Shown one piece after another: positions 1-64,000 of a stretch of DNA of 64,000 nucleotides. Both the position numbers and the translations under genes were made by a program. The DNA comes from Bdellovibrio bacteriovorus (GTDB lineage: Bacteria > Bdellovibrionota > Bdellovibrionia > Bdellovibrionales > Bdellovibrionaceae). Each line of letters starts with the position of its first letter. Position 1 is the stretch's first letter. The stretch is from contig NZ_LUKE01000004.1 in NCBI RefSeq assembly GCF_001592735.1, positions 153,514-217,513 of the forward strand, in the 5' to 3' direction. The notes beneath the pieces were generated by a model, which saw nothing but the letters and a program-made list of their open reading frames with translations, was not told the DNA's origin and ran no database searches.

Positions 1-2155
1 TTTTTTCTGGATGAGCCATGTCAATAATTCGGCGCGTGGAGGCGCCCGCCGTGACCTTAAAGTCAGCTCCCGCAAAAGACCAATATTTGTTGTTATTAAT
101 TTCGTTATACGCCCCCGGGGCCGGGTAGGGGCCGACGTTAAATATTTTATCTAAGGGCTTCATACGACCTAGGGGGTGATAAAATTCAATGGTGTGCAGT
201 TCTCCCCAGACTGGAATTCGCGGGAATTGTGCCATCATATCGCGAAAGGCTTGGGTCACAGTTTGGCTGCGATTTATTTCTTCAAACCACGCAGAGTCGG
301 CATTAAAAAGAATTCTTTTAAACGCGGTCCAAGGGGCCGCGCCCATAAGATAAATGTCTCTTTCGGCTTGCGTGAGGTCTTTTAAGATCACGCGCATGGC
401 GCTCGCACACCAAAGATGAAAGATCGCCGCCCCTTGGGAGTCGATATTTGAATGCAGGTCCCAGCTTTTGAAGGCTGAGATCACGTCTTTGTATTCTTCT
501 TGTTCTTCGGCGTTCAGTTTAAGTTCTTCTAATAAAATTCCGCGGATCGAAGCGGCGTTGCTATTAAAGTTCAAGCTTTGTATTTTTTTAAACTCTTCGG
601 CGGACCAGATTTGTTTTTCGGCTAAAAGTTTAGTGATGGTTTGGAAGCGGTCCTCAGGTTGCCAATCGCCTCTGATGCCGGCGGGAAAAGAATCAGGACG
701 CGAGTTTGCCGTGATGATGACACCACTTGCGGGATTGACCTGATGGGGATGTTCTTTCCATGGCAAGACTTTGATATATTCATCATTGCCGCTAGCACCA
801 TCTAAAATAAGATCTGAGTTTGGGTTTTTCTTAAGTGCAATATCGCCAATCATCCACCAAGCAATGTTTTCGGCATCCGCGTACATGACGTTCAGGCCCG
901 GGGCAGTGACACGCTGTAAAGGCTTTTCAAATTCGGCCATCGTTTTTGCTTCGGCCATGTTGCGCACGGTTTGAATCAAGTCATTGGTTTTAGAATGAAA
1001 GGCCCATTTCAGACTCAGATCTTTGGTTTCAAGGGAGTGATTCATGACCGGACCGTGAGGTGTTTCAATCATATCTAAGACGACATCCGGCTCGTTTTTT
1101 ACTTTTATAATCTCTTGCCATTCTTCATAAGCTTGCGGCTTGCCTTTAAACACGACGGTCTTATTTTTAAGATCTAAGGTCTCGTGATAAAGATCCATGT
1201 CATCCACTACGGACATCGTAAATCCCCAAGCATGGTGACGAGTGTGGCCTAGGACTGCAAAAGGAATGAGGGGCAGGTAATGGCCGTACAATTCAAATTC
1301 CGGGGTTTGAATATGCGCTTCCACCCAAATAGAAGGATTGGAAAATCCAATGTGAGGGTCATTGGCGAAAATACTTTTCCCTGATGCCGACCTGAAAGGA
1401 GCGATCAACCAAGAATTGGACCCTTCAAAGTGAGGCAAATTTAAAAAATCAATCTGCGCCAGGGCCGTTTCAACGCGGGCGTTGACTTTGGCCGTTGTTT
1501 TCGCGTCATGGTTTAACATGTCAGCACGCAAAGCTTGGAATTTTTCCGGTGATAGTTTTTTAGAAAGTTCGGTCATGAGCGGATCGGCCTTTAAGGCGAT
1601 ACCGAAAACATAAGACATGTGTCCGGCTAAGATATACGCATCCATCGGGACAAACTCTTCGGGCTTCATTCCTAAAAGCGCAAATTCATAAGGCGGCTTT
1701 TGAGTGCGCACGTACTGGTTGATGCCGTCAAAGTAAGCTTCCATCTCTTTCCAGATCTGCTCATCGAATTGATGGGTGTCTTTAAGGTGCTGAACAATGC
1801 GCTCGGCCGAACGGCGAAGCATCAAACTGCGATAAAGTTTATCCGAGGGCAGGGCGACGTTGCCGAAAATTTCTGACAGGCGACCTTGGGTCAGGCGTCG
1901 AGATAATTCCATCTGAAAAAGTCGCTCGCTGGCCATCACAAAACCCAAAGCTCGCAAGGCGTCTAGCTTAGATTCGGCTTTGATATGCGGAATTCCGTGG
2001 GCATCGCGAGTGACCATGACTTTTTGCGAAAGTCCTTCAAGTTTAAGCTCGCCGTCCATGGGCGCGAGGGATTGTCGTAAAAATAAATAAATCCCGATCG
2101 AACCGATCAAAATAACCGAAATTATAACTAAGCTAAGGCGTTTTGCTAATTTCAT
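1..2155 (-). CDS. Penicillin acylase family protein, C-terminus cut by window edge
   Basis: Ntn-hydrolase of the penicillin amidase family, which hydrolyses amides such as beta-lactam side chains or acyl-homoserine lactones; the substrate cannot be told from sequence. The start ATG (2155) opens a basic N-terminus and one hydrophobic signal/anchor segment (residues about 7-27), so the protein is exported or membrane-anchored. The family motif VTRDAHGIPHI follows near residue 55. The autocatalytic junction FEGSNSW places the predicted beta-chain nucleophile at Ser246, followed by NDPHIGF. About 718 codons are visible; the family usually has 750-850, so only the last part is missing. No Shine-Dalgarno precedes the ATG, but TG-N-TTAAAT sits just upstream. 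Divergent from uvrB. Confidence 0.9.
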   Translation of the reverse strand, partial: MKLAKRLSLVIISVILIGSIGIYLFLRQSLAPMDGELKLEGLSQKVMVTRDAHGIPHIKAESKLDALRALGFVMASERLFQMELSRRLTQGRLSEIFGNVALPSDKLYRSLMLRRSAERIVQHLKDTHQFDEQIWKEMEAYFDGINQYVRTQKPPYEFALLGMKPEEFVPMDAYILAGHMSYVFGIALKADPLMTELSKKLSPEKFQALRADMLNHDAKTTAKVNARVETALAQIDFLNLPHFEGSNSWLIAPFRSASGKSIFANDPHIGFSNPSIWVEAHIQTPEFELYGHYLPLIPFAVLGHTRHHAWGFTMSVVDDMDLYHETLDLKNKTVVFKGKPQAYEEWQEIIKVKNEPDVVLDMIETPHGPVMNHSLETKDLSLKWAFHSKTNDLIQTVRNMAEAKTMAEFEKPLQRVTAPGLNVMYADAENIAWWMIGDIALKKNPNSDLILDGASGNDEYIKVLPWKEHPHQVNPASGVIITANSRPDSFPAGIRGDWQPEDRFQTITKLLAEKQIWSAEEFKKIQSLNFNSNAASIRGILLEELKLNAEEQEEYKDVISAFKSWDLHSNIDSQGAAIFHLWCASAMRVILKDLTQAERDIYLMGAAPWTAFKRILFNADSAWFEEINRSQTVTQAFRDMMAQFPRIPVWGELHTIEFYHPLGRMKPLDKIFNVGPYPAPGAYNEINNNKYWSFAGADFKVTAGASTRRIIDMAHPEK

Positions 2156-2264
2156 GGCCGAATTTAAACATGTCAGGACTCAAAAAGGGAGTCCCACCAC
2201 GAGCCCGACTTAAGAATGACGCGGCATAGACCCAAAAAAGAGCCAGGCACCTTTTTAGTTTTGG

Positions 2265-2273
2265 TGCTACACT
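2265..2273 (+). promoter_or_regulatory. Extended -10 promoter of uvrB (possibly leaderless)
   Basis: TGCTACACT is an extended -10 element (TG-N-TACACT) ending 8 bases before the uvrB ATG. No convincing -35 is seen. The GAAGGG directly abutting the ATG is too close to act as a ribosome binding site. Confidence 0.4.
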
Positions 2274-2280
2274 CGAAGGG

Positions 2281-4356
2281 ATGGCTTCTTTTAAGAAAAA
2301 CTTCCAGCTAGTGTCCGAGTTCAAACCTTCTGGCGATCAGCCAAAAGCCATTGAACAAATCATGGAAAATTTTGACGCCGGTTTAAAACACCAAACGCTT
2401 TTAGGTGTGACCGGTTCAGGAAAAACTTTTTCCATGGCGCATACTATTGCGCGTTTGAATCAGCCCGCGTTGGTGTTGGCTCCGAATAAAACTTTAGCGG
2501 CTCAACTCTATGCCGAGTTTAAAGAACTTTTCCCGCACAACGCCGTTGAATACTTTGTCAGTTATTATGATTACTACCAACCGGAAGCTTACATTCCTTC
2601 CACCGACACCTATATTGAAAAAGATTCGGCGATCAATGAACAAATCGATCGCATGCGCCATTCCGCGACCCGGTCTTTATTTGATCGTCGCGATGTGATT
2701 ATCGTGAGCTCCGTGTCTTGTATTTATGGTTTGGGTTCGCCGGAAGCCTATGAAGGCATGATGATTCAAATCGTCGCCAACACCGAGGTTAAACGCGATC
2801 ATCTTTTGCGCGAATTGATTCGAATTCAGTATCAACGAAATAACGTCGACTTTTCGCGTGGAACCGTGCGTGTGCGCGGGGACAATGTGGAAATCTTTCC
2901 GGCCTATGAAGACAGTCGTGCCATTCGCGTTGAATTTTTTGGTGATTATATCGAACGCCTGTCGTGGATTGATCCGTTAACGGGGCAGGTTTTAGAAGAG
3001 CTTGATCAGATTGCCGTGTATCCGGGAAGTCACCACGTTACTAGTGATGACAACTTAAAGCGCGCCATTCGCACCATTCAAGAGGAACTGCGGGAACGAT
3101 TGGTGGAACTCAATCGCGACATGAAGTTCTTAGAAGCTCAAAGGTTAGAGCAAAGAACGTATTACGATATTGAGATGATGGAGCAAATGGGTTTTTGCCA
3201 AGGGATTGAAAACTATTCGCGCCACATGACAGGGCGTGGGCCGGGGGAGCCACCTCCGACCTTGTTAGAATATTTCCCTAAAGAGTTTATCACTTTCGTG
3301 GATGAGTCCCATGTCACGATTCCACAAATTGGCGGGATGTACCGGGGGGACCGCGCACGTAAAATGACTTTGGTGGAGCACGGCTTCCGTTTGCCATCAG
3401 CCTTAGACAATCGTCCTTTAAATTTTCAAGAGTTTGAATCGATGATGGATAAGATCGTTTACGTTTCCGCGACACCGGGAAATTACGAGCTGCAAAAATC
3501 TGAAGGTATTATTGTTGAGCAGATCATTCGCCCAACAGGCTTGATTGATCCGGTTGTGGAAGTGCGTCCGGTAAAACATCAAGTTGATGATCTTTTAAAA
3601 GAAATCCGCGATCGTATTGCTAAAGAAGAACGTGTATTGATTACGACGTTAACCAAACGTTCTGCGGAAGACTTAACCGAATATTATGAAAACTTGGGCA
3701 TCAAAGTGAAATACCTGCACAGTGAAGTGCAGACCATGGAACGCACCGAAATCTTACGTGATTTGCGTTTAGGGGTGTTTGACGTCTTAGTGGGGATCAA
3801 CTTGCTGCGGGAAGGTTTAGATATTCCGGAAGTCAGCTTGGTCGGTATCACGGATGCCGATAAAGAGGGTTTCTTGCGTTCCGAAAGATCGCTGATCCAA
3901 ACCATTGGTCGCGCGGCCCGTAACATTAACGGCCGGGTGATTTTATACGCGGACACCATCACAGAAAGCATGGAAAAAGCCATGGGCGAAACCGAGCGTC
4001 GTCGTCGTATTCAAATGGAATACAATGAGGCTAACGGTATCACACCACAAACCATTCGCAAAAAAATCCGCGAAGGTTTGGGCGAAGTTTTTGACGGGAC
4101 GTTGTCGGCGACGGTGCTTCAAGGGGAAAATAAAAAGGCGGCTTTACGCAATAAATTTGCTGAAGCCCCGGATAAGATTCAAAAAGAAATCGATAAGCTG
4201 CGAGCTCAGATGAAAGAATATTCGGCGAACTTAGAGTTTGAAGAAGCCGCGAAGATTCGGGATGAGATCAAACGATTGCAAATTTTAGAGCTTTCCGTAA
4301 GAAGCGGAGAGGGTGAAAAGGACTCAGCGGAGGTCGTCAAGGATGGCCTCAAGTAA
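2281..4356 (+). CDS. uvrB: UvrABC system protein B, excision helicase-like subunit
   Basis: Damage-verification subunit of nucleotide excision repair; it receives DNA from UvrA, opens the lesion site and recruits UvrC. 691 residues against about 670 in E. coli. The N-terminus ([11 protein letters not shown]) and Walker A (GVTGSGKT, near residue 42) are canonical. The beta-hairpin region ([11 protein letters not shown]), DESH box, SATPGNYE, and helicase motifs V/VI ([22 protein letters not shown]) are all present. A C-terminal UVR coiled coil ([13 protein letters not shown]) contacts UvrC. The start matches the family N-terminus. First gene of a plus-strand run; the uvrC start lies inside its last codons. 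Confidence 0.98.
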
Positions 4357-6238
4357 GTTCGAAGAGGTGCGCGACAAGGTTCGTGAGTTCCCCACGCAAA
4401 GTGGGGTGTACATCATGAAAAACTTAGCCGATAAGATTATCTATATCGGCAAAGCAAAAAACTTGCGCAACCGCGTTCGCAGTTACTTTTCAGATTCTAA
4501 CGGACACTCGCCCAAAACTCGACTTCTGGTGCAAAACATCATGGAAGTCGAATACATCCTGACCAAAACCGAAGTGGAGGCCTTTCTTTTAGAGGCTTCG
4601 CTGATTAAAAAGCATCGCCCTAAATATAACATCCGCCTGCGGGATGATAAGGCTTATCCTTACATTCGTTTTTCTTGGGGGGATGAATACCCACGCTTGT
4701 ATTTAGCTCGCAAAGTGAAAAAGGACGGGTCACTTTATTTTGGTCCTTATACGTCAGGCTTTGCGGTTCACGGGACGATTAAGTTTTTAAATAGAACTTT
4801 CAAAATTCGCGACTGCAACGATACGATGTTTAATACGCGCCAGCGTCCGTGCATGACTTATCAGATCGGGCGTTGCACGGCCCCGTGTGTCAGTTATATC
4901 TCGCAAGAAGACTATAAACTTGAGGTGGAAGGCGCAAAACTTTTCCTTAAAGGACAAAGTCGTAAAGTCATTAAAGCGATGACCGAAAAAATGCGCCTAG
5001 CTGCCGAAGAAGAAAAATTTGAAGTCGCCGCGCGCTTGCGCGATTCGATCGAGGCCGTGAAGTCTATTATGCAAAAACAGGCGGTCATCAACGACACCTC
5101 GGAAAAAGACCAAGATGCCGTTGGGTTTTTTGGCGATGAGCGGGGTTGCTTGATTGAAACTGTCCACGTGCGCGCGGGAAGGGTGATCGGGACCCGATCG
5201 CATTATTTGCCGCACTTTGATCCGAATGATATCAACGAAGACTCTCGAGAGTGGTTGGTGGATTTCTTAAATCAATATTACGTAGACAACTTCATCCCGG
5301 ATGAAGTGTTATTGCCATTAGATATCGGACAAGATTTGTCAAAATTGATGGGTGAAGTTCTGCATGAACGCTCCGGCAACAAGGTGACCGTCCGATTCGC
5401 CACGGACGAACGCGGTCGTAACTTGGTCGATATGGCAAACGAAAACGCGAAATCGCATTTCGTGAAATATGTCTCTAAATCCGAAGAAAAACGCCGCGGC
5501 CTAGAAGAAATCAAAGAGCGCTTCGGTTTGGCGGACATTCCCCGCCGGATTGAGTGTTATGATATCTCCACGTTCCAAGGCGCTGAAACCGTTGCTTCGC
5601 AAGTGGTTTTTGAAGACGGCGTGCCCGCCAAAGAACACTATCGTCGTTATAAAATTAAAACCGTGACGGGAATTGATGACTTTGCCTCGATGTATGAGGT
5701 TCTAAGTCGAAGGTTTAAGCACACCGAATACGAAGATCCGCAGTTAGTGGTGATCGATGGTGGTAAGGGACAATTGTCCCAGGCCATGAAAATTTTAAAA
5801 GAAATCGGTCGTCAAGATATCCCAGTGGTCGGGTTAGCCAAAGCACGCACCGAAAGTGATTTCCAAAAAGCGATTGTGGAAAGCACGGAAGAAAGATTCT
5901 TCCTGCCGGGAAGGGCGAATCCGGTGATCTTTAAGCACAATGCCGAAGCATTATATATCTTAAGCGGCATTCGGGATGAGGCCCATCGTTTTGCCATCAC
6001 TTATCACCGTAAACTGCGTGAAAATACCAGTTTAGAGAGTGAACTTGATTATGTGATAGGCTTAGGTGAAAAAAGAAAGAAAACTCTTTTGACTCACTTC
6101 AAGTCTGTTGATGAAATCAAGATGGCAGCACCTGAAGAAATTGCGCAATTAAAAGGCTTTAACCGAGTCTTGGCAGAACGCATCTTGCTGCAAATGAACG
6201 AAAGTGACGAAGACGAAACGGTTGCCGAAGAATCGTAA
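4343..6238 (+). CDS. uvrC: UvrABC system protein C, dual-incision nuclease
   Basis: Makes the 3' and 5' incisions in nucleotide excision repair. 631 residues. Order: N-terminal GIY-YIG nuclease (GVYIMK...[18 protein letters not shown]), the four-cysteine region around residues 155-180 (RDC, RQRPC, GRC, APC) expected to hold an iron-sulphur cluster, a UVR motif ([17 protein letters not shown]), the RNase H-like UvrC domain ([16 protein letters not shown]) and terminal helix-hairpin-helix repeats. ATG 4343 is preferred because GGAGG at 4329-4333 has good spacing and the N-terminus then matches the family; an in-frame GTG at 4313 is the alternative. Overlaps uvrB by 14 bases, so translational coupling is likely. 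Confidence 0.97.
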
Positions 6239-6259
6239 AGAGTCTTAGAGGGTTAAAGA

Positions 6260-7825
6260 GTGAAAAGTCATGCCTTGCTCGTGGGTCTAGGAATTTTCTT
6301 AAGCCGTATTGCGGGGCTTGTCCGTGAGCGCATCTTTGCTCATTTCTTTGGAAACTCGGACGCCGGTGATGCTTTTAAGGCCGCTTTAAAAATCCCTAAT
6401 TTTTTGCAAAATCTTTTTGGTGAAGGTGTTTTGTCGGCAAGTTTCATCCCGGTGTACGCTCAGCTTTTAGCAAAAAAGCATGACGAAGATGCCGCGCGAG
6501 TGGCTTCGGTTGTCGGCAGTTTGTTGTTTTTGACCACAAGTTTTTTAGTCATCATGGGGGTGTTTGCCACACCTTTGATGATTGATTTGATTGCTCCCGG
6601 TTTTGAAGGGGAAAAAAGGCAACTGACAATTCAAATAGTGCAGATCCTTTTTCCAGGCACGGGCTTTCTTGTTATGTCCGCTTGGTGTTTGGGAATTTTA
6701 AATTCGCATCGCCGCTTTTTTCTTTCTTATGTGGCACCGGTTATTTGGAATGTCGCGATCATTGCCACTCTTATTGCTTGGGGACCTCGTCAAGATCAGT
6801 TCAATTTAGCGATCACGGTTTCTTGGGGCCTGGTGGCGGGAAGTCTTTTGCAGTTTTTAATTCAGTTGCCCTCGGCGTTGCGTTTGGCAGGCAAAGTGCG
6901 TCCATCGCTGAATACCAAAATCAAGGACGTGCAGATCGTCATTAAAAACTTTATTCCGGGTGTTGTGTCCCGCGGTGTGGTGCAGATCAGTGCTTATATC
7001 GATAACGTCTTAGCCAGCTTGCTGCCCACGGGGGCGGTTTCGGCTTTGGCTTATGCGCAGACCTTATATCTTTTGCCGGTCAGTCTTTTTGGGATGAGTG
7101 TTTCGGTGGCCGAGCTGCCCGCGATGTCGCAAGCCACAGGCTCAGAAGAAGAAGTGAAAGGGTATTTACAGACACGCCTTAATCGTGGGTTGCAGCAAAT
7201 TGCTTTTTTTGTGATTCCCTCGGTGGTGGCATTTTTGGTTTTGGGTGACTTTATTGTGGGTGCGGTTTTTCAAACCGGTGAATTCCAAGCCGATAGCACG
7301 CGCTATGTTTGGATTGTGTTGGCGGGTTCCGCCGTGGGTTTGCTGGCGTCCACCTTAGGGCGTCTTTATTCTTCGACTTTTTATTCGCTTAAAGATACGC
7401 GCACACCGTTAAAATTTGCGATCGTACGCGTGACCTTAACAACACTTTTGGGAATCTTATTTGCGTTCTACGTTCCGCCGATGTTGGGATTAGATGCTCG
7501 TTGGGGAACGGCGGGCTTGACGGCGTCTTCGGGGCTTGCGGGTTGGATTGAGTTTTATTTTCTTCGTCGATCTTTAAATAAAAAAATCGGCGTCACCGGT
7601 TTGCCTGTCAAGTTTCAAGGCAAGGTGTGGCTGATTGCATTTTTGGGGGCGGCGGCGGGATTTGCCGTGGGGCATGGTCTAGTGCCCATCCACTGGCATA
7701 TCATCGTGAAAGCCGTGGTCGCACTTTCTGTTTATGGAATCTGTTATTTTGCCTTAGGCCTTGCTTTGCAATTACCGCAAGCCAAAGATTTATTAGGTAA
7801 GATCACGCGAAGATTGAAGGTATGA
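6260..7825 (+). CDS. murJ: Lipid II flippase MurJ
   Basis: Moves the peptidoglycan precursor lipid II across the inner membrane. 521 residues, multi-pass (about 14 hydrophobic segments), with the MviN/MurJ N-terminus (LGIFLSRIAGLVRERIFAHFFG, DAFKAALKIPNFLQNLFGEGVLSASFIPVY). It contains the conserved basic residues of the cavity (R in LSRIAG, R in LVRER, R in FIPVY region neighbours) and the later LKDTRTPLK motif. GTG start 22 bases after uvrC, in the same operon. The 3' end overlaps the next gene by 4 bases (ATGA). Confidence 0.95.
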   Translation: MKSHALLVGLGIFLSRIAGLVRERIFAHFFGNSDAGDAFKAALKIPNFLQNLFGEGVLSASFIPVYAQLLAKKHDEDAARVASVVGSLLFLTTSFLVIMGVFATPLMIDLIAPGFEGEKRQLTIQIVQILFPGTGFLVMSAWCLGILNSHRRFFLSYVAPVIWNVAIIATLIAWGPRQDQFNLAITVSWGLVAGSLLQFLIQLPSALRLAGKVRPSLNTKIKDVQIVIKNFIPGVVSRGVVQISAYIDNVLASLLPTGAVSALAYAQTLYLLPVSLFGMSVSVAELPAMSQATGSEEEVKGYLQTRLNRGLQQIAFFVIPSVVAFLVLGDFIVGAVFQTGEFQADSTRYVWIVLAGSAVGLLASTLGRLYSSTFYSLKDTRTPLKFAIVRVTLTTLLGILFAFYVPPMLGLDARWGTAGLTASSGLAGWIEFYFLRRSLNKKIGVTGLPVKFQGKVWLIAFLGAAAGFAVGHGLVPIHWHIIVKAVVALSVYGICYFALGLALQLPQAKDLLGKITRRLKV

Positions 7826-9012
7826 AAGACTCAGTCTGGTCCCCCTTAAAGTTAAATCTTTATCGATCCTTTTGGATCTGTGCTTTTTTATCGAACTTAG
7901 GAACGTGGATTCAAGACGTGGCGGCGGGTTGGATGATGACTCATCTGAATACTTCGCCTTTAGTCATCGCGCTTCTTAGTTTTGCCACCAATTTGCCGAT
8001 TGTGTTTTTAAGTATCCCTGCGGGATATGTCGCCGATTTAGGGCATCGTCGGGGTGTTCTTTTGACGGCGCAGATTTTAATGTTTTGTTCGGCCACTCTA
8101 TTAGGGTATTTGGTGTGGCAGAATCAGCTTACCGAATTAAGTCTTTTGGTTTTGTCGCTATGCATGGGGGTTGGCTACGCCATGACCAATCCCGCTTTTC
8201 AAAGTGTTTTGACGGATCTTGTTCCCCATCACCAACAAGCTCAGGCCGTGCTTGTGTATTACATGGGTATTAACATCACCCGTGTTTTGGGTCCCACGAT
8301 GGGGGGAGGACTTTTAAGTGCTTTTGGGGCGCAGAGCGCTTTTCTCTTTAACGCCCTGTCTTTTTTAGGTTTGATTCTATTTTTCTTACGTTGGCCGATA
8401 CCGGAACAAGTTGAAAATAAAGAAACCGCACGCATTGTGCCGGAAGATTGGGTGCCGTTATTCTCTTTGCACAATTTAAAACTGTGGCTTGAAATTTTCT
8501 TTGTCACTTTTTTTGCATCCTCGTTGTGGGCTCTTTACCCGATGCGCGGCCGGGTGGAGCTGTCGTTAAGCTCTTTGCAATACGGGTCTCTTTTAGCATT
8601 TTTCGGATTGGGTGCTTGTGTCAGTGCTTTGATGTCCGATCGAGTGATGGCGCCAGAAAAAACAAATCAGTCCTTGGCAGGTTCTTACATCGTGTATGCA
8701 GTGGGTGTTTTTTTACTTTCAACCGCTCCTAATTACTATCTCATGTGTGCAGCGATGTTCTTTGGTGGGACGGGATGGATTGTGCTAGCGACACTGATGA
8801 ACATGAGCTCGCGCCAAGTCACGGGGAAGTCCCATTTAAAATCGACCATGCTCGGTGTTTTTATGTGCGTGTTTTACGCCGGCATGACCATGGGGGCCGT
8901 CACCTGGGGCGCGCTGGCGCGCTTTAGTTCGTCTTCGATCGCCCTTTTTGTTGCGGCCATCGGCCTTGGCATGATCGGTCTTGCCAAGGGGCTCAGATCT
9001 TTGCGAGGATGA
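7822..9012 (+). CDS. MFS transporter, MFS_3 / EntS-like exporter
   Basis: 396-residue, about 12-segment major facilitator protein. The N-terminus (LYRSFWICAFLSNLGTWIQD, AAGWMMTHL, SPLVIALLSFATNLPIVFLS) and the loop 2-3 motif GYVADLGHRRGVLL resemble the transmembrane secretion effector (MFS_3) branch, whose members export siderophores or drugs. The substrate cannot be read from sequence. The start overlaps the murJ stop (ATGA), which implies translational coupling. No signal peptide beyond the first membrane segment. Confidence 0.88.
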   Translation: MKDSVWSPLKLNLYRSFWICAFLSNLGTWIQDVAAGWMMTHLNTSPLVIALLSFATNLPIVFLSIPAGYVADLGHRRGVLLTAQILMFCSATLLGYLVWQNQLTELSLLVLSLCMGVGYAMTNPAFQSVLTDLVPHHQQAQAVLVYYMGINITRVLGPTMGGGLLSAFGAQSAFLFNALSFLGLILFFLRWPIPEQVENKETARIVPEDWVPLFSLHNLKLWLEIFFVTFFASSLWALYPMRGRVELSLSSLQYGSLLAFFGLGACVSALMSDRVMAPEKTNQSLAGSYIVYAVGVFLLSTAPNYYLMCAAMFFGGTGWIVLATLMNMSSRQVTGKSHLKSTMLGVFMCVFYAGMTMGAVTWGALARFSSSSIALFVAAIGLGMIGLAKGLRSLRG

Positions 9013-9034
9013 TTCTTCCAAGAGGGGAGTTTGC

Positions 9035-10912
9035 ATGTCCTTAGTTCCACGACGCGAGTTTTTTGGTCCGGTTGATAAATCCATGGTGCGTTTAAGTTTG
9101 GACGGTAAATACGTCGCTTATTTGGCTCCCTATAACGGTGTCATGAATGTGTTCGTACAGGAAAAGGGGCGCCCGGATTCAGCCCGCGCCGTAACTCAAG
9201 ATAAGGGGCGCGGGATATTCACATTTGAATGGCCCTATGCCAACGACATCATTTTATATATGCAAGATAAATTGGGTGATGAAAACTTCGGCCTGTATTC
9301 AGTTAATGTAAAAACCCTTGAAGTGACTGAGATCACAAAACCTGGAACTTACACCACAGGTATATCCAATGTCTCATATTTACACCCCGATAAGGTTTTG
9401 ATCTTAACTAACGAACGAGATCCTCGTTACTTTGATAATTATTTAGTAGATCTGAAAACCAAAGAAAAGAAGATGGTTTTTCAGAATGATCAAAATTTTT
9501 CTTACACCTTGACGGATCTTCATCTTAAAATTCGACTTGCCATTAAAAATCTTCCGGATGCGAGTGACGATGTCTATTTGTTGAATTCAGATTCAGGAAA
9601 ATTTGAATTTTTCAAAAAAATTTCGTTTGAAGACAATATGGCGACCTATTTTCTTCAGTTCGATGCCTCTGGAGATAATCTTTATTCTTTAGAAAGTGCA
9701 GGCAGAAATACGGCTGCTCTTATAAAATATAATATTCCCAGTAAAACATCCGAAGTCCTGGCCTCTTCCGATTTGGCGGACGTAAATAGCCTGCTTATGG
9801 ATTCTAAATCGAAAATGCCTTTAGCCGCATTTCTCGAGTACGATAAAAAAGAGGTGGTTTTCTTGAGTGCCGCCTTTGAAGCTAGCTATATAAAACTGCA
9901 AGCCAAACTGGGATGTGGATTTAAAATCGTTTCAAAAAGTTTTGATGATGACACCTGGTTGCTTTTCACCGAAGACAGTGGCCAAGCACCAAGATATTAT
10001 TTTTACGAATGCAAAAGGGATGAATTAAGCGAGCCAATTCTAATTCGTGAAAAACTGGAAGCTTATGCTTCCGAGCTCCACCGTACTGAATCGGTGGTCA
10101 TCAAGTCACGCGATGGATTAAATCTTGTGAGCTATCTTACTAAAGCCAAAGATAATTCCTTACGAGCATTGGTATTAACGGTCCACGGAGGTCCGTGGTC
10201 ACGAGATGATTTGCGTTTTGACCCTGAACATCAGTGGTTAGCGAATCGCGGATACAATGCATTGTCGGTGAATTTTCGAGGAAGTACGGGATTTGGAAAA
10301 GATTTCGTCAACAAAGCGGACATGCAGTGGTCCAAGACGATGCATGATGATCTCATTGATGCGTGCGAGTGGGCGTTAGCGCAAGGTCTTTGTGATAGAG
10401 ATAAGATAATCATTATGGGCGGATCTTATGGGGGGTATGCGACATTGGCAGCCTTAACCACCACGCCCGATTATTTTGCTGCTGGTGTGGACATCGTCGG
10501 TCCATCAAACTTATTCACCCTTTTAGAGAGTACACCGGTTTACTGGGAAAGCTTTAAAACGACATTGTATCGACGCGTGGGTGATCCACGCACAGAAGAG
10601 GGGCGTAAGATCTTGGCGGAAAACTCTCCGCTAACACATGTCGAAAAAATCAAAAAGCCTTTATTAATTATTCAAGGTGCTAATGATCAGCGAGTTAAGC
10701 AAGCTGAGGCGGACCAGATCGTGAATGCAATGAGAGCAAAAAAAATTCCGGTCGACTATGTGCTTTTTCCGGATGAAGGGCATGGGACCCGAAAGCCTGA
10801 AAATACGATGGCTCAATACGCGATCATTGAAAGCTTTCTAAATAAGCATTTCGGTTCGGTCCTAGAACCCGTGGGGGAGGAAATTAAAAAATCCTCCGCT
10901 CAGTTCCCATGA
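9035..10912 (+). CDS. S9 family serine peptidase (prolyl oligopeptidase / acylaminoacyl peptidase type)
   Basis: 625 residues. The N-terminal part (about 1-360) has repeating beta-strand blades typical of the S9 propeller. The C-terminal alpha/beta hydrolase carries VHGGPW (oxyanion region), GGSYGGYA with nucleophile Ser464, Asp551 in GANDQRV and His583 in DEGHG. No signal peptide, so probably cytosolic, cleaving short peptides. ATG 9035 is chosen for the AGGGGAG at 9022-9028; an upstream in-frame TTG (8981) lies inside the MFS gene. Codon use is more A/T-rich than in the preceding operon genes, hinting at separate acquisition. The 22-base gap after the MFS gene allows co-transcription. Confidence 0.9.
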   Translation: MSLVPRREFFGPVDKSMVRLSLDGKYVAYLAPYNGVMNVFVQEKGRPDSARAVTQDKGRGIFTFEWPYANDIILYMQDKLGDENFGLYSVNVKTLEVTEITKPGTYTTGISNVSYLHPDKVLILTNERDPRYFDNYLVDLKTKEKKMVFQNDQNFSYTLTDLHLKIRLAIKNLPDASDDVYLLNSDSGKFEFFKKISFEDNMATYFLQFDASGDNLYSLESAGRNTAALIKYNIPSKTSEVLASSDLADVNSLLMDSKSKMPLAAFLEYDKKEVVFLSAAFEASYIKLQAKLGCGFKIVSKSFDDDTWLLFTEDSGQAPRYYFYECKRDELSEPILIREKLEAYASELHRTESVVIKSRDGLNLVSYLTKAKDNSLRALVLTVHGGPWSRDDLRFDPEHQWLANRGYNALSVNFRGSTGFGKDFVNKADMQWSKTMHDDLIDACEWALAQGLCDRDKIIIMGGSYGGYATLAALTTTPDYFAAGVDIVGPSNLFTLLESTPVYWESFKTTLYRRVGDPRTEEGRKILAENSPLTHVEKIKKPLLIIQGANDQRVKQAEADQIVNAMRAKKIPVDYVLFPDEGHGTRKPENTMAQYAIIESFLNKHFGSVLEPVGEEIKKSSAQFP

Positions 10913-10916
10913 TGAA

Positions 10917-11123
10917 TTAGTTCACGCGATGACGGCTGACTTCAGGTTTATAAAGACAGTTCGGGCAGTTGGCGTCTTCTTGTAGAACAGCAAACTGTGG
11001 ATCTTGTTGATAAGAAAATTCCATGTCCTCATGGCACTGAGGACAACAGTTCACGGATTTGCGAAACCCTTCGCGTTTTTCCATTTCTTCTTGGGAAATA
11101 ATACTGAACCTAAATACTTCCAC
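10917..11123 (-). CDS. Small zinc-ribbon-like protein, unknown function
   Basis: 68-residue acidic protein with two cysteine pairs, CPQCH and CPNC, about 30 residues apart. This is the spacing of a zinc ribbon that may bind metal, nucleic acid or protein. A GAGGA ribosome binding site precedes the ATG. Its stop lies 4 bases past the convergent S9 peptidase gene. I do not recognise a family. Confidence 0.6.
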   Translation of the reverse strand: MEVFRFSIISQEEMEKREGFRKSVNCCPQCHEDMEFSYQQDPQFAVLQEDANCPNCLYKPEVSRHRVN

Positions 11124-11259
11124 AGCGTCCTCCTCATGCTAACTCTTCGGCCGAAGAGCGTCTCAGCTTGAGAAAATCTTGACCATGATCTAGGCATGTG
11201 CGGCGCATTAGGGTGGGTTTTAATGGTATCACGCTCTTAGTCTAAGATAAGATGCCGCC

Positions 11260-11751
11260 ATGAAAGACTATATCCAGTACTTGCAAGATGTTTTGGGTCT
11301 TCAAAGCGTCATGTTGCCGAAGTCAGATCAAGAGCCTCTTGGGACCCAGTTTTACGGACCGCAGGGGCCTTTTCAGCCGACAGAGTTTCAGCATTATGAA
11401 CTGGTGTTTCTAAATATCTTAACTCAAGCCAAAGAAAGTCTTTTCTTGCCAGAGGTTCAAGACCTTTTCGGTAAAATGAAAACGGCGATGAAGCTTAAGA
11501 ACATTCAAGTGCTTGAACTTGATTGCACGGTGGATGATCGCTCTTTACTTCCCAGTGAACTTGCCAAGTTGTGTGAAGGTAAAGTCGTTGTCGTGTTCAG
11601 CTCTTTTCCAAAAGATCTAGGCGAATTTATTTTTAAAGGTCCGGGGCACTGGATTGAGACCTATAGCCCTTCGTATTTGCTAGAAGATGCCGGGGCTAAA
11701 AAAGTCGTGTGGAATGACTTGCAAAAAGTGATGAAGGAGTTGGGTTTATGA
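11260..11751 (+). CDS. Hypothetical protein with a family-4 UDG-like C-terminal tail
   Basis: 163 residues, no signal peptide or membrane segment. The last 35 residues (ETYSPSYLLEDAGAKKVVWNDLQ) resemble the end of uracil-DNA glycosylases of families 4/5, where a TYHPSALLR...W.DL pattern follows the catalytic motif. The N-terminal glycosylase motif GEAPG and the iron-sulphur cysteines are absent, so it should not be called an active glycosylase. HolD-like or degenerate UDG folds are possible. No Shine-Dalgarno before the ATG; TAAGAT ends 7 bases upstream. The 3' end overlaps the NfeD gene by 4 bases. Confidence 0.55.
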   Translation: MKDYIQYLQDVLGLQSVMLPKSDQEPLGTQFYGPQGPFQPTEFQHYELVFLNILTQAKESLFLPEVQDLFGKMKTAMKLKNIQVLELDCTVDDRSLLPSELAKLCEGKVVVVFSSFPKDLGEFIFKGPGHWIETYSPSYLLEDAGAKKVVWNDLQKVMKELGL

Positions 11752-13019
11752 AGATAGTTCTTTTAACACTTCTTCTTTGTCTTACGACGATCTCAGCCCA
11801 CGCGGCGTGCACCTTGTCAGTCACTATCCAAGAAGCGATCACCGCCTCGACGTCAGATTATTTAGAAAGAGCAGAGAAAAAGGCTTTAGAAGAAAAATGC
11901 GACTCGATCTATGTGCGTATGAATACGCCAGGTGGCAGTTTGCAAAGCACACGCCTTATTGTTGAAAGAATTTTGGCTTCACCGATTCCGTATTTATGTT
12001 TGATCACGCCCAGCGGCGGCCACGCGGGCAGTGCAGGTGCGATCATTTTGCAAGCATGCCACGTCAACGGCGGATTGCCAGCGACGAATATCGGTGCGGC
12101 GACACCGATATTAGGTACGGGTGGCGAAATGTCCGAGGACTTAAGAAAAAAACTTATCAACGACACAGTTAGTTGGATGGAAGGTGTGACCAAAATCCGC
12201 AATCGCAGTGTGGAGTTTTCCCGTGACATCGTCACGGAAGCCAAAGCCCTTAGCAGTGAAGAGGCCTTTAAACTGAAAGCTTTGGATATTTTGCCAGCCA
12301 ATGAACAAGAATTTTTACTTAAAGCTCAAGGCCGCGCGGTGAAGCTGGGTGAAAAAACAGAACAGAGTGTTCAGGTCGGGGATTTGCAAGAATTCAGTCC
12401 AGATCTTCGTTATAAGATCTTAAGCTTTGTGGCGGATCCTGAATTTGCTTACCTGCTTTTCATGGGAAGTTTGGGTTTGTTGTATGTTGAAATCACGCAT
12501 CCGGGATTGATTGCTCCCGGGGTGATTGGTGGGATTGGCTTAGTGCTGTCGCTAGTGGCATTTCATAAATTAGATGTCGCCTGGGGTGGCTTGGCGCTGA
12601 TTCTTTTGGGCTTGGCATTTTTAATTTTAGAAATTTTTGTCACAAGCTTTGGTGCATTAGGTATTGGGGGATTGATCGCGCTTTTTGTGGGCAGTGTGTT
12701 TTTATTTGATGCGCAGACCACGGGTTACACTTTGCCATTAAGCCTGATCTTTGCCGTGGTGGGAACTTTAGCTGTCTTCTTTTTTGGGGCGGGATATTTT
12801 GCTTTAAAAACTCTGCGCCATCGCAGCCAAGACACTGACACGGAACTGCAAAGCAAGGACGGCGTCGTCACCGTCGTAAATGAAGATGGTCACAGTGGCC
12901 AGATTCAGATCATGGGCGAAATTTGGAAATTTGTTTCAGAAGATTTTTTGACAACCGGAGATCGCGTTCACGTGACGGCTCGCCAAGGGCTGACATTGAA
13001 TGTGAAAAAAGTGAAATAA
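11748..13019 (+). CDS. NfeD family membrane-bound ClpP-class serine protease
   Basis: 423 residues. Signal peptide (1-19, ending AHA), then a ClpP/SppA-like domain with RMNTPGGS, the nucleophile Ser95 in GHAGSAGAI, and a downstream Lys in EEAFKLKALDI that would complete a Ser-Lys dyad. About four membrane segments follow (residues 235-345), then a C-terminal OB-fold NfeD domain. In characterised archaeal homologues this protease cleaves the stomatin partner, and the next gene here is a slipin. Overlaps the preceding gene by 4 bases and is 12 bases from the slipin gene, so a membrane-quality operon is inferred. Confidence 0.9.
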   Translation: MKIVLLTLLLCLTTISAHAACTLSVTIQEAITASTSDYLERAEKKALEEKCDSIYVRMNTPGGSLQSTRLIVERILASPIPYLCLITPSGGHAGSAGAIILQACHVNGGLPATNIGAATPILGTGGEMSEDLRKKLINDTVSWMEGVTKIRNRSVEFSRDIVTEAKALSSEEAFKLKALDILPANEQEFLLKAQGRAVKLGEKTEQSVQVGDLQEFSPDLRYKILSFVADPEFAYLLFMGSLGLLYVEITHPGLIAPGVIGGIGLVLSLVAFHKLDVAWGGLALILLGLAFLILEIFVTSFGALGIGGLIALFVGSVFLFDAQTTGYTLPLSLIFAVVGTLAVFFFGAGYFALKTLRHRSQDTDTELQSKDGVVTVVNEDGHSGQIQIMGEIWKFVSEDFLTTGDRVHVTARQGLTLNVKKVK

Positions 13020-13031
13020 GGAGATAGCAAC

Positions 13032-13781
13032 ATGGAATTTATGATAGCGGTCATCGTCATCGGCGGGATACTTCTCAGCTCAATGGTGAAAATTTTGAAC
13101 GACTGGGAGCGCGGCGTGGTTTTACGTCTGGGTAAAGCGATTGGCGTGCGTGGGCCTGGGTTGATTTTGTTAATTCCTTTTATTGAGCGCATGATCAAAA
13201 TTGACACCCGCACGATTGCAATGGACGTGCAACCTCAAGATGTTATCACTAAAGACAACGTCAGCATGCAAGTGAACGCCGTGGTTTACTTTAAAGTGGT
13301 ATCGCCTTTAGAAGCGATCACACGCATCGAAGACTATTACTTTGCTACCGGACAGCTGGCGCAAACCACATTGCGTTCCGTGATGGGTCAGTATCACTTA
13401 GATGACGTGCTTGAGCACCGTGATAAGATCAATGCGGCTTTGCAGGCGATCTTAGATAAACATACAGAAGCCTGGGGTATCAAAGTGACCATGGTGGAAG
13501 TAAAGCAAATCGATTTGCCTAAAGAAATGCAAAGAGCCATGGCGCGTGAAGCGGAAGCCGAGCGTGAACGTCGTGCGAAAGTCATCAGTGCAGATGGCGA
13601 AGTGCAGCGTGCCCAGAAACTTCAAGAGGCCTCGAACACTCTAGCAGGATCGCCTTCTGCGTTGCAGCTAGCCTATATGCAGACCTTAACGGAAATCGCT
13701 GGAGATAAGACCAACACCATCATCTTCCCGTTACCGTTAGACATGGTTAAACCGTTCCTGGATTTGAACAACAAAAACTAG
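13032..13781 (+). CDS. SPFH/stomatin family protein (slipin)
   Basis: 249 residues. One N-terminal membrane segment (1-18) followed by the SPFH domain: ERGVVLRLGKAIGVRGPGL, IPFIERMIKIDTRT, MDVQPQDVITKDNVSM, then a charged coiled coil (AMAREAEAERERRAKVISADGE) for oligomerisation and a hydrophobic C-terminal tail. It forms membrane scaffold rings that work with NfeD proteases. Good AAGGAG site at 13017-13022 overlapping the NfeD stop. Confidence 0.93.
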   Translation: MEFMIAVIVIGGILLSSMVKILNDWERGVVLRLGKAIGVRGPGLILLIPFIERMIKIDTRTIAMDVQPQDVITKDNVSMQVNAVVYFKVVSPLEAITRIEDYYFATGQLAQTTLRSVMGQYHLDDVLEHRDKINAALQAILDKHTEAWGIKVTMVEVKQIDLPKEMQRAMAREAEAERERRAKVISADGEVQRAQKLQEASNTLAGSPSALQLAYMQTLTEIAGDKTNTIIFPLPLDMVKPFLDLNNKN

Positions 13782-13817
13782 ACTTTTATCCTTTGCCCAA
13801 AAAAGGTCTAATAGAAA

Positions 13818-13838
13818 AGCGGGACAAGAGGTCCCGCT
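13818..13838 (+). terminator. 8-bp perfect hairpin after the slipin gene
   Basis: AGCGGGAC, loop AAGAG, GTCCCGCT. It closes the NfeD-slipin unit but lacks a 3' T-run on the plus strand, so it may be a weak terminator or an mRNA-end stabiliser. Confidence 0.4.
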
Positions 13839-13871
13839 AAGTCACCCCATATCTCTACGGACGGAGTATCA

Positions 13872-15038
13872 GTGAAACTGGTTTGGGCCTCTTTGTGTTT
13901 CATCATTGTTTGGATCAGTTTAACTTCCGAAGCTCAAAGTTCAATTCCGGCAAATCCTGATCTAGTTCGCGTCCGCGTGATGACCACGATTGAAAAAGTC
14001 CAAGTCTCTGGCCTGTCATTGCGTTTTCATAATATCGCTCAAACTATTTTGCCCGTCGCGATCCCGCAAACCAAATACGCCCACGTACGGAGCATCACCA
14101 AAGATGGCAAAAAAGTCTGGGCCGTGCGGTTAGATAATCAAGAAAATGAACGTCTGCTTTCAGAAAAATATTTGCTAATACAAGGATCTGATCTGCGTAT
14201 TGGCGCGCAGACCTTACCGGGAAAAGTTCTATTAAGCCATAATGGCAAAAATAAAATCGATGTCGTAGGGGTGATGCCTTTAGATGAATATGTTGTCGGG
14301 GTTTTGGCGAGCGAAATGCCTTTGTCTTGGCCTATGGAAACATTAAAAGCCCAAGCTGTTGCTGCCAGATCCTATGCGCTGTCGGTGATGAATGAGCGTA
14401 AGACTCAGGCCTTTCACTTAGAAAGCAGCATCCTCGACCAAGTCTTCCGTCATGTGGTGCATGAAGACAACAATGATCCGATGATCAAAAAAGCTGTGCA
14501 AGCGGTGAAAGAAACTTCCGGCATTAAGTTATACGCCCAAACGGGACGAGTTTTGAAAGCCTATTTTCATTCTGACTGTGGGGGTAAGACCACGGCCGCC
14601 CAAAACGTGTGGGGACCAGGCACCACGGCCAGCTCCGGGGTGGCCGTTGATAGTTCTTGTCCCACAAACCCCAGTGCGCATTGGAAGTTAAGCCTTTCAA
14701 AGGATGAGCTTTCTCGTCGTTTAAAGGTGGCGGATATCTCGGGGTTGGATCTGATTAAGGTGCCTTCTGAAAAACGTATCAAAGCGGTGCGGTTGGCGTT
14801 TAATGAAACTGAGGGCAAAACAGTGTCGGTCAATGATTTCCGTCAACTCTTGGGATTTCAGGATTTGCGCAGTTCTTTATTTGAAATCAAACGTATTGGT
14901 GAACGATTTTTATTTGAAGGACAAGGTTTTGGTCATGGAGTGGGACTTTGTCAGTGGGGAAGTCGTGCTTTAGGTAAGGGCGGAAAGAACTATAATCAAA
15001 TTTTAAAGCATTATTATCCGCTAGCGGTCCTGCGCTAG
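13872..15038 (+). CDS. SpoIID/LytB domain protein, putative lytic transglycosylase
   Basis: 388 residues with a signal peptide (1-21). The SpoIID domain is clear: PLDEYVVGVLASEMP with its catalytic-type Glu, LKAQAVAARSYAL, AYFHSDCGGKTT, and the C-terminal GQGFGHGVGLCQWG...GKNYNQILKHYYP. Family members cleave denuded peptidoglycan glycan strands; in this non-sporulating organism it would remodel wall (self or, if predatory, prey). GTG start with ACGGAG five bases upstream. Monocistronic by context. Confidence 0.9.
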   Translation: MKLVWASLCFIIVWISLTSEAQSSIPANPDLVRVRVMTTIEKVQVSGLSLRFHNIAQTILPVAIPQTKYAHVRSITKDGKKVWAVRLDNQENERLLSEKYLLIQGSDLRIGAQTLPGKVLLSHNGKNKIDVVGVMPLDEYVVGVLASEMPLSWPMETLKAQAVAARSYALSVMNERKTQAFHLESSILDQVFRHVVHEDNNDPMIKKAVQAVKETSGIKLYAQTGRVLKAYFHSDCGGKTTAAQNVWGPGTTASSGVAVDSSCPTNPSAHWKLSLSKDELSRRLKVADISGLDLIKVPSEKRIKAVRLAFNETEGKTVSVNDFRQLLGFQDLRSSLFEIKRIGERFLFEGQGFGHGVGLCQWGSRALGKGGKNYNQILKHYYPLAVLR

Positions 15039-15071
15039 GGATCTATGGGATTTTTTTTCAAAGCTCTAATA

Positions 15072-15149
15072 TTAGAATGCTAGAAAAACGCGGGCCGCAA
15101 ACATAAAAACAGCGCCCAGGATCAATACATTCGTTGCAGTCAAAGTCAT
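15072..15149 (-). CDS. 25-residue hydrophobic peptide
   Basis: ATG at 15149 is preceded by GAGGA at good spacing. The frame encodes one hydrophobic segment (LILGAVFMFAARVFLAF) and stops at 15072. The size and shape resemble single-span micro-proteins such as KdpF. Coding status rests only on the ribosome binding site and hydrophobicity. Confidence 0.35.
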   Translation of the reverse strand: MTLTATNVLILGAVFMFAARVFLAF

Positions 15150-15256
15150 TACAAAAGTCCTCGCTAAAATTTGATACGAATCATTTCGGTAACTTGATGA
15201 AAAATCTTAAATAAATTCTATTTCGTCTAACTTTTTGATGTCTCATCATGCGACAG

Positions 15257-15271
15257 TGGTGCCCATTTTGC
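15257..15271 (+). promoter_or_regulatory. Secondary sigma-54-like site
   Basis: TGGTGCCCATTTTGC keeps GG-N10-GC spacing with a good -12 (TTGC) and a poorer -24. It lies 117 bases upstream of the stronger site at 15374 and could be a minor promoter or chance. Confidence 0.2.
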
Positions 15272-15373
15272 GCTTCACTTTCAGAGCTTCGACGAAAACA
15301 CCCCTGCTGTTTCATGTTGAGAGTGAGTCATTATCCTTAAAGATCCTCATCACTTAGGATGGTGGAAGAATCT

Positions 15374-15389
15374 TGGCACGGGCATAGCA
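15374..15389 (+). promoter_or_regulatory. Sigma-54 promoter of lipoprotein gene 15448
   Basis: TGGCACGGGCATAGCA matches the -24/-12 consensus TGGCAC-N5-TTGCW with GG at 15375-15376 and GC at 15387-15388, ten bases between. The predicted start near 15400 gives a leader of about 48 bases containing AAAGAGAGG before the ATG. The rest of the 15039-15447 gap holds only the 25-residue frame and this upstream region. Confidence 0.65.
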
Positions 15390-15447
15390 ATACAAGCCTA
15401 GTGAGGAGCACCCTAAAACAAACCGGGCTCCTTAAAGAGAGGCTGAT

Positions 15448-16209
15448 ATGAAAACATTCAACGCAAAACTGATCGTCCTTCTGGCGGCATTTTCCGTACT
15501 AGGTGTAGGCTGTGGCAAGAACACCATGAATGCGCAACAAACTTATCAGCCACCGATCCTTGATGACGGTCGCGGCACACCCATCTCTCCAGACGGTCCT
15601 GGCGGCGGTGGCACGGGCGGTGTTTCAGGTCAAACGGCAACATTTGAACCGGTATCTCAATCTGAATTCAATTCTTTCGTGGCTTTGCATCCGTTAAATG
15701 CGCCGACTGATTATAAGATCACGGTCAGCTTACAAAATGCGGGCGGCGGATATTACGCAGGTACGGTGAAATTGCCGTATTCAGATACGGGCTTAAACTA
15801 TGCTCCGACATTTACCGCAGACCCAGGCACGAACATTAAATTGAGCGGTCTTAAAGATTCAGGAAAATTGGAAGCTGGTTATAACTTCTGGTTCACATTA
15901 AGCGGCAAATACTATTTCGCGGCCTTCTTTCAAGATGCTTATGGTGCCATTGTCCTAGTATTTGATAGCTACGTAAACCAAGGTGACGGCCAAGGAACAG
16001 GAACACTTTCAGGTAAAGTTTATTACAAAAACTTTGCGCAAAGTTATGCTCCCCAATCACCTTACAGAAAATGCTGGTACCTTTACAACGGTCCCTATGA
16101 CTGCCGTGCCACTTCGATTATCGACAAAACATCGGCTGTTCCGGGTGACGGTTACAGATACTTAGGAAAATTCAGCGGTTTGTCTAAAGCTGCTGTATTT
16201 AATGAATAG
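15448..16209 (+). CDS. Lipoprotein of unknown function
   Basis: 253 residues. Lipoprotein signal with lipobox LGVGC (Cys about residue 22), then a low-complexity Pro/Gly linker (SPDGPGGGGTGG) and a soluble domain rich in Gly, Tyr and aromatic strands (YKITVSLQNAGGGYYAGTVKLPY). A four-Cys tail region contains RKCWYLYNGPYDC. No family recognised. Transcription from the sigma-54 site at 15374 is predicted, and the next lipoprotein gene follows after about 100 bases in the same direction. Confidence 0.75.
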   Translation: MKTFNAKLIVLLAAFSVLGVGCGKNTMNAQQTYQPPILDDGRGTPISPDGPGGGGTGGVSGQTATFEPVSQSEFNSFVALHPLNAPTDYKITVSLQNAGGGYYAGTVKLPYSDTGLNYAPTFTADPGTNIKLSGLKDSGKLEAGYNFWFTLSGKYYFAAFFQDAYGAIVLVFDSYVNQGDGQGTGTLSGKVYYKNFAQSYAPQSPYRKCWYLYNGPYDCRATSIIDKTSAVPGDGYRYLGKFSGLSKAAVFNE

Positions 16210-16235
16210 GCCTGCGGATCCGCGGACGCGGGCAG

Positions 16236-16263
16236 AGCTGGAGCGCCGAAAGGCGCGCAAGCT
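16236..16263 (+). other. GAAA-tetraloop hairpin between two lipoprotein genes
   Basis: GCGCC-GAAA-GGCGC at 16243-16256 with an outer AGCT/AGCT pairing. There is no T-run. It may cap the first mRNA, stabilise it, or cause partial termination before the second lipoprotein gene. A GCGGATCCGC palindrome at 16213-16222 precedes it. Confidence 0.4.
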
Positions 16264-16310
16264 GAAGCAGTATTAGATTTTGATTTATGATTATTAACTA
16301 GGAGACGAAA

Positions 16311-16967
16311 ATGGAAAGACTTAAAGTAAACTCACTAAGTTTTCCAGCATTGCATTTCGCGCGAATCGCAGCAACGCTGGCAACGGTTATTGCCTTAGTT
16401 GCGTGCGGTAACGATGGCGGCGGAGGCGGCGGCGCCCCGGTAACACCCATTCCACCGAGCGGATGTTACTCATGCAATGGAATTACTTCTCCGGCAGTTT
16501 TAACAACTTTTACGACTCAATCCGCGGACGGCATGATGATCTTGCGTGATATGCAGCTTTTTGTGCAATCAACGCAAGTGATGCCGAATGCGTCAGGAAA
16601 TAATTGGAATTGGTACCAAGGACCCATCGCTTTGCAAGGCACGATGGAAGTGCGTCAGCCGATGATGGACGTGATGCCAGGAACGGGAATGCCACTTTCT
16701 CAGTGTATGATTTCTCCGGGAACATATTATTTGCAAAGCAATGGCGCCGGCCAAATGGGCTTCATGGGTTCGGACTTAAGAGTTCCATCTTTGATCGCGA
16801 CTTCGGGGGCCATCGAGCTTAGTATCGAAGCGCCAAGCCAATTGGGTATGGGCTTAACGAATCAAGGCCGCGGCTTGTACGGTGTTGTTTCGGTCCGTCG
16901 TGTGAATGGTATCCAATGTTCGCCTCAGTTCTTTGGAACTTTCTCAACTTCCGGGATTTTCTACTAA
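16311..16967 (+). CDS. Lipoprotein of unknown function, Gly-rich linker
   Basis: 218 residues. A long n-region (about 17 residues) precedes the hydrophobic core and lipobox LVAC (Cys 32), followed by GNDGGGGGG and a Pro-rich linker. The body is Met/Gly-rich and probably beta, with four Cys that could form two disulphides (GCYSC, SQCM, IQCS). TAGGAGA precedes the ATG. The layout resembles the previous lipoprotein (Gly-rich tether plus small domain), but no sequence similarity is evident. An intrinsic terminator follows. Confidence 0.75.
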   Translation: MERLKVNSLSFPALHFARIAATLATVIALVACGNDGGGGGGAPVTPIPPSGCYSCNGITSPAVLTTFTTQSADGMMILRDMQLFVQSTQVMPNASGNNWNWYQGPIALQGTMEVRQPMMDVMPGTGMPLSQCMISPGTYYLQSNGAGQMGFMGSDLRVPSLIATSGAIELSIEAPSQLGMGLTNQGRGLYGVVSVRRVNGIQCSPQFFGTFSTSGIFY

Positions 16968-16991
16968 GGCTTTAAAGTAAATTTATCTAGC

Positions 16992-17026
16992 GACCCCGGG
17001 CTTGAAAGCGCGGGGTTTTCTTTTTT
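16992..17026 (+). terminator. Intrinsic terminator after lipoprotein gene
   Basis: Stem ACCCCG (16993-16998) with CGGGGT (17011-17016), followed by TTTCTTTTTT. Confidence 0.8.
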
Positions 17027-17042
17027 GGGTACATAATATTTG

Positions 17043-17071
17043 TTGCCCTCGTAGGAAAGTCTGGGTCTAAT
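17043..17071 (+). promoter_or_regulatory. Promoter of the Xer gene, predicted leaderless start
   Basis: TTGCCC at 17043-17048, 17-base spacer, TCTAAT at 17066-17071. The expected transcription start seven bases on is the A of the ATG at 17078. Confidence 0.45.
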
Positions 17072-17077
17072 AGGGGT

Positions 17078-17956
17078 ATGGAACTACCTCTTTGGATCGA
17101 CTTCTTTGATGAATTGCAAAATGTACGAGGCCGTTCGCAGAATACAGTAATGGCGTATCGCCGTGACCTTGAGCTGTATCTGGAATACGGAAAAACCAGT
17201 AAATCCATTCCAGGATTTTACGAGTTCATGAAAAAGAACAAGCTTTCAACGCGTTCTCAAGCGCGGGTGATCTCTTCTTTAAGAACTTACTTTAAGTTTT
17301 GTGAAACTCGCGGCATGAAATGCCCAGAACTTCGTGAGCTGCGTCCACCCAAAGTAAAGGTCGGCTTACCAAAAGTTTTAACTCCGCAAGAGTTCCAGCA
17401 GCTTTTTGATGCCGCAGAGGGCGCAGATGCTACGAAGACCGCACGCAATCAGTTAACTTTGTTGTTTCTTTATGGATTGGGCTGCCGGGTTTCTGAATTG
17501 ATTTCTTTAAATATCGTGGATTTTAATCCGACCGATCGTTGGATTAAGGTTTTAGGTAAAGGTAGTAAAGAACGTTTGGTGCCTTTGACTGAAAAGTTAG
17601 CCGAAAATCTGACGACCTATCTTAAGGAACATCGTCCTTTATTAGTGAAAGAAAACTCTCCCTCGATCTTGATCAATGATCGTGGTCATCGACCTTCGCG
17701 CGTGGATGTGTGGCGCTGGTTGGCTTCGTGGTCAACACGTGCCGGTTTCCCAGAGCCGGTCAATCCTCACAGATTCCGTCATGGTTGTGCCACGGCATTG
17801 CTTGAAAGTGGTGCGGATCTTCGTTCGATCCAAATGCTTTTGGGTCATGCGAGCATTCAAACGACACAGATTTATACCAGTGTTACAACGGGCACGATGA
17901 CTCGCACGATTGAAGAGCATCATCCGCTTTCGCAAATGCAGGAAGTCGAAAAGTAA
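17078..17956 (+). CDS. Tyrosine recombinase XerC/XerD type
   Basis: 292 residues. N-terminal SAM-like core-binding domain (FFDELQNVRGRSQNTVMAY..., residues 1-90) and a catalytic domain with Arg137 in GLGCRVSEL, Lys in GKGSKERLVPL, HRFRHGCAT, LGHASIQTTQIYTSV and nucleophile Tyr266. Length and motifs fit the housekeeping Xer recombinases that resolve chromosome dimers at dif. XerC versus XerD cannot be decided from one paralogue. There is no ribosome binding site at usable distance: AGGGG lies only one base before the ATG. Confidence 0.9.
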   Translation: MELPLWIDFFDELQNVRGRSQNTVMAYRRDLELYLEYGKTSKSIPGFYEFMKKNKLSTRSQARVISSLRTYFKFCETRGMKCPELRELRPPKVKVGLPKVLTPQEFQQLFDAAEGADATKTARNQLTLLFLYGLGCRVSELISLNIVDFNPTDRWIKVLGKGSKERLVPLTEKLAENLTTYLKEHRPLLVKENSPSILINDRGHRPSRVDVWRWLASWSTRAGFPEPVNPHRFRHGCATALLESGADLRSIQMLLGHASIQTTQIYTSVTTGTMTRTIEEHHPLSQMQEVEK

Positions 17957-17990
17957 AGACGGGTTTACTTGGTTTTGTCCGATTCTCGAA

Positions 17991-18019
17991 AGAGCTCCTA
18001 GTCAGGGGCTCTTTTTTTT
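17991..18019 (+). terminator. Intrinsic terminator after the Xer gene
   Basis: AGAGCTCCT, loop AGTC, AGGGGCTCT followed by eight T-type bases. Confidence 0.85.
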
Positions 18020-18060
18020 CGTTTTAAGCACAGTCGCAAACTTGCTTTGGCAGATTGTCT

Positions 18061-19509
18061 ATGAAAATACAGTCGCTCATTCGTGATCAAGATCGTTTAG
18101 TCCCGGTAGAAGTAGAACTTAGTTTTATTCCGGGACTTCCCCAAATCCAATTTCTGGGACTTCCAGATCAAGCCATTCGCGAAAGCATTCATCGCATTAA
18201 AAGTGCGATACGCGCGCAAGGTTTTGACTTTCCAAAAGCGCAGCAAATTTTAGTGAACCTTAGACCGGCCCATTTAAAAAAGAACTCTCGTGGGTTGGAG
18301 TTGGCCGTGGCTTTAGGGGTGTTATGGGAAAGCGAACAAATTCCAAAGCCTTTGGCAGACTCGGTCTTAGTTTACGGAGAACTCAGCCTTGGGGGCGAAG
18401 TCTATGAACCTGAAGACTTGTTTGAGTCGTTCGACAACGAAGCGGCCTGGGTGTGGACGGGGAAACCTCAGCAGGCCTCAGCGCCCTTTGGTCGCAGCAC
18501 GATCTTGCAGCTTAAAGACATCCACTCACCGAATCATATTAAACCGGCTCCGCGTGAATATAAAATCGAACGCCCGTTTTCAGGACTGGATTTGGTGTTC
18601 CCTGAACGTCAGGCAGAAATTTTAAAACTCACAGCTTTAGGTGAACATTCATTGTTGTTAGCCGGTCCTTCGGGATCGGGAAAAACGACGATGAGTAAAA
18701 CTCTTTTATCTTTGTTAGCGGCCCCCACGGCGGAAGACATGCGCGAAATCGTCGCGAATAACAAAGACACATCAACCCAAGAAATGAAATGGCGACCCTT
18801 GGTACACCCTCATCATACAACACCGCCCCTCGGTTTGATTGGTGGGGGTGTTCCTCCTTTTAAAGGTGAAATCACGCGGGCGCATCGCGGGGTTTTAGTT
18901 TTAGATGAACTCCTGGAGTTTCATCCCAAATCCCAAGAAGTTTTACGCGAGCCGATGGAAGACGGCCGCATCCGCATTCGGCGCGGAAGATTTTTAGAAG
19001 AACACATCGCCGACACTTTATTTGTCGCGACTACGAATTTATGTCCATGCGGTGATTGGGTGCCCAAAGCGCGCGTGATGTGCGGCAGATCTTTAAAAAA
19101 ATGCCGCTCTTACGCCGAAAGACTTTCGGGTCCGCTGGTAGATCGCTTTCAGCTGATCTTTTTCACGCAACGGAATGAACGCGGAGAAGGAGTTTTAGGT
19201 GCTGACATTTTAAAGGATCTAGAAAAAGCGCGCCGGCTGCGGGCGGAGTGGGCAAAGACCGACCGTCGCTTTTTAAAGGTCACAACCAAATGGACTTGGG
19301 ATGAATTGATTCAAGATTTGCCCGAGTTTTACATGCGCGAACTTTTCCCTAAAGAGCTCGCTTCAAGGCGTCGGGATCTGGCGACCTTAAAGATCGCTCG
19401 AAGTTACGCGGATTTAGATGGTATGGCCAAGATGCAGCCTCAGCACGTGGAGCGAGCTTTAAAGGTGACCTTTGTTCCCTTTGATGCCCTTAAAAGGCTT
19501 GGTGACTAG
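18061..19509 (+). CDS. Magnesium-chelatase-like AAA+ ATPase, YifB/ComM family
   Basis: 482 residues. N-terminal domain with the ComM pattern (VPVEVELSFIPGLPQIQFLGLPDQAIRES split over residues 14-42, NLRPAHLKK), then the ATPase core with Walker A GPSGSGKTT, the conserved HHTT.....LIGGG, Walker B VLVLDELLEF, and TNLCPCGDW. The C-terminal Mg-chelatase domain has SYAERLSGPLVDRF. ComM proteins are helicases promoting branch migration of natural-transformation intermediates. ATG 18061 is preferred over the TTG at 18055; no strong ribosome binding site. Shorter than usual ComM (about 500) by a few residues. Confidence 0.88.
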   Translation: MKIQSLIRDQDRLVPVEVELSFIPGLPQIQFLGLPDQAIRESIHRIKSAIRAQGFDFPKAQQILVNLRPAHLKKNSRGLELAVALGVLWESEQIPKPLADSVLVYGELSLGGEVYEPEDLFESFDNEAAWVWTGKPQQASAPFGRSTILQLKDIHSPNHIKPAPREYKIERPFSGLDLVFPERQAEILKLTALGEHSLLLAGPSGSGKTTMSKTLLSLLAAPTAEDMREIVANNKDTSTQEMKWRPLVHPHHTTPPLGLIGGGVPPFKGEITRAHRGVLVLDELLEFHPKSQEVLREPMEDGRIRIRRGRFLEEHIADTLFVATTNLCPCGDWVPKARVMCGRSLKKCRSYAERLSGPLVDRFQLIFFTQRNERGEGVLGADILKDLEKARRLRAEWAKTDRRFLKVTTKWTWDELIQDLPEFYMRELFPKELASRRRDLATLKIARSYADLDGMAKMQPQHVERALKVTFVPFDALKRLGD

Positions 19510-19618
19510 TGCTCCGAGTGGGACTATTTTATTAAGTAAAATCAGATGTTTATGATTAAATCACTTTTGTTGTATTGCTCCGAACAGGCCACTGAATTAA
19601 GCAGAAAATCTTAAAACA

Positions 19619-19647
19619 TTGACTTAGGAGGCCCCTAGAACTAGATT
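19619..19647 (+). promoter_or_regulatory. Sigma-70-type promoter of tRNA-Cys
   Basis: TTGACT at 19619-19624, 17-base spacer, TAGATT at 19642-19647, with a predicted start about ten bases before the mature tRNA. Confidence 0.55.
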
Positions 19648-19663
19648 GGTTTCTCCTCTTAGC

Positions 19664-19737
19664 GGTGACGTGGCCGAGGGGTTAGGCTCAGCTCTGCAAA
19701 AGCTGCTACAGCAGTTCAAATCTGCTCGTCACCTCCA
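19664..19737 (+). tRNA. tRNA-Cys (GCA)
   Basis: Full cloverleaf: acceptor GGTGACG/CGTCACC, D-stem GCC/GGC, anticodon stem CAGCT/AGCTG with loop CTGCAAA (anticodon GCA), T-stem AGCAG/CTGCT with loop TTCAAAT. The discriminator is T, the cysteine identity base, and CCA is encoded. It has its own promoter and terminator. Confidence 0.97.
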
Positions 19738-19753
19738 CTTTCTCTAAGAAATC

Positions 19754-19778
19754 AAACCCGCTCGACAGCGGTTTTTTT
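19754..19778 (+). terminator. Intrinsic terminator of tRNA-Cys
   Basis: AAACCCGCT, loop CGAC, AGCGGTTT with one bulged C, then a T-run. Confidence 0.8.
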
Positions 19779-19817
19779 ATGCCCGAAATGAGTTCAGTCA
19801 TATATAATTAGCGTCTT

Positions 19818-20168
19818 ATGAAGGTTAAAAGAATCGTTACTAATATCCAAGCCAAGAAGCCCGCCGCGGCCAAAAAGTTTTATCAAGATATTCTGGGTTT
19901 AGAACTGCTGATGGATCATGGCTGGATTCGAACCTATGGAAGTTCCGCGAAGATGTCGGTGCAAGTGAGCTTTGCCAGTGAGGGCGGATCGGGGACCGAG
20001 GTGCCGGCCATTTCCATTGAGGTCGACGATGTTGATGAGGCTTTTCGTCGAATGAAAAAGGCGCGCTTTAAAATTGAATATCCGCTGACAGAAGAAGAAT
20101 GGGGAGTCCGCAGATTCTTTGTCCGCGATCCCTTTGGTCAGTTGGTGAATATTTTAGAACATATTTAA
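19818..20168 (+). CDS. VOC (glyoxalase/bleomycin-resistance fold) protein
   Basis: 116 residues. Single vicinal-oxygen-chelate domain: VTNIQAKKPAAAKKFYQDILGLEL at the N-terminus, IEVDDVDEAFRRMKKARF in the middle and FFVRDPFGQLVNILEHI at the end. Ligand and reaction are not predictable; the family includes dioxygenases, glyoxalases and antibiotic-binding proteins. TATAAT at 19803-19808 lies ten bases before the ATG and there is no ribosome binding site, so a near-leaderless mRNA is possible. Confidence 0.85.
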   Translation: MKVKRIVTNIQAKKPAAAKKFYQDILGLELLMDHGWIRTYGSSAKMSVQVSFASEGGSGTEVPAISIEVDDVDEAFRRMKKARFKIEYPLTEEEWGVRRFFVRDPFGQLVNILEHI

Positions 20169-20192
20169 CCTCACCCGTTAACGAGTGAGGTT
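20167..20192. terminator. Palindrome holding both convergent stop codons
   Basis: AACCTCAC/GTGAGGTT eight-base stem with an inner CGTTAACG. The VOC stop (20166-20168) and the opposite GH3 stop (20178-20180) both lie in it. No clear T-run on either side, so termination strength is uncertain. Confidence 0.45.
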
Positions 20193-22376
20193 GAACGACG
20201 CCTCTTTCACATCTTGTGAATTAGTGCCGACAAAAACTTGGAATTCGCCGGGCTCGGCCACCCACTTATAATCCTGGTTGTAAAAGCTCAGATCATTCAT
20301 CGTAAGTTCAAACTTCACGGTTTTAGTTTCGCCTTTTTTCAGGAAGATTTTTTCGACACCGCGAAGCTGCTTCACCGGACGCGACACGGAAGCCACCAGG
20401 TCGCGGATGTAAAGCTGTACAACTTCTTCACCGTCGTATTTGCCGACATTGCTGACGGGGATAGAGACTGAAAGCTTTTTACCCCACTTCAAAGTCTTGC
20501 TGCTAAGTTTGATGTCACCGTAATCGAATTTCGTGTAACTTAAGCCCCAGCCAAATGGGAACAGGGGATCATTCGGCGAATCGATGTATTTGCTTGTGTA
20601 TTTATCTTCCGGATTGTTGGGACGACCACAGGGAAGCTCTTCATAAAAAATAGGAATCTGTCCTTCGTTTCTAGGGAAGGTTGATACCAAGTGGCCGGAA
20701 GGGTTGTAATCGCCAAAAAGCACGTCCGCCAAAGCGTGACCGGCTTCAGTTCCGGGCCACCAAGCTTCAAGCAGGGCATTAGCGATCGAGTTTTCTAATT
20801 CTAGGCACAGAGGGCGGCCGTTAAATAAAATGACGACAACAGGTTTCCCAGTGGCCTTCAGAGCTTTTAGTAAGTTCTGCTGATGTTCAGGGATGCGGAT
20901 GCTGGTGCGAGAAGCGGCTTCGCCACTCATGTGGGCGGATTCGCCCAACGTCAAAACGATGACATCCGATTTTTTGGCGATGTCGACAGCCTCTTTGAGC
21001 ATTGCTTCCGGCGAACGTGTGTCGTGTTCAATTTCATCGCCGTCGCGATTCATTTTTATTAAAAGCTCTTCGTCATTAAGAAGATTGCAGCCCTTCGCCA
21101 TAAGAATCTTGGTGTTTTTACCTGCCAACGCCGTAAAACCTGCGGCCACACTGACCGTGTCGCGAGAGTCGCCTTGCAAAGACCAGTTCCCCAGGATGTT
21201 GCGCTTGTCGTGAATCAAAGGGCCAATCAAGGCAATCGTGCCGCCGCGTTTAAGGGGTAGCACTTGATTGTCGTTTTTTAAAAGCACCATGGATCTGCGA
21301 GCGACATCACGGGCTGCTTCGCGGTGGCTCTTTGAAAGATGGACCGAGTTTGCTCTGTCCAGGTCATTGTAACGATAAGGATCTGCAAAAAGTCCCAGGC
21401 GGTATTTGGCTTCGAGCACGCGACGAACGGAGGTGTCGATGGTCGACATCTTGATCTTTTTTTCTTTAACCAATTTTTTAAAATAGTTTAAATAAGTACC
21501 GCCGATCATTTCCATATCGACGCCCGCATTGAAAGCTAAGTTGGCCGCTTCAGATTCGTTGGCCGCGACCCCGTGTTTAATAAGTTCGCGGACCGCCGTG
21601 AAGTCACTGACAACAAATCCTTTAAACTTCCATTGCTTTCTAAGTAAGTCAGTAAAAAGCCATTTGTTACCTGTCGCCGGAACCCCGTCGACATCATTAA
21701 ACGCGGTCATCACAGTGGCAGCCCCAGCTTCAATGGCGGCCTTGTAAGTTGGTAAATAGGTCTCAAGCAGACTTCTTTTGCTGACATTGACAGCTGCGTA
21801 TTCTCGGCCCGCAGTGGGGGCGCCATAGGCAGCAAAATGTTTCACGCAAGCTAAAGTCGTATCGACCGCATCCGGCGATGCTCCCTGGATGCCTTTAACT
21901 TGGGCAACAGCGACTTTGGATCCCCACCACGGATCTTCCCCCACACCTTCAAAAACTCGTCCCCAGCGGGGGTCGCGAGAAATATCAACGGCCGGAGCAA
22001 AAACCCAGTGAACGCCGTCCGCCGCCGCTTCGACGCTGCCAATGCGCGAGCTGTTTTCAATGGCCTTCAGATCCCAGCTGCAGCTCATAGCTAAAGAAAT
22101 GGGGAAAATCGTTTTATGCCCGTGGATAACGTCGTAACCAAAAATCAAAGGAATTTTTAGACGGGTGTTTTCGATGGCAATTTTTTGCAGTTCGCGTGTT
22201 TTTTCGGTGCCGGAAACATTCATAAAAGAGCCCACGCGGCCCTTTTTTAGATCCGTGATGAAATCAGCTTCTTTAGAAGTTCCAGTGATTGCAGCGCCAG
22301 CGGCGATTTGGCTTAGCTGTCCGACTTTCTCTTCGAAAGTCATTTTTTTCATCAATTGATCAATAAACTTTTTCAT
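20178..22376 (-). CDS. Beta-glucosidase, glycoside hydrolase family 3 (BglX type)
   Basis: 732 residues from ATG 22376, chosen for AAGGA upstream and the family N-terminus (IDQLMKKMTFEEKVGQLSQ). Domain 1 holds DPRWGRVFEGVGEDPWW, VKHFAAYG and nucleophile Asp258 in GFVVSDF. Domain 2 holds LGESAHMSGEAASRTSI with the likely acid/base Glu. A C-terminal fibronectin-III-like domain (GEEVVQLYIRDLVASVSRPVKQL) ends the protein. Family enzymes release glucose or related sugars from beta-glucosides. Unlike E. coli BglX it has no signal peptide at this start; a longer in-frame extension (to 22523) also lacks a typical one, so it is probably cytosolic. Confidence 0.93.
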   Translation of the reverse strand: MKKFIDQLMKKMTFEEKVGQLSQIAAGAAITGTSKEADFITDLKKGRVGSFMNVSGTEKTRELQKIAIENTRLKIPLIFGYDVIHGHKTIFPISLAMSCSWDLKAIENSSRIGSVEAAADGVHWVFAPAVDISRDPRWGRVFEGVGEDPWWGSKVAVAQVKGIQGASPDAVDTTLACVKHFAAYGAPTAGREYAAVNVSKRSLLETYLPTYKAAIEAGAATVMTAFNDVDGVPATGNKWLFTDLLRKQWKFKGFVVSDFTAVRELIKHGVAANESEAANLAFNAGVDMEMIGGTYLNYFKKLVKEKKIKMSTIDTSVRRVLEAKYRLGLFADPYRYNDLDRANSVHLSKSHREAARDVARRSMVLLKNDNQVLPLKRGGTIALIGPLIHDKRNILGNWSLQGDSRDTVSVAAGFTALAGKNTKILMAKGCNLLNDEELLIKMNRDGDEIEHDTRSPEAMLKEAVDIAKKSDVIVLTLGESAHMSGEAASRTSIRIPEHQQNLLKALKATGKPVVVILFNGRPLCLELENSIANALLEAWWPGTEAGHALADVLFGDYNPSGHLVSTFPRNEGQIPIFYEELPCGRPNNPEDKYTSKYIDSPNDPLFPFGWGLSYTKFDYGDIKLSSKTLKWGKKLSVSIPVSNVGKYDGEEVVQLYIRDLVASVSRPVKQLRGVEKIFLKKGETKTVKFELTMNDLSFYNQDYKWVAEPGEFQVFVGTNSQDVKEASFNLTR

Positions 22377-22552
22377 TTCGGGGTCCTTGCAAGGTGAGTA
22401 AGCAAGGATATTTTTACGGCGGAGGGGCCCTTTGGTCAACGGGATTGCTATGCCGATCTGTGTCCTGATAGGTAAAACCGCTAGTTGCAGAGCCCGAGGA
22501 AAAACCAATTTCTTTGGGCTCACTTCTATGACTTGGGTTGTACTGTGTTTAT

Positions 22553-22936
22553 TTACTCAGCAACAAAGCGGAAAATTTCTTGGCTGCCAAAAAGGAATCG
22601 TTCGTAAACACCGTTCGGTTCGTACTTGCCACCATAGCTGCAATCATCATATCGCATGGCCTCAAAGCTTTCGATGACCACAGGGAATGAAACTCCTTCA
22701 GGGACGCGGGTATTTTGGTTGCGGAAATAAGTTACAAATTTTCGTGGAGATGCTTCTTCGGTGGTAAATGTGCAGTTGAAAACCGAAGCGGGCTTTTCGC
22801 AATTGAAATGCCCAAGGACCTCTTCAGACTTTAACTTGGGACCGAGTTCGTAAGAATAACTGTAGCCCATGCAGCCGGTAGCGTGGGATTGAGAGGCAAA
22901 GATCAAAGATACTAAAAGAATCATAAGTGATTTCAT
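22553..22936 (-). CDS. Secreted protein of unknown function
   Basis: 127 residues with a clear signal peptide (residues 1-19, cleavage after SHA) and four Cys in the mature part (TGCMGY, FNCEKP, FNCTF, DDCSY), suggesting two disulphides in the periplasm. AAGGAGA precedes the ATG. No family recognised; the gene stands alone between the GH3 gene and the AbrB-type gene. Confidence 0.7.
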   Translation of the reverse strand: MKSLMILLVSLIFASQSHATGCMGYSYSYELGPKLKSEEVLGHFNCEKPASVFNCTFTTEEASPRKFVTYFRNQNTRVPEGVSFPVVIESFEAMRYDDCSYGGKYEPNGVYERFLFGSQEIFRFVAE

Positions 22937-23093
22937 AAAATCTCCTTTTTCAAAGACGGTGTACTCAATTTTCTTAAAACAGAAAAATACTTAATAGGAA
23001 TGGGATGTATTCATAAAAGATATGAATCTGATGCGCCAGGACCTCCGTCTCGATCGTTCAGGAGAGGGGGACAAAACATTGCCTGGGTCGTTA

Positions 23094-23110
23094 TAAGGAT
23101 TTTATCCTTA
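23094..23110. promoter_or_regulatory. Inverted repeat upstream of the AbrB-type gene
   Basis: TAAGGAT-TTT-ATCCTTA, a perfect 7+7 repeat 23 bases before the ATG. Candidate operator for autoregulation by the AbrB-fold product. Confidence 0.4.
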
Positions 23111-23132
23111 AGATACATATCAAGGGAGCCGC

Positions 23133-23363
23133 ATGGCAAAAACAGGCGCGACATCCAAGGCATCTAGAAAGAATCAAACCACCATTCCACTGCGCGTTCG
23201 GAAGGCCCTTAAGGTCGAAAAAGGGGACACACTTTTGTGGACGATCAGTGGCGATGAGGTTTCCATCAAGATCTTAAAAAAGGTCGCTATCGACTGGAAG
23301 AAGACCGCTGATTTATCGCTCCTAGAATGGAGCCCGGACGAAGAAGAAGAGGCCAGTCCTTAG
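23133..23363 (+). CDS. AbrB/SpoVT-fold DNA-binding protein, no toxin partner
   Basis: 76 residues. The swapped-hairpin AbrB pattern is visible: RKNQTTIPLRVRKALKVEKGDTLLW followed by two beta strands (EVSIKILKK), then an acidic tail (WSPDEEEE). PrlF/MazE-type antitoxins share this fold, but the next gene is on the opposite strand and unrelated, so it is more likely a solitary regulator. CAAGGGAG ribosome binding site. Transcription ends at the hairpin at 23366. Confidence 0.8.
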   Translation: MAKTGATSKASRKNQTTIPLRVRKALKVEKGDTLLWTISGDEVSIKILKKVAIDWKKTADLSLLEWSPDEEEEASP

Positions 23364-23365
23364 GT

Positions 23366-23397
23366 AAAAAAAAGCTCCCGACAAGGGAGCTTTTTTT
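23366..23397. terminator. Bidirectional intrinsic terminator
   Basis: AAAAAAAGCTCCC, loop GACAA, GGGAGCTTTTTTT. Flanking A-run and T-run make it functional for both the AbrB-type gene and the opposing secreted-protein gene. Confidence 0.9.
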
Positions 23398-23402
23398 ATT
23401 TC

Positions 23403-23765
23403 CTAGTACATGATTTCTGTGCAGTGGATGCTTCCAGCGGCTTCTTTCATGCTGACAAAGCCCCAAATTACATCATAAGTTCCAAAAGAGCTATCGGGAC
23501 CAATGCGGATGCTTTCTTTAAAATCGGTTCCGAAAAGAAATTCTTCGTTTTTGTAATAGGCTTTTGAAGTGCGAACAATTTCGTTCGTTTTTTTGTTGAT
23601 CAAAGTGATGGTGCCGTCCTCGTCACCCACATCGTCGATGGCGATTTCGATTTCATATTTGTTACGACTGTCAAAACCACAGCTGTATCTGGTTCTTGAG
23701 CTCAACTCTGAAGCATGAGCGGAGAAAGTTAATATTGAGGCCATGGTAAAAAGCATCATTTTCAT
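23403..23765 (-). CDS. Small secreted protein of unknown function
   Basis: 120 residues with a signal peptide (1-18, cleavage after AHA). Mature part acidic, with two Cys (YSCGF, IHCTE) and predicted beta strands (YEIEIAIDDVGDEDGTITL). AAGGAG upstream of the ATG. No family recognised. It resembles the 22553 protein in size and export but not in sequence. Confidence 0.7.
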   Translation of the reverse strand: MKMMLFTMASILTFSAHASELSSRTRYSCGFDSRNKYEIEIAIDDVGDEDGTITLINKKTNEIVRTSKAYYKNEEFLFGTDFKESIRIGPDSSFGTYDVIWGFVSMKEAAGSIHCTEIMY

Positions 23766-23899
23766 AAAAAACTCCTTATTTCGAAAGATTTTGACTTATG
23801 GGGCGTTTTATATCGCATTTTGCAAGGATCCCCAGGTCAGGATTTGTGCTTTGAAAAGAATTCTTGCAGATTCAAGGCGTTATAATCGTGGTTTCGAGG

Positions 23900-23928
23900 T
23901 CGACAAACCCCGGAATCCTCCTTAAAAT
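23900..23928 (+). promoter_or_regulatory. Promoter of gene 23935, predicted leaderless start
   Basis: TCGACA at 23900-23905, spacer of exactly 17, TAAAAT at 23923-23928. Seven bases on is the A of the ATG at 23935. No Shine-Dalgarno between. Confidence 0.5.
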
Positions 23929-23934
23929 TTTCGG

Positions 23935-24483
23935 ATGATACAGGTTAAACCAGAACTGACACCCAAGAAGATAGCCGCCGTTGTCATACTTTCCATAGCC
24001 GCGATTGCGGCGATTTTATTTCAAGTCTTTTGGACTCCGGACACCGAAACAGTGGCCGATTCTTTAGAACTTAAAAAACAAAAATTTTTGCAGATCCTGG
24101 TGGCCCCGCAAGTGGGAACTCTTTATGCGTTGGATCCTGCGGTCCAAGATAGTGCGGGATTTCGTGGTTATAAAATCTTAAATCAAACTAAGCTCAGTCC
24201 CGAAGATGTATCTTCCGTGGCGTTTGAGTTTAAAGATGCTGTGGATTCTTATGAAGAATCTTTAGGCACAAAAGAATGCTTTAATCCCACGATGGGTTTA
24301 AAAGTTGTTAAAGACGGGAAGACTGCAGACTTTCTGATCAGCTATGACTGTCTGGTATTAAAAGCTTTCGGTGACCGGGTGGAGTATTCATACGGTGCTG
24401 CCGGAAGTCCGGCAAAGCTTGAAGACATCTTAAAAGCTTCCGATAACCAAATTGATTCACAAACTGTTGAACCCTTAGAATAA
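23935..24483 (+). CDS. Membrane-anchored protein of unknown function
   Basis: 182 residues. One N-terminal membrane segment (about 13-33) and a periplasmic domain of about 145 residues with two Cys (KECFN, YDCLV) 40 residues apart. No family recognised. It heads a plus-strand run with DoxX, DUF1304 and M28-peptidase genes (gaps of 5-20 bases), so it is probably co-transcribed with them. Confidence 0.65.
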   Translation: MIQVKPELTPKKIAAVVILSIAAIAAILFQVFWTPDTETVADSLELKKQKFLQILVAPQVGTLYALDPAVQDSAGFRGYKILNQTKLSPEDVSSVAFEFKDAVDSYEESLGTKECFNPTMGLKVVKDGKTADFLISYDCLVLKAFGDRVEYSYGAAGSPAKLEDILKASDNQIDSQTVEPLE

Positions 24484-24502
24484 TCACCAAGGAATTTACA
24501 CC

Positions 24503-24925
24503 ATGTTACGTAAGATTTTATCTCCTGAAAGCACAAATCATTTTTCTTCGGATCTTTTGTACACGGGCGCTCGCGTTTTTGTGGGTATGACAATGGCTTT
24601 AGCCCATGGGTTTGGTAAGCTGCCCCCGCCAGAGATGATGGTCGGAAGCTTAGAGGGGATGGGTTTCCCCGCACCCGGCTTGATGGCTTGGTGTGCAGCG
24701 ATTGCGGAAGTTATCGGTGGCATTTTCTTAGCGGTGGGATTTTTAACTCGTCCGGCGGCTTTCTTCATCGGTTTTACGATGTTGATTGCTGGTTTTGTGA
24801 TTCATGCCGCAGATCCATTCCAAACAAAAGAGTTGGCATTGTTATATTTGGCGATCTCTTTGGTGTTCGTGGCTAAGGGGCCGGGTAAGTATTCTGTCGA
24901 TGCGTTTCTTTTTAAAAGAAAATAA
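24503..24925 (+). CDS. DoxX family membrane protein
   Basis: 140 residues with four membrane segments. The DoxX signature is present: LLYTGARVFVGMTMALAHGFGKL, GFPAPGLMAWCAAIAEVIGGIFLAVGFLTRPAAFFIGF. Family members are poorly defined; some associate with redox or superoxide-dealing membrane complexes. AAGGAA ribosome binding site. Followed five bases later by the DUF1304 gene. Confidence 0.88.
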   Translation: MLRKILSPESTNHFSSDLLYTGARVFVGMTMALAHGFGKLPPPEMMVGSLEGMGFPAPGLMAWCAAIAEVIGGIFLAVGFLTRPAAFFIGFTMLIAGFVIHAADPFQTKELALLYLAISLVFVAKGPGKYSVDAFLFKRK

Positions 24926-24930
24926 GGATA

Positions 24931-25296
24931 ATGAGCATGATCGCAAATATTTTGGTGGGCTTGGTCGCGCTCTTACATTTTTATTTTTTAGTCTTAGAAA
25001 TGTTTTTTTGGACAAAGCCTTTGGGCATGAAAGTTTTCAGGCAAAGTCCTGAAAAAGCCCAAAATTCTGCGGTTCTGGCGGCCAATCAAGGATTGTACAA
25101 TGGATTTTTAGCAGCGGGGCTGGTGTGGAGCTTGGTGCACCCCCACCCTGAGTTTGCGATACAGCTTAAGATTTTTTTCTTAGCTTGCGTGATTGTCGCC
25201 GGCATTTATGGCGCTTACAGTGTCAGTAAAAAAATTGCGATTGTTCAAGCTTTGCCTGCGGCATTAGCCATGATCTTGACCTTGATGGCTCTATAG
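24931..25296 (+). CDS. DUF1304 family membrane protein
   Basis: 121 residues, four membrane segments. Family pattern: VALLHFYFLVLEMFFWTKPLGMKVF near the N-terminus and ANQGLYNGFLAAGLVWSL centrally. Function unknown. Two start codons are possible: ATG 24931, or ATG 24937, which has the better distance from AAGGA. Part of the DoxX cluster. Confidence 0.85.
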   Translation: MSMIANILVGLVALLHFYFLVLEMFFWTKPLGMKVFRQSPEKAQNSAVLAANQGLYNGFLAAGLVWSLVHPHPEFAIQLKIFFLACVIVAGIYGAYSVSKKIAIVQALPAALAMILTLMAL

Positions 25297-25310
25297 CAGC
25301 GGGGAATTGA

Positions 25311-26300
25311 GTGAAAATAAGAAAATATTTTATATTAAAACTTATTGCTGCGCTTTTTTTATTTTGGGTGGCGCTTTTTATTTTTTTGCGAAATCCCGTT
25401 CCTGAAGGTGAAGCCTTACAAAGGCCTATCACTGTTAATATTGAAAACTTAAAACAAGATACTTATTTTTTGGCAGGAATAAAACCCAGCCGTTCTTCGG
25501 TGCATCCGGCTTCGGTTTTAGAAGCAGAAAAGTACGTGATGAATCGCCTTAAAGAAATCGGGTATGAATGGACCTTGCAAGAGGTTAAAGGCGAGCAAGG
25601 ACAAGTTTTTCACAACATCATCTTTCGTTATGGCGCAAGTGATTCAAAAGATGTGGTGGTGATCGGGGCTCATTTAGATTCTTGCGATGTCGATAATCCA
25701 GGGGCGGATGATAATGCGTCTGGTGTGGCCGGACTTTTAGAGTTGGCGAGGTTTTTTAAAGAACAAAAGCCGGAGGTAAAAACGCCGATTGAGTTCGTGG
25801 TTTGGGCCTTAGAAGAGCCGCCGTATTTCGAAACGGAAATGATGGGCAGTGCGGTTCACGCCAACAACCTTCGTGATAAAGGGTACAACGTCAAATATGC
25901 GATCAGTTTAGAAATGATCGGGTATTTTTCAAATGATTCTTTTTCACAAGAATTCCCCGTGCGCCTCTTGTATCTGTTTTATCCCAACAAAGGAAATTTT
26001 ATCGGTGTTATTGCGTCGCCAGCAGAGCGCGCTTTGGTGCGTGACATGAAAAAGGCGATGAACGCGAATAGTGACCTCGAGGCCTACTCATTGAATGCGC
26101 CAGCGGTTGTTCCCGGTGTTGATTTTTCTGATCACCGGAATTACTGGAAGCATGGTTGGCCCGCGGTGATGGTGACGGATACTTCTTTTTATCGCAACCA
26201 CGCTTACCACACTCCCGAGGATACGCCAGAACGCTTAGATTATGTCAAAATGGGTGAAGTGGTGAAAGGCGTGTACGCGGCTCTATTATCGCTGCAGTGA
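25311..26300 (+). CDS. M28 family zinc aminopeptidase, membrane-anchored
   Basis: 329 residues. GTG start with GGGGAA upstream. One N-terminal membrane segment (about 6-26), then an M28 peptidase domain with the di-zinc ligands in order: His in GAHLD, Asp in GADDNASG, the Glu pair in ALEEPPYF, Asp in DFSDH and His in NHAYHTPEDT. Predicted to remove N-terminal residues from peptides in the periplasm. Fifteen bases after the DUF1304 gene. Confidence 0.9.
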   Translation: MKIRKYFILKLIAALFLFWVALFIFLRNPVPEGEALQRPITVNIENLKQDTYFLAGIKPSRSSVHPASVLEAEKYVMNRLKEIGYEWTLQEVKGEQGQVFHNIIFRYGASDSKDVVVIGAHLDSCDVDNPGADDNASGVAGLLELARFFKEQKPEVKTPIEFVVWALEEPPYFETEMMGSAVHANNLRDKGYNVKYAISLEMIGYFSNDSFSQEFPVRLLYLFYPNKGNFIGVIASPAERALVRDMKKAMNANSDLEAYSLNAPAVVPGVDFSDHRNYWKHGWPAVMVTDTSFYRNHAYHTPEDTPERLDYVKMGEVVKGVYAALLSLQ

Positions 26301-26318
26301 TCGAGGATGATGGCATAA

Positions 26319-26522
26319 ATGAGTTGGGCGGGATGGTTTTCATTAATTCTTTGTGGGATCGGCGCGTTTTTAATGGCGGTGGCGAAATTTCGTCAAAAGG
26401 GTGCTAAAGAAATGGCCGCTTCAGAAATGAAAGTTTTCTTGCGCGGCTATTTTTTATTTCTTATTGGCGCTTGCCTTAGCATTGTCTTAGGTCTGACTTA
26501 CTGCATGCCTTACTTCACTTGA
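26319..26522 (+). CDS. Small two-span membrane protein
   Basis: 67 residues with two hydrophobic segments (about 5-22 and 43-62) separated by a basic loop (AKFRQKGAKEM). GAGGA ribosome binding site. Last gene of the 23935-26522 run. Its 3' end overlaps the convergent lipoprotein gene by 13 bases. No family recognised. Confidence 0.65.
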   Translation: MSWAGWFSLILCGIGAFLMAVAKFRQKGAKEMAASEMKVFLRGYFLFLIGACLSIVLGLTYCMPYFT

Positions 26523-26878
26523 GTTCCGCTTTGCTTGCACGAAAGTTCAACCATGTTGTACATGGCGCTGTTATCTTGGGAGGCGCCGACCATAATACCC
26601 CCCATGCCGATACCTAACCCCGTGCCTACGCCTGTGGAGGCCCCCGTATTTTGTCGCGATTGGTATTCTTTAGTGATTTCATAATCGCCAGCACAGAACT
26701 CATGAGCTTTTTTTTCTAATTCGGCTCGGGACTTGGCTTCTTTATTTGGTTTGCTTGACGGTTGGTAGCGAAGCACGGCTTGTTTTTGTGGATATGTTTC
26801 TTTGCGAACGAATTCGACACTTGTGCATCCACACAGCAGGACTCCTGAAAATATCAAAATGGCTGTTTGCAGTTTCAT
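26510..26878 (-). CDS. Small lipoprotein with Gly-rich segment
   Basis: 122 residues from ATG 26878, chosen because GGAGA lies upstream and the signal peptide then starts properly; lipobox LLCGC (Cys 17-18). A basic middle part (KPNKEAKSRAELEKKAHEFC) precedes a glycine-zipper-like stretch (GASTGVGTGLGIGMGGIMVG) that could embed in the outer membrane. Predicted to be transcribed from the sigma-54 site at 26912-26927. Confidence 0.75.
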   Translation of the reverse strand: MKLQTAILIFSGVLLCGCTSVEFVRKETYPQKQAVLRYQPSSKPNKEAKSRAELEKKAHEFCAGDYEITKEYQSRQNTGASTGVGTGLGIGMGGIMVGASQDNSAMYNMVELSCKQSGTQVK

Positions 26879-26911
26879 GATGTCTCCGATCTTGGTTCTT
26901 TGTTTTATGTA

Positions 26912-26927
26912 AGCAATCTGCATTCCA
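26912..26927 (-). promoter_or_regulatory. Sigma-54 promoter of lipoprotein gene 26878
   Basis: On the minus strand TGGAATGCAGATTGCT: GG and GC are ten bases apart and the -12 box TTGCT is perfect. Predicted start near 26901, leader about 23 bases including GGAGA. Confidence 0.55.
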
Positions 26928-27080
26928 CCAAGGGAAGGCGTTAGCTTAGAGGGGAGTGCGGAACCGGGGAGTTGTGCCCCGAGTCTTAGAAGTGGGTCTT
27001 GATTTACACATTATTTACATATTCTTTGACTCTGATTAAAAGGGGGGATATTTCTTAAGCAGATCCTTAAAAAGGGGGCC

Positions 27081-27305
27081 ATGATGGGAGCATTCAAAGA
27101 ACTTGTGACCGAAACTGAATTCCAAGATCAAGATTCAAGTTTAGAGCGTTTGGATTTTGAGATGGAGATCCTCGACGAGGCCTTGGAAGTTTTTGATCGT
27201 CGCTGCCAGGAAATTGAAAGTGCGTTGTCGACACTTTTGTTTCCTTATTTTGAAGCGCAACATGGCTTTATGAAAAGCCAGTTCATACTAAAAAACGTGG
27301 AATGA
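27081..27305 (+). CDS. Small acidic protein of unknown function
   Basis: 74 residues, highly acidic N-terminal half (TETEFQDQDSSLERLDFEMEILDEALE), predicted helical or coiled coil, no signal peptide. GGGGG precedes two adjacent ATG codons (27081, 27084). A TTGACT element at 27026 may serve as -35. No family recognised. Confidence 0.55.
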   Translation: MMGAFKELVTETEFQDQDSSLERLDFEMEILDEALEVFDRRCQEIESALSTLLFPYFEAQHGFMKSQFILKNVE

Positions 27306-27416
27306 GTTTAAAGGGTTTTGAGCCTGCTTTTGATTATCATTGCAAGTATGTAAGAGGCCCCGACACAAGGTGAGCTAAGTCTTGCTCTAATACTGTTGTC
27401 ATGTCACAACGAGATT

Positions 27417-29096
27417 ATGAACACAGTTGTCAAAAAGCTCATACGGCATTTTCGGAAAATGAAGGTCAAGGCTCAAGATGAGAGTCTGCGGGTTGAACGG
27501 GAGCGTTTTGATATCCTTGTGCAGGCGGTGCAGGATTATGCGATATTTGCTTTGGACCCGAAAGGCTTGGTGAAGAGCTGGAATGCAGGGGCAGAACGCT
27601 TTAAAGGTTATCGGGCCCACGAAATCCTGGGAAAACATTTTTCGATTTTTTATCCGGAAGATTTAAAACAGACAAAATTCCCCGATTATGAACTTGAGCA
27701 AGCCCGTCTTACCGGACGTTTTGAACACGAGGGTTTGCGTATTCGTAAAGACGGAACATCATTTCTAGCTCACGTGACGATCACGGCAATCTATGATCGC
27801 AATAAAAATCTGACCGGATTTTTAAAAGTCACTCGGGACATGACGGAATCAAAAAAGCTAGAAGAAACTTTAAGAAAACTAAACTCTGAACTTGAATCAC
27901 GAGTGAATGCCAGAACCGCGGAACTTTTTCAGCGTGAGCGAGAACTGAAAGAGGCAAAAGAGGTGGCCGAGGCGGCCAGTGTCGCCAAAAGTAATTTCTT
28001 AGCAAATATGAGTCACGAAATCCGCACACCGCTGGGGGCCATTTTAGGTTTCTCAGAATTGCTAGCGGATGACGAAGTTTCGGGAGAAGAAAAAAACATG
28101 GCCCGTGATGCGGTCAAGCGCAATGGTCAATTGTTAACGGATCTTATCAACGACATTCTGGATCTTTCTAAAGTGGAAGCCAATCGTTTAGAATTAGACA
28201 TTTCCTCTGTGACCTTAAAACAGCTGGCCACTGAAATTCAAACCACCTTTAAGCTTCGGGCCGAAAACAAGGGGATTCAGTTCAATTTAGAAATTGCGCC
28301 TCATTTGCCTCCACGTATCTTGACGGACTCGTTACGCGTGAAGCAGATACTTTTTAACATCGTCGGGAACGCCGTAAAATTCACCCGCGAAGGATCCGTG
28401 AACGTAAAAATTTATGGCGGCCAGGGAAAGCTTTTCTTTGACGTGACTGACACCGGGGTCGGGATTTCGCCGGATCAAGAACGCCTTTTATTTGTGCCTT
28501 TTCAGCAGGCGGATCCTTCCATCACGCGCCAGTTTGGGGGCACAGGCTTGGGATTGATTTTATCTAAGCGCTTGGCCCAAGCTTTGGGCGGGGATTTGAT
28601 ATTAGCTCAAAGTGATTTAGGCCTGGGAACGACATTTACGGTTTCAATCTCGTTACGACCTGATGATCAAATCACTTATTCAGAAAATTCTGATGGATGG
28701 GTTCTGGAAAAAGAACTTTTCCAAGGAAAGCGCATTTTGATCGTTGATGACAATCCCGATAACAGGTTGTTAATTACGCGACTGTTTAAGCCTTTAGCGG
28801 TGGAAATTGAAAGTGCTAGCGATGGCCGCAGCGGGATTGATAAAGCGCTTAGCTGGAACCCGGATTTAGTTTTAATGGACTTGCAAATGCCTCTCATGGG
28901 TGGGATTGCCGCGACAGAAGAGTTGCGCCGAAGTCACTTCCGTCAGCCTATTATCGCTCTCACGGCACATGCGATGAAGGAAGAAAAGGATCGCTGTCTA
29001 GCTTTGGGTTTTGATGCCTACATCACCAAACCCATTGAGAAAGGTGTGTTCTTTTCCACCTTGTCTAAGTTTTTAAGAGAGACCGTCCCTTCTTAA
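27417..29096 (+). CDS. Soluble PAS hybrid histidine kinase
   Basis: 559 residues, no membrane segment. Order: PAS domain (about 25-145; YAIFALDPKGLVKSWNAGAERF), coiled coil (145-190), HisKA with phospho-acceptor His200 in NMSHEIRTPLG, HATPase (NIVGNAVKF N-box, DTGVGI, FGGTGLGL), and a C-terminal receiver (about 440-555) with Asp488 in LVLMDLQMP and the Lys in ITKPI. A cytosolic sensor whose receiver probably relays to an Hpt or tunes the kinase. ATG 27417 is preferred over the in-frame TTG 27396. No adjacent regulator gene, so it is an orphan. Confidence 0.92.
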   Translation: MNTVVKKLIRHFRKMKVKAQDESLRVERERFDILVQAVQDYAIFALDPKGLVKSWNAGAERFKGYRAHEILGKHFSIFYPEDLKQTKFPDYELEQARLTGRFEHEGLRIRKDGTSFLAHVTITAIYDRNKNLTGFLKVTRDMTESKKLEETLRKLNSELESRVNARTAELFQRERELKEAKEVAEAASVAKSNFLANMSHEIRTPLGAILGFSELLADDEVSGEEKNMARDAVKRNGQLLTDLINDILDLSKVEANRLELDISSVTLKQLATEIQTTFKLRAENKGIQFNLEIAPHLPPRILTDSLRVKQILFNIVGNAVKFTREGSVNVKIYGGQGKLFFDVTDTGVGISPDQERLLFVPFQQADPSITRQFGGTGLGLILSKRLAQALGGDLILAQSDLGLGTTFTVSISLRPDDQITYSENSDGWVLEKELFQGKRILIVDDNPDNRLLITRLFKPLAVEIESASDGRSGIDKALSWNPDLVLMDLQMPLMGGIAATEELRRSHFRQPIIALTAHAMKEEKDRCLALGFDAYITKPIEKGVFFSTLSKFLRETVPS

Positions 29097-29279
29097 GGCC
29101 CTCTGTTGCAAGCAAGCTGAGAATGCTTAGATCTCCGCCAGAAATAATGCCTAAAATAAGGGCAATGAGAAAATGATTGCAGCCTACTTGAAAGTCAACG
29201 GACAAAGAAAACACACTTTCTTGCTTTTCTTGTCTTCCAATTTTAGAAGTGGGGGCAATCAAAACTCGAAGGAGATAAA

Positions 29280-29798
29280 ATGACTAAATCCGTGTTGGTA
29301 TCATTAATGATGGTTCTTTCTTTCAACGCCGCTCAAGCTAACGATGGCGATTTGACTTTGCCAGGGGAACGTTGGTTGGCAAAATTCACCGCCTTTGTTT
29401 GTGAAGATGGCAACACACCGACGGCTTCTGTTCCAGCAGAGTTTGCAGCTTACAATGTCGCATTCGGTAAAGCTTCTACGGACTATTCTTTGGACAACCT
29501 TTTGGTTAAAGCGACTTTCGAACAAGATGGTGTCACTTGCAGCTACAGCTCAATCATCTTTGCCGACAATGCCGCTAAAACGGCTAAATTGGTTCAATCT
29601 AAAGCTTATGCACCCAACGGCGGCAGTGACTGCGCTCAAGGTAAAGCCTTCTTGGATGGCGTTTTGAACTTCAATAACTACAAATACCTTCACGGTCGCG
29701 CCGCGATCTATGTTCCAGCTTCAGACGCCGCTTTGCAATGTGGTGGCTCAGCAACAACGGTAGGTCTTCATTTCCAAGTTCTTGGCAGAGTTCAGTAG
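29280..29798 (+). CDS. Secreted protein of unknown function
   Basis: 172 residues with a signal peptide (1-20, cleavage after AQA). Mature part has four Cys (VCEDG, VTCSY, SDCAQG, LQCGG), probably two disulphides, and no membrane segment. GAAGGAGAT upstream of the ATG and codon use rich in GCT and AAC suggest good expression. The 183-base upstream gap shows nothing I can assign with confidence. No family recognised; terminator follows. Confidence 0.72.
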   Translation: MTKSVLVSLMMVLSFNAAQANDGDLTLPGERWLAKFTAFVCEDGNTPTASVPAEFAAYNVAFGKASTDYSLDNLLVKATFEQDGVTCSYSSIIFADNAAKTAKLVQSKAYAPNGGSDCAQGKAFLDGVLNFNNYKYLHGRAAIYVPASDAALQCGGSATTVGLHFQVLGRVQ

Positions 29799-29827
29799 TC
29801 TTCGGATCTAAATCCAAGCTCAAGAGG

Positions 29828-29858
29828 AAAGGCACGAATTTTCGTGCCTTTTATTTTT
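29828..29858 (+). terminator. Intrinsic terminator
   Basis: AAAGGCACGA, short ATTT loop, TCGTGCCTTTT followed by a T-rich tail. Confidence 0.9.
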
Positions 29859-29896
29859 TAAAAAGCTATATCGCCTAAATCTTTCAAGGAGCATTT

Positions 29897-30235
29897 ATGG
29901 AGACTCAAGAACTCAAAGTCACTGATACTTTAGAAGGTACCGGTAAAGCCGCCGTCAAAGGCGCTTTGATTTTTTGTAACTATGAAGGATTTTTAGAAGA
30001 TGGGACGAAGTTTGATTCTTCTTATGATCACGGCCGTCCTTTTCAGTTTGTGATAGGATCGGGCAAAGTTATTAAGGGTTGGGATCAAGGATTAATGGGA
30101 ATGAAAGAGGGTGGTAAAAGAACTCTTTTTGTGCCCGCCCATTTAGGTTACGGGGAACGCTCAAAGCCTCGCATTCCGCCGCATTCTAATTTGATTTTTC
30201 ACGTGGAGATGATCGAAGTCCGTCCTCGCGAGTAA
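29897..30235 (+). CDS. FKBP-type peptidyl-prolyl cis-trans isomerase
   Basis: 112 residues, single FKBP domain, no signal peptide, hence cytosolic. Active-site pattern: YEGFLEDGTKFDSSYDHGRPFQFVIGSG split across residues 35-63, KVIKGWDQGLMGMKEGGKR, and PAHLGYGER...IPPHSNLIFHVEM. Catalyses proline isomerisation during folding. AAGGAG ribosome binding site. Convergent with the YeiH gene eight bases on. Confidence 0.95.
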   Translation: METQELKVTDTLEGTGKAAVKGALIFCNYEGFLEDGTKFDSSYDHGRPFQFVIGSGKVIKGWDQGLMGMKEGGKRTLFVPAHLGYGERSKPRIPPHSNLIFHVEMIEVRPRE

Positions 30236-30243
30236 AACGGATT

Positions 30244-31185
30244 CTATTCAACCCATCCCAACTCGATCGCGGTCAGTGAGCCCACGCCGATACAAATCCA
30301 CAACAGAACACCCAGGATCAGCGGCCGAAGACCAACTTCTTTGAGCGTCTGCTTAGACAAGCCAAGACCAATAAAAAACAGCGTTAAAACTAAAACTCTT
30401 TTAGCAACCATTTCTATGTAATGTCCTGGTCCTTGAAGGGCTGGAACCCAAGTCACTAAAGCGGCCGCAATAATAAAGCCCAAAATAAACCAAGGCTTTT
30501 TGCCGCCCTGTGCTTGGCCCTTATTGCCTCGATTCACAACCAAGCCAATGATAAAAGCAATCGGCACAATCCATAAAGCGCGGGCCAGTTTCACAGTTGT
30601 TCCCACTTCCGCGGCATGAGCACCGTAACTGACCGTGGCCCCCACAACGGAACTGGTGTCATGAATCGCCAGTGCCGACCACAAACCGAAAGCTCGCTCG
30701 GTCATTTCTAAGGAGTGACCCACCGTTGGAAATATGAAAAGGGCTAAGGCATTAAGGATGAACACTGTTCCTAAAGCCACACTGACCGAATTAGATTTAG
30801 CGCGGATAACGGGCGTGACCGCGGCGATCGCACTGCCGCCACAAATGGCGGTTCCTACCGTAATTAAAAGACCGACTTCTTGTTCGATCTTTAAAAGTTT
30901 CATCAGGACAAAGCCCAAGAGAAACACGCAAAGAATGCTGATCACCGTGTAGCCAATGCCTTGTAACCCCACCTGCATGACCGTTTCTAAATTCATACCC
31001 GCACCTAAGCCCACAACCGAAAACGCCAATAGAGAATGGGTGTATTTTTTTGTATTATAAGGATTTCCAAGAAAGAACGCGATCAAAACGCCGGCTAAAA
31101 GGGCGATGGCGCCAGAGGTGAACGGGAAAAAACAAAGTACTCCGCAAAGGGGGATAAGAACTTTGGCGATTTGATGTTTTGTCAT
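30244..31185 (-). CDS. YeiH/UPF0324 family membrane transporter
   Basis: 313 residues, about 9-10 membrane segments. Typical motifs: GAGMNLETVMQVG, GTAICGGSAIAAVTPVI, and SVVGATVSYGAHAAEVGTTVKLARALWI. The family is annotated as putative sulphate or sulphite exporters, without firm biochemistry. The gene starts 19 bases after the NtrC-family regulator gene on the same strand, so a kinase-regulator-transporter operon is inferred. Confidence 0.88.
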   Translation of the reverse strand: MTKHQIAKVLIPLCGVLCFFPFTSGAIALLAGVLIAFFLGNPYNTKKYTHSLLAFSVVGLGAGMNLETVMQVGLQGIGYTVISILCVFLLGFVLMKLLKIEQEVGLLITVGTAICGGSAIAAVTPVIRAKSNSVSVALGTVFILNALALFIFPTVGHSLEMTERAFGLWSALAIHDTSSVVGATVSYGAHAAEVGTTVKLARALWIVPIAFIIGLVVNRGNKGQAQGGKKPWFILGFIIAAALVTWVPALQGPGHYIEMVAKRVLVLTLFFIGLGLSKQTLKEVGLRPLILGVLLWICIGVGSLTAIELGWVE

Positions 31186-31204
31186 TTTTGTTCTTTCTTT
31201 AAAG

Positions 31205-32590
31205 TTATTTCTTAATACCCTGCAGTCGGCGCCTTAAATCGCCTAATGTGCTTCGTGGAATCCCCAGATAGCGAGCTGCCGCCGACTCAGACCCTTTTTT
31301 CTGCATGGCAAATTCAATAAGTTTTAATTCGAATTCTGAAACTACGTGAGAGTATCGGCCTTCTAAGGCTTTTTCGTCAATCTCTGTGATCGAAGCATTT
31401 TTGATCACATCTTCATACACCGGTGATGATTGAACTAGGTGAGGGGTTAAATCTTTCGCGGTGATTTCATGTCCATCCACTAAAACACTGGCCACTTCGA
31501 TCGCGGATTTTAATTCGCGGATATTTCCAGGCCAAGAATAAGACAGTAAAAGCTGTTCAGCGTCTTTGCTAAAATGTTTATCACCGTAATTGCCAGCGCG
31601 TAAAAAATCTTGCGCTAAGTCTAAGATGTCCTCTTTGCGCTCTCTTAGTGGAGGTAAGGTGATGGTGAAGTTTTTAATGCGAAAGAAAACGTCTTCACGA
31701 AATTTCTTTTCGCGAATTAGCTCCTCAAGATTTTCGTTGGTGGCGGCAATCGTGCGGCAGTTAACTTTTCGACCGGTGTCGCTGCCGACAGGGTATATAT
31801 CGCCGCTGCTTAATACGCGTAACAGTTTGACTTGCAGGTCCAGGCTTAAGGTCGCAAGCTCATCTAAGAAAATATCGCCGCCATCGGCACTTTCAAATTT
31901 TCCGGCACGATTTTCGGTGGCGCCGGTGAACGCGCCCTTTTTGTGGCCAAATAACTCAGACTCTGCGAGATGTGAGGGAATGGCCCCGCAATTCACAGCG
32001 ATAAAAGGACGTGAAGTGTCGTTTTCTAAAGACCACAAGTATTGAGCCATGATTTCTTTTCCCGAACCACTTTCACCGCGAATAAGAATCGACGGCCCTG
32101 AGCCGCGGATCTTTTTGGCCAGATCTAAAACCGCCTTAAAAGCCGGAGACTTGGTGGAAAGGTCGAGGGGTTGCACCAGGCGTTTGCCGGCTTGAACTTT
32201 TAAGGTTTGGTTTTTTCTTAAAAGGCGGTGAAGTACGGGGGCTTTACGCAAAACTTGAGTTAAAGTCCCGGCATCAAAGGGCTTTAGTAAATAATCAACG
32301 GCCCCGGCCTTCATGCACGCCTCTACTAAGTGAGCTTCGTCATGGCCGGTCATTGCAACAACGACGGTGGAAGGAGAGTTCTTCGTGATTTCTTGGATCA
32401 AATGCAAACCCAAGCGATCGGGGGAATCATCTAAAGAAAGATCGGTAAAGACCAGGTCAATGATATGCTGATCTAAAACTTTTAAAGCTTCATCCCTGTC
32501 CTCTGCCAAAAATACTTGGTGCGGGGCAGGGATCTGAGATTGCATGGTTTTGCGAACAAGTGTTTCATCGTCGACGATCAGAATACGCAT
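31205..32590 (-). CDS. NtrC-family sigma-54-dependent response regulator
   Basis: 461 residues. Receiver (1-120) with acidic pair D7/D8, phospho-acceptor Asp50 (VFTDLSL) and Lys in LLKPF. The AAA+ domain carries Walker A GESGSGKE, the GAFTGA loop that contacts sigma-54 (HKKGAFTGATENRAGKFE), Walker B GGDIFLDEL and the arginine-finger region RIKNFTITLPPLRERKEDI. A C-terminal Fis-type helix-turn-helix ends it (SAAARYLGIPRSTLGDLRRRL). It activates sigma-54 promoters; candidates occur in this window. The start overlaps the kinase stop (TAATG). Confidence 0.96.
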   Translation of the reverse strand: MRILIVDDETLVRKTMQSQIPAPHQVFLAEDRDEALKVLDQHIIDLVFTDLSLDDSPDRLGLHLIQEITKNSPSTVVVAMTGHDEAHLVEACMKAGAVDYLLKPFDAGTLTQVLRKAPVLHRLLRKNQTLKVQAGKRLVQPLDLSTKSPAFKAVLDLAKKIRGSGPSILIRGESGSGKEIMAQYLWSLENDTSRPFIAVNCGAIPSHLAESELFGHKKGAFTGATENRAGKFESADGGDIFLDELATLSLDLQVKLLRVLSSGDIYPVGSDTGRKVNCRTIAATNENLEELIREKKFREDVFFRIKNFTITLPPLRERKEDILDLAQDFLRAGNYGDKHFSKDAEQLLLSYSWPGNIRELKSAIEVASVLVDGHEITAKDLTPHLVQSSPVYEDVIKNASITEIDEKALEGRYSHVVSEFELKLIEFAMQKKGSESAAARYLGIPRSTLGDLRRRLQGIKK

Positions 32591-34656
32591 TAGGAATTCC
32601 TCACTTTAATCTCTATTTGTGAAATCCAAATTTTGGGGATTAAGAATACTTTTAATTTTTTGACCTGATCTTGGACGGATTTCTCATCAAAATCTGTCGT
32701 ACATAAAATTCCGCGAGGTCCCAGATTCATCTCGGACAAAATATTTAATCCCGTGGTCGAGCCAAGATTCTGGTCAATCACTAAGATCGCATCAGCGGGG
32801 AAAGGATGTTTTTGACAATGATCTAAAAAAGTTTCTGCAGATGAAAAAAGACGAACTTTTGGTACGTGGGCCTTAAGCGCTCGCTCTTGCCAGGTCATTA
32901 AAACATGGTGATCGTCGTCGACAAAAAAGACTTCTTGGTTGGACTGAATCTCTAAAGAGACTGGCGCCCAGGACGGTTTTTTCTCTAATGGATGAGTCAG
33001 GGTGAAGGTTGTTCCGCGGCCTTCTTCAGAGGTGGCCTTTAAATTGCCACCACTCCATTCGATGGCGGTTTTGGCTTGGAAAAGTCCCAGGCCCGTCCCA
33101 GTGGCTTTGCCGTGGGTGAAGCTGCGCTCAAAGATTTTTTCTAGGAGTGTTTGTGGGATGCCTTTGCCGTTGTCTTTGATTTCTAAAATCCATTCTTTAC
33201 CTTGGACACGGAAATTGAGGACGACTTCGTTAGCACCAGCCTCAAAAGCATTATTGATCAAATTTGAAAGGGCGGTTTGCAGCTCGCTCACTTGCACGAC
33301 ACTCCAAGTGTTGGGCATGGTGTTAAAGCCGTAAACGGTTAAATTTTGATTTTCAGTTTTTCGCACGCGGTGTTCATTCACCACACTCGCAATCAAGGGT
33401 TCCACCAAAGTCAACTTCGGGGCTTCCACGTTGGGTATTGTATTTTCAGTTTTTGCGGAAGTCGCCGAAAGTTTTTGCACGATCCCGGAAATTCGCGCCA
33501 CCGCGCTTTTAATGAGGGCCAAAGGCTCTAAGGCCACATTTTCAATCTGGCTAAGAGCCATATTCATGCTCATCAGGGGGCTGCGGATGTCATGGGCGAC
33601 TTGGGCGGCAATTTGGCTTTTGGCTTTGTCTCGTTCGGCTTCAAGCAGGCGTGATTGATGTGACTGCATGGTTTCAAGCATGCGGTTGAGGTTTTGGCCG
33701 AGTTGCTCTAGTTCGTTGGGGTGATTTTCATCCGTGTGGCTTACGGGCACGCGCTCTGAATAGTTTTGGGTCGTGGTGATTTTAGCAAGGGTCGTGCGAA
33801 TGCTTTCAATTTTCCCCAAAAGGATTTTGGTTAAAATCTTCGACAGAATCCAAGAAATTAAAATCAGGCCTAATGAAACCATGATCAGAATTTGCTGAAT
33901 TTTTCTGAGCTCGTTTTGTAAGGTGCGAGTTGAGATCGTGGTGACCAGGCGGTTTTTAACCTTACCGTCTTCGATGATCGGGGTTAAGACAATCAAGCGA
34001 TCTTTTTGCCAGTGCACGCCGTCTTTCCAAGTTAAAGCCTCTGCCAAGGTCACGGTGTCTTGGAAATCTTCGCGGCGAATCTTGAATAAGCTTTCTTGAT
34101 TGGCGTTCACAAGTTCCAAAGAAAGATTGTCTTCGTCATGTTGGGCCATGGCGCGCAAAAGTTGAGTGATGTCGTCAAAATCCATCATCACTTCGATAAT
34201 GCGCTTACCGTCTTTACTGGCAACCAGCGTGTGCTGGCCGACCTTGCCATCGCCGCCTAAGATCATTTCAGTTTGATAAACCGATGACGGGCCTCCAGCA
34301 TAATCCGGCAATGAAGGAAAAAGCTTCAAGAGGTCCTTGCGTGAACTGTAGAAGTTGATCTCATCCACCCCCAGATAACGGGCCATCTCCTGACGCTCCC
34401 TATCATTAAGAGCGCCTTGGTGGCGAATGACTTCGGCGGCGTTTTTGGCAATTTGTGATTGAGAGGCTTCCACTCCGGCTAAGGTTTTTGCAAACAAATT
34501 CATGTGATCAATATAGGACTCAGCAAAATCTTGAGAGCGGCCTTTAGAGAGGCTTTCATAAACAATCGTCGAAATGACGATGGCCGTAAAAGTGGCCATG
34601 CCGAAGATCGTTAAGAAGACCTTGCGAGAAAATTTCATCTGTGAAAACGAGGGCAT
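32590..34656 (-). CDS. Membrane hybrid histidine kinase, cognate of the NtrC-family regulator
   Basis: 688 residues. First membrane segment 12-31, periplasmic sensor of about 220 residues, second segment about 255-275, HAMP, then HisKA with His355 in AQVAHDIRSPLMS and HATPase (NLINNAFEAG, DNGKGIP, GTGLGLFQ). A C-terminal receiver-like domain has Asp628 in LVIDQNLG; its conserved Lys is not obvious, so it may be a degenerate regulatory receiver. AGGA lies seven bases before ATG 34656; MKFSRK at 34638 is an alternative start. Overlaps the regulator gene, implying tight coupling. Confidence 0.93.
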   Translation of the reverse strand: MPSFSQMKFSRKVFLTIFGMATFTAIVISTIVYESLSKGRSQDFAESYIDHMNLFAKTLAGVEASQSQIAKNAAEVIRHQGALNDRERQEMARYLGVDEINFYSSRKDLLKLFPSLPDYAGGPSSVYQTEMILGGDGKVGQHTLVASKDGKRIIEVMMDFDDITQLLRAMAQHDEDNLSLELVNANQESLFKIRREDFQDTVTLAEALTWKDGVHWQKDRLIVLTPIIEDGKVKNRLVTTISTRTLQNELRKIQQILIMVSLGLILISWILSKILTKILLGKIESIRTTLAKITTTQNYSERVPVSHTDENHPNELEQLGQNLNRMLETMQSHQSRLLEAERDKAKSQIAAQVAHDIRSPLMSMNMALSQIENVALEPLALIKSAVARISGIVQKLSATSAKTENTIPNVEAPKLTLVEPLIASVVNEHRVRKTENQNLTVYGFNTMPNTWSVVQVSELQTALSNLINNAFEAGANEVVLNFRVQGKEWILEIKDNGKGIPQTLLEKIFERSFTHGKATGTGLGLFQAKTAIEWSGGNLKATSEEGRGTTFTLTHPLEKKPSWAPVSLEIQSNQEVFFVDDDHHVLMTWQERALKAHVPKVRLFSSAETFLDHCQKHPFPADAILVIDQNLGSTTGLNILSEMNLGPRGILCTTDFDEKSVQDQVKKLKVFLIPKIWISQIEIKVRNS

Positions 34657-34752
34657 CTTTCAATCCTAAAGTGCAGGAGGTTGAAGTCAATCAAAGAACA
34701 GATTAATCAATTTTAACTGGCGCAATGAAGGGAGAATTTGCGAAGTTAGGAT

Positions 34753-35184
34753 ATGGTTAAGTTATTTCATTATCTTTCTAAGCATGTTTCTAACTGGATG
34801 GGGCACCCGGCCGCCTTTGGGTTGGCATTATTAAGCATCGTCATATGGGCTTTTTTAGGCCCCATGTTCGGGTTTTCCGATACGTGGCAGTTGATCATTA
34901 ATACATCGACCACCATCGTCACATTTTTGATGGTCTTCTTAATTCAAAATACGCAAAACCGCGATACCAAGGCTTTGCAGCTAAAACTAGATGAATTGAT
35001 TCGCGCCAGCTCTAAAGCTCGTAATAAGCTGATTGATCTAGAGGATCTTTCAGATGAAGAAATGGAACAGTTGCACGAAGAGTTTAATGAGCTTAAAGAG
35101 CACTTTGCCGACAAAGCGCAAGAAGTGCGAGAGCATCGAGAGCGTCGACGCAGAAAGAGAGCTCCTCGTGCGGAGCGACTTTAA
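34753..35184 (+). CDS. Low-affinity iron permease family (Fet4-like) small protein
   Basis: 143 residues. Two membrane segments (about 20-38 and 48-66) with the family pattern WMGHPAAFGLALLSIVIWAF, INTSTTIVTFLMVFLIQNTQNRD, ALQLKLDELIR, then a long acidic and basic helical tail (DEEMEQLHEEFNELKEH... RERRRRKR). Bacterial members are much shorter than yeast Fet4 and transport has not been proven for them. The stop codon overlaps the convergent small gene by 3 bases. Confidence 0.82.
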   Translation: MVKLFHYLSKHVSNWMGHPAAFGLALLSIVIWAFLGPMFGFSDTWQLIINTSTTIVTFLMVFLIQNTQNRDTKALQLKLDELIRASSKARNKLIDLEDLSDEEMEQLHEEFNELKEHFADKAQEVREHRERRRRKRAPRAERL

Positions 35185-35348
35185 TAGTTGCCGTCGTGTT
35201 CTTGGATGTGGCTTTTTTCGGCATCTAGCGCGACTTTGCCGGTGATACCCACCCATTCTGGATAAAAGACGGCGATAACGGCATAAGCAAGAACGCTTAA
35301 AATGACCACAACCACAGAGGCGAAGATAAAAATAAAACCAGAGTCCAT
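35181..35348 (-). CDS. 55-residue single-span membrane protein
   Basis: ATG 35348 has GAGG upstream. One strongly hydrophobic segment (FIFIFASVVVVILSVLAYAV, residues 5-24) is followed by a short soluble tail (EKSHIQEHDGNY). Its stop triplet shares bases with the stop of the convergent iron-permease-like gene. Unknown function; may be an accessory subunit of a membrane complex. Confidence 0.6.
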   Translation of the reverse strand: MDSGFIFIFASVVVVILSVLAYAVIAVFYPEWVGITGKVALDAEKSHIQEHDGNY

Positions 35349-35490
35349 AGATACCTCGTTAACTATGGATAGAATACCTTTTCTGCGGATAAATTAAAAT
35401 GCACAAAGGTCTAAGGGATTAGCATAAACGTCACGCTGGGTCTTGAAAATGACTTCCTTCAAGGTTAATTTTAAGGCAGGAGTTCACGCG

Positions 35491-36348
35491 ATGAAAGTCA
35501 GCCAAATCCGTCACCCGTTAGAGTCCCTAGGACTTGTGCGCATTGAACGAGGCGATATTCGAGTCGAAAGGCTGTCGGCCCGGACCAAGCCCGCCGTTCC
35601 ATTTCCTCATCGCCATGATTTTTATCAATTGCTGTGGATGCAGCGGGGATCAGGCTTTCACGAAATCGATTTACAAAAGCACCCTGTCGCGGCAGGGCAG
35701 TTTTTTGTGATGAAGCCGGGGCAAGTTCATAATTGGGCCTTATCTGGTCATGCTGAAGGTATTATCGTTGAGTTTAGTTCTGAATCTTTACAGAAAGATG
35801 CTGGCGGATTTTCGTTGGAAGATCGACTGATGCAGCTGCCTGACGCGATCACGGTGAAATCTGTAAAGTCGGCTCCATCTTTAGAACGACTTTTAAGCGA
35901 GATGCTGTCCGAGTTTGAATCGCGTAAAAGTGCTTTTGAAAAAATCTTAGAATCCTATCTCAGTGTTTTGATTTTGCTGTTGTCCCGTTCGGTGAAGGAT
36001 GCCCCCAAGGCGAGTGTTGAGTCTGAGGCTTTGATTTCGCAATATCAAGGCTTGGTGGATCGCCATTTCCGTGAACAGCACGGAGTGGAGTTTTACAGCG
36101 AAATTTTAAAGCTAAGCCCCCGCGCCTTAACCATGCGAACGACTCGACATTTGAATAAATCGGCTCGTGAAGTGATATTTGACCGCCTGATTTTAGAAGC
36201 CAAAAGAATGTTGGTGTATACTGAAGAGGCGGTGGCCAATATCGGTTTTGATCTAGGTTTTGAAGACGCCAATCACTTCAGCCGTTTTTTTAAAACTCAA
36301 AGCGGGCAGACGGCGCAGGTGTTTCGTTCTAAGAATAGAAAAAAATAA
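35491..36348 (+). CDS. AraC family transcriptional regulator
   Basis: 285 residues from ATG 35491, chosen for AGGAG at 35478-35482; in-frame TTG 35443 and ATG 35449 are less likely. N-terminal cupin ligand domain (PFPHRHDFYQLLWMQRGSG, GQFFVMKPGQVHNW) and C-terminal double helix-turn-helix (LSPRALTMRTTRHLNKSAREV; VANIGFDLGFEDANHFSRFF). Effector unknown. It stands alone; target genes cannot be inferred. Confidence 0.93.
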   Translation: MKVSQIRHPLESLGLVRIERGDIRVERLSARTKPAVPFPHRHDFYQLLWMQRGSGFHEIDLQKHPVAAGQFFVMKPGQVHNWALSGHAEGIIVEFSSESLQKDAGGFSLEDRLMQLPDAITVKSVKSAPSLERLLSEMLSEFESRKSAFEKILESYLSVLILLLSRSVKDAPKASVESEALISQYQGLVDRHFREQHGVEFYSEILKLSPRALTMRTTRHLNKSAREVIFDRLILEAKRMLVYTEEAVANIGFDLGFEDANHFSRFFKTQSGQTAQVFRSKNRKK

Positions 36349-36367
36349 GGGACCCTGCTGGGTCCCT
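36338..36367 (-). terminator. Terminator for the minus-strand lipoprotein gene
   Basis: AGGGACCC, loop TGCT, GGGTCCCT. The flanking A-run on the plus strand reads as a T-run on the minus strand. It overlaps the AraC gene stop. Confidence 0.7.
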
Positions 36368-36392
36368 CCATGTCATCTTTGTTTTACAGAAC

Positions 36393-37268
36393 TTAATTTA
36401 AGAAATCGTTAAAGATAGCTTTAGCTTGTTCAGGAGAAACGTCGTTCAACTGAGCGGCTCTTTTAACTAAAGCGTCGTAATCTTTTTTGTCGCCCTTCGC
36501 TGCTTTTTCAGCCGCTTTTTTAACAGAGCTTAAATCGGAACCGAAAACTTTAGACTGGAACTGAACCAAGTCTTTAGCGGTCATCGCACGAGATTTTTCG
36601 ATGTTCTGCCAGCTTTTAGCCAAAGATGCGATTTCGGAAGCGCGGCTTTCAGACAAACCGTAACCAGATACTAGCATGTCGCGAACAGAATCATTGCTTG
36701 CGGCTTCAATCGCGGCCGAGACAGATTCTAAGTCTTTTGAAGTGGTGTCACCCATTTCGAAAACTAAACCCGAAGCTGCGTCAATGAAGATGCTTTCTTT
36801 ATATGTAACCCATCCGTAATTGATTTCAGATACACGGTAACTGATCACATTCCCAAAACTGTCAACGCTTGAAGGGGAGCAGTTGATAGTTTGATCGGAC
36901 CAAGCATAGGGGCAGTAGCTTGAGGTGTAGTCGTACTGGCTGATGGTTTCATACTTTTGGTAAGAGTCCGTTGATTTAGCCAAGTTGCTATAGACCGTCG
37001 CCGCCGCTAGGAATTCATCCTTCGTCATATTTTTATCAAAAACGGAAGTATTGAAGGCGTAGTATTTGCCATCTGGTCCCAAGTATACGGCGAAATTTTT
37101 AATACGGCTGTCCGTTTTAGCGATAGACCAAGTTCCGCTGCCATCAGAACCTAAAAGTTCCGCGATGTCTTTTGCGGTTTTACGTCCGCCACCGCCCGTT
37201 TTACAACCCTGAATAAGTGCGGCCATTGCGACTAAAGCGACAACGGCTACTTTCATCCCCATTTTCAT
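36393..37268 (-). CDS. Lipoprotein of unknown function
   Basis: 291 residues from ATG 37268 (GGAG upstream). Lipobox LIQGC, then a Gly-rich spacer (KTGGGGRK). The body has a beta-rich N-terminal half with two Cys (SYCPYAW, INCSP) and a helical C-terminal part ending DVSPEQAKAIFNDFLN. No family recognised. A good sigma-70 type promoter lies upstream and a terminator downstream, so it is monocistronic. Confidence 0.75.
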   Translation of the reverse strand: MKMGMKVAVVALVAMAALIQGCKTGGGGRKTAKDIAELLGSDGSGTWSIAKTDSRIKNFAVYLGPDGKYYAFNTSVFDKNMTKDEFLAAATVYSNLAKSTDSYQKYETISQYDYTSSYCPYAWSDQTINCSPSSVDSFGNVISYRVSEINYGWVTYKESIFIDAASGLVFEMGDTTSKDLESVSAAIEAASNDSVRDMLVSGYGLSESRASEIASLAKSWQNIEKSRAMTAKDLVQFQSKVFGSDLSSVKKAAEKAAKGDKKDYDALVKRAAQLNDVSPEQAKAIFNDFLN

Positions 37269-37306
37269 AATAGCTCCTGTTATTTTTGTGAACTCTACAT
37301 TCACCG

Positions 37307-37335
37307 TTAGTATGGTTTACCTTTGTAATCTTCAA
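37307..37335 (-). promoter_or_regulatory. Sigma-70-type promoter of lipoprotein gene 37268
   Basis: Minus strand: TTGAAG (37335-37330), 17-base spacer, TACTAA (37312-37307). Leader about 30 bases. Confidence 0.5.
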
Positions 37336-37410
37336 TTTCGACCCTGGCAGCCTTTGCAATCACGATGCCTACTTATCCAGTGTCACTGTGCCACTAAAAA
37401 TTCCAAAGCC

Positions 37411-40254
37411 TTAAAGCATAGGAATTTTGTAGATGGTCTTTCTTTGTGTCCCTAGGTTTTCGCAATAAACCACAAAACTAGACTCACCACCTTGCACCAT
37501 CGGATTTAAAGCCGTGCAACTGTCGCCGATCTGCAAGCTATTGCCAATCGCCGGGACAAATGAACCCGCCGTTGATGAAAGAGTGTAAGCGTGGCCGCGA
37601 TACAACTGTGATGAATCAATGTACAGACCGATCTGACCCTTGATACGAATCGGGGCGAACAGATCTGTAAATACGCTGCTACTTAGAACACTGGAGCGGT
37701 TGATGGGGCTTGTCGTCAGTGTCTTTTTGCCCGAAGAATCAATCAGCAATGAATTTACTTGGGTCTTTGTTTCCACCAATAGTCGCACGCCGCCGTTTTC
37801 ACCTGAAGCCGTGAGGGCGCCGATAATGTTGTCCCCCTTTTTCGGGTGAACGTAGGAATAGAACTTCGGCGTGTTTAAACCTTGAATCCAAGCAAACTCA
37901 ATGATGCTTGAAGATTGGGTGCGGCTCATGAAAAAGCTATCTGAAGATGAATCCAAACCCGGTTGGCGCACCATTTGGAAGCCTTGCAAGTTAAACTGAC
38001 CTGAAATACGCGCCAGTTTTTTTGTTGCGGCATTATCACCGATACGAAGCTGATAATAGCGCGCGCCCGAATTTCCACCCACAACTTCAACAAGAACTCT
38101 TGCTTCACCTTGAGCTATTTCAGTCAGTGACGGAGGGAACATCAGTTTGATCAGCATGCGCTCGGGATATTTTACTCCTGCCGAAGAACCTAATTGCTTC
38201 ATCGTTTTAAAGGTATCAAAACTGCGAAGTTCGAAGGATTTTGTCTGGGCATTCGGGCGATAGAAGTAAATACGGTTGGTCACCGCTTGATCGTTAGAGT
38301 CTTCAAACGGATCTTTATTGCGATCTGCGGGAACCACTTGGCCTTTAAAGATATATAAAGGCACAAGCATGCGTTGGCCTTGATAGTTCATGCCCACCCA
38401 CGCCATTTCGCGCCAGTTGGGCATGGCCAAAGTTGCGTCGTAAGTGAAAAAAGGCGTGTTGAACAAAGGCTTTAAATTTGAATTTAAATACCAAAGCTTA
38501 AAGCTATTATCGCCTTTAAGAGTATTATAACTTTGCATTAAGTAATCGGCTTTGCCGTCGCCGTTGAGATCCATCTTGATAAGATTTAAAACGGTTTCAC
38601 CGCGATCTAAATCTAAAGTGGTCGGAAGCAAGCGATTGTCTGAAGCGCGCATCAAAGTGAGGAAATACTTTTCGCCTTGGGACGAAATAAAGAAATACTC
38701 AGACTCGTCTGTTTTTTTAAAGCTGTTCTTTACGGTTTGGGGGCGAAGTTTGGTCAGTTCGCGATCCATTTTGATTCCCGAAAGATCAAAATCAAGACCG
38801 GCTAAGTTGGAGGTCACTGGAGTCACAGTTTTAACCAAAGTTTTAGAAAAGCTATAGTTGCTGACCTTAGCACCTTCAGTGACTTTAAGTTTCACCGTGA
38901 CCACGTGATTTTGCGCGGAGCCGTTGATTTGCCCCGCGATTTTGATCACTTCGGTTTGCCCCTCGGCCAAGCTGGGCAAAGTGAACTGGGTGGCAGTTAA
39001 AGTCACATTTTTGGAAACCTCTAAATCTAAAGCGATAGCCCCTGAAGCCTTCCAATAGTTTTTAACGGCGAATTGCAATTCAAAAGCACCATTATCGCTG
39101 ACACTAATCATTTGCTCGCCCTTAAGAACGGGGAAAACAGCCGACTGCGGAGCCACCTCTAAAGACTTATCAATTTGGATAAGGCCGTTGATAGCCGAAA
39201 CCACCGTGGGGCGGGGACGCGAGGATATAAATAAGCGCGCTTTTAATTCATCCGTCGTTGCTTCCGGCAAAACGGATTTTAAAACGGCAAAAGCCGCCGA
39301 AACAAACGGAGTCGCTTGGCTGGTCCCACTTTTAAAATCATAGCCTGTCACTGAAAACTGGCTAGGGCTCATTTGGGTGGGGATCAAAGAAAGAATATTA
39401 GATCCCGGTGCTAAAAGATCCACGTGACTGCCGAAATTTGAAAACATCGAAAGCTGACTGTCAGGGCGAATAGAGCCCACGCACACCACGCCTTCATAAG
39501 AACAGGGATAAATGGGTTTTTCGGTCGTGTTGTTGCCGGCCGCAACAACGATGATCACTCCGCGCTCTAAGGCTTCTTTGATTTTCTTTTGTAAAGACGC
39601 CGTGTCCGCAGCGGCGGGCCAACCTAATGAAAGATTGATCACGTCGGCCTTCATATCTAAAGCGTATTGCAGCGCTTTAAGCATGCGCGTGGTGTAACCC
39701 GCACCTTGGTCGCCTCGGAAGGTAAGCTTAATAGGTAAGATCTTCACTTTCGGAGCGACACCCGAAATGCCGACACCGTTGTTTTCAATGGCTGCGATGA
39801 TCCCTGAAACGTGGGTTCCGTGACCAATATCATCGTTGACGCGATTTTCATCACCGTTTCCGGAGACGTTCCAACCCATGCAATCGCCCGCATAGCCGTT
39901 ACCGTCTTTATCAAGTTCACTTCTAAACGGGGGACGGCCTAATGAGTCACAATCTGCACTGTTAAGAAAAATACGGTCTTTAAGGTCGGGATGATTGACG
40001 TCAACACCGGAATCGATCACCGCCACTAAAACTTCACGTTTGCTATCGTTCCAGTTTAAAGCCGCGGTTTTCACGCGGCCCACGTCAACCCCTAAGACAC
40101 CTTGAACCTTTTCGTATTCAACATCCGTCAATGCTTCATTGACGGATTGACCGCTGTTAAGCACGCCCCATTGGAGGTTTTTTAAAGGATCATTTCCTAC
40201 GGCCCAGCCTTGCGATAAAAAAAGGCTTGTAATAAGCGCAAGCACGGATCTCAT
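37411..40254 (-). CDS. Secreted subtilase (S8) with C-terminal repeat region
   Basis: 947 residues. Signal peptide (1-18). The peptidase domain runs to about residue 340, with catalytic Asp81 (AVIDSGVD), His145 (GHGTHVSG), the oxyanion Asn region (VVAAGNNT) and Ser312 (SGTSQATP). Disulphide-type Cys pairs occur (SADCDS, GDCMGW; PCSYEGVVCVG). The following 600 residues contain an Ig-like segment (about 370-480) and an FG-GAP/VCBS-like calcium motif (DLNGDGKADYL). Calcium loop DKDGNG near residue 115. No propeptide inhibitor domain is obvious. Overlaps the upstream 1028-residue gene by 4 bases (ATGA), so the two are co-expressed. An extracellular or periplasmic protease is inferred. Confidence 0.9.
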   Translation of the reverse strand: MRSVLALITSLFLSQGWAVGNDPLKNLQWGVLNSGQSVNEALTDVEYEKVQGVLGVDVGRVKTAALNWNDSKREVLVAVIDSGVDVNHPDLKDRIFLNSADCDSLGRPPFRSELDKDGNGYAGDCMGWNVSGNGDENRVNDDIGHGTHVSGIIAAIENNGVGISGVAPKVKILPIKLTFRGDQGAGYTTRMLKALQYALDMKADVINLSLGWPAAADTASLQKKIKEALERGVIIVVAAGNNTTEKPIYPCSYEGVVCVGSIRPDSQLSMFSNFGSHVDLLAPGSNILSLIPTQMSPSQFSVTGYDFKSGTSQATPFVSAAFAVLKSVLPEATTDELKARLFISSRPRPTVVSAINGLIQIDKSLEVAPQSAVFPVLKGEQMISVSDNGAFELQFAVKNYWKASGAIALDLEVSKNVTLTATQFTLPSLAEGQTEVIKIAGQINGSAQNHVVTVKLKVTEGAKVSNYSFSKTLVKTVTPVTSNLAGLDFDLSGIKMDRELTKLRPQTVKNSFKKTDESEYFFISSQGEKYFLTLMRASDNRLLPTTLDLDRGETVLNLIKMDLNGDGKADYLMQSYNTLKGDNSFKLWYLNSNLKPLFNTPFFTYDATLAMPNWREMAWVGMNYQGQRMLVPLYIFKGQVVPADRNKDPFEDSNDQAVTNRIYFYRPNAQTKSFELRSFDTFKTMKQLGSSAGVKYPERMLIKLMFPPSLTEIAQGEARVLVEVVGGNSGARYYQLRIGDNAATKKLARISGQFNLQGFQMVRQPGLDSSSDSFFMSRTQSSSIIEFAWIQGLNTPKFYSYVHPKKGDNIIGALTASGENGGVRLLVETKTQVNSLLIDSSGKKTLTTSPINRSSVLSSSVFTDLFAPIRIKGQIGLYIDSSQLYRGHAYTLSSTAGSFVPAIGNSLQIGDSCTALNPMVQGGESSFVVYCENLGTQRKTIYKIPML

Positions 40255-43200
40255 AACGCCTCCAAAAACCAGTTGGTGAAGAGCTCAGACTCGGTAATGC
40301 CGATCTTGCGTTTAAGGCCGGTTAAAGGACCCATTTGATTCACACTGCCGATTTCACCGTAAGTGTTTGAAACAAATGTTTGATCGCCAGCCTCGTCACC
40401 TTCGCGGAAACCCGTTAAAGTGGTGTAGGCAAAGATATTGTTTTTGCCAATAAGCTCACCAATTTTAGCAATCGGCAAACGCTGCTCCAGCGTGCCAAAG
40501 ACCTGCATGACGTTGTAAGAATAATCATCAAAGTTATTGTGCTTATTGCTCCAACGCAGTTTTGAAATCTGATTAATCAAGGTCTGAATATTAGATTCTG
40601 GTACTCCCGCGGCTTGCAGCATCTTTTGCATGCGCGTGACGTTGACTTGCAGTTGTTCAATACCGCGTTCATAGATCACAAACGAAAGTTGGATGTTGTA
40701 AAGACGTAACACTTTAGTGTCACGTAACGCCATCTTAGAAAATAAATTCTGACCGGCTTTATCATTGATCTCGCCAATGATTTTTTGGATCTTTTTTTGA
40801 TCCGCCGACCAGCCCTTGTAACGATAGTTGATTTTTAAAACTTCATCTTGAGGAACTGCGACGTCGCTATCGCTTTTATAGCGATCTAGTTGTGCTTCAT
40901 AGTCCAAGATGCGTGAATAAGACGAACCACCGATAGTATCGCCTGGGTTTGAACCCCCGATGCGGCTGAGTGAAATGTCTTTATCGAGTTTTGCTTTCAC
41001 CACGGCCGTAGCCACGTCTAAAGCAAAGTCTTGATAGTTTTTACCCGAACGAGTGCCGCGCACGCGTTTTTGGTAATCGCGAGTTTGGCCCGTTGGCGCT
41101 TCAATAGAGATAATGCCGTTACGCGATTGCCATTTCCATTGATAAAAAAGCAGGTTTGCCGTGGCGCTGTTAGCGGCGGTATCGCCTTTCAGTACAAAAG
41201 GCTTTTGCACGTTTTCTAAAGCCTCAATGGATCCCCACCGGAAGGCTTGGGCCAATGCCTGAATTTGGGACAAGCTATTCCGATCTTCTGGCGTGGCACG
41301 CAAAGGGACAGAAAAGAATTTTGTTTTAGTAAATCCACGGAAATGCTCTAGGCCCAAAGATAATACCGAAGCTTGCAGACTTAAATCAAAGGACAGATTT
41401 AAATCAATCGCGTTGCCGACACCACGATACACCTGGATCGTGTTTTCATCGGAACGTAAGATATGAATGCGCGAAAGAATATACTGTTGCGCGGTGAAAG
41501 AGGCATAAGCACTCAAGTCGATGCCAACAGAAGTCTTTGTACCATATCCGATACCCGCGCCCAAAGAAGGACCCACGGAATCAGTAATAATAAAAGATTC
41601 GCCCACCGCTAAATTGTCTTTAAGTTTAGAAATACCTTCTTGAAAGGCTTTTTTTCCCTCTTCAGTTTCAAGATCTTTGATTGTTAAATCATTTAAGGAT
41701 TCAATGTGCGCCGCCATTTGGTTGCGCACGGTCGGAACGATCATGTTTTTAAAGGGTTGTTTTAAGGCCAGCTCTAAACTTTTCACCGGCGTGATGTGAG
41801 AATAAGTGCGGGTCACGGATGCCGATGCGGTGATGTTTCCTTGAAAACCATCCGGCAAACCGTAAACGCTAAAGTAGGTACCTAAAGTGATATTAGCCCC
41901 GATAGAGTCCACCGCTGAAATGATGTTGTCTGAGCCCATATAGCTGCCGGTCACAATATCGCGATTTAAAATAAAGCGATATTTACCAAAAGGGACCGCG
42001 TCTAAAGCATAGGTTGAGCTTTGAGTTTGTCCCGTGGTGATAAGTGATTTTATATCATTCACAATGCGATCTTGGATTTTGGTTGAAAGTTTAGCACCAA
42101 TATCGGTACCGCTTAAAAGGCGTTTATTAAATTCATTCACCAGATTTTGAATCACACCTGACTGCAATTGCGCGCGCGCCAGCAACGTCATCTGAGAAGA
42201 GTTTAGCGGGCTTGAGGGATCCCCAAATGCAAAACGTGCCGAATACCCGGGCCAATTGTCTTCATAGACTTTCGTGATTTTACCGTTTTTAAGGACGGTG
42301 CCAGAGCTAATGCTTGGGTTCACCGCCAAATCAGGGACTTTATACTTAAATAACTTCATCAATGAATTACGGCGAGCCACGATTTTTTCAGTCGCCAGCA
42401 TCCCCACTTCTTTGGGGAATTGGGCAAACTGAACGACTTCGACAAGATCTTGACGAGTTAATCTTGCGAGACGACGAACCATCCACAAAGCGTCTTCATA
42501 ACTTGTAGAAAAAGTGGACTGCCCCGTACCGTCGCTAGATTCGGTGTCTAATTGGATGTTGTTATTAAATACCGAACCAATTTCCCAGTTAAAAAGATTC
42601 ACGCTTTCTGGCATTTGCACTAAAGCATACGGAATCACCAAGCTGTTTAAGACACGGCGACCGGCGATGATTTCTGCTGGGATCGTTCCATAAGCAAGGC
42701 TGTAATTTTCAAACTGTGCTGGAACGGCAACCACGTCTTGTAAAATTAAAAAACTTTCAGCCTCGCTGCCGCCAACAACAAAGCGCTCTTTGGCGCCGGC
42801 GGTTTTCGTGCGCAGTTGTAAGATAAAGTCTTCGGCCTCAAGAGAGGAATTAAATTTTACACGCACTTTTTTAAGATATTTGATGGGGTCTAAACGATAG
42901 CCCAATTTTCTTAACAAGGCGTCTCTTAAAAGAACGTCGTGCACGGTGCGGGAAAGATTGAATTGGATGGCTTGTCGGCCCTCGGCCGTTTGCACGTACC
43001 CGTTAAAGCGGAAATTTCCTAAACGCGAAGACGATAGAGAGTCAAATTGCACCTCATCCGCTTCCGTGATTGGTAAAGCGCGAGGCGTGGCTTTTTCTGG
43101 CATCCACAGTTGCGAAGGGGCCGGGTTGTATTGGCTGATGTCTTGGCCCGCATTGCGTTGGTCTTGCAGGGTTTGAACGGGAAGTGGTTCGTTTTCAGAA

Positions 43201-43337
43201 GTGACGAGATCTGTGGCCGGAATGGACTTATTGCCGATATAGATACTGGTCGTAGAAATCTGGGTTTGTCCGTGAGCCCATAACGAGGAAAAGCTCAACA
43301 CACCTAAAACTAACAGTTTTTGACCCAATTTTCCCAT
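40251..43337 (-). CDS. Large secreted protein of unknown function, coupled to a subtilase
   Basis: 1028 residues with a signal peptide (about 1-23, cleavage after AHG) and no later membrane helix. Predicted mostly beta with helical parts; segments such as GAGIGYGTKTSVGIDLSAYASF and NLSFDLSLQASVLSLGLEHF look like alternating outer-membrane or lipid-transfer strands. There is no cysteine-rich or repeat pattern. I do not recognise a family. It shares a 4-base overlap with the subtilase gene, and a strong sigma-54 site lies 51-66 bases upstream. A surface or envelope role with the protease as partner or processor is a guess from context. Confidence 0.75.
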   Translation of the reverse strand: MGKLGQKLLVLGVLSFSSLWAHGQTQISTTSIYIGNKSIPATDLVTSENEPLPVQTLQDQRNAGQDISQYNPAPSQLWMPEKATPRALPITEADEVQFDSLSSSRLGNFRFNGYVQTAEGRQAIQFNLSRTVHDVLLRDALLRKLGYRLDPIKYLKKVRVKFNSSLEAEDFILQLRTKTAGAKERFVVGGSEAESFLILQDVVAVPAQFENYSLAYGTIPAEIIAGRRVLNSLVIPYALVQMPESVNLFNWEIGSVFNNNIQLDTESSDGTGQSTFSTSYEDALWMVRRLARLTRQDLVEVVQFAQFPKEVGMLATEKIVARRNSLMKLFKYKVPDLAVNPSISSGTVLKNGKITKVYEDNWPGYSARFAFGDPSSPLNSSQMTLLARAQLQSGVIQNLVNEFNKRLLSGTDIGAKLSTKIQDRIVNDIKSLITTGQTQSSTYALDAVPFGKYRFILNRDIVTGSYMGSDNIISAVDSIGANITLGTYFSVYGLPDGFQGNITASASVTRTYSHITPVKSLELALKQPFKNMIVPTVRNQMAAHIESLNDLTIKDLETEEGKKAFQEGISKLKDNLAVGESFIITDSVGPSLGAGIGYGTKTSVGIDLSAYASFTAQQYILSRIHILRSDENTIQVYRGVGNAIDLNLSFDLSLQASVLSLGLEHFRGFTKTKFFSVPLRATPEDRNSLSQIQALAQAFRWGSIEALENVQKPFVLKGDTAANSATANLLFYQWKWQSRNGIISIEAPTGQTRDYQKRVRGTRSGKNYQDFALDVATAVVKAKLDKDISLSRIGGSNPGDTIGGSSYSRILDYEAQLDRYKSDSDVAVPQDEVLKINYRYKGWSADQKKIQKIIGEINDKAGQNLFSKMALRDTKVLRLYNIQLSFVIYERGIEQLQVNVTRMQKMLQAAGVPESNIQTLINQISKLRWSNKHNNFDDYSYNVMQVFGTLEQRLPIAKIGELIGKNNIFAYTTLTGFREGDEAGDQTFVSNTYGEIGSVNQMGPLTGLKRKIGITESELFTNWFLEAL

Positions 43338-43387
43338 GTTGACGTGTTCCTGTCTAAAAAGAGGAATATTTTTTCAAGCCGGGTCAT

Positions 43388-43403
43388 TGCAGCGGTCATG
43401 CCA
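43388..43403 (-). promoter_or_regulatory. Sigma-54 promoter of the 1028-residue protein/subtilase operon
   Basis: Minus strand TGGCATGACCGCTGCA: near-consensus -24, CTGCA -12, ten bases between GG and GC. Predicted start near 43377, leader about 40 bases with AGGAAC before the ATG. Confidence 0.65.
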
Positions 43404-43536
43404 GAATGTTCTGAACAAAGTGACACCAAGGGGGCGTTAAAGCCGAGCAGGTCCTTAATGTAAAAGTCCAAACAAAGAGCCCTTTGCAGGTACTTCCTAC
43501 ATGGCTAAGAGTTCGACGTGTTTGGAATGAGAGGAA

Positions 43537-44262
43537 TTAAAGGCGGTCAAATTCGTTGCGATAAAGAACGAAAGTTTCAAAACCATTGGTCACGATGGCA
43601 GAGCGAATCTTGAGCGTAGCGCCTTGGTGTTTATAGGTATCGAGGTCCGCAGAGCTGGGCAAGATCGTGCCCGCAATATCGCCATAGGGATTTTTAAAAA
43701 AGAAAGGGTGGTTGTGGATGTGAGATTCGACGTTCCAACCTTGTTTGCGATAACCCTCTACTAAATTCATCACCGGGGTGTCGGCCACGGTTCCGTTTTT
43801 TAATTGGGTGTAAATCACGACGGTCGCTTGATCCGAATCAAATCTTGTTAGGACGTAGGCTGAAAATTCAGTTTCTGAAGAGAAAGTTCTTAAGTGATTG
43901 TCTAAAAGAAAGTTTTCTAAGCAAGACACTTGTCGTGGGCGACCGACTTTTTTAGCAAGGGCCTTGTTAAAGCGTTCCGTTTCTTTCGGGAATTTTTTAA
44001 AAAATGGTTTTTGGCGCTCTAATAGATATTTGAAATCTGTTTTTGTGCGTTCTTGGACTTTGCGTTTAAAGTGAGCGGCGTAGTTGAACTGGGAAGAAGT
44101 ACTTAAATCCGCTAAAGAGCTTTTCGGCACGGACAAAACATCATAATAGGTCCCTTGCTGAAACTTCTCATAGGATTTTGCGCGCACCGGGATCTCACAA
44201 GCCGCTTGTGCGGTTTGGATACCTGAAGCGATCAACATAAACCCTAAGAAAGCCTTTAACAT
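43537..44262 (-). CDS. Secreted protein with RadC/JAMM-like metal motif
   Basis: 241 residues from ATG 44262 (AAGGAG upstream). Signal peptide (1-20, cleavage after AQA). The C-terminal half contains SHIHNHPF (His183, His185) and PSSADLD (Ser203, Asp206), which together look like the JAMM/RadC zinc motif HxHP...SxxD, but with about ten extra residues between the two parts. JAMM proteins are isopeptidases; bacterial exported ones are rare. Alternatively the fold is retained without activity. Predicted sigma-54-like site at 44289. Confidence 0.65.
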   Translation of the reverse strand: MLKAFLGFMLIASGIQTAQAACEIPVRAKSYEKFQQGTYYDVLSVPKSSLADLSTSSQFNYAAHFKRKVQERTKTDFKYLLERQKPFFKKFPKETERFNKALAKKVGRPRQVSCLENFLLDNHLRTFSSETEFSAYVLTRFDSDQATVVIYTQLKNGTVADTPVMNLVEGYRKQGWNVESHIHNHPFFFKNPYGDIAGTILPSSADLDTYKHQGATLKIRSAIVTNGFETFVLYRNEFDRL

Positions 44263-44288
44263 CGTGGGACTCCTTAAGGGATAGATCA

Positions 44289-44304
44289 TGCAAGGCTGGG
44301 ACCT
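44289..44304 (-). promoter_or_regulatory. Weaker sigma-54-like site before gene 44262
   Basis: Minus strand AGGTCCCAGCCTTGCA: perfect TTGCA -12 and correct GG-N10-GC spacing, imperfect -24. Predicted start about 16 bases before the ATG, with AAGGAG just inside the leader. Confidence 0.4.
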
Positions 44305-44382
44305 TGTTTGCAGGACTCGATACTAAATAAATGGCAGCTGAGAGGGGGGCTGGAGGGGCAGAGACATTTTTCGATACTCAAA

Positions 44383-44416
44383 AAAAAGGACTGTCGAAAG
44401 TTTCGACAGTCCTTTT
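44383..44416 (-). terminator. Terminator of gene 44444
   Basis: AAAGGACTGTCG, loop AAAGTTT, CGACAGTCCTTT. The left A-run reads as a T-run on the minus strand; it may also work on the plus strand. Confidence 0.85.
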
Positions 44417-44443
44417 AGTCTCACGCTCTTAAAAGAGGCGTAT

Positions 44444-44623
44444 TTATACCTTGTGCGGATGATCTGGGTTTTTATGGGTCTTTTCCATTTTATCACCCAG
44501 ATCGTGGATTTTTTGACCTACCTTAGGCATTCCGGCTTCAGAAATTTTATGGCCGGCTTTTTCTAATGTATCACCGACTTTATCAGAGAAGCTTTTGTCC
44601 TTAGTTGGTTTATTTGGGTTCAT
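44444..44623 (-). CDS. Small hydrophilic helical protein
   Basis: 59 residues from ATG 44623 (GAAGGAGG upstream). Lys/Asp/His-rich, no signal peptide, amphipathic helices (FSDKVGDTLEKAGHKISEAG, KVGQKIHDLGDKME) of the kind seen in stress or LEA-like small proteins. TATAAT on the minus strand at 44648-44653 is a good -10. No family recognised. Confidence 0.65.
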   Translation of the reverse strand: MNPNKPTKDKSFSDKVGDTLEKAGHKISEAGMPKVGQKIHDLGDKMEKTHKNPDHPHKV

Positions 44624-44732
44624 AAGGTCCTCCTTCGTAATACACCCATTATAGTAGGGCTCATCCAACGAGGACATATTTCTTATGACAGAATGCCCGG
44701 GGTCACGGTGAAGCAACCCTGACAAATTACAA

Positions 44733-45287
44733 TTACCAAGTGATAGAGAAGTTGATTAATTGCACTTCAATACCCATATCGATGTCGCCTTTTTTAACTA
44801 GACGAACCTCCGGGGAGTACGCCACGTTGCTCAACCAAGTAAAGCGTTTACCAGCGCCAATGAAGAAACCGATTTTGTTTTCATAACCAGAAAGGTTGTC
44901 TTTAGGTACGGCGTAAAGACCGATGCCGGCCTTAGCAAAAATAGCATTTGAAAAATCAGACGAGAAATTCCATGCACCTACACCCGCGATATCAAAAAGA
45001 GTTTCGCTGTCGCCAGTTCCAGAGACTTCTTTAGAGAGAATGCGCAAACGACCTTCACCGCCGACTTGAATTTTGCTGTCTAAAGTGTGCAAGTAACCTA
45101 CGCCCACTTCCATGTTTGATCCCGAGGAACAGTCTTTACACTGTTTGCCTGAATAAAAAAGTCCACCAGTGGCTAGGGTGGTGATTTCGTTTGTGTAAGA
45201 GGCTGCCGCAGGTGTGCGGTAACGACCTTGTGCGAAGGCTGAAGTTGAAACGACTAAAGAGAGAGCTGCTAATGCCAACAATTTCAT
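44733..45287 (-). CDS. Outer-membrane beta-barrel protein
   Basis: 184 residues with a signal peptide (1-19, cleavage after AFA). The mature part alternates polar and hydrophobic strands (NMEVGVGYLHTL, KIQVGGEGRLRI, NAIFAKAGIGLYAV, KIGFFIGAGKRFTW) and ends in an aromatic residue (FSITW), the usual BAM recognition signal. The size suits an eight-stranded barrel of the OmpA/OmpW-like porin fold. A CKDC motif sits in an early loop. Function unknown. Confidence 0.78.
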   Translation of the reverse strand: MKLLALAALSLVVSTSAFAQGRYRTPAAASYTNEITTLATGGLFYSGKQCKDCSSGSNMEVGVGYLHTLDSKIQVGGEGRLRILSKEVSGTGDSETLFDIAGVGAWNFSSDFSNAIFAKAGIGLYAVPKDNLSGYENKIGFFIGAGKRFTWLSNVAYSPEVRLVKKGDIDMGIEVQLINFSITW

Positions 45288-45395
45288 AATGAAACTCCTG
45301 ATTTCAAAGATGGTTTACAGATGGGGGAAATCATTGTTTCAAGGATCTTTGGAGTCAATAGCAATGAGGGGATGCGTGGCGTCGATTAAAATAAA

Positions 45396-45426
45396 AAACC
45401 CCTCTTAAGATGCTTAAGAGGGGTTT
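45396..45426 (-). terminator. Strong terminator of the coiled-coil gene
   Basis: 14-base perfect stem AAACCCCTCTTAAG / CTTAAGAGGGGTTT with ATG loop; A-rich left flank gives a T-rich tail on the minus strand. Confidence 0.9.
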
Positions 45427-45451
45427 AAGTTTTTTCTTTTGTTTAGAAAAA

Positions 45452-47278
45452 TTAAAGCGTGGTTATGATCTGCGAAAAGGCCGCTTTATTTGCCTCAATA
45501 GAAGCTTGCGTGAAAGAGATCTCGTTTTCAATACGAGATTTCTCTTCCATGTACGGCACCAACGCTTGATTCAGCTCTGAGGAGCGATCTTGCGTTTCTT
45601 GGATCTTGGTTAATACGGCGGCGATTTTTTTATCCGTATCAAGAAGCGCCAAAGTCTGTTGTTCACGGGTGCGGATAGAAGTCTTTTTAGCTTCCTCTAA
45701 TTGCGCCATTTCCCCGCGCAGTTTGACGACCACGGCCGAGGCCCCATCCACGGCCGCTTTCTTTTCAGCATAGCCGACACTGCTGTCATAGCTTTGCAAA
45801 GCCGCGGAACGATTAGAGACCTCCGTTTTGGCTCTTGATAATGCACTTTCCACGGAAGGACGTTGGCTGCGCAGATCTGAAAGCTGGCTGCGTAAATTCG
45901 GGATGCGAGAATCCTGGTAATCGCGGAGGGACGAATTCAATGAAGAAATTCGGTCTAATTTTTGATTTACTTGGCTGCGGGCTTGGTCCGTATTTGATGA
46001 AAGACGACGACGGATATTGTCGACCTCATTATTAATATCGGACTCTATGCTGCGAGTTTGCCAGTTACAGACATCCGCACGTTCTTGATAGCAGTAACGT
46101 AATAACGGATGTTCACGCATGCGGGCGTCTCGTTCACGGCGATCATCAAAGCGGCGATAGTCTGATTCCGCATTATCCGCGGCACTGCGAATATTGCGCA
46201 GTTCGGACTCGGCCGTATTGATTTGTGAACGTAAAGAGCCCACTTCATTTTCAGCCCGAGAAATCGAGCTGGAAGTGTTGCTGATCTGTGCGTCGATATC
46301 AGCAAGACGCTTTTGGCTTGAGGCCACGTCATTGCGAGAGATCTGGACGTTGTCGGCCAGGCGTTTGTGCTCCGTTTCAAAGGGCGCTAAAACTTTCCAA
46401 GCCGCATCGTAATTTGCATTGGCTTGAACAATTTCCGCTTCCTTAGCACTGATAGCCGCTTGTTGGCTCGCGATCTGAGTTTCTAAGGAAGCAATTTTTG
46501 CTTGAATCGTCGCCTTCTGGTTTTGCAAGGTGACCAGCTCTTTTTGCGTTAACTGATCTAATGTCCCAGTGACTTTTGCAAGCTCTTGGATCTGTTTTGC
46601 GTATTGCGTGTTCAGCGCGACTAATTGCTGTTGCAACTTTGTTTTTTGCGCGTTGGTGGCTAAAGCTCCCATATAGATGGAGCGCAGCTGCGCGGTTTTT
46701 TCTTCGTCAAGTTTTAAAGCATCTAAAGATGCCACTTGAGTCGGCACAAAGCTTTGCTCAAAGGCACTGCGATCTAAAGCTTGTTTTTTGTTACATTGAG
46801 CGATCAAAGCATCGATAACGGCACTGGATCCGCGCAAAGAAAAATCCACGGCCTTGGTGGTGGGGGCGGCAGCTCCATTTGGGATTTGCGCAAACGCCAT
46901 AAAGCGGGTTTCACGTTTAAGATAAGAAATCAAAGCGGCGGTGTCCGAAGGCACTTGCCAGAACGTGGTGTTGCCGGCTGAATCCTTAAAGGGAGCAAAG
47001 GCGAAGGATTTAAGCGGCTTTACTTCGGTCGTGAACTTAAAGGCGCGTGTTTCAATCGTTCCCGGCATTTCGCGAATCCAAAGCTCTACTGGATAAAGAC
47101 CCGATTTATCTAAAGTCAGCTCTAAACGGTATTTTTGATTATTTAAAGTACGAACCGTAGAGGCGATGCACGAGTTGGCATCAGTATCATCTAAGGCCCA
47201 GTCCTTAACGATCACGGGCTTTGCTAAAACGGTGGAGGATAATAATAAAGTAGAGGCTATCAGGCTTAGTTTTTTCAT
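45452..47278 (-). CDS. Secreted coiled-coil protein
   Basis: 608 residues from ATG 47278; a GTG at 47287 is an in-frame alternative overlapping the previous stop. Signal peptide (about 1-19, cleavage after VLA). An N-terminal globular region (20-200) with two Cys is followed by about 400 residues of coiled coil in several blocks (QLVALNTQYAKQIQELAKVT; IASLETQIASQQAAISAKEA; RADVCNWQTRSIESDINNEV region). It resembles periplasmic scaffolds or adaptor proteins, but no family is recognised. It immediately follows the Cys-rich gene (TAAAATG), so co-translation is likely. Confidence 0.8.
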   Translation of the reverse strand: MKKLSLIASTLLLSSTVLAKPVIVKDWALDDTDANSCIASTVRTLNNQKYRLELTLDKSGLYPVELWIREMPGTIETRAFKFTTEVKPLKSFAFAPFKDSAGNTTFWQVPSDTAALISYLKRETRFMAFAQIPNGAAAPTTKAVDFSLRGSSAVIDALIAQCNKKQALDRSAFEQSFVPTQVASLDALKLDEEKTAQLRSIYMGALATNAQKTKLQQQLVALNTQYAKQIQELAKVTGTLDQLTQKELVTLQNQKATIQAKIASLETQIASQQAAISAKEAEIVQANANYDAAWKVLAPFETEHKRLADNVQISRNDVASSQKRLADIDAQISNTSSSISRAENEVGSLRSQINTAESELRNIRSAADNAESDYRRFDDRRERDARMREHPLLRYCYQERADVCNWQTRSIESDINNEVDNIRRRLSSNTDQARSQVNQKLDRISSLNSSLRDYQDSRIPNLRSQLSDLRSQRPSVESALSRAKTEVSNRSAALQSYDSSVGYAEKKAAVDGASAVVVKLRGEMAQLEEAKKTSIRTREQQTLALLDTDKKIAAVLTKIQETQDRSSELNQALVPYMEEKSRIENEISFTQASIEANKAAFSQIITTL

Positions 47279-47279
47279 T

Positions 47280-47651
47280 TTAGCCACCGCAACGACGTTT
47301 TGAAACGGTTTCAGATTTAGAGTTGCAAGAACCTACAGAACAGTTACGGAAGTTGCGGTCGCAGTGAGCGCGCGCATTTCTTTCGGCCTCCCAGCGGTCA
47401 TCGCCACTGCCTTTCACCGTGAAAGAGGATCCTAAAGCGTCAGTACCCGTGGCTTCACAAGTATAATATTCAAGCTCGCAGGTTTCGTTGCACTTACCAT
47501 GTTTTTGTAAACACTCTTCGCAAGTTTTATGACCCCGCCAGTGTTCTTCCCAGCCGTCATCTGCGGCACTGCAAGTAACATTGGGTCTGGCGTAGGCGTT
47601 AGGAGCCAAACACGATAGACCAATAAGTACAGATACGATCCAAGCTTTCAT
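47280..47651 (-). CDS. Cys-rich secreted protein
   Basis: 123 residues from ATG 47651 (GGAGG upstream). Signal peptide (1-21). The mature part has about eleven Cys, clustered in HKTCEECLQKHGKCNETCELEYYTC and in AHCDRNFRNCSVGSC, near the C-terminus RRCGG. The pattern fits a disulphide-knotted exported protein. Transcribed with the coiled-coil gene from the sigma-54 site at 47678. No family recognised. Confidence 0.75.
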   Translation of the reverse strand: MKAWIVSVLIGLSCLAPNAYARPNVTCSAADDGWEEHWRGHKTCEECLQKHGKCNETCELEYYTCEATGTDALGSSFTVKGSGDDRWEAERNARAHCDRNFRNCSVGSCNSKSETVSKRRCGG

Positions 47652-47677
47652 CGAAGCCTCCTCTGGCGGGACTGAAT

Positions 47678-47693
47678 AGCAATCCCAATGCCA
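47678..47693 (-). promoter_or_regulatory. Sigma-54 promoter of the Cys-rich/coiled-coil operon
   Basis: Minus strand TGGCATTGGGATTGCT, the closest match to TGGCAC-N5-TTGCW in the window. Predicted start near 47667, leader about 16 bases with AGAGGAGG. Confidence 0.7.
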
Positions 47694-47781
47694 GTAAAAA
47701 TGGTGTCCTTTTGCGCCCAAGCTCCGTTTTATGAAATTACTGCCCGGGGTGTCGATATTCTGGTAGCTTCGACTGCAGTCT

Positions 47782-48270
47782 ATGAAGCCTCGCCTTTATT
47801 TTTTTGATAAGCCCACGGTCCTTCTTTTAATCGCTTTAACAGTGTTAAGTGTTGTTATGGTGATAGCCGGAGCGGGATTTGAAGGGTTAGACCTGAAGTT
47901 TTACTATTCAGGGGATGAGGCTCTCAGGATTTTAAGCGCTTTAAGTTCTGAACAACGCCAGCGCTATCTGCGGATTGAGTCCTTAGATTTTATTTATCTA
48001 TCTATTTATACGTCCTTGCTGATGTGGAATTTGCGTAAAGTCGGTGGCGCGCGTTTGATGTTTTTAGGAACGCTGCCGGCAATATTTGATGTCGCGGAAA
48101 ATCTTTGTATCATGCATTGGTTAAGTTCTCCGGGTGAGCATTTTTACCTGGGCTTTTTAAGCTTCTTAACCATGGCTAAATGGTCTTTTGGTTTCTCGTG
48201 GACGGTTTTGTTTTTCGCGAAGTTCTTTTTGCGCAGAGTAAAAGAAAAACGCCGAATTATTCCAAATTAG
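47782..48270 (+). CDS. Four-span membrane protein of unknown function
   Basis: 162 residues, hydrophobic segments at about 12-30, 68-80, 88-105 and 120-150, and a basic C-terminus (RRVKEKRR). No domain recognised. No ribosome binding site is obvious before the ATG. The 196 bases after it, up to the kinase start, are A/T-rich with no further gene. Confidence 0.65.
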   Translation: MKPRLYFFDKPTVLLLIALTVLSVVMVIAGAGFEGLDLKFYYSGDEALRILSALSSEQRQRYLRIESLDFIYLSIYTSLLMWNLRKVGGARLMFLGTLPAIFDVAENLCIMHWLSSPGEHFYLGFLSFLTMAKWSFGFSWTVLFFAKFFLRRVKEKRRIIPN

Positions 48271-48466
48271 TAATGTTAAATGACAGAAAATACCTTAAAT
48301 GGAAATCATGCATAATTCTGTCTCATGGCAAATGAAGATCATGTAATTGTGCGGCTCGTTGAATGATTAAGAGGAAGTAATCTTCGATTTTTTTGTACCA
48401 CAGTAAATGCCCCCGCCATTCTAATATTTGCTTATACGCATATGCATTTTTTTAATGGAGGCCCTC

Positions 48467-51400
48467 GTGGCGAAGATGGACGTTACGTCAGATAAAGCAA
48501 CGCAGAAAAAAGTTCCAAAGAAATTTAAAAAAATCGCGGAACAAAAACAGCCAGCGCTGAACCTGAAATCAATTCACAAAAAAGCTCCCTCCCTTTTGAG
48601 TATCGACAATGACGACCTGATGGTTCCCTCATTTGATAGCAAAGAACAATTAAGACAGCTTCTCTTCACCATCAAAGCCGTGCGGCGCGGTGAATTCAAT
48701 GTGCGTATGCCCATCGGAAACGAGGGGATCATCGCCGAAATCGGTGAAGTCCTAAATGACATCATCGAAATGAACGAAAGCATGGCCAATGAATTCGTGC
48801 GCGTACGAAGCACCGTTGGTCAAGAAGGTAAGATGAACGAACGTGTTTCTATGGGCTCTGTTAAAGGAGCATGGGCGACAAGTGTCGATTCAATCAACTT
48901 ACTAATTGGAGATCTTGTTCAACCTACTCAAGAAGTCGCCCGCGTTATCACCTCGGTGGCTAAAGGGGACTTGTCACAAAAGATGTCCTTAGAGATCGAT
49001 GGGCGCACGGTTAAAGGTGAGTTCTTCCGTATCGGAACTACGGTGAATGCCATGGTGGATCAGCTCAACTCGTTCGCCTCAGAGGTGACTCGTGTGGCAA
49101 AAGAGGTGGGTACCGAAGGAAAACTCGGCGGACAAGCTGACGTTCGCGGAGCTTCAGGTATTTGGAGAGATCTCACCGACAACGTAAATAACCTTGCCGG
49201 AAACTTAACGGACCAGGTTCGTAATATCGCCAAAGTAACCACCGCCGTTGCTAAAGGCGACTTATCACAAAAAATCACGGTGGATGCCAAAGGCGAGATC
49301 TTTGAATTAAAAAACACCATCAACGTCATGGTGGATCAGCTTTCATCCTTCGCCGCCGAGGTGACTCGTGTGGCAAAAGAGGTGGGTACCGAAGGTCGTC
49401 TGGGCGGTCAAGCGGACGTAAAAGGGGTTTCTGGTACTTGGAAAGATTTAACAGACAACGTCAATGGTCTGGCGAATAACTTAACAGCCCAAGTTCGTAA
49501 CATCGCAAAAGTAACCACGGCCGTTGCCAATGGCGACTTGTCACAAAAAATCACCGTGGATGCTCGTGGCGAAATCTTAGAACTTAAAAACACCATCAAC
49601 GTCATGGTGGATCAGCTGAATTCATTTGCGGCCGAGGTGACTCGTGTGGCGAAAGAAGTAGGTACCGAAGGTCGTCTGGGCGGACAAGCCGACGTGAAGG
49701 GTGTATCTGGTACTTGGAAAGATTTAACAGATAACGTCAATGGCCTAGCCAACAACCTGACTGCTCAAGTGCGTAACATCGCCAAAGTAACTATTGCGAT
49801 CGCCAATGGCGACTTGTCACAAAAAATCACCGTTGATGCCCGCGGCGAAATCATGGAGCTTAAAGACACCATCAATACGATGGTGGACACACTTCGTTCT
49901 TTCGCGACGGAGGTCACTCGTGTGGCAAAAGAAGTGGGTACCGAAGGAAAACTGGGTGGTCAGGCTGATGTAAAAGGTGTGGCGGGTACGTGGAAAGATC
50001 TGACTGACAATGTGAATGGTCTTGCTGGAAACCTCACCGCCCAAGTGCGTAACATCGCCAAAGTGACGACCGCGGTTGCTAATGGCGACTTGTCACAAAA
50101 AATCACGGTGGATGCTCGCGGAGAAATCTTGGAGCTGAAAGAAACCATCAACGTCATGGTGGATCAGTTGAACTCGTTTGCGGCCGAGGTGACTCGTGTG
50201 GCGAAAGAAGTGGGTACTGAAGGAAAACTGGGCGGACAAGCCGACGTTAAAGGTGTATCTGGGACTTGGAAAGATCTTACCGACAACGTCAATGGTCTTG
50301 CGGCGAACTTAACAGCTCAAGTGCGTAATATCGCGAAAGTAACCACCGCCGTTGCCAAAGGCGACTTATCACAAAAAATCACGGTGGATGCCAAAGGCGA
50401 AATCTTTGAATTAAAAAATACCATCAACGTCATGGTGGATCAGCTTTCATCCTTCGCCGCCGAGGTGACTCGCGTGGCAAAAGAAGTGGGTACTGAAGGA
50501 AAACTGGGCGGACAAGCGGACGTTAAGGGTGTGTCTGGAACTTGGAAAGACTTAACAGATAACGTCAACAGCCTGGCGGGGAACTTAACGGCCCAAGTTC
50601 GTAACATCGCCAAAGTAACCACGGCGGTCGCAAAGGGTGACTTGTCACAAAAAATCACCGTGGATGCTCGTGGCGAAATCTTTGAATTAAAAAATACCAT
50701 TAACGTCATGGTGGATCAGTTAAACTCGTTTGCGGCGGAAGTAACTCGCGTTGCAAAAGATGTTGGTACTGAAGGAAAACTGGGCGGACAAGCGGACGTT
50801 AAAGGTGTGTCTGGAACTTGGAAAGACTTAACGGACAACGTAAACAGCCTGGCACGTAACTTAACAGACCAAGTTCGTAATATCGCCAAAGTAACCACCG
50901 CCGTTGCCAAAGGCGACTTATCACAAAAAATCACCGTTGATGCCAAAGGCGAAATCTTAGAACTTAAAAACACCATCAACGTCATGGTGGATCAGTTAAA
51001 CTCATTTGCGGCGGAAGTAACTCGTGTCGCTAAAGAAGTAGGTACTGAAGGCAAACTGGGCGGACAAGCGGACGTTAAAGGTGTGTCTGGAACTTGGAAA
51101 GATCTGACCGACAATGTGAATGGTCTTGCCGGTAACTTAACGGCGCAAGTTCGTAACATCGCCAAAGTAACCACGGCCGTGGCAAAAGGTGACTTATCAC
51201 AAAAAATCACCGTGGATGCTAAAGGTGAAATCTTAGAAGTAAAAAACACGATCAACTCCATGGTGGATCAGTTAAACTCCTTCGCCGCCGAGGTGACTCG
51301 CGTAGCGAAAGAAGTAGGTACGGAAGGCCGTCTGGGTGGACAAGCCGAAGTGCGCGGTGTTTCGGGTATTTGGAAAGACTTAACCGACAACGTGAACGTC

Positions 51401-53947
51401 ATGGCCTCAAACTTAACTAAACAAGTTCGCGGTATCGTGAAGGTCGTAACTGCCGTTGCCAACGGGGACTTAAATCAAAAATTCGTTCTTGAAGCCAAAG
51501 GGGAAGTGGCGGCGTTAGCTGAAACGATCAACTCCATGACCGACACTCTGCGCACGTTTGCCGATCAAGTAACAACGGTAGCACGTGAAGTAGGTATCGA
51601 AGGGAAACTCGGTGCCCAAGCGCACGTGCCGGGGGTTGCGGGAACATGGAAAGATTTGACCGATAATGTGAACGTCATGGCCTCAAATCTTACCAAACAA
51701 GTTCGCGGTATCGTGAAAGTCGTAACCGCGGTAGCTAACGGAGACTTGAATCAAAAATTCGTTCTTGAAGCCAAAGGGGAAGTGGCGGCGTTAGCTGAAA
51801 CCATCAATACGATGACCGACACTTTGCGTACGTTCGCCGATCAAGTCACCACGGTGGCTCGTGAAGTGGGTATCGAAGGGAAGCTGGGCGGTCAGGCGAA
51901 AGTTCCAGGAGCATCGGGAACGTGGAAAGATTTGACCGATAACGTCAATCAGCTGGCGGGGAACTTAACCGCGCAAGTGCGGGCGATTGCGGAAGTGTCA
52001 ACGGCGGTAACAAAAGGGGATTTAACTCGTTCGATCTCGGTAGAGGCCGAAGGCGAAGTCGCGGCGTTATCAGAGAATATCAATCAAATGATTTCGAACT
52101 TAAAAGACACGACTCAAAAAAACAACGAGCAGGACTGGTTAAAAACCAACTTGGCGAAGTTTTCGGGCATGATGCAAGGTCAAAGAAGTATCACTTCGGT
52201 GGCGCAGTTGATTATGTCGGAACTTACGCCGTTAGTCGACGCTCGTCAGGGTACATTCTTTATGTTGGAAACGGAAAAAGGCGAGCCCACGTTAAACTTG
52301 ATTGCAAGTTATGCGTTCACCGAGCGTCGTTCTGTTTCTAATAAGTACAAATTAAAAGAAGGTCTGGTCGGACAGTGCGCTTTTGAGAAAAAACGCATCT
52401 TGCTGACAAGTCCTTCTGACGACTACGTCATGATCACTTCAAGCATTGTGGAAGAAAAACCCCGCAATGTGATCGTGCTTCCGGTTCTGTTTGAAGGAGA
52501 GTTGAAAGCCGTTATTGAACTGGCTTCGTTAACACCATTTACTCAGAACTATATCAACTTCTTGGATCAGTTGATGGATTCCATCGGCGTTATCTTGAAT
52601 ATGATTTCGTCTTCGATGAGAACCGAAGAACTTCTGCAAGAATTGAAACGTTCCAATGCGGAACTCGAAGCCCAAGCCAAAGAGTTGGAAGAAAAAGCCA
52701 AACTTCTGGAAGTCAAAAACCAAGAGGTGGAGCTGGCCTCCCGCTCACTGGAAGAAAAAGCCGAACAGTTGTCGCTTATCTCGAAGTACAAATCGGAATT
52801 CTTGGCGAATATGTCCCACGAGTTACGAACGCCGCTTAATAGCTTGCTGATTTTATCTAAGACGTTAGCTGAAAACCGAGATAAAAACTTAAGCGGAGAG
52901 CAAGTGAAGTTTGCCAGCACCGTGCATTCGGCCGGTCAGGATTTATTAGCCCTTATCAATGAGATCTTGGATCTATCCAAAGTCGAAGCGGGTAAAATGC
53001 CGGTCAATCCCAAAGCCGTGTCCGTTAAAGAAGTGCATGAGTACTTGGAGCAAACGTTCCGTCCGGTGGCGGAACATAAAGGTCTGGAATTCCATATCTC
53101 CGTGGGGGATGCGATTCCGAAGGCCATCTTTACCGATGAAAATCGTTTGCATCAGATTCTAAAAAATCTTTTGTCGAATGCCTTTAAGTTCACCGATAAA
53201 GGACAGGTTTTGTTAGACATTGCGACGAAGAAAAACAGCGTGGTCTTTAAAGTGACTGATACCGGTATTGGTATTCCTCAAGAAAAACAAAAACTGATCT
53301 TTGAGGCCTTCCAACAGGCCGATGGTACGACCAGCCGTAAATACGGTGGTACGGGCCTGGGCTTAACGATCAGCCGCGAAATTGCTCGCTTGTTGGGTGG
53401 TGTGATCGAAGTGGAAAGTCGCCCGGGCGAAGGCAGTACGTTCACTTTAACGTTGCCGTTTAAATACACGGGCCCGGATGCCAGCCTTTCAACGCAAGTG
53501 GAAGAGCAAATCGAAGTAAGGCCGCTGCCAACGGATGCCGACTTTAGCGGGCGTAAGGTTTTGATCGTGGATGATGACGTTCGTAACGTGTTTGCACTTT
53601 CCAGTGTTTTAAAGATGCGCGGTATGAATGTGATATTTGCCGAAAATGGCAGACAAGGGATTAAAGCTTTAGAAGAAAATCCAGATACAGATCTGGTATT
53701 GATGGATACCATGATGCCAGAGATGGATGGATTAGAGGCGACTCAAGAAATTCGCAATAATCCGCGGTTTGCAAAACTTCCGATCATCTCGTTAACGGCG
53801 AAAGCCATGAAGGGTGATCGTGAGAAGTGTTTAGCGGCGGGGGCGTCCGATTATGTCACCAAACCTGTTGATGAGGCGTACTTATTGGCGGTGATGTATT
53901 CTTGGCTTCCGCGCGGTGAAAAAGCAGGAACATTAAGCCTGCAATAG
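48467..53947 (+). CDS. Soluble poly-HAMP hybrid histidine kinase
   Basis: 1826 residues from GTG 48467, five bases after GGAGG (48457-48461); ATG 48476 is an alternative. No membrane segment. Order: basic N-terminus, divergent HAMP units (about 60-205), eleven tandem 92-residue HAMP repeats (207-1218), GAF domain (about 1240-1385), coiled coil, HisKA with His1451 ([11 protein letters not shown]), HATPase ([23 protein letters not shown]), and receiver with Asp1747 (LVLMDTMMP). The layout parallels fungal group III (Nik1-type) osmosensing kinases, where the HAMP chain is the sensor. It heads an operon with another hybrid kinase. Confidence 0.93.
49085..52120 (+). repeat. Eleven tandem 276-bp repeats encoding HAMP units
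   Basis: Each unit begins [12 protein letters not shown] and ends [11 protein letters not shown] or similar, exactly 276 bp with no indels. Units 1-8 are near-identical in protein (units 5-8 differ at a handful of positions); units 9-11 diverge ([20 protein letters not shown]). Each 92-residue unit probably folds as a canonical plus a divergent HAMP module. Confidence 0.95.
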
Positions 53948-53960
53948 ATAGAAAGATTTT

Positions 53961-55991
53961 GTGGATTCGAAAGTTGATATTCTTATTGTTGATGACAGAT
54001 TAGACGGCCTCATTACGTTAGAGGCCGTCATCAACATGCCGTACGTAAATTTAGTCAAAGCCCAATCGGGCCGCGAAGCCTTAGAACTTTTGGATTTATA
54101 TGACTTTGGGGTCATCCTATTGGATGTGCAAATGCCCGAGATGGACGGTTTTGAAACCGCCATGCACATTCGTAAACATGAAAAGTACCGGCACACGCCG
54201 ATAATTTTTGTGACCGCGATTAATAAAGATGCTCAGTACATCTATCGCGGTTATGAAGCCGGGGCGGTGGATTATATTTTTAAACCTTTTGAACCGCAGA
54301 TATTGCGTTCTAAGGTGAATGTCTTTATTGAACTTTTTCGTAAAACGCGTCAGCTAAAGCAGCAACGGGATCTTATTCGCGAAAGTGAACGTCGCGAGCG
54401 CTATTTGCGTCTTGCAGAGCTAGAGGTTGAAAGTCTCCGTCGTTATCGCGCCTTGGCTGACGCCATTCCGCATATCGTTTGGCGTGCCAAAGGGGATGGA
54501 ACGCTGGATTATTTTAATCAGGTCTGGATGGATTACACCGGGCTGACTCTTGAGGCGAGCTTTGGTAATGGATGGCAAACCGCGATTCAGATGGATGACA
54601 TCAATGGTTTTTTAAAGACCTGGATGATCGCAATGTCCAATGGGAATTCCTTTCAAACCGAATGTCGAATTTTACGTAAGGACGGGGCAGAGCGCTGGTT
54701 CTGGATCAGTGCCGTCAGTGAGAAAAATCAATCCGATCAAGTAGTAGCTTGGATTGGCACTTGTACCGATATTCATGATCGCAAAATGGCGGAAATGAAA
54801 TTGATTGAAGCTGAAAAACAGGCCAATGCGGCAAGTTTATCGAAAACCAGCTTCTTAGCAAATATGTCTCATGAGATCCGCACCCCGATGAATGCCATCT
54901 TAGGATTTACAGAGCTGATGCTGGACAAAGAGCAATCCCCAGAGGATCGCGTCGAATGTATTCACACGGTTCAGCGTAATGCAAGACAGCTATTAAAGAT
55001 CATTGATGAGATTTTGGACATTTCGAAAGTCGAATCGGGACGGTTGCAAATTGAGTACGTGGAAACAAACATCGCTTCTTTGCTTGAAGATGTGCGCTCG
55101 TTGATGCGCTTACCGGCGCTGGATAAGGAATTAAATTTTAGCGTCGAGCTCAAATCCGAAATTCCGCGCAAGGTGATCACCGATCCCACGCGCCTACGGC
55201 AGATTTTATTAAACTTAGTTGGAAATGCGATCAAGTTCACTCACCATGGCTATGTCAAAGTGGAAGTGGAATGGCACCGTCACACCGACAAAGGATCTAA
55301 CCGCCTGCATTGTTTTATCGCGGACAGTGGTGTGGGGATCAAGTCTGACAATGCGACGCGCTTGTTTCAACCTTTCATGCAAGAAGACAGCGCGACCACC
55401 AGAAACTTTGGTGGTACGGGATTGGGCTTGGCTCTTTCGCGTCAATTGGCGCGCGCGATGCGTGGGGATGTGACCCTGGAATACAGTGAGCCGGGTAAAG
55501 GCAGTCGTTTTATGTTGGACATTGAGGCCGAACCGACGGTGAATACTGATTTTGTTAAAAGTATTGAAAGTGATTTTGTTAAAAAGGAAAGTGCTTTTCT
55601 TAAGGATGGGGAAAAGCGTTTAGAGGGGATGAATGTTCTTCTGGTCGAAGATGTGCACGACAATCAAACATTGATGGTGCATTTCTTAGGCATGGCCGGC
55701 GCTCACGTAGACGTCGCAAGCAATGGCAAAGAGGGAGTTCAAAAAGCGCTAGAGGGTCACTATGATGCTGTCTTGATGGACATTCAAATGCCCGTCTTAG
55801 ATGGCTACGAGGCGACCCGTCAGCTGCGAGAGAAAGGATTCAAAGTGCCGATCATAGCGTTGACGGCGCATGCCCTAAATGAAGAGCGCGAAAAGAGTTT
55901 GCGCATGGGCTGCGATGGTCATTTGTCTAAACCAATATCATTTGATGAGTTAGTAACGAACTTAGTCGAATTGGGGCACCCTCATGTCTAA
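53961..55991 (+). CDS. REC-PAS-kinase-REC hybrid signalling protein
   Basis: 676 residues, soluble. Receiver 1 (1-125) with Asp55 (VILLDVQMPEMDG) and Lys in IFKPFEP; coiled coil; PAS (about 165-280; IPHIVWRAKGDGTLDYFNQ, ending TCTDIHDRK); HisKA His304 (NMSHEIRTPMN); HATPase (NLVGNAIKF, DSGVGI, FGGTGLGL); receiver 2 with Asp607 (VLMDIQMPVLDG) and Lys in LSKPI. GTG start 13 bases after the poly-HAMP kinase, so receiver 1 probably accepts phosphate from that kinase's relay. Overlaps the next gene by 8 bases. Confidence 0.93.
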   Translation: MDSKVDILIVDDRLDGLITLEAVINMPYVNLVKAQSGREALELLDLYDFGVILLDVQMPEMDGFETAMHIRKHEKYRHTPIIFVTAINKDAQYIYRGYEAGAVDYIFKPFEPQILRSKVNVFIELFRKTRQLKQQRDLIRESERRERYLRLAELEVESLRRYRALADAIPHIVWRAKGDGTLDYFNQVWMDYTGLTLEASFGNGWQTAIQMDDINGFLKTWMIAMSNGNSFQTECRILRKDGAERWFWISAVSEKNQSDQVVAWIGTCTDIHDRKMAEMKLIEAEKQANAASLSKTSFLANMSHEIRTPMNAILGFTELMLDKEQSPEDRVECIHTVQRNARQLLKIIDEILDISKVESGRLQIEYVETNIASLLEDVRSLMRLPALDKELNFSVELKSEIPRKVITDPTRLRQILLNLVGNAIKFTHHGYVKVEVEWHRHTDKGSNRLHCFIADSGVGIKSDNATRLFQPFMQEDSATTRNFGGTGLGLALSRQLARAMRGDVTLEYSEPGKGSRFMLDIEAEPTVNTDFVKSIESDFVKKESAFLKDGEKRLEGMNVLLVEDVHDNQTLMVHFLGMAGAHVDVASNGKEGVQKALEGHYDAVLMDIQMPVLDGYEATRQLREKGFKVPIIALTAHALNEEREKSLRMGCDGHLSKPISFDELVTNLVELGHPHV

Positions 55992-56355
55992 TGAGATCCC
56001 AGAGTCGTTGCGACTGTTTCTTCGTCGCAACATCAACTCCGTTTCACTTCTGGACGTTCTATTTTTGTTGAAACGTGGTGCACCTCAAACCTGGTCTCCC
56101 GAAGAGCTCAGTGTTGAGATGCGTACCAATAAATCATACGCCGCTTCGCAATTAGCAGAATTGCAGGCATTGAATCTGATTCACTTGGATGGAACCAAAT
56201 ACATTTATGACCCCTCTCCGCAAGATCGCGAGATGATTGAGGCGTTGGAGAGCTTGTATAATTCACGGCGATCTACGGTCATCAACTTTATATACTCACA
56301 ACCTATCGACAGTATCCGAGATTTCGCGGATGCGTTTAAGATTAAGAAGGACTAG
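55984..56355 (+). CDS. Small winged-helix-like protein in signalling operon
   Basis: 123 residues. Helical N-terminus, then a helix-turn-helix-like segment (WSPEELSVEMRTNKSYAASQLAELQALNLI) followed by a short wing (HLDGTKYIYDPS), reminiscent of MarR/ArsR folds, and a C-terminal helix. No receiver domain. Translation is coupled by overlap with the hybrid kinase. It may be the transcriptional output or a protein-protein adaptor. Confidence 0.65.
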   Translation: MSNEIPESLRLFLRRNINSVSLLDVLFLLKRGAPQTWSPEELSVEMRTNKSYAASQLAELQALNLIHLDGTKYIYDPSPQDREMIEALESLYNSRRSTVINFIYSQPIDSIRDFADAFKIKKD

Positions 56356-56357
56356 GT

Positions 56358-56615
56358 ATGGCGTTTTACGTATATCTTCTATGTTCAGTCACAAGTCTGG
56401 GGTGCGCCGTGATGCTCATGCGCGCTTATTTTTCCAGTCGTACGCGATTGCTTTTTTGGAGCAGTTTTTGTTTTATCGGCATCGCCCTCAATAACATCCT
56501 GCTGTCGATTGATTTCTCTTTAGGACCTAATTATGACCTCTCAAGCATTCGTGCGGTGGCGGCGTTATTAGGTATGGGGGTGATGATGTACGGCCTTATT
56601 TGGGACACGGTCTAA
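56358..56615 (+). CDS. DUF5985-like three-span membrane protein
   Basis: 85 residues, three hydrophobic segments, pattern SVTSLGCAVMLMRAYFSSRTRLLFWSSFCFIGIALNN typical of DUF5985 proteins. Function unknown. Two bases after the winged-helix-like gene; possibly the membrane input of the kinase system. Confidence 0.75.
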   Translation: MAFYVYLLCSVTSLGCAVMLMRAYFSSRTRLLFWSSFCFIGIALNNILLSIDFSLGPNYDLSSIRAVAALLGMGVMMYGLIWDTV

Positions 56616-56617
56616 TC

Positions 56618-56884
56618 ATGGATAAAACTCTTTTTAATCAATTTATTTATGGCGCCGTTATGATGGCTTCACTGTGTAACGGATTATTCTTTCTTAAATT
56701 CTGGCGCAAAACCGGGGATCGATTTTTCTCGATGTTTGCCGCGGCATTTATCTTGTTGTCGGTAGAGCGATGGCTTTTGCTATTTATTAAGACGGCTAAC
56801 GAAACCAACACATGGGTGTTTATGGTTAGACTTGTGGCCTTCGCCCTTATTATTGGGGCCGTTATTGATAAAAATAAGAAATAA
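56618..56884 (+). CDS. Second DUF5985-like three-span membrane protein
   Basis: 88 residues from ATG 56618; an in-frame TTG at 56600 overlaps the previous gene. Pattern MASLCNGLFFLKFWRKTGDRFFSMFAAAFILLSVERW parallels the preceding protein (paralogue), with a similar spacing of hydrophobic segments. Last gene of the five-gene signalling operon. Confidence 0.75.
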   Translation: MDKTLFNQFIYGAVMMASLCNGLFFLKFWRKTGDRFFSMFAAAFILLSVERWLLLFIKTANETNTWVFMVRLVAFALIIGAVIDKNKK

Positions 56885-57223
56885 AAAGCTGGGGAGCTGG
56901 ACGTCGTGGAGGGATCTTTAAAAAAATTGAGATCCCAACGGGGGGTTGAGTTTTAACAGCTTTAGATCTGATATAGAAGCTTATGTGATAAGTCTCTCGA
57001 GTTTTTCCGGGAGCGGAAAGCAAAGATCAAAAAATAAAAACATCTCTTTCTGGTAAAATCAGGGATTCAACAAGAAAAGTGGGTCCCATTCTGGCTCGTG
57101 CAAATAAAAACTCACAATTTTACGAAGGCTTTCTAAGGACCTCAGTCGTCAAGATTATCCGACAAAACATTTTCTTATTGAATTGCGCTACAGGCACATC
57201 ATAATAAAACCGAAGGGTGTGAC
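56885..57223. other. Intergenic region, 339 bp
   Basis: Contains a 7-bp hairpin GGGATCT...AGATCCC (56911-56936) without T-run that may end the signalling operon, and the KH-gene promoter near its right end. I see no open frame with a ribosome binding site and no known RNA structure. Confidence 0.5.
57178..57205 (+). promoter_or_regulatory. Promoter of KH-domain gene
   Basis: TTGAAT at 57178-57183, 16-base spacer, CATAAT at 57200-57205; leader about 12 bases with GAAGGG. Confidence 0.4.
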
Positions 57224-57583
57224 ATGTCTGGCGTAATGGAAATCAAAGTTATAAGAAGAAGATCTGCAGAAACTCGTGCCACTGAAACGGCGACCGCAAC
57301 GGCTTTAACAACACCGGTGTGCGCAGAGCGAGAGCAGTGTCGATTGTTACTAAATACAATGATCCAAGGCTTGGTCGACTATCCGGAGACCATTTCGGTG
57401 GCTTATTCTGTCGGGGAGCGCACCACGGTTTTTAAAGTGGAATGTGACAGGCGTTGCTTGGGACAGATCATTGGTGCGAAAGGGAAAAACATTTCCGGTG
57501 TTCGCGCAGTGATCGCGGCAACGATGGCTCGCAAGGGCATCCGAGCCATTGTTGAAATCCCATATTACTGCATTGAAACCTAA
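57224..57583 (+). CDS. KH-domain RNA-binding protein
   Basis: 119 residues. A Thr/Ala-rich N-terminal arm (about 1-35; TETATATALTTPV) precedes a single KH domain with the GxxG loop in LGQIIGAKGKNISGVRAV. Similar in core to KhpA, which binds mRNA and sRNA in Gram-positive bacteria, but longer N-terminally. Four Cys, including ECDRRC. AAGGG ribosome binding site. Monocistronic. Confidence 0.85.
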   Translation: MSGVMEIKVIRRRSAETRATETATATALTTPVCAEREQCRLLLNTMIQGLVDYPETISVAYSVGERTTVFKVECDRRCLGQIIGAKGKNISGVRAVIAATMARKGIRAIVEIPYYCIET

Positions 57584-57620
57584 TTTCCATTAACGCATCC
57601 CGCATCTTGCGGGAAGTGTC

Positions 57621-57649
57621 TGCACAATTAGAGTCTCTTTAGCTACAAT
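57621..57649 (+). promoter_or_regulatory. Promoter of Gcr-type gene, predicted leaderless start
   Basis: TGCACA at 57621-57626, 17-base spacer, TACAAT at 57644-57649; seven bases on is the A of the ATG. Confidence 0.45.
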
Positions 57650-57655
57650 GGCTGG

Positions 57656-59743
57656 ATGTTCAAGAATTTACGCGAACTTCGTCGACGCATCATCCAGTAT
57701 AAATCCCGCTCAAAAGTCCACAGCGATTTGGACATTCTTTTATCTACCGTCAAGGACCAAAAAAGTCTTGAAGACAAACTGCAATGGCTGGTGAAGCTAT
57801 TGCAATGGGTTCGATATGAGGGTGATGTAGATTCACACTTGGAAAAGGAAACCGGTCGTTTGCCCGTGGCGCGCTTACGTTTTCTTTTGATGGTTCTGGA
57901 TCGTCATCCCCATTGGAAAAAAGACGTGGCCAAGGTTTTAAGAACGGTTGTTCATGAAGTCAGTGGGTTAGAACTTTACACCGAAACCGGCTTACCGCGT
58001 GAATTGGGCTTATGGAGTGAGATGGTCGATCGCTTGGTGATGAAGATCTTGCCAACGCCCCCTCTTGACCATGAGCTAGGACATTTGTTTTGGGCTTTGT
58101 TCCCGGACAAAGATGACCCGATGTGGTTGGCCTCCATTGATATCTCTACGTTTGATAGAATCTGCGAATTGTTTTCTTATGAAGTGGGTGAAGATGAAAG
58201 GGATTGGAACCGTCTTAAACCCGATCTTGAAGACGCTCTGACTTACCTGGTAATTCAAGTGCGCGCCATTGGTCTTTCGCCTAGCGTGCGTCGCCGTACA
58301 GATAAGCAAACATTTCGAGATTCGGCTTTTTTTGCTTTGGTGCGGGGGCTGGAGGAGTTTTTAAATGCTTATCATGCTCAAGACAAAGCTCTGACTTTTG
58401 AAAAGGCTTCGCGCTTTCGCATGATCATCTGGGAATGTCAGCGAGAGTTAGTTCAAGTGCATAAGCATTTGGATGAATATGGGGTGAGCATCAACTTGGT
58501 TTTTCAAATGATGCGCTTAAAAAGTTACCTGCATCGCATCGACAGTCTTTTGGAAATTTTGTTAAACGAAAAAGTCGACAGTAAGAAAGTCACAAGCTTT
58601 CTTTCACGTCTCGTCGCTGAAAACCAAGATCTGCGCAGCACCACATCGTTACTTTCACAGAACATTTCGTTATTTGCGCGCAAAGTGGTCGAGCGGGCGG
58701 CCGAAACGGGCGAACACTATATCACGCGCACGCGTCGCGAGTACCGCCAGATGTTGCAAGCCGCCGGTGGTGGGGGCGCGATGACGGCGGTCACGGTGTA
58801 TTTGAAAATCGCGATTCTTTCTTTAGGGGCGGCGGGTTTTGTCGAAGGGTTCTTGGCGTCTCTGAATTATGCGTTAAGTTTTTGCGCCATTCACTTAGCA
58901 GGTTTCACTTTGGGAACCAAGCAGCCGGCGATGACGGCTCCGGCATTGGCGGAGAAAATGCAAAACGTCGATACCGCGGAAGGGATGGAAGCGCTGGTCA
59001 GTGAAGTAGCGCATTTAATTCGTTCCCAGGTGGCGGCGATTTTAGGAAACGTTCTTTTCGTTGTTCCGGTTGTTTTGTTAATCGATACTTTGGCCTTTAT
59101 GGTTTTTGGTGGGCACCTGATGTCGGAAAAAAAGGCGATGGCGGCGCACACGTCGGTGGATATTTTAGGGCCGGCTATTTTGTATGCGGGCTTCACGGGA
59201 ATTTTATTGTGGCTATCAAGTATTGTGGCGGGCTGGGGAGATAACTGGTTTGCTTTACACTCGATGCGAAAAACACTGTCTTACAGCCCGGCATTACGAG
59301 CCGTCCTGGGTAAACGAGGCGCGCGCCAAGTCGCTACTTTTTTAGAAAGAAACACGTCAGGTTTGATCGGAAGTATTTCTTTAGGAATCCTGCTGGGCAT
59401 GGTGCCTGAGATTTTTAAATTTATGAGCATCCCGTTAGATGTTCGTCACGTCACCTTATCATCGGGAACTTTGGCGGCGGCGTTGCCTGTATTGGGAATT
59501 GATTTTTTAAAGAGCTGGGAATTTATTCGCGCAGTGATAGGTATAGGTTTCATCGGAGCCTTGAATGTGGGTGTGAGTTTCGGTTTGGCTTTGATGGTCG
59601 CGATCAAAGCTCGCGGCATCAATCCTCCGCAACGTCGTGCGATTCGCAAGGCTGTGATGAAGAGATTTTTCTCGAGCCCTTTGAGCTTCTTCTTGCCCGT
59701 TGGAGCGACCATAGCAAAAGCGAAAAACGAGGCGTCTCACTAG
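57656..59743 (+). CDS. Gcr-type 'site-specific recombinase' family membrane protein
   Basis: 695 residues. A soluble helical N-terminal half (about 1-375; DLDILLSTVKDQKSLEDKLQWL, DPMWLASIDISTFDRIC) is followed by six or more membrane segments and a basic C-terminus. It matches the family labelled site-specific recombinase (Gcr), but no recombinase catalytic motif (neither Ser nor Tyr type) is visible, and the protein is clearly an inner-membrane protein, so the family name should not be taken as function. No ribosome binding site before the ATG. Confidence 0.8.
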   Translation: MFKNLRELRRRIIQYKSRSKVHSDLDILLSTVKDQKSLEDKLQWLVKLLQWVRYEGDVDSHLEKETGRLPVARLRFLLMVLDRHPHWKKDVAKVLRTVVHEVSGLELYTETGLPRELGLWSEMVDRLVMKILPTPPLDHELGHLFWALFPDKDDPMWLASIDISTFDRICELFSYEVGEDERDWNRLKPDLEDALTYLVIQVRAIGLSPSVRRRTDKQTFRDSAFFALVRGLEEFLNAYHAQDKALTFEKASRFRMIIWECQRELVQVHKHLDEYGVSINLVFQMMRLKSYLHRIDSLLEILLNEKVDSKKVTSFLSRLVAENQDLRSTTSLLSQNISLFARKVVERAAETGEHYITRTRREYRQMLQAAGGGGAMTAVTVYLKIAILSLGAAGFVEGFLASLNYALSFCAIHLAGFTLGTKQPAMTAPALAEKMQNVDTAEGMEALVSEVAHLIRSQVAAILGNVLFVVPVVLLIDTLAFMVFGGHLMSEKKAMAAHTSVDILGPAILYAGFTGILLWLSSIVAGWGDNWFALHSMRKTLSYSPALRAVLGKRGARQVATFLERNTSGLIGSISLGILLGMVPEIFKFMSIPLDVRHVTLSSGTLAAALPVLGIDFLKSWEFIRAVIGIGFIGALNVGVSFGLALMVAIKARGINPPQRRAIRKAVMKRFFSSPLSFFLPVGATIAKAKNEASH

Positions 59744-60041
59744 GTTTTTTGGCCACAAAACGTTGTGCGATGCGTTGTTTTCAGTGATGTAATTTTAGGC
59801 ATATCCATACACTTCTAATAATAGCTTCAATAAGCATCATTAATAGTTAGGCGCGTTTGCGCGGTAAATTGCAGATGAGGTTCCACTTTGGAACCCCCGG
59901 TCCCATGTCAGGGAATTTCATTTTTTGCGGTCAAAAAAAAACTTCAGGTGGTTCCAAAAGAGTACTTGATAAATCTTTCAACCTGAAATGAAGTGCCTCC
60001 CAACGACGGATTTCAATAGTGAAATCCATGGAGGGGAAACC
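59744..60041. other. Intergenic region upstream of the subtilase gene
   Basis: 298 bp. Holds a 6-bp hairpin GGTTCC-ACTTT-GGAACC (59879-59895) and a TTCAGGT/ACCTGAA pair around 59942-59989 that may fold in the leader. No gene is seen. I cannot fix a promoter with confidence. Confidence 0.4.
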
Positions 60042-61631
60042 ATGAAACGCAATGTATTTGCACTCATCCTGACAGTATTGTTCGCGACAGCAGCTCAAGC
60101 AGAGCGCGTGATCGTAATCATGAAAGATCAACAATCTTTCTCTAGCGTTCATCAATCATTCAAAGTGAAGGGGACTTGGAATGCATTGAATTCAGTAGGT
60201 GAAGTAGAAACTGCTTTATCTAACTTGAATACGTTGATCGTGGATGTGAAGGACGACGCGGGGATCGCTCAACTTCAAGCCAACCCTCTGGTTGCTTATG
60301 TTGAAAAAGAAATCTTCCACGAAGGACCTCGTCCAGTAAAAGGTTTCATCGCCACTCCAATGGCTAAGAGCAAGGCTGTTACTCAGAAACAACCTTGGGG
60401 TATTGACGCTGTTAAAGCTCCTCAAGCTTGGGCCGCTTCTAAGCAAGGTGAAGGCGCTCGCGTTCTAGTACTTGATACTGGTATCGATGCCGCTCACGTT
60501 TCTATCGCTAAAAACTTTGAACAAGGTATGGACTTCACAGGCGACTCTAACGGTTCTGATTACACAGATCACGTGGGTCACGGGACACACTGTGCAGGAA
60601 CTATCGCGGGTGTTAAATCACGCTCTGGTTTCACCGGTGTCGCTCCAAAAGCTAAAATCTTGGCGGGCCGTGTTTGCTCTGAAAACGGTTGCTCTAATAT
60701 CGCCATTGCTCAAGGTATCTCTTGGGGTATTGCTCAAAAGGTAGACGTTATTTCTATGTCTTTGGGTGGTGCATGGTCGACTCCTGCTGAACGTGATGCG
60801 GTTCAAAAAGCCGATCAAGCAGGTATCACTGTTGTTGCTGCTTCTGGTAACTCTGGAACACCACGTGTTTCTTACCCAGCGGCTCTTCCAACTGTTATCG
60901 CCGTCGGTGCTATCGACAACACACTTAAGAAAACAGACTTCTCTCAATGGGGTCCTGAATTAGCCGTTGTTGCTCCAGGTGCGGCCGTTGTTTCTTCAGT
61001 ACCAACTGGAACGGGCCGCGAAGGTTCTGTTGAAATTGGTGCTAACGGCAAAAAAGTTAAAGTTTTGAACTCGACTTTCCAAGGTGCCAAAGAAGTTTTA
61101 ACTCCAGAAACTAACGAACTAGTGGCTGCGGGTCTTGGTAAACCAGAAGACTTCACAACAGCGGTTCAAGGTAAATACGCTTTGATCTCTCGTGGTGAAA
61201 TCGCATTCGGTGATAAAGTTAAAAACGCGATCGCAGCGGGTGCCGTAGGTGTGGTTATCTACAACAACGCTCCAGGCTTGATCCAAGGTTCTTTGACGAG
61301 CGATGGTTCCACTCTTTCAGTTCCGGTATTCATGGTTGAACAAACTGTGGGTAACGAAATCGTAGCCGCTCTTGGTAAAGGTGAAGTTGTTAGCGCGACT
61401 TTGCAAACGATCGCGACTGACTACGCCTCTTTTGATGGGACTTCAATGGCGACTCCGCACGTAGCAGGTGTGGCAGCTCTTATGAAAGCTGCGAACAAAT
61501 CTTTGACTGGTGCTCAAGTAAAAGAAATCTTGAAACGCACCGCAACTCCACTGGGACCAAACACTGCAAACGAATACGGTGCTGGTCTAGTCAATGCTGA
61601 AGCCGCGGTCAACGCAGCTCTAGGTAACTAG
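60042..61631 (+). CDS. Secreted subtilisin-like protease with PA insert
   Basis: 529 residues from ATG 60042, preceded by GGAGGGGA. Signal peptide (1-19, cleavage after AQA), an I9-type propeptide (about 20-115; VIVIMKDQQSFSSVHQSF, ending AYVEKE), and a catalytic domain with Asp145 (LDTGID), His180 (GHGTHCAG) and Ser468 (DGTSMATPHVAG). A protease-associated domain is inserted at about 325-455 (GKYALISRGEIAFGDKVKNA, GVVIYNN). Codons are strongly biased (GCT, GGT, GTT, AAC, CGT) unlike neighbours, predicting very high expression. Extracellular or periplasmic endopeptidase. Strong terminator downstream. Confidence 0.95.
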   Translation: MKRNVFALILTVLFATAAQAERVIVIMKDQQSFSSVHQSFKVKGTWNALNSVGEVETALSNLNTLIVDVKDDAGIAQLQANPLVAYVEKEIFHEGPRPVKGFIATPMAKSKAVTQKQPWGIDAVKAPQAWAASKQGEGARVLVLDTGIDAAHVSIAKNFEQGMDFTGDSNGSDYTDHVGHGTHCAGTIAGVKSRSGFTGVAPKAKILAGRVCSENGCSNIAIAQGISWGIAQKVDVISMSLGGAWSTPAERDAVQKADQAGITVVAASGNSGTPRVSYPAALPTVIAVGAIDNTLKKTDFSQWGPELAVVAPGAAVVSSVPTGTGREGSVEIGANGKKVKVLNSTFQGAKEVLTPETNELVAAGLGKPEDFTTAVQGKYALISRGEIAFGDKVKNAIAAGAVGVVIYNNAPGLIQGSLTSDGSTLSVPVFMVEQTVGNEIVAALGKGEVVSATLQTIATDYASFDGTSMATPHVAGVAALMKAANKSLTGAQVKEILKRTATPLGPNTANEYGAGLVNAEAAVNAALGN

Positions 61632-61657
61632 TTCTAAAGAACTTTAGTTAAAAACTT

Positions 61658-61690
61658 AAAACCCACGCCGAAAAGCGTGGGTTTTTGTTT
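61658..61690 (+). terminator. Intrinsic terminator of the subtilase gene
   Basis: AAACCCACGC, loop CGAAAA(A), GCGTGGGTTT followed by a T-run. Confidence 0.9.
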
Positions 61691-61774
61691 TTTAGGCTCC
61701 CGTTTTTGGAGACACCTCTCCCGCTGACCACCGATGCGGTTCTGCATAGTGTCAACTTGTGTTCTGCGGCCTTC

Positions 61775-61803
61775 TTGCTCAACGTCCTTGGGCTTGCGAT
61801 AAT
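61775..61803 (+). promoter_or_regulatory. Extended -10 promoter of the antiporter gene, predicted leaderless start
   Basis: TTGCTC at 61775-61780, 17-base spacer, TG-C-GATAAT (extended -10, 61795-61803). The expected start is at 61810, the A of the ATG. Confidence 0.45.
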
Positions 61804-61809
61804 TTTAGC

Positions 61810-64000
61810 ATGCAGCACTTACCCAGTATGATCACTGACCTTGCCTTGATTCTTGGAACCGCAGGGATTGTGACTCTTCTTTTTAAAAAATTAAATCAGC
61901 CCATTGTTCTTGGATACCTTGTTGCGGGATTTTTGGTGGGGCCAAAGACTTCCATCTTTCCCACCATCGTCGGGCAAGAAAGTATTTCGTTATGGGCTGA
62001 AATCGGGGTGATTTTTCTTTTGTTCGCGTTGGGGCTGGAGTTCAGTTTTAAAAAGCTTTTCCGCGTGGGAGGCTCTGCGGGTTTTACCGCTTTATTTGAA
62101 ATCAGCTTTATGGTGACGGCCGGTTATGTCACGGGAAGGCTTCTGGGATGGACCAGCATGGACAGCATGTTCTTAGGCGGGATCTTGGCGATTTCATCGA
62201 CCTCTATCATCATCCGCACCATTGAAGAACTGGGATTTAAAAATTTTAAATTCGTGGGGATGGTTTTTGGGATCTTAGTGATCGAAGATCTGGTCGCGGT
62301 GTTATTGATGGTCTTACTAACGACGGTCGCTTTGACTCGGGATTTTGCGGGTGCCGAGATGTTGGGCGCGATCGTGAAGCTGTCGTTTTTTCTTTCGATC
62401 TGGTTTGTGGCCGGTATTTTCTTATTACCTTCTTTTTTAAAGCGCGCTCAAAAACTTTTAACGGAAGAAACCGTCTTAGTGGTGGCGGTAGGTTTGTGTC
62501 TTTTAATGGTGGTGTTTGCTAGCAATGTGGGGTTTTCATCGGCCTTGGGGGCTTTTATTATGGGTTCGATTTTAGCCGAAACCATTGAAGGTGAGCGCAT
62601 TCATCACTTGGTAAAACCCATTAAGAATCTTTTTTCGGCGGTGTTTTTTATCTCCGTCGGGATGATGATTGATCCTCAAGTTATCATGACTTATTGGAAA
62701 GAGGTTCTTTTACTTTCATCCATTGTGATCGTCGGAAAAACTATCAGCGTCACGTTAGGTTCCGTACTTTCAGGACAAAGTTTAAAGTCTTCGCTGCAAT
62801 CGGGGATGAGTCTTTCACAAATCGGGGAGTTTTCATTTATTATCGCGACCTTGGGTCTAAGCTTAAAGGTCATTAATGAAAACATGTATCCCCTGGCGGT
62901 GGCCGTTTCGGTGGTGACGGCTTTTACCACTCCTTACATGATGCGCTCTTCAACGAAATTTTATGCATTTTTAGAACGGATATTGCCACCTAAAGTAGTG
63001 GCCTCTTTAGATAGTTACAGTGTTTTGTCTTTTTCAATGCAAGGCAATCGCGTGTGGCGGGATCAGGTTCGGGCTTATATTATCAAAATTATTCTGAATG
63101 CGGTTGTGGTTGTCGCCATCTTCTTGCTGACATCTCGCGTGTTTTTACCATTTCTTTTGGAAAGACAAATGGCCGAAGGGCCGGCGAAGTTTTTATCTTT
63201 AAGTGCCACCCTCATTGCCAGTGCACCGTTTTTATGGGCGTTGGCGTTTGGGCGTACGAAGGATTTTGACGTTTTGGTTTTTGATCAGAACAAAGGAACT
63301 AATAACTATGTCTTTTTAGTTTCACGCATCATGCTGGCCGTGGGCTTATTGGGCGCGATGGTGGCGCAGTTTGTGCCGATTTTCTGGGCTTTGGCCATCA
63401 CGCTGTGGATGGTGATAGTTGTTGGTTATATTTTATCGCAAAAATTAAATGATATTTATCACTGGTTTGAACATCGTTTTTTATCAAACTTAAATGATGA
63501 AGTTCAAAAAAATCACGCGCGTAAAGCCGTGCAAAGTCTGGCCCCGTGGGACGCGCATATGACAGAATTCCAAATTCCCCCAGAGGCCCCTTACGTGGGC
63601 GTGCCATTGTCTCAGCTTTCTATTCGGGAAGTTTATGGTGTGACCATTGCGCTTATTGAACGTGGACGTCGTCGTATCACGGCACCGGGGCGCAATGAAT
63701 GTCTGATGCCACATGATCATATCCACGTGATTGGTACGGATGCTCAGTTGGTACGGTTTAAGGACTTTATTCAATCTGAACATGAAGACTTGCAGCGCGT
63801 GGTTTCGGTGCAAGACGACGGTCAATACACCTTAGAGAGTTATCGCCTTTCGGAAAATTCGCCCTATATTAACTGCAGCATTCGGGATTGTGGTTTGCGT
63901 GAAAGCACGCAAGGCCTGGTTGTGGGGATTGAACGTGATGGCCGACGTATTTTAAATCCCGATTCCTCGGAAGTTTTGGTTTTAGGCGATGTGCTTTGGA
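61810..64000 (+). CDS. Kef-type (CPA2) monovalent cation:proton antiporter, cut by window edge
   Basis: 730 codons visible, no stop before the edge. The N-terminal transporter domain (about 1-385) has the CPA2 pattern LNQPIVLGYLVAGFLVGPKT, FLLFALGLEFSFKKL, ISSTSIIIRTIEELG, VIEDLVAVLLMV and FFISVGMMIDP. Two to three further hydrophobic segments follow (about 415-545), then two RCK_C/TrkA-C-like domains (PPEAPYVGVPLSQLSIREVY...GRNECLMPHDHIHVIG; SPYINCSIRDCGLRE...VLVLGDVLW). No RCK_N (NAD-binding GxGxxG) domain is seen between. Exchanges K+ or Na+ for protons in the inner membrane. Confidence 0.88.
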   Translation, partial: MQHLPSMITDLALILGTAGIVTLLFKKLNQPIVLGYLVAGFLVGPKTSIFPTIVGQESISLWAEIGVIFLLFALGLEFSFKKLFRVGGSAGFTALFEISFMVTAGYVTGRLLGWTSMDSMFLGGILAISSTSIIIRTIEELGFKNFKFVGMVFGILVIEDLVAVLLMVLLTTVALTRDFAGAEMLGAIVKLSFFLSIWFVAGIFLLPSFLKRAQKLLTEETVLVVAVGLCLLMVVFASNVGFSSALGAFIMGSILAETIEGERIHHLVKPIKNLFSAVFFISVGMMIDPQVIMTYWKEVLLLSSIVIVGKTISVTLGSVLSGQSLKSSLQSGMSLSQIGEFSFIIATLGLSLKVINENMYPLAVAVSVVTAFTTPYMMRSSTKFYAFLERILPPKVVASLDSYSVLSFSMQGNRVWRDQVRAYIIKIILNAVVVVAIFLLTSRVFLPFLLERQMAEGPAKFLSLSATLIASAPFLWALAFGRTKDFDVLVFDQNKGTNNYVFLVSRIMLAVGLLGAMVAQFVPIFWALAITLWMVIVVGYILSQKLNDIYHWFEHRFLSNLNDEVQKNHARKAVQSLAPWDAHMTEFQIPPEAPYVGVPLSQLSIREVYGVTIALIERGRRRITAPGRNECLMPHDHIHVIGTDAQLVRFKDFIQSEHEDLQRVVSVQDDGQYTLESYRLSENSPYINCSIRDCGLRESTQGLVVGIERDGRRILNPDSSEVLVLGDVLW

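What the first reader, a model, noticed from the sequence alone, without database searches (positions are those of the whole stretch)
43537..44262. Exported protein with a split JAMM/RadC-like zinc motif
HNHP (His183/His185) followed by PSSADLD (Ser203/Asp206) copies the RadC/JAMM ligand pattern but with about ten added residues, in a protein with a clear signal peptide. An exported JAMM-type isopeptidase would be unusual in bacteria and could act on envelope or foreign proteins.
Basis: partly seen in the sequence, partly recalled or inferred. Interest (0 to 1): 0.55.

Follow-up and report, generated by a model that had tools for sequence, protein, structure and literature searches.

The report
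Exported JAMM-like enzyme of Bdellovibrio relatives
A Bdellovibrio-type bacterium carries a small protein with an export signal that is predicted to be built like the zinc enzymes which cut ubiquitin off proteins inside cells; it belongs to a rare, unannotated family shared with myxobacteria, and what it cuts is unknown.

Summary
The 241-aa product of 43537-44262 (minus strand) has a signal peptide and H183-N-H185-P...P-S203-S-A-D206, with 17 rather than 7 residues between H185 and S203. The missing Glu is E132.

Divergent homologues occur in 14 of 368 genomes of the phylum; a pattern-limited contig scan gave 12 loci, 5 Bdellovibrionota and 7 Myxococcota. In 21 aligned members E132, H183, H185, S203 and D206 are invariant. 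AlphaFold2 gives a confident model (pLDDT 86, pTM 0.85). The 50 PDB entries shown for it are JAB/MPN proteins or MPN-containing complexes, led by RadC and PfJAMM1 (some chains by recall). Foldseek alone is weak (E 0.016).

No Pfam, NCBIfam, PHROGs or PADLOC model reaches a cut-off; Toxin-JAB1 is nearest, sub-threshold. No conserved partner gene was found.

Best reading: an exported zinc JAMM hydrolase, most likely a peptidase acting in the envelope or on prey. Residue conservation and fold are well supported; zinc, activity and substrate are inferred. It is a new exported branch of a known superfamily.

The parts
43537..44262 (-). coding sequence of the 241-aa exported JAMM-fold protein (stop included)
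   Evidence: ribosome-binding site
44270..44275 (-). AAGGAG ribosome-binding site, 7 nt before the ATG at 44262
   Evidence: read directly from the sequence
44203..44262 (-). signal peptide, residues 1-20 (MLKAFLGFMLIASGIQTAQA)
   Evidence: hydropathy scan; cleavage site by eye
44197..44199 (-). Cys22, near the start of the mature chain; proposed disulfide partner of Cys114
   Evidence: 16 of 21 members have both cysteines (the N-terminal one is uncertain in L060 and L065); 3 have no cysteine in the mature chain
43921..43923 (-). Cys114 (in the CLE motif), proposed disulfide partner of Cys22
44125..44148 (-). first strand of the JAB sheet, residues 39-46 of the full protein
   Evidence: DSSP of the AlphaFold2 model; that it belongs to the JAB sheet is inferred: most aligned ranges begin at its end
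43957..44085 (-). three-helix subdomain, residues 60-102, between the first strand and the first JAB helix
   Evidence: model secondary structure; same order of elements in the Archangium member
43867..43869 (-). Glu132, predicted general base (JAMM Glu)
   Evidence: invariant 21 of 21; just before a strand in the model
43708..43716 (-). His183-Asn-His185, predicted zinc ligands
   Evidence: H183 and H185 invariant 21 of 21; end of a strand in the model
43657..43707 (-). 17-residue segment between His185 and Ser203 (canonical 7), with F187 and G198 invariant
43645..43656 (-). Ser203-Ser-Ala-Asp206, predicted oxyanion Ser and third zinc ligand
   Evidence: S203 and D206 invariant 21 of 21; start of a helix in the model
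44384..44416 (-). terminator-like hairpin between the upstream 93-aa ORF and this gene, suggesting that the gene starts its own transcript
   Evidence: 15 pairs; but 3 terminator-like sites found against a shuffled mean of 1.7 (sd 1.6), so weak

Best explanation
The gene encodes an exported single-domain enzyme of the JAB/MPN (JAMM) superfamily. After Sec export and signal cleavage the mature chain is probably closed by a Cys22-Cys114 disulfide. It folds as a JAB core with a three-helix subdomain after the first strand. One zinc is expected on His183, His185 and Asp206. Glu132 would activate the metal-bound water and Ser203 would steady the transition state, so that an amide bond is hydrolysed. 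The longer loop between His185 and Ser203 and the helical insert would shape a substrate site unlike the ubiquitin-tail groove. The most likely use is as a peptidase or isopeptidase in the periplasm, at the outer membrane (the myxobacterial forms look like lipoproteins) or in prey. Supported by computation: family, invariant ligands, fold, export signals. Inferred: zinc, catalysis, bond type, disulfide, place of action, substrate.
For: E132, H183, H185, S203 and D206 are invariant in 21 of 21 rows although identity to the window protein is only 21-33%. AlphaFold2 model pLDDT 86, pTM 0.85. VIA-align: RadC 2qlc Z 8.7 (rmsd 3.2, 115 aligned), PfJAMM1 5ld9 Z 8.1 (3.0, 109), AMSH 3rzu Z 7.2 (3.6, 118); the 50 entries shown are JAB/MPN proteins or complexes that contain MPN subunits, the chain being placed by recall where the title does not name it. 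The Archangium member gives nearly the same list, Z up to 7.5 (one row, 2kks, I could not place). Ligands sit where JAMM ligands sit: Glu at a strand start, HxH at a strand end, Ser/Asp at a helix start (comparison recalled). The RadC profile aligns the motif above all 30 shuffles. Export: hydrophobic N-terminus in 20 of 21, lipobox in 5 of 5 full-length myxobacterial rows (4 by pattern, L020 by eye), paired cysteines in 16 of 21 (two uncertain).
Against: Foldseek alone is weak (best E 0.016; Archangium model best E 0.087, with unrelated-looking proteins mixed in), and blasticidin S and cytidine deaminases stand among the Foldseek rows. Z of 7 to 8 is what models without a clear match also reach (notes), and the Archangium model has no row at Z 8 or more. 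The RadC profile match covers 25 columns with hhalign probability 40%. Three of 21 members (L021, L057, L058) have a longer S-to-D spacing. L060 shows no clear signal peptide. No Pfam JAB model matches above its cut-off. Toxin JAB and RadC domains have been proposed to be nucleases, not peptidases (PMC3482391 and PMC5512222, passages). Only one family member has a Pfam-confirmed neighbour that hints at a cell-wall pathway (L015).
Confidence: 0.6

Rival explanations
1. It is an antibacterial toxin enzyme related to Toxin-JAB1, released against competitors or prey, and its JAB core acts as a nuclease or other toxin activity rather than as a peptidase.
For: The only Pfam hit is Toxin-JAB1, E 0.0041; 3 of 14 members hit it at E up to 1, and 1 of 11 in a second set. 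Zhang et al. argue that Tox-JAB domains do not conserve the ubiquitin-tail tunnel and might be nucleases (PMC3482391, passages). The family was found in two phyla known for predators (predation recalled) and is patchy: 2 of 24 genomes of the genus, own genome counted.
Against: Below the Pfam cut-off (18 against 21 bits). No RHS or other delivery part: the 21 members are 236-298 aa (some starts set by hand). No conserved neighbour that could be an immunity gene was seen, though immunity genes may differ from locus to locus. The Tox-JAB-1 NxxxE signature is present in only 2 of 21 (by eye).
Confidence: 0.2
2. It is a housekeeping envelope enzyme of the producer, for example one that trims peptidoglycan peptides or lipoprotein-peptidoglycan links, and has nothing to do with prey.
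For: L015 has a YkuD_2 L,D-transpeptidase gene ending 3 nt before the JAMM gene. The myxobacterial forms look like lipoproteins, which would hold them in the cell's own envelope. Both Archangium loci have a 786-aa ORF that looks like a penicillin-binding protein 1C some genes upstream (named by eye, not scanned).
Against: A Pfam-confirmed cell-wall neighbour was seen in one locus only, among the 19 neighbour proteins of 20 scanned that I could compare, and the Archangium synteny is within one genus. A housekeeping gene should not be missing from 22 of 24 genomes of the genus.
Confidence: 0.3
3. It is an inactive JAB fold used as a binding or structural module.
For: Many MPN proteins are non-catalytic (recalled; for instance CSN6 and EMC subunits among the matches).
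Against: All five catalytic residues are invariant in 21 of 21 at low overall identity.
Confidence: 0.05

Closest known systems
JAB/MPN (JAMM) metalloenzyme superfamily: PfJAMM1, AMSH, Rpn11, BRCC36
   Same: predicted fold, invariant E, HxH, S and D
   Different: exported; three-helix insert after the first strand; 17 instead of 7 residues between the second His and Ser; not matched by any Pfam JAB model above cut-off
RadC (PF04002)
   Same: best structural match (2qlc, Z 8.7; tied with PfJAMM1 at 8.1); HNHP and PSxxD spelling; profile match above 30 shuffles
   Different: RadC is cytoplasmic (recalled); here there is a signal peptide and no PF04002 match; the same genome has its own separate RadC-domain gene
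Toxin-JAB1 (PF15659, Tox-JAB-1)
   Same: nearest Pfam model, sub-threshold; JAB domain predicted to act outside the producing cell
   Different: stand-alone, no RHS part, no conserved neighbour seen, NxxxE in only 2 of 21; Tox-JAB-1 was reported only from Bacteroidetes (PMC3482391, passages)
Tox-JAB-2 / DUF4329, including secreted viral versions
   Same: JAB domain with E, H[ST]H, S, D, some versions secreted (PMC3482391, passages)
   Different: no Pfam hit to it here

Membership tests
JAB/MPN (JAMM) superfamily | JAB/MPN fold | tested here: met
   AlphaFold2 models of two members; the 50 VIA-align entries shown for the window model are JAB/MPN proteins or MPN-containing complexes, some chains placed by recall; Z 8.7 at best, and Foldseek alone weak
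JAB/MPN (JAMM) superfamily | Glu, HxH, Ser and Asp active-site set | tested here: met
   E132, H183, H185, S203 and D206 invariant in 21 of 21
Canonical JAMM motif EXnHS/THX7SXXD | exact spacing X7 between HxH and S, and SxxD | tested here: not met
   X17 in the window protein; SxxD spacing kept in 18 of 21. The spacing is not fixed in the wider superfamily: two loci over the Prok-JAB cut-off have X9 (counted by eye)
JAMM metalloprotease | zinc binding and hydrolysis of a peptide or isopeptide bond | not testable with these tools
   needs purified protein
RadC (PF04002) | match to the RadC profile | tested here: not met
   no PF04002 hit for the window protein in a scan with E up to 10
Toxin-JAB1 (PF15659) | score above the gathering cut-off | tested here: not met
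   18 against 21 bits
Toxin-JAB1 (PF15659) | C-terminal tip of a large RHS-type protein | tested here: not met
   236-298 aa in all 21 members (some starts set by hand)
Toxin-JAB1 (PF15659) | neighbouring immunity gene | tested here: inconclusive
   no conserved neighbour among 20 loci and the window, but immunity genes can differ between loci and Imm65 was not searched
Exported proteins | N-terminal signal peptide or lipobox | tested here: met
   20 of 21 by hydropathy scan; L060 is the exception; no dedicated predictor was available

The most novel reading that the evidence does not exclude
A family of JAMM isopeptidases that works outside the cytoplasm and has left the ubiquitin world: bacterial predators export it (or hold it on the cell surface as a lipoprotein) to cut amide cross-links in prey envelopes, such as peptidoglycan cross-bridges or lipoprotein-peptidoglycan bonds.
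Probability: 0.15. Interest if true: 0.75.

Novelty: new variant of a known kind. Interest (0 to 1): 0.5.

Why it matters
The prokaryotic JAB domains known before the polymorphic-toxin survey were described as intracellular and mostly tied to ubiquitin-like proteins (PMC3482391, passages). A conserved exported branch with an intact active site and no toxin architecture would show that this zinc site has been recruited for work on the envelope or on other cells. It also gives Bdellovibrio and myxobacteria researchers a concrete, unannotated exported-enzyme candidate, testable with one knock-out and one purified protein.

Tried and rejected
Sequence search of PDB chains with the single protein gave five chains, led by fungal lectins (E 0.00018, no stretch passing on its own); with the 14-row profile nothing was below E 0.38. 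Both were rejected as chance. The viral structure library gave one match at E 0.0013 (unnamed protein A0A2I7RIA6, TM-score 0.27/0.37), not followed. NCBIfam, PADLOC and PHROGs gave nothing. Plasmids and phages gave no match; viral contigs gave one locus, L032, whose contig may be bacterial. PF15659 in 144 genomes of the phylum and 14 control genomes rang nowhere, so that search says nothing about absence.

The downstream 1028-aa protein and S8 subtilase were considered as partners and rejected: the 1028-aa family occurs in 22 of 29 genomes, of which only G000 and G005 have the JAMM gene. A cell-wall link through the L,D-transpeptidase next to L015 was Pfam-confirmed once only. The other neighbours scanned (20 proteins in all, 5 of them from the window) showed no common theme. 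The gene tree joins the window copy to L015 (97/95) and the other same-genus copy to G035 (100/99), but 9 of 18 inner branches are below 80 and many rows are long, so no transfer is claimed.

Paper searches: JAMM with Bdellovibrio (11 of 12 papers listed), JAMM/secreted/RadC (15 of 166), Bdellovibrio with deubiquitinase (1 of 1), JAB domain with signal peptide (1 of 1), RadC/JAB/nuclease/MPN (12 of 79), Myxococcus/JAMM/isopeptidase (10 of 335). By title and start of abstract none of the listed papers describes such a family; this covers open-licence PMC papers only, and only the rows listed.

Rows dropped before counts: the fragment L024 and the truncated L026 were left out of the 21-row alignment; proteins fetched twice (by genome search and by contig scan) were used once. 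L060's and some other start codons are uncertain.

Full report
The finding is a 241-aa ORF at 43537-44262 on the minus strand. The ATG at 44262 is preceded by AAGGAG at 7 nt (sequence). The chain starts with a signal peptide and contains only two cysteines, at positions 22 and 114.

Known profile libraries hardly see it. Pfam gives only Toxin-JAB1 at 18 bits (cut-off 21, E 0.0041); NCBIfam, PADLOC and PHROGs give nothing. Scanning 14 members, 3 touch Toxin-JAB1 at E up to 1; in a second set it is 1 of 11.

Homologues were found by genome search, the window's own genome counted: 5 of 99 and 14 of 368 genomes of the phylum. With a 14-row profile 6 of 140 genomes of the order match. Within the genus it is 2 of 24. 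A scan of the genome-contig collection (84,980 species by its description), limited to one peptide pattern, gave 65 pattern matches and 12 confirmed loci: 5 Bdellovibrionota and 7 Myxococcota, namely Hyalangium, Pyxidicoccus, Archangium (2), Polyangium (2) and an uncultured Myxococcales. The family is thus rare and patchy; other phyla are not excluded, because only that one pattern was searched. L017 encodes the same protein as L002, from a 'same family' genome, and is titled Bdellovibrionaceae (Pseudobdellovibrionaceae), so the window is very likely from a Bdellovibrio relative (inference).

In an alignment of 21 members, with identity to the window protein of 21-33%, nine columns are invariant: E132, H183, H185, F187, G198, S203, D206, N226 and G227. 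That is the complete JAMM set (E, H, H, S, D) plus four others. The HxH-to-S loop is variable: 17 residues in the window protein and 28 in the Archangium member (positions H189 and S218). Three members (L021, L057, L058) also have a longer S-to-D spacing, which is the main irregularity.

Two AlphaFold2 models, without templates, were made from window and the search for related loci proteins only. The window protein (mature part) has pLDDT 86.0 and pTM 0.85; the Archangium member has 89.7 and 0.87. Both show a first strand, a three-helix insert and a short strand, then helix, strand, strand, helix, strand ending in HxH, helix starting at SxxD, strand, strand. Foldseek against the PDB is weak in E-value (best 0.016, RadC 2qlc); its five best rows for the window model are RadC (two chains), COPS5, PfJAMM1 and a chain of an EMC complex (an MPN subunit by recall), and deaminases follow from row 8. 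VIA-align gives RadC Z 8.7, PfJAMM1 Z 8.1, the BRCC36-KIAA0157 complex 7.4 and AMSH 7.2. The 50 entries shown are JAB/MPN proteins or complexes that contain MPN subunits (proteasome, COP9, eIF3, EMC, Npl4); where the title does not name the chain I placed it by recall. The second model gives nearly the same list with Z up to 7.5 and one row (2kks) that I could not place, while its Foldseek list is mixed, best E 0.087. Z of 7 to 8 alone would not be decisive; the uniform list together with the ligand positions is the argument. At sequence level, the family profile aligned with a RadC profile from 13 genomes (own genome included) exactly at HNHP...PSxxD, score 32.1 over 25 columns, probability 40%, against at most 19.1 in 30 column shuffles.

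Export is supported by three observations. The hydropathy peak lies at the N-terminus in 20 of 21 (some starts were set by hand, L060 is the exception, L065 is marginal). The five full-length myxobacterial members carry a lipobox (four by pattern, L020 by eye). Cysteines come in pairs: 16 of 21 have both the C22 and C114 equivalents (the N-terminal one uncertain in L060, and possibly a lipobox in L065), 3 have no cysteine in the mature chain, and L018 and L059 have other cysteine combinations. Related rows are not independent, so no probability is attached.

The gene appears to stand alone. An all-against-all comparison of ORFs around 20 loci and in 35-52 kb of the window found the JAMM protein as the only family common to the distant loci. 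Between distant loci there were four other matches, each joining two loci only: L015 with L020 (162 aa, 52%; cytochrome-like by eye, over 5 kb from the L015 gene), L019 with L065 (50 aa), L016 with L057 (38 aa) and L021 with L023 (126 aa, 30%). The two Polyangium loci share further neighbours, and the myxobacterial rows also match each other in shadow frames of the gene. A terminator-like hairpin lies upstream, in a scan where the number found is within chance. One locus, L015, has an L,D-transpeptidase gene (YkuD_2, E 8.8e-44) ending 3 nt upstream. This is a hint at cell-wall work, Pfam-confirmed once.

In the literature, Zhang et al. 2012 (PMC3482391, passages read) describe two toxin JAB clades, say that prokaryotic JAB domains known before were intracellular, and argue that the toxin clades might be nucleases. 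A later paper makes a similar argument for RadC (PMC5512222, passages). The present family shares the predicted fold and the five residues with these, but is stand-alone, has no conserved partner that I could see and falls below the Toxin-JAB1 cut-off. I therefore file it as a new exported branch of the JAB/MPN superfamily and not as a member of Toxin-JAB1 or RadC.

What is supported by computation: a conserved family, invariant JAMM residues, a JAB fold in two models, export signals in most members. What is inferred: zinc, catalysis, peptide or isopeptide bond, disulfide, envelope or prey substrate. I put about 0.85 on 'exported JAMM-fold metallohydrolase' and about 0.6 on the full statement given as best explanation.

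Noticed in passing
48428-53947 (+): A 1839-aa histidine kinase with response-regulator part carries a long array of 276-bp (92-aa) HAMP-like repeats, 8.5 copies at 82% match plus further copies; the domain names are by eye.
   Followed up: no
37411-43337 (-): An S8 subtilase gene (PF00082, E 1.3e-56) whose start overlaps the end of a gene for a 1028-aa exported protein without any Pfam match; the 1028-aa family is found in 22 of 29 genomes, own included.
   Followed up: partly
L015 5203-6672: A YkuD_2 L,D-transpeptidase gene ends 3 nt before the JAMM-family gene, a possible operon.
   Followed up: partly
L026 5983-6381: In Archangium lansinium the JAMM-family gene is cut short at its 5' end: the open frame lacks the Glu132 part, so it is either decayed or misassembled.
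   Followed up: no
L062 985-3207: A 472-aa protein with a hydrophobic N-terminus and no Pfam match ends directly before the JAMM-family gene, another possible operon.
   Followed up: no
L022 620-2980 and L026 1625-3985: A 786-aa ORF that looks like penicillin-binding protein 1C lies some genes upstream of the JAMM-family gene in both Archangium loci (named by eye, not scanned).
   Followed up: no
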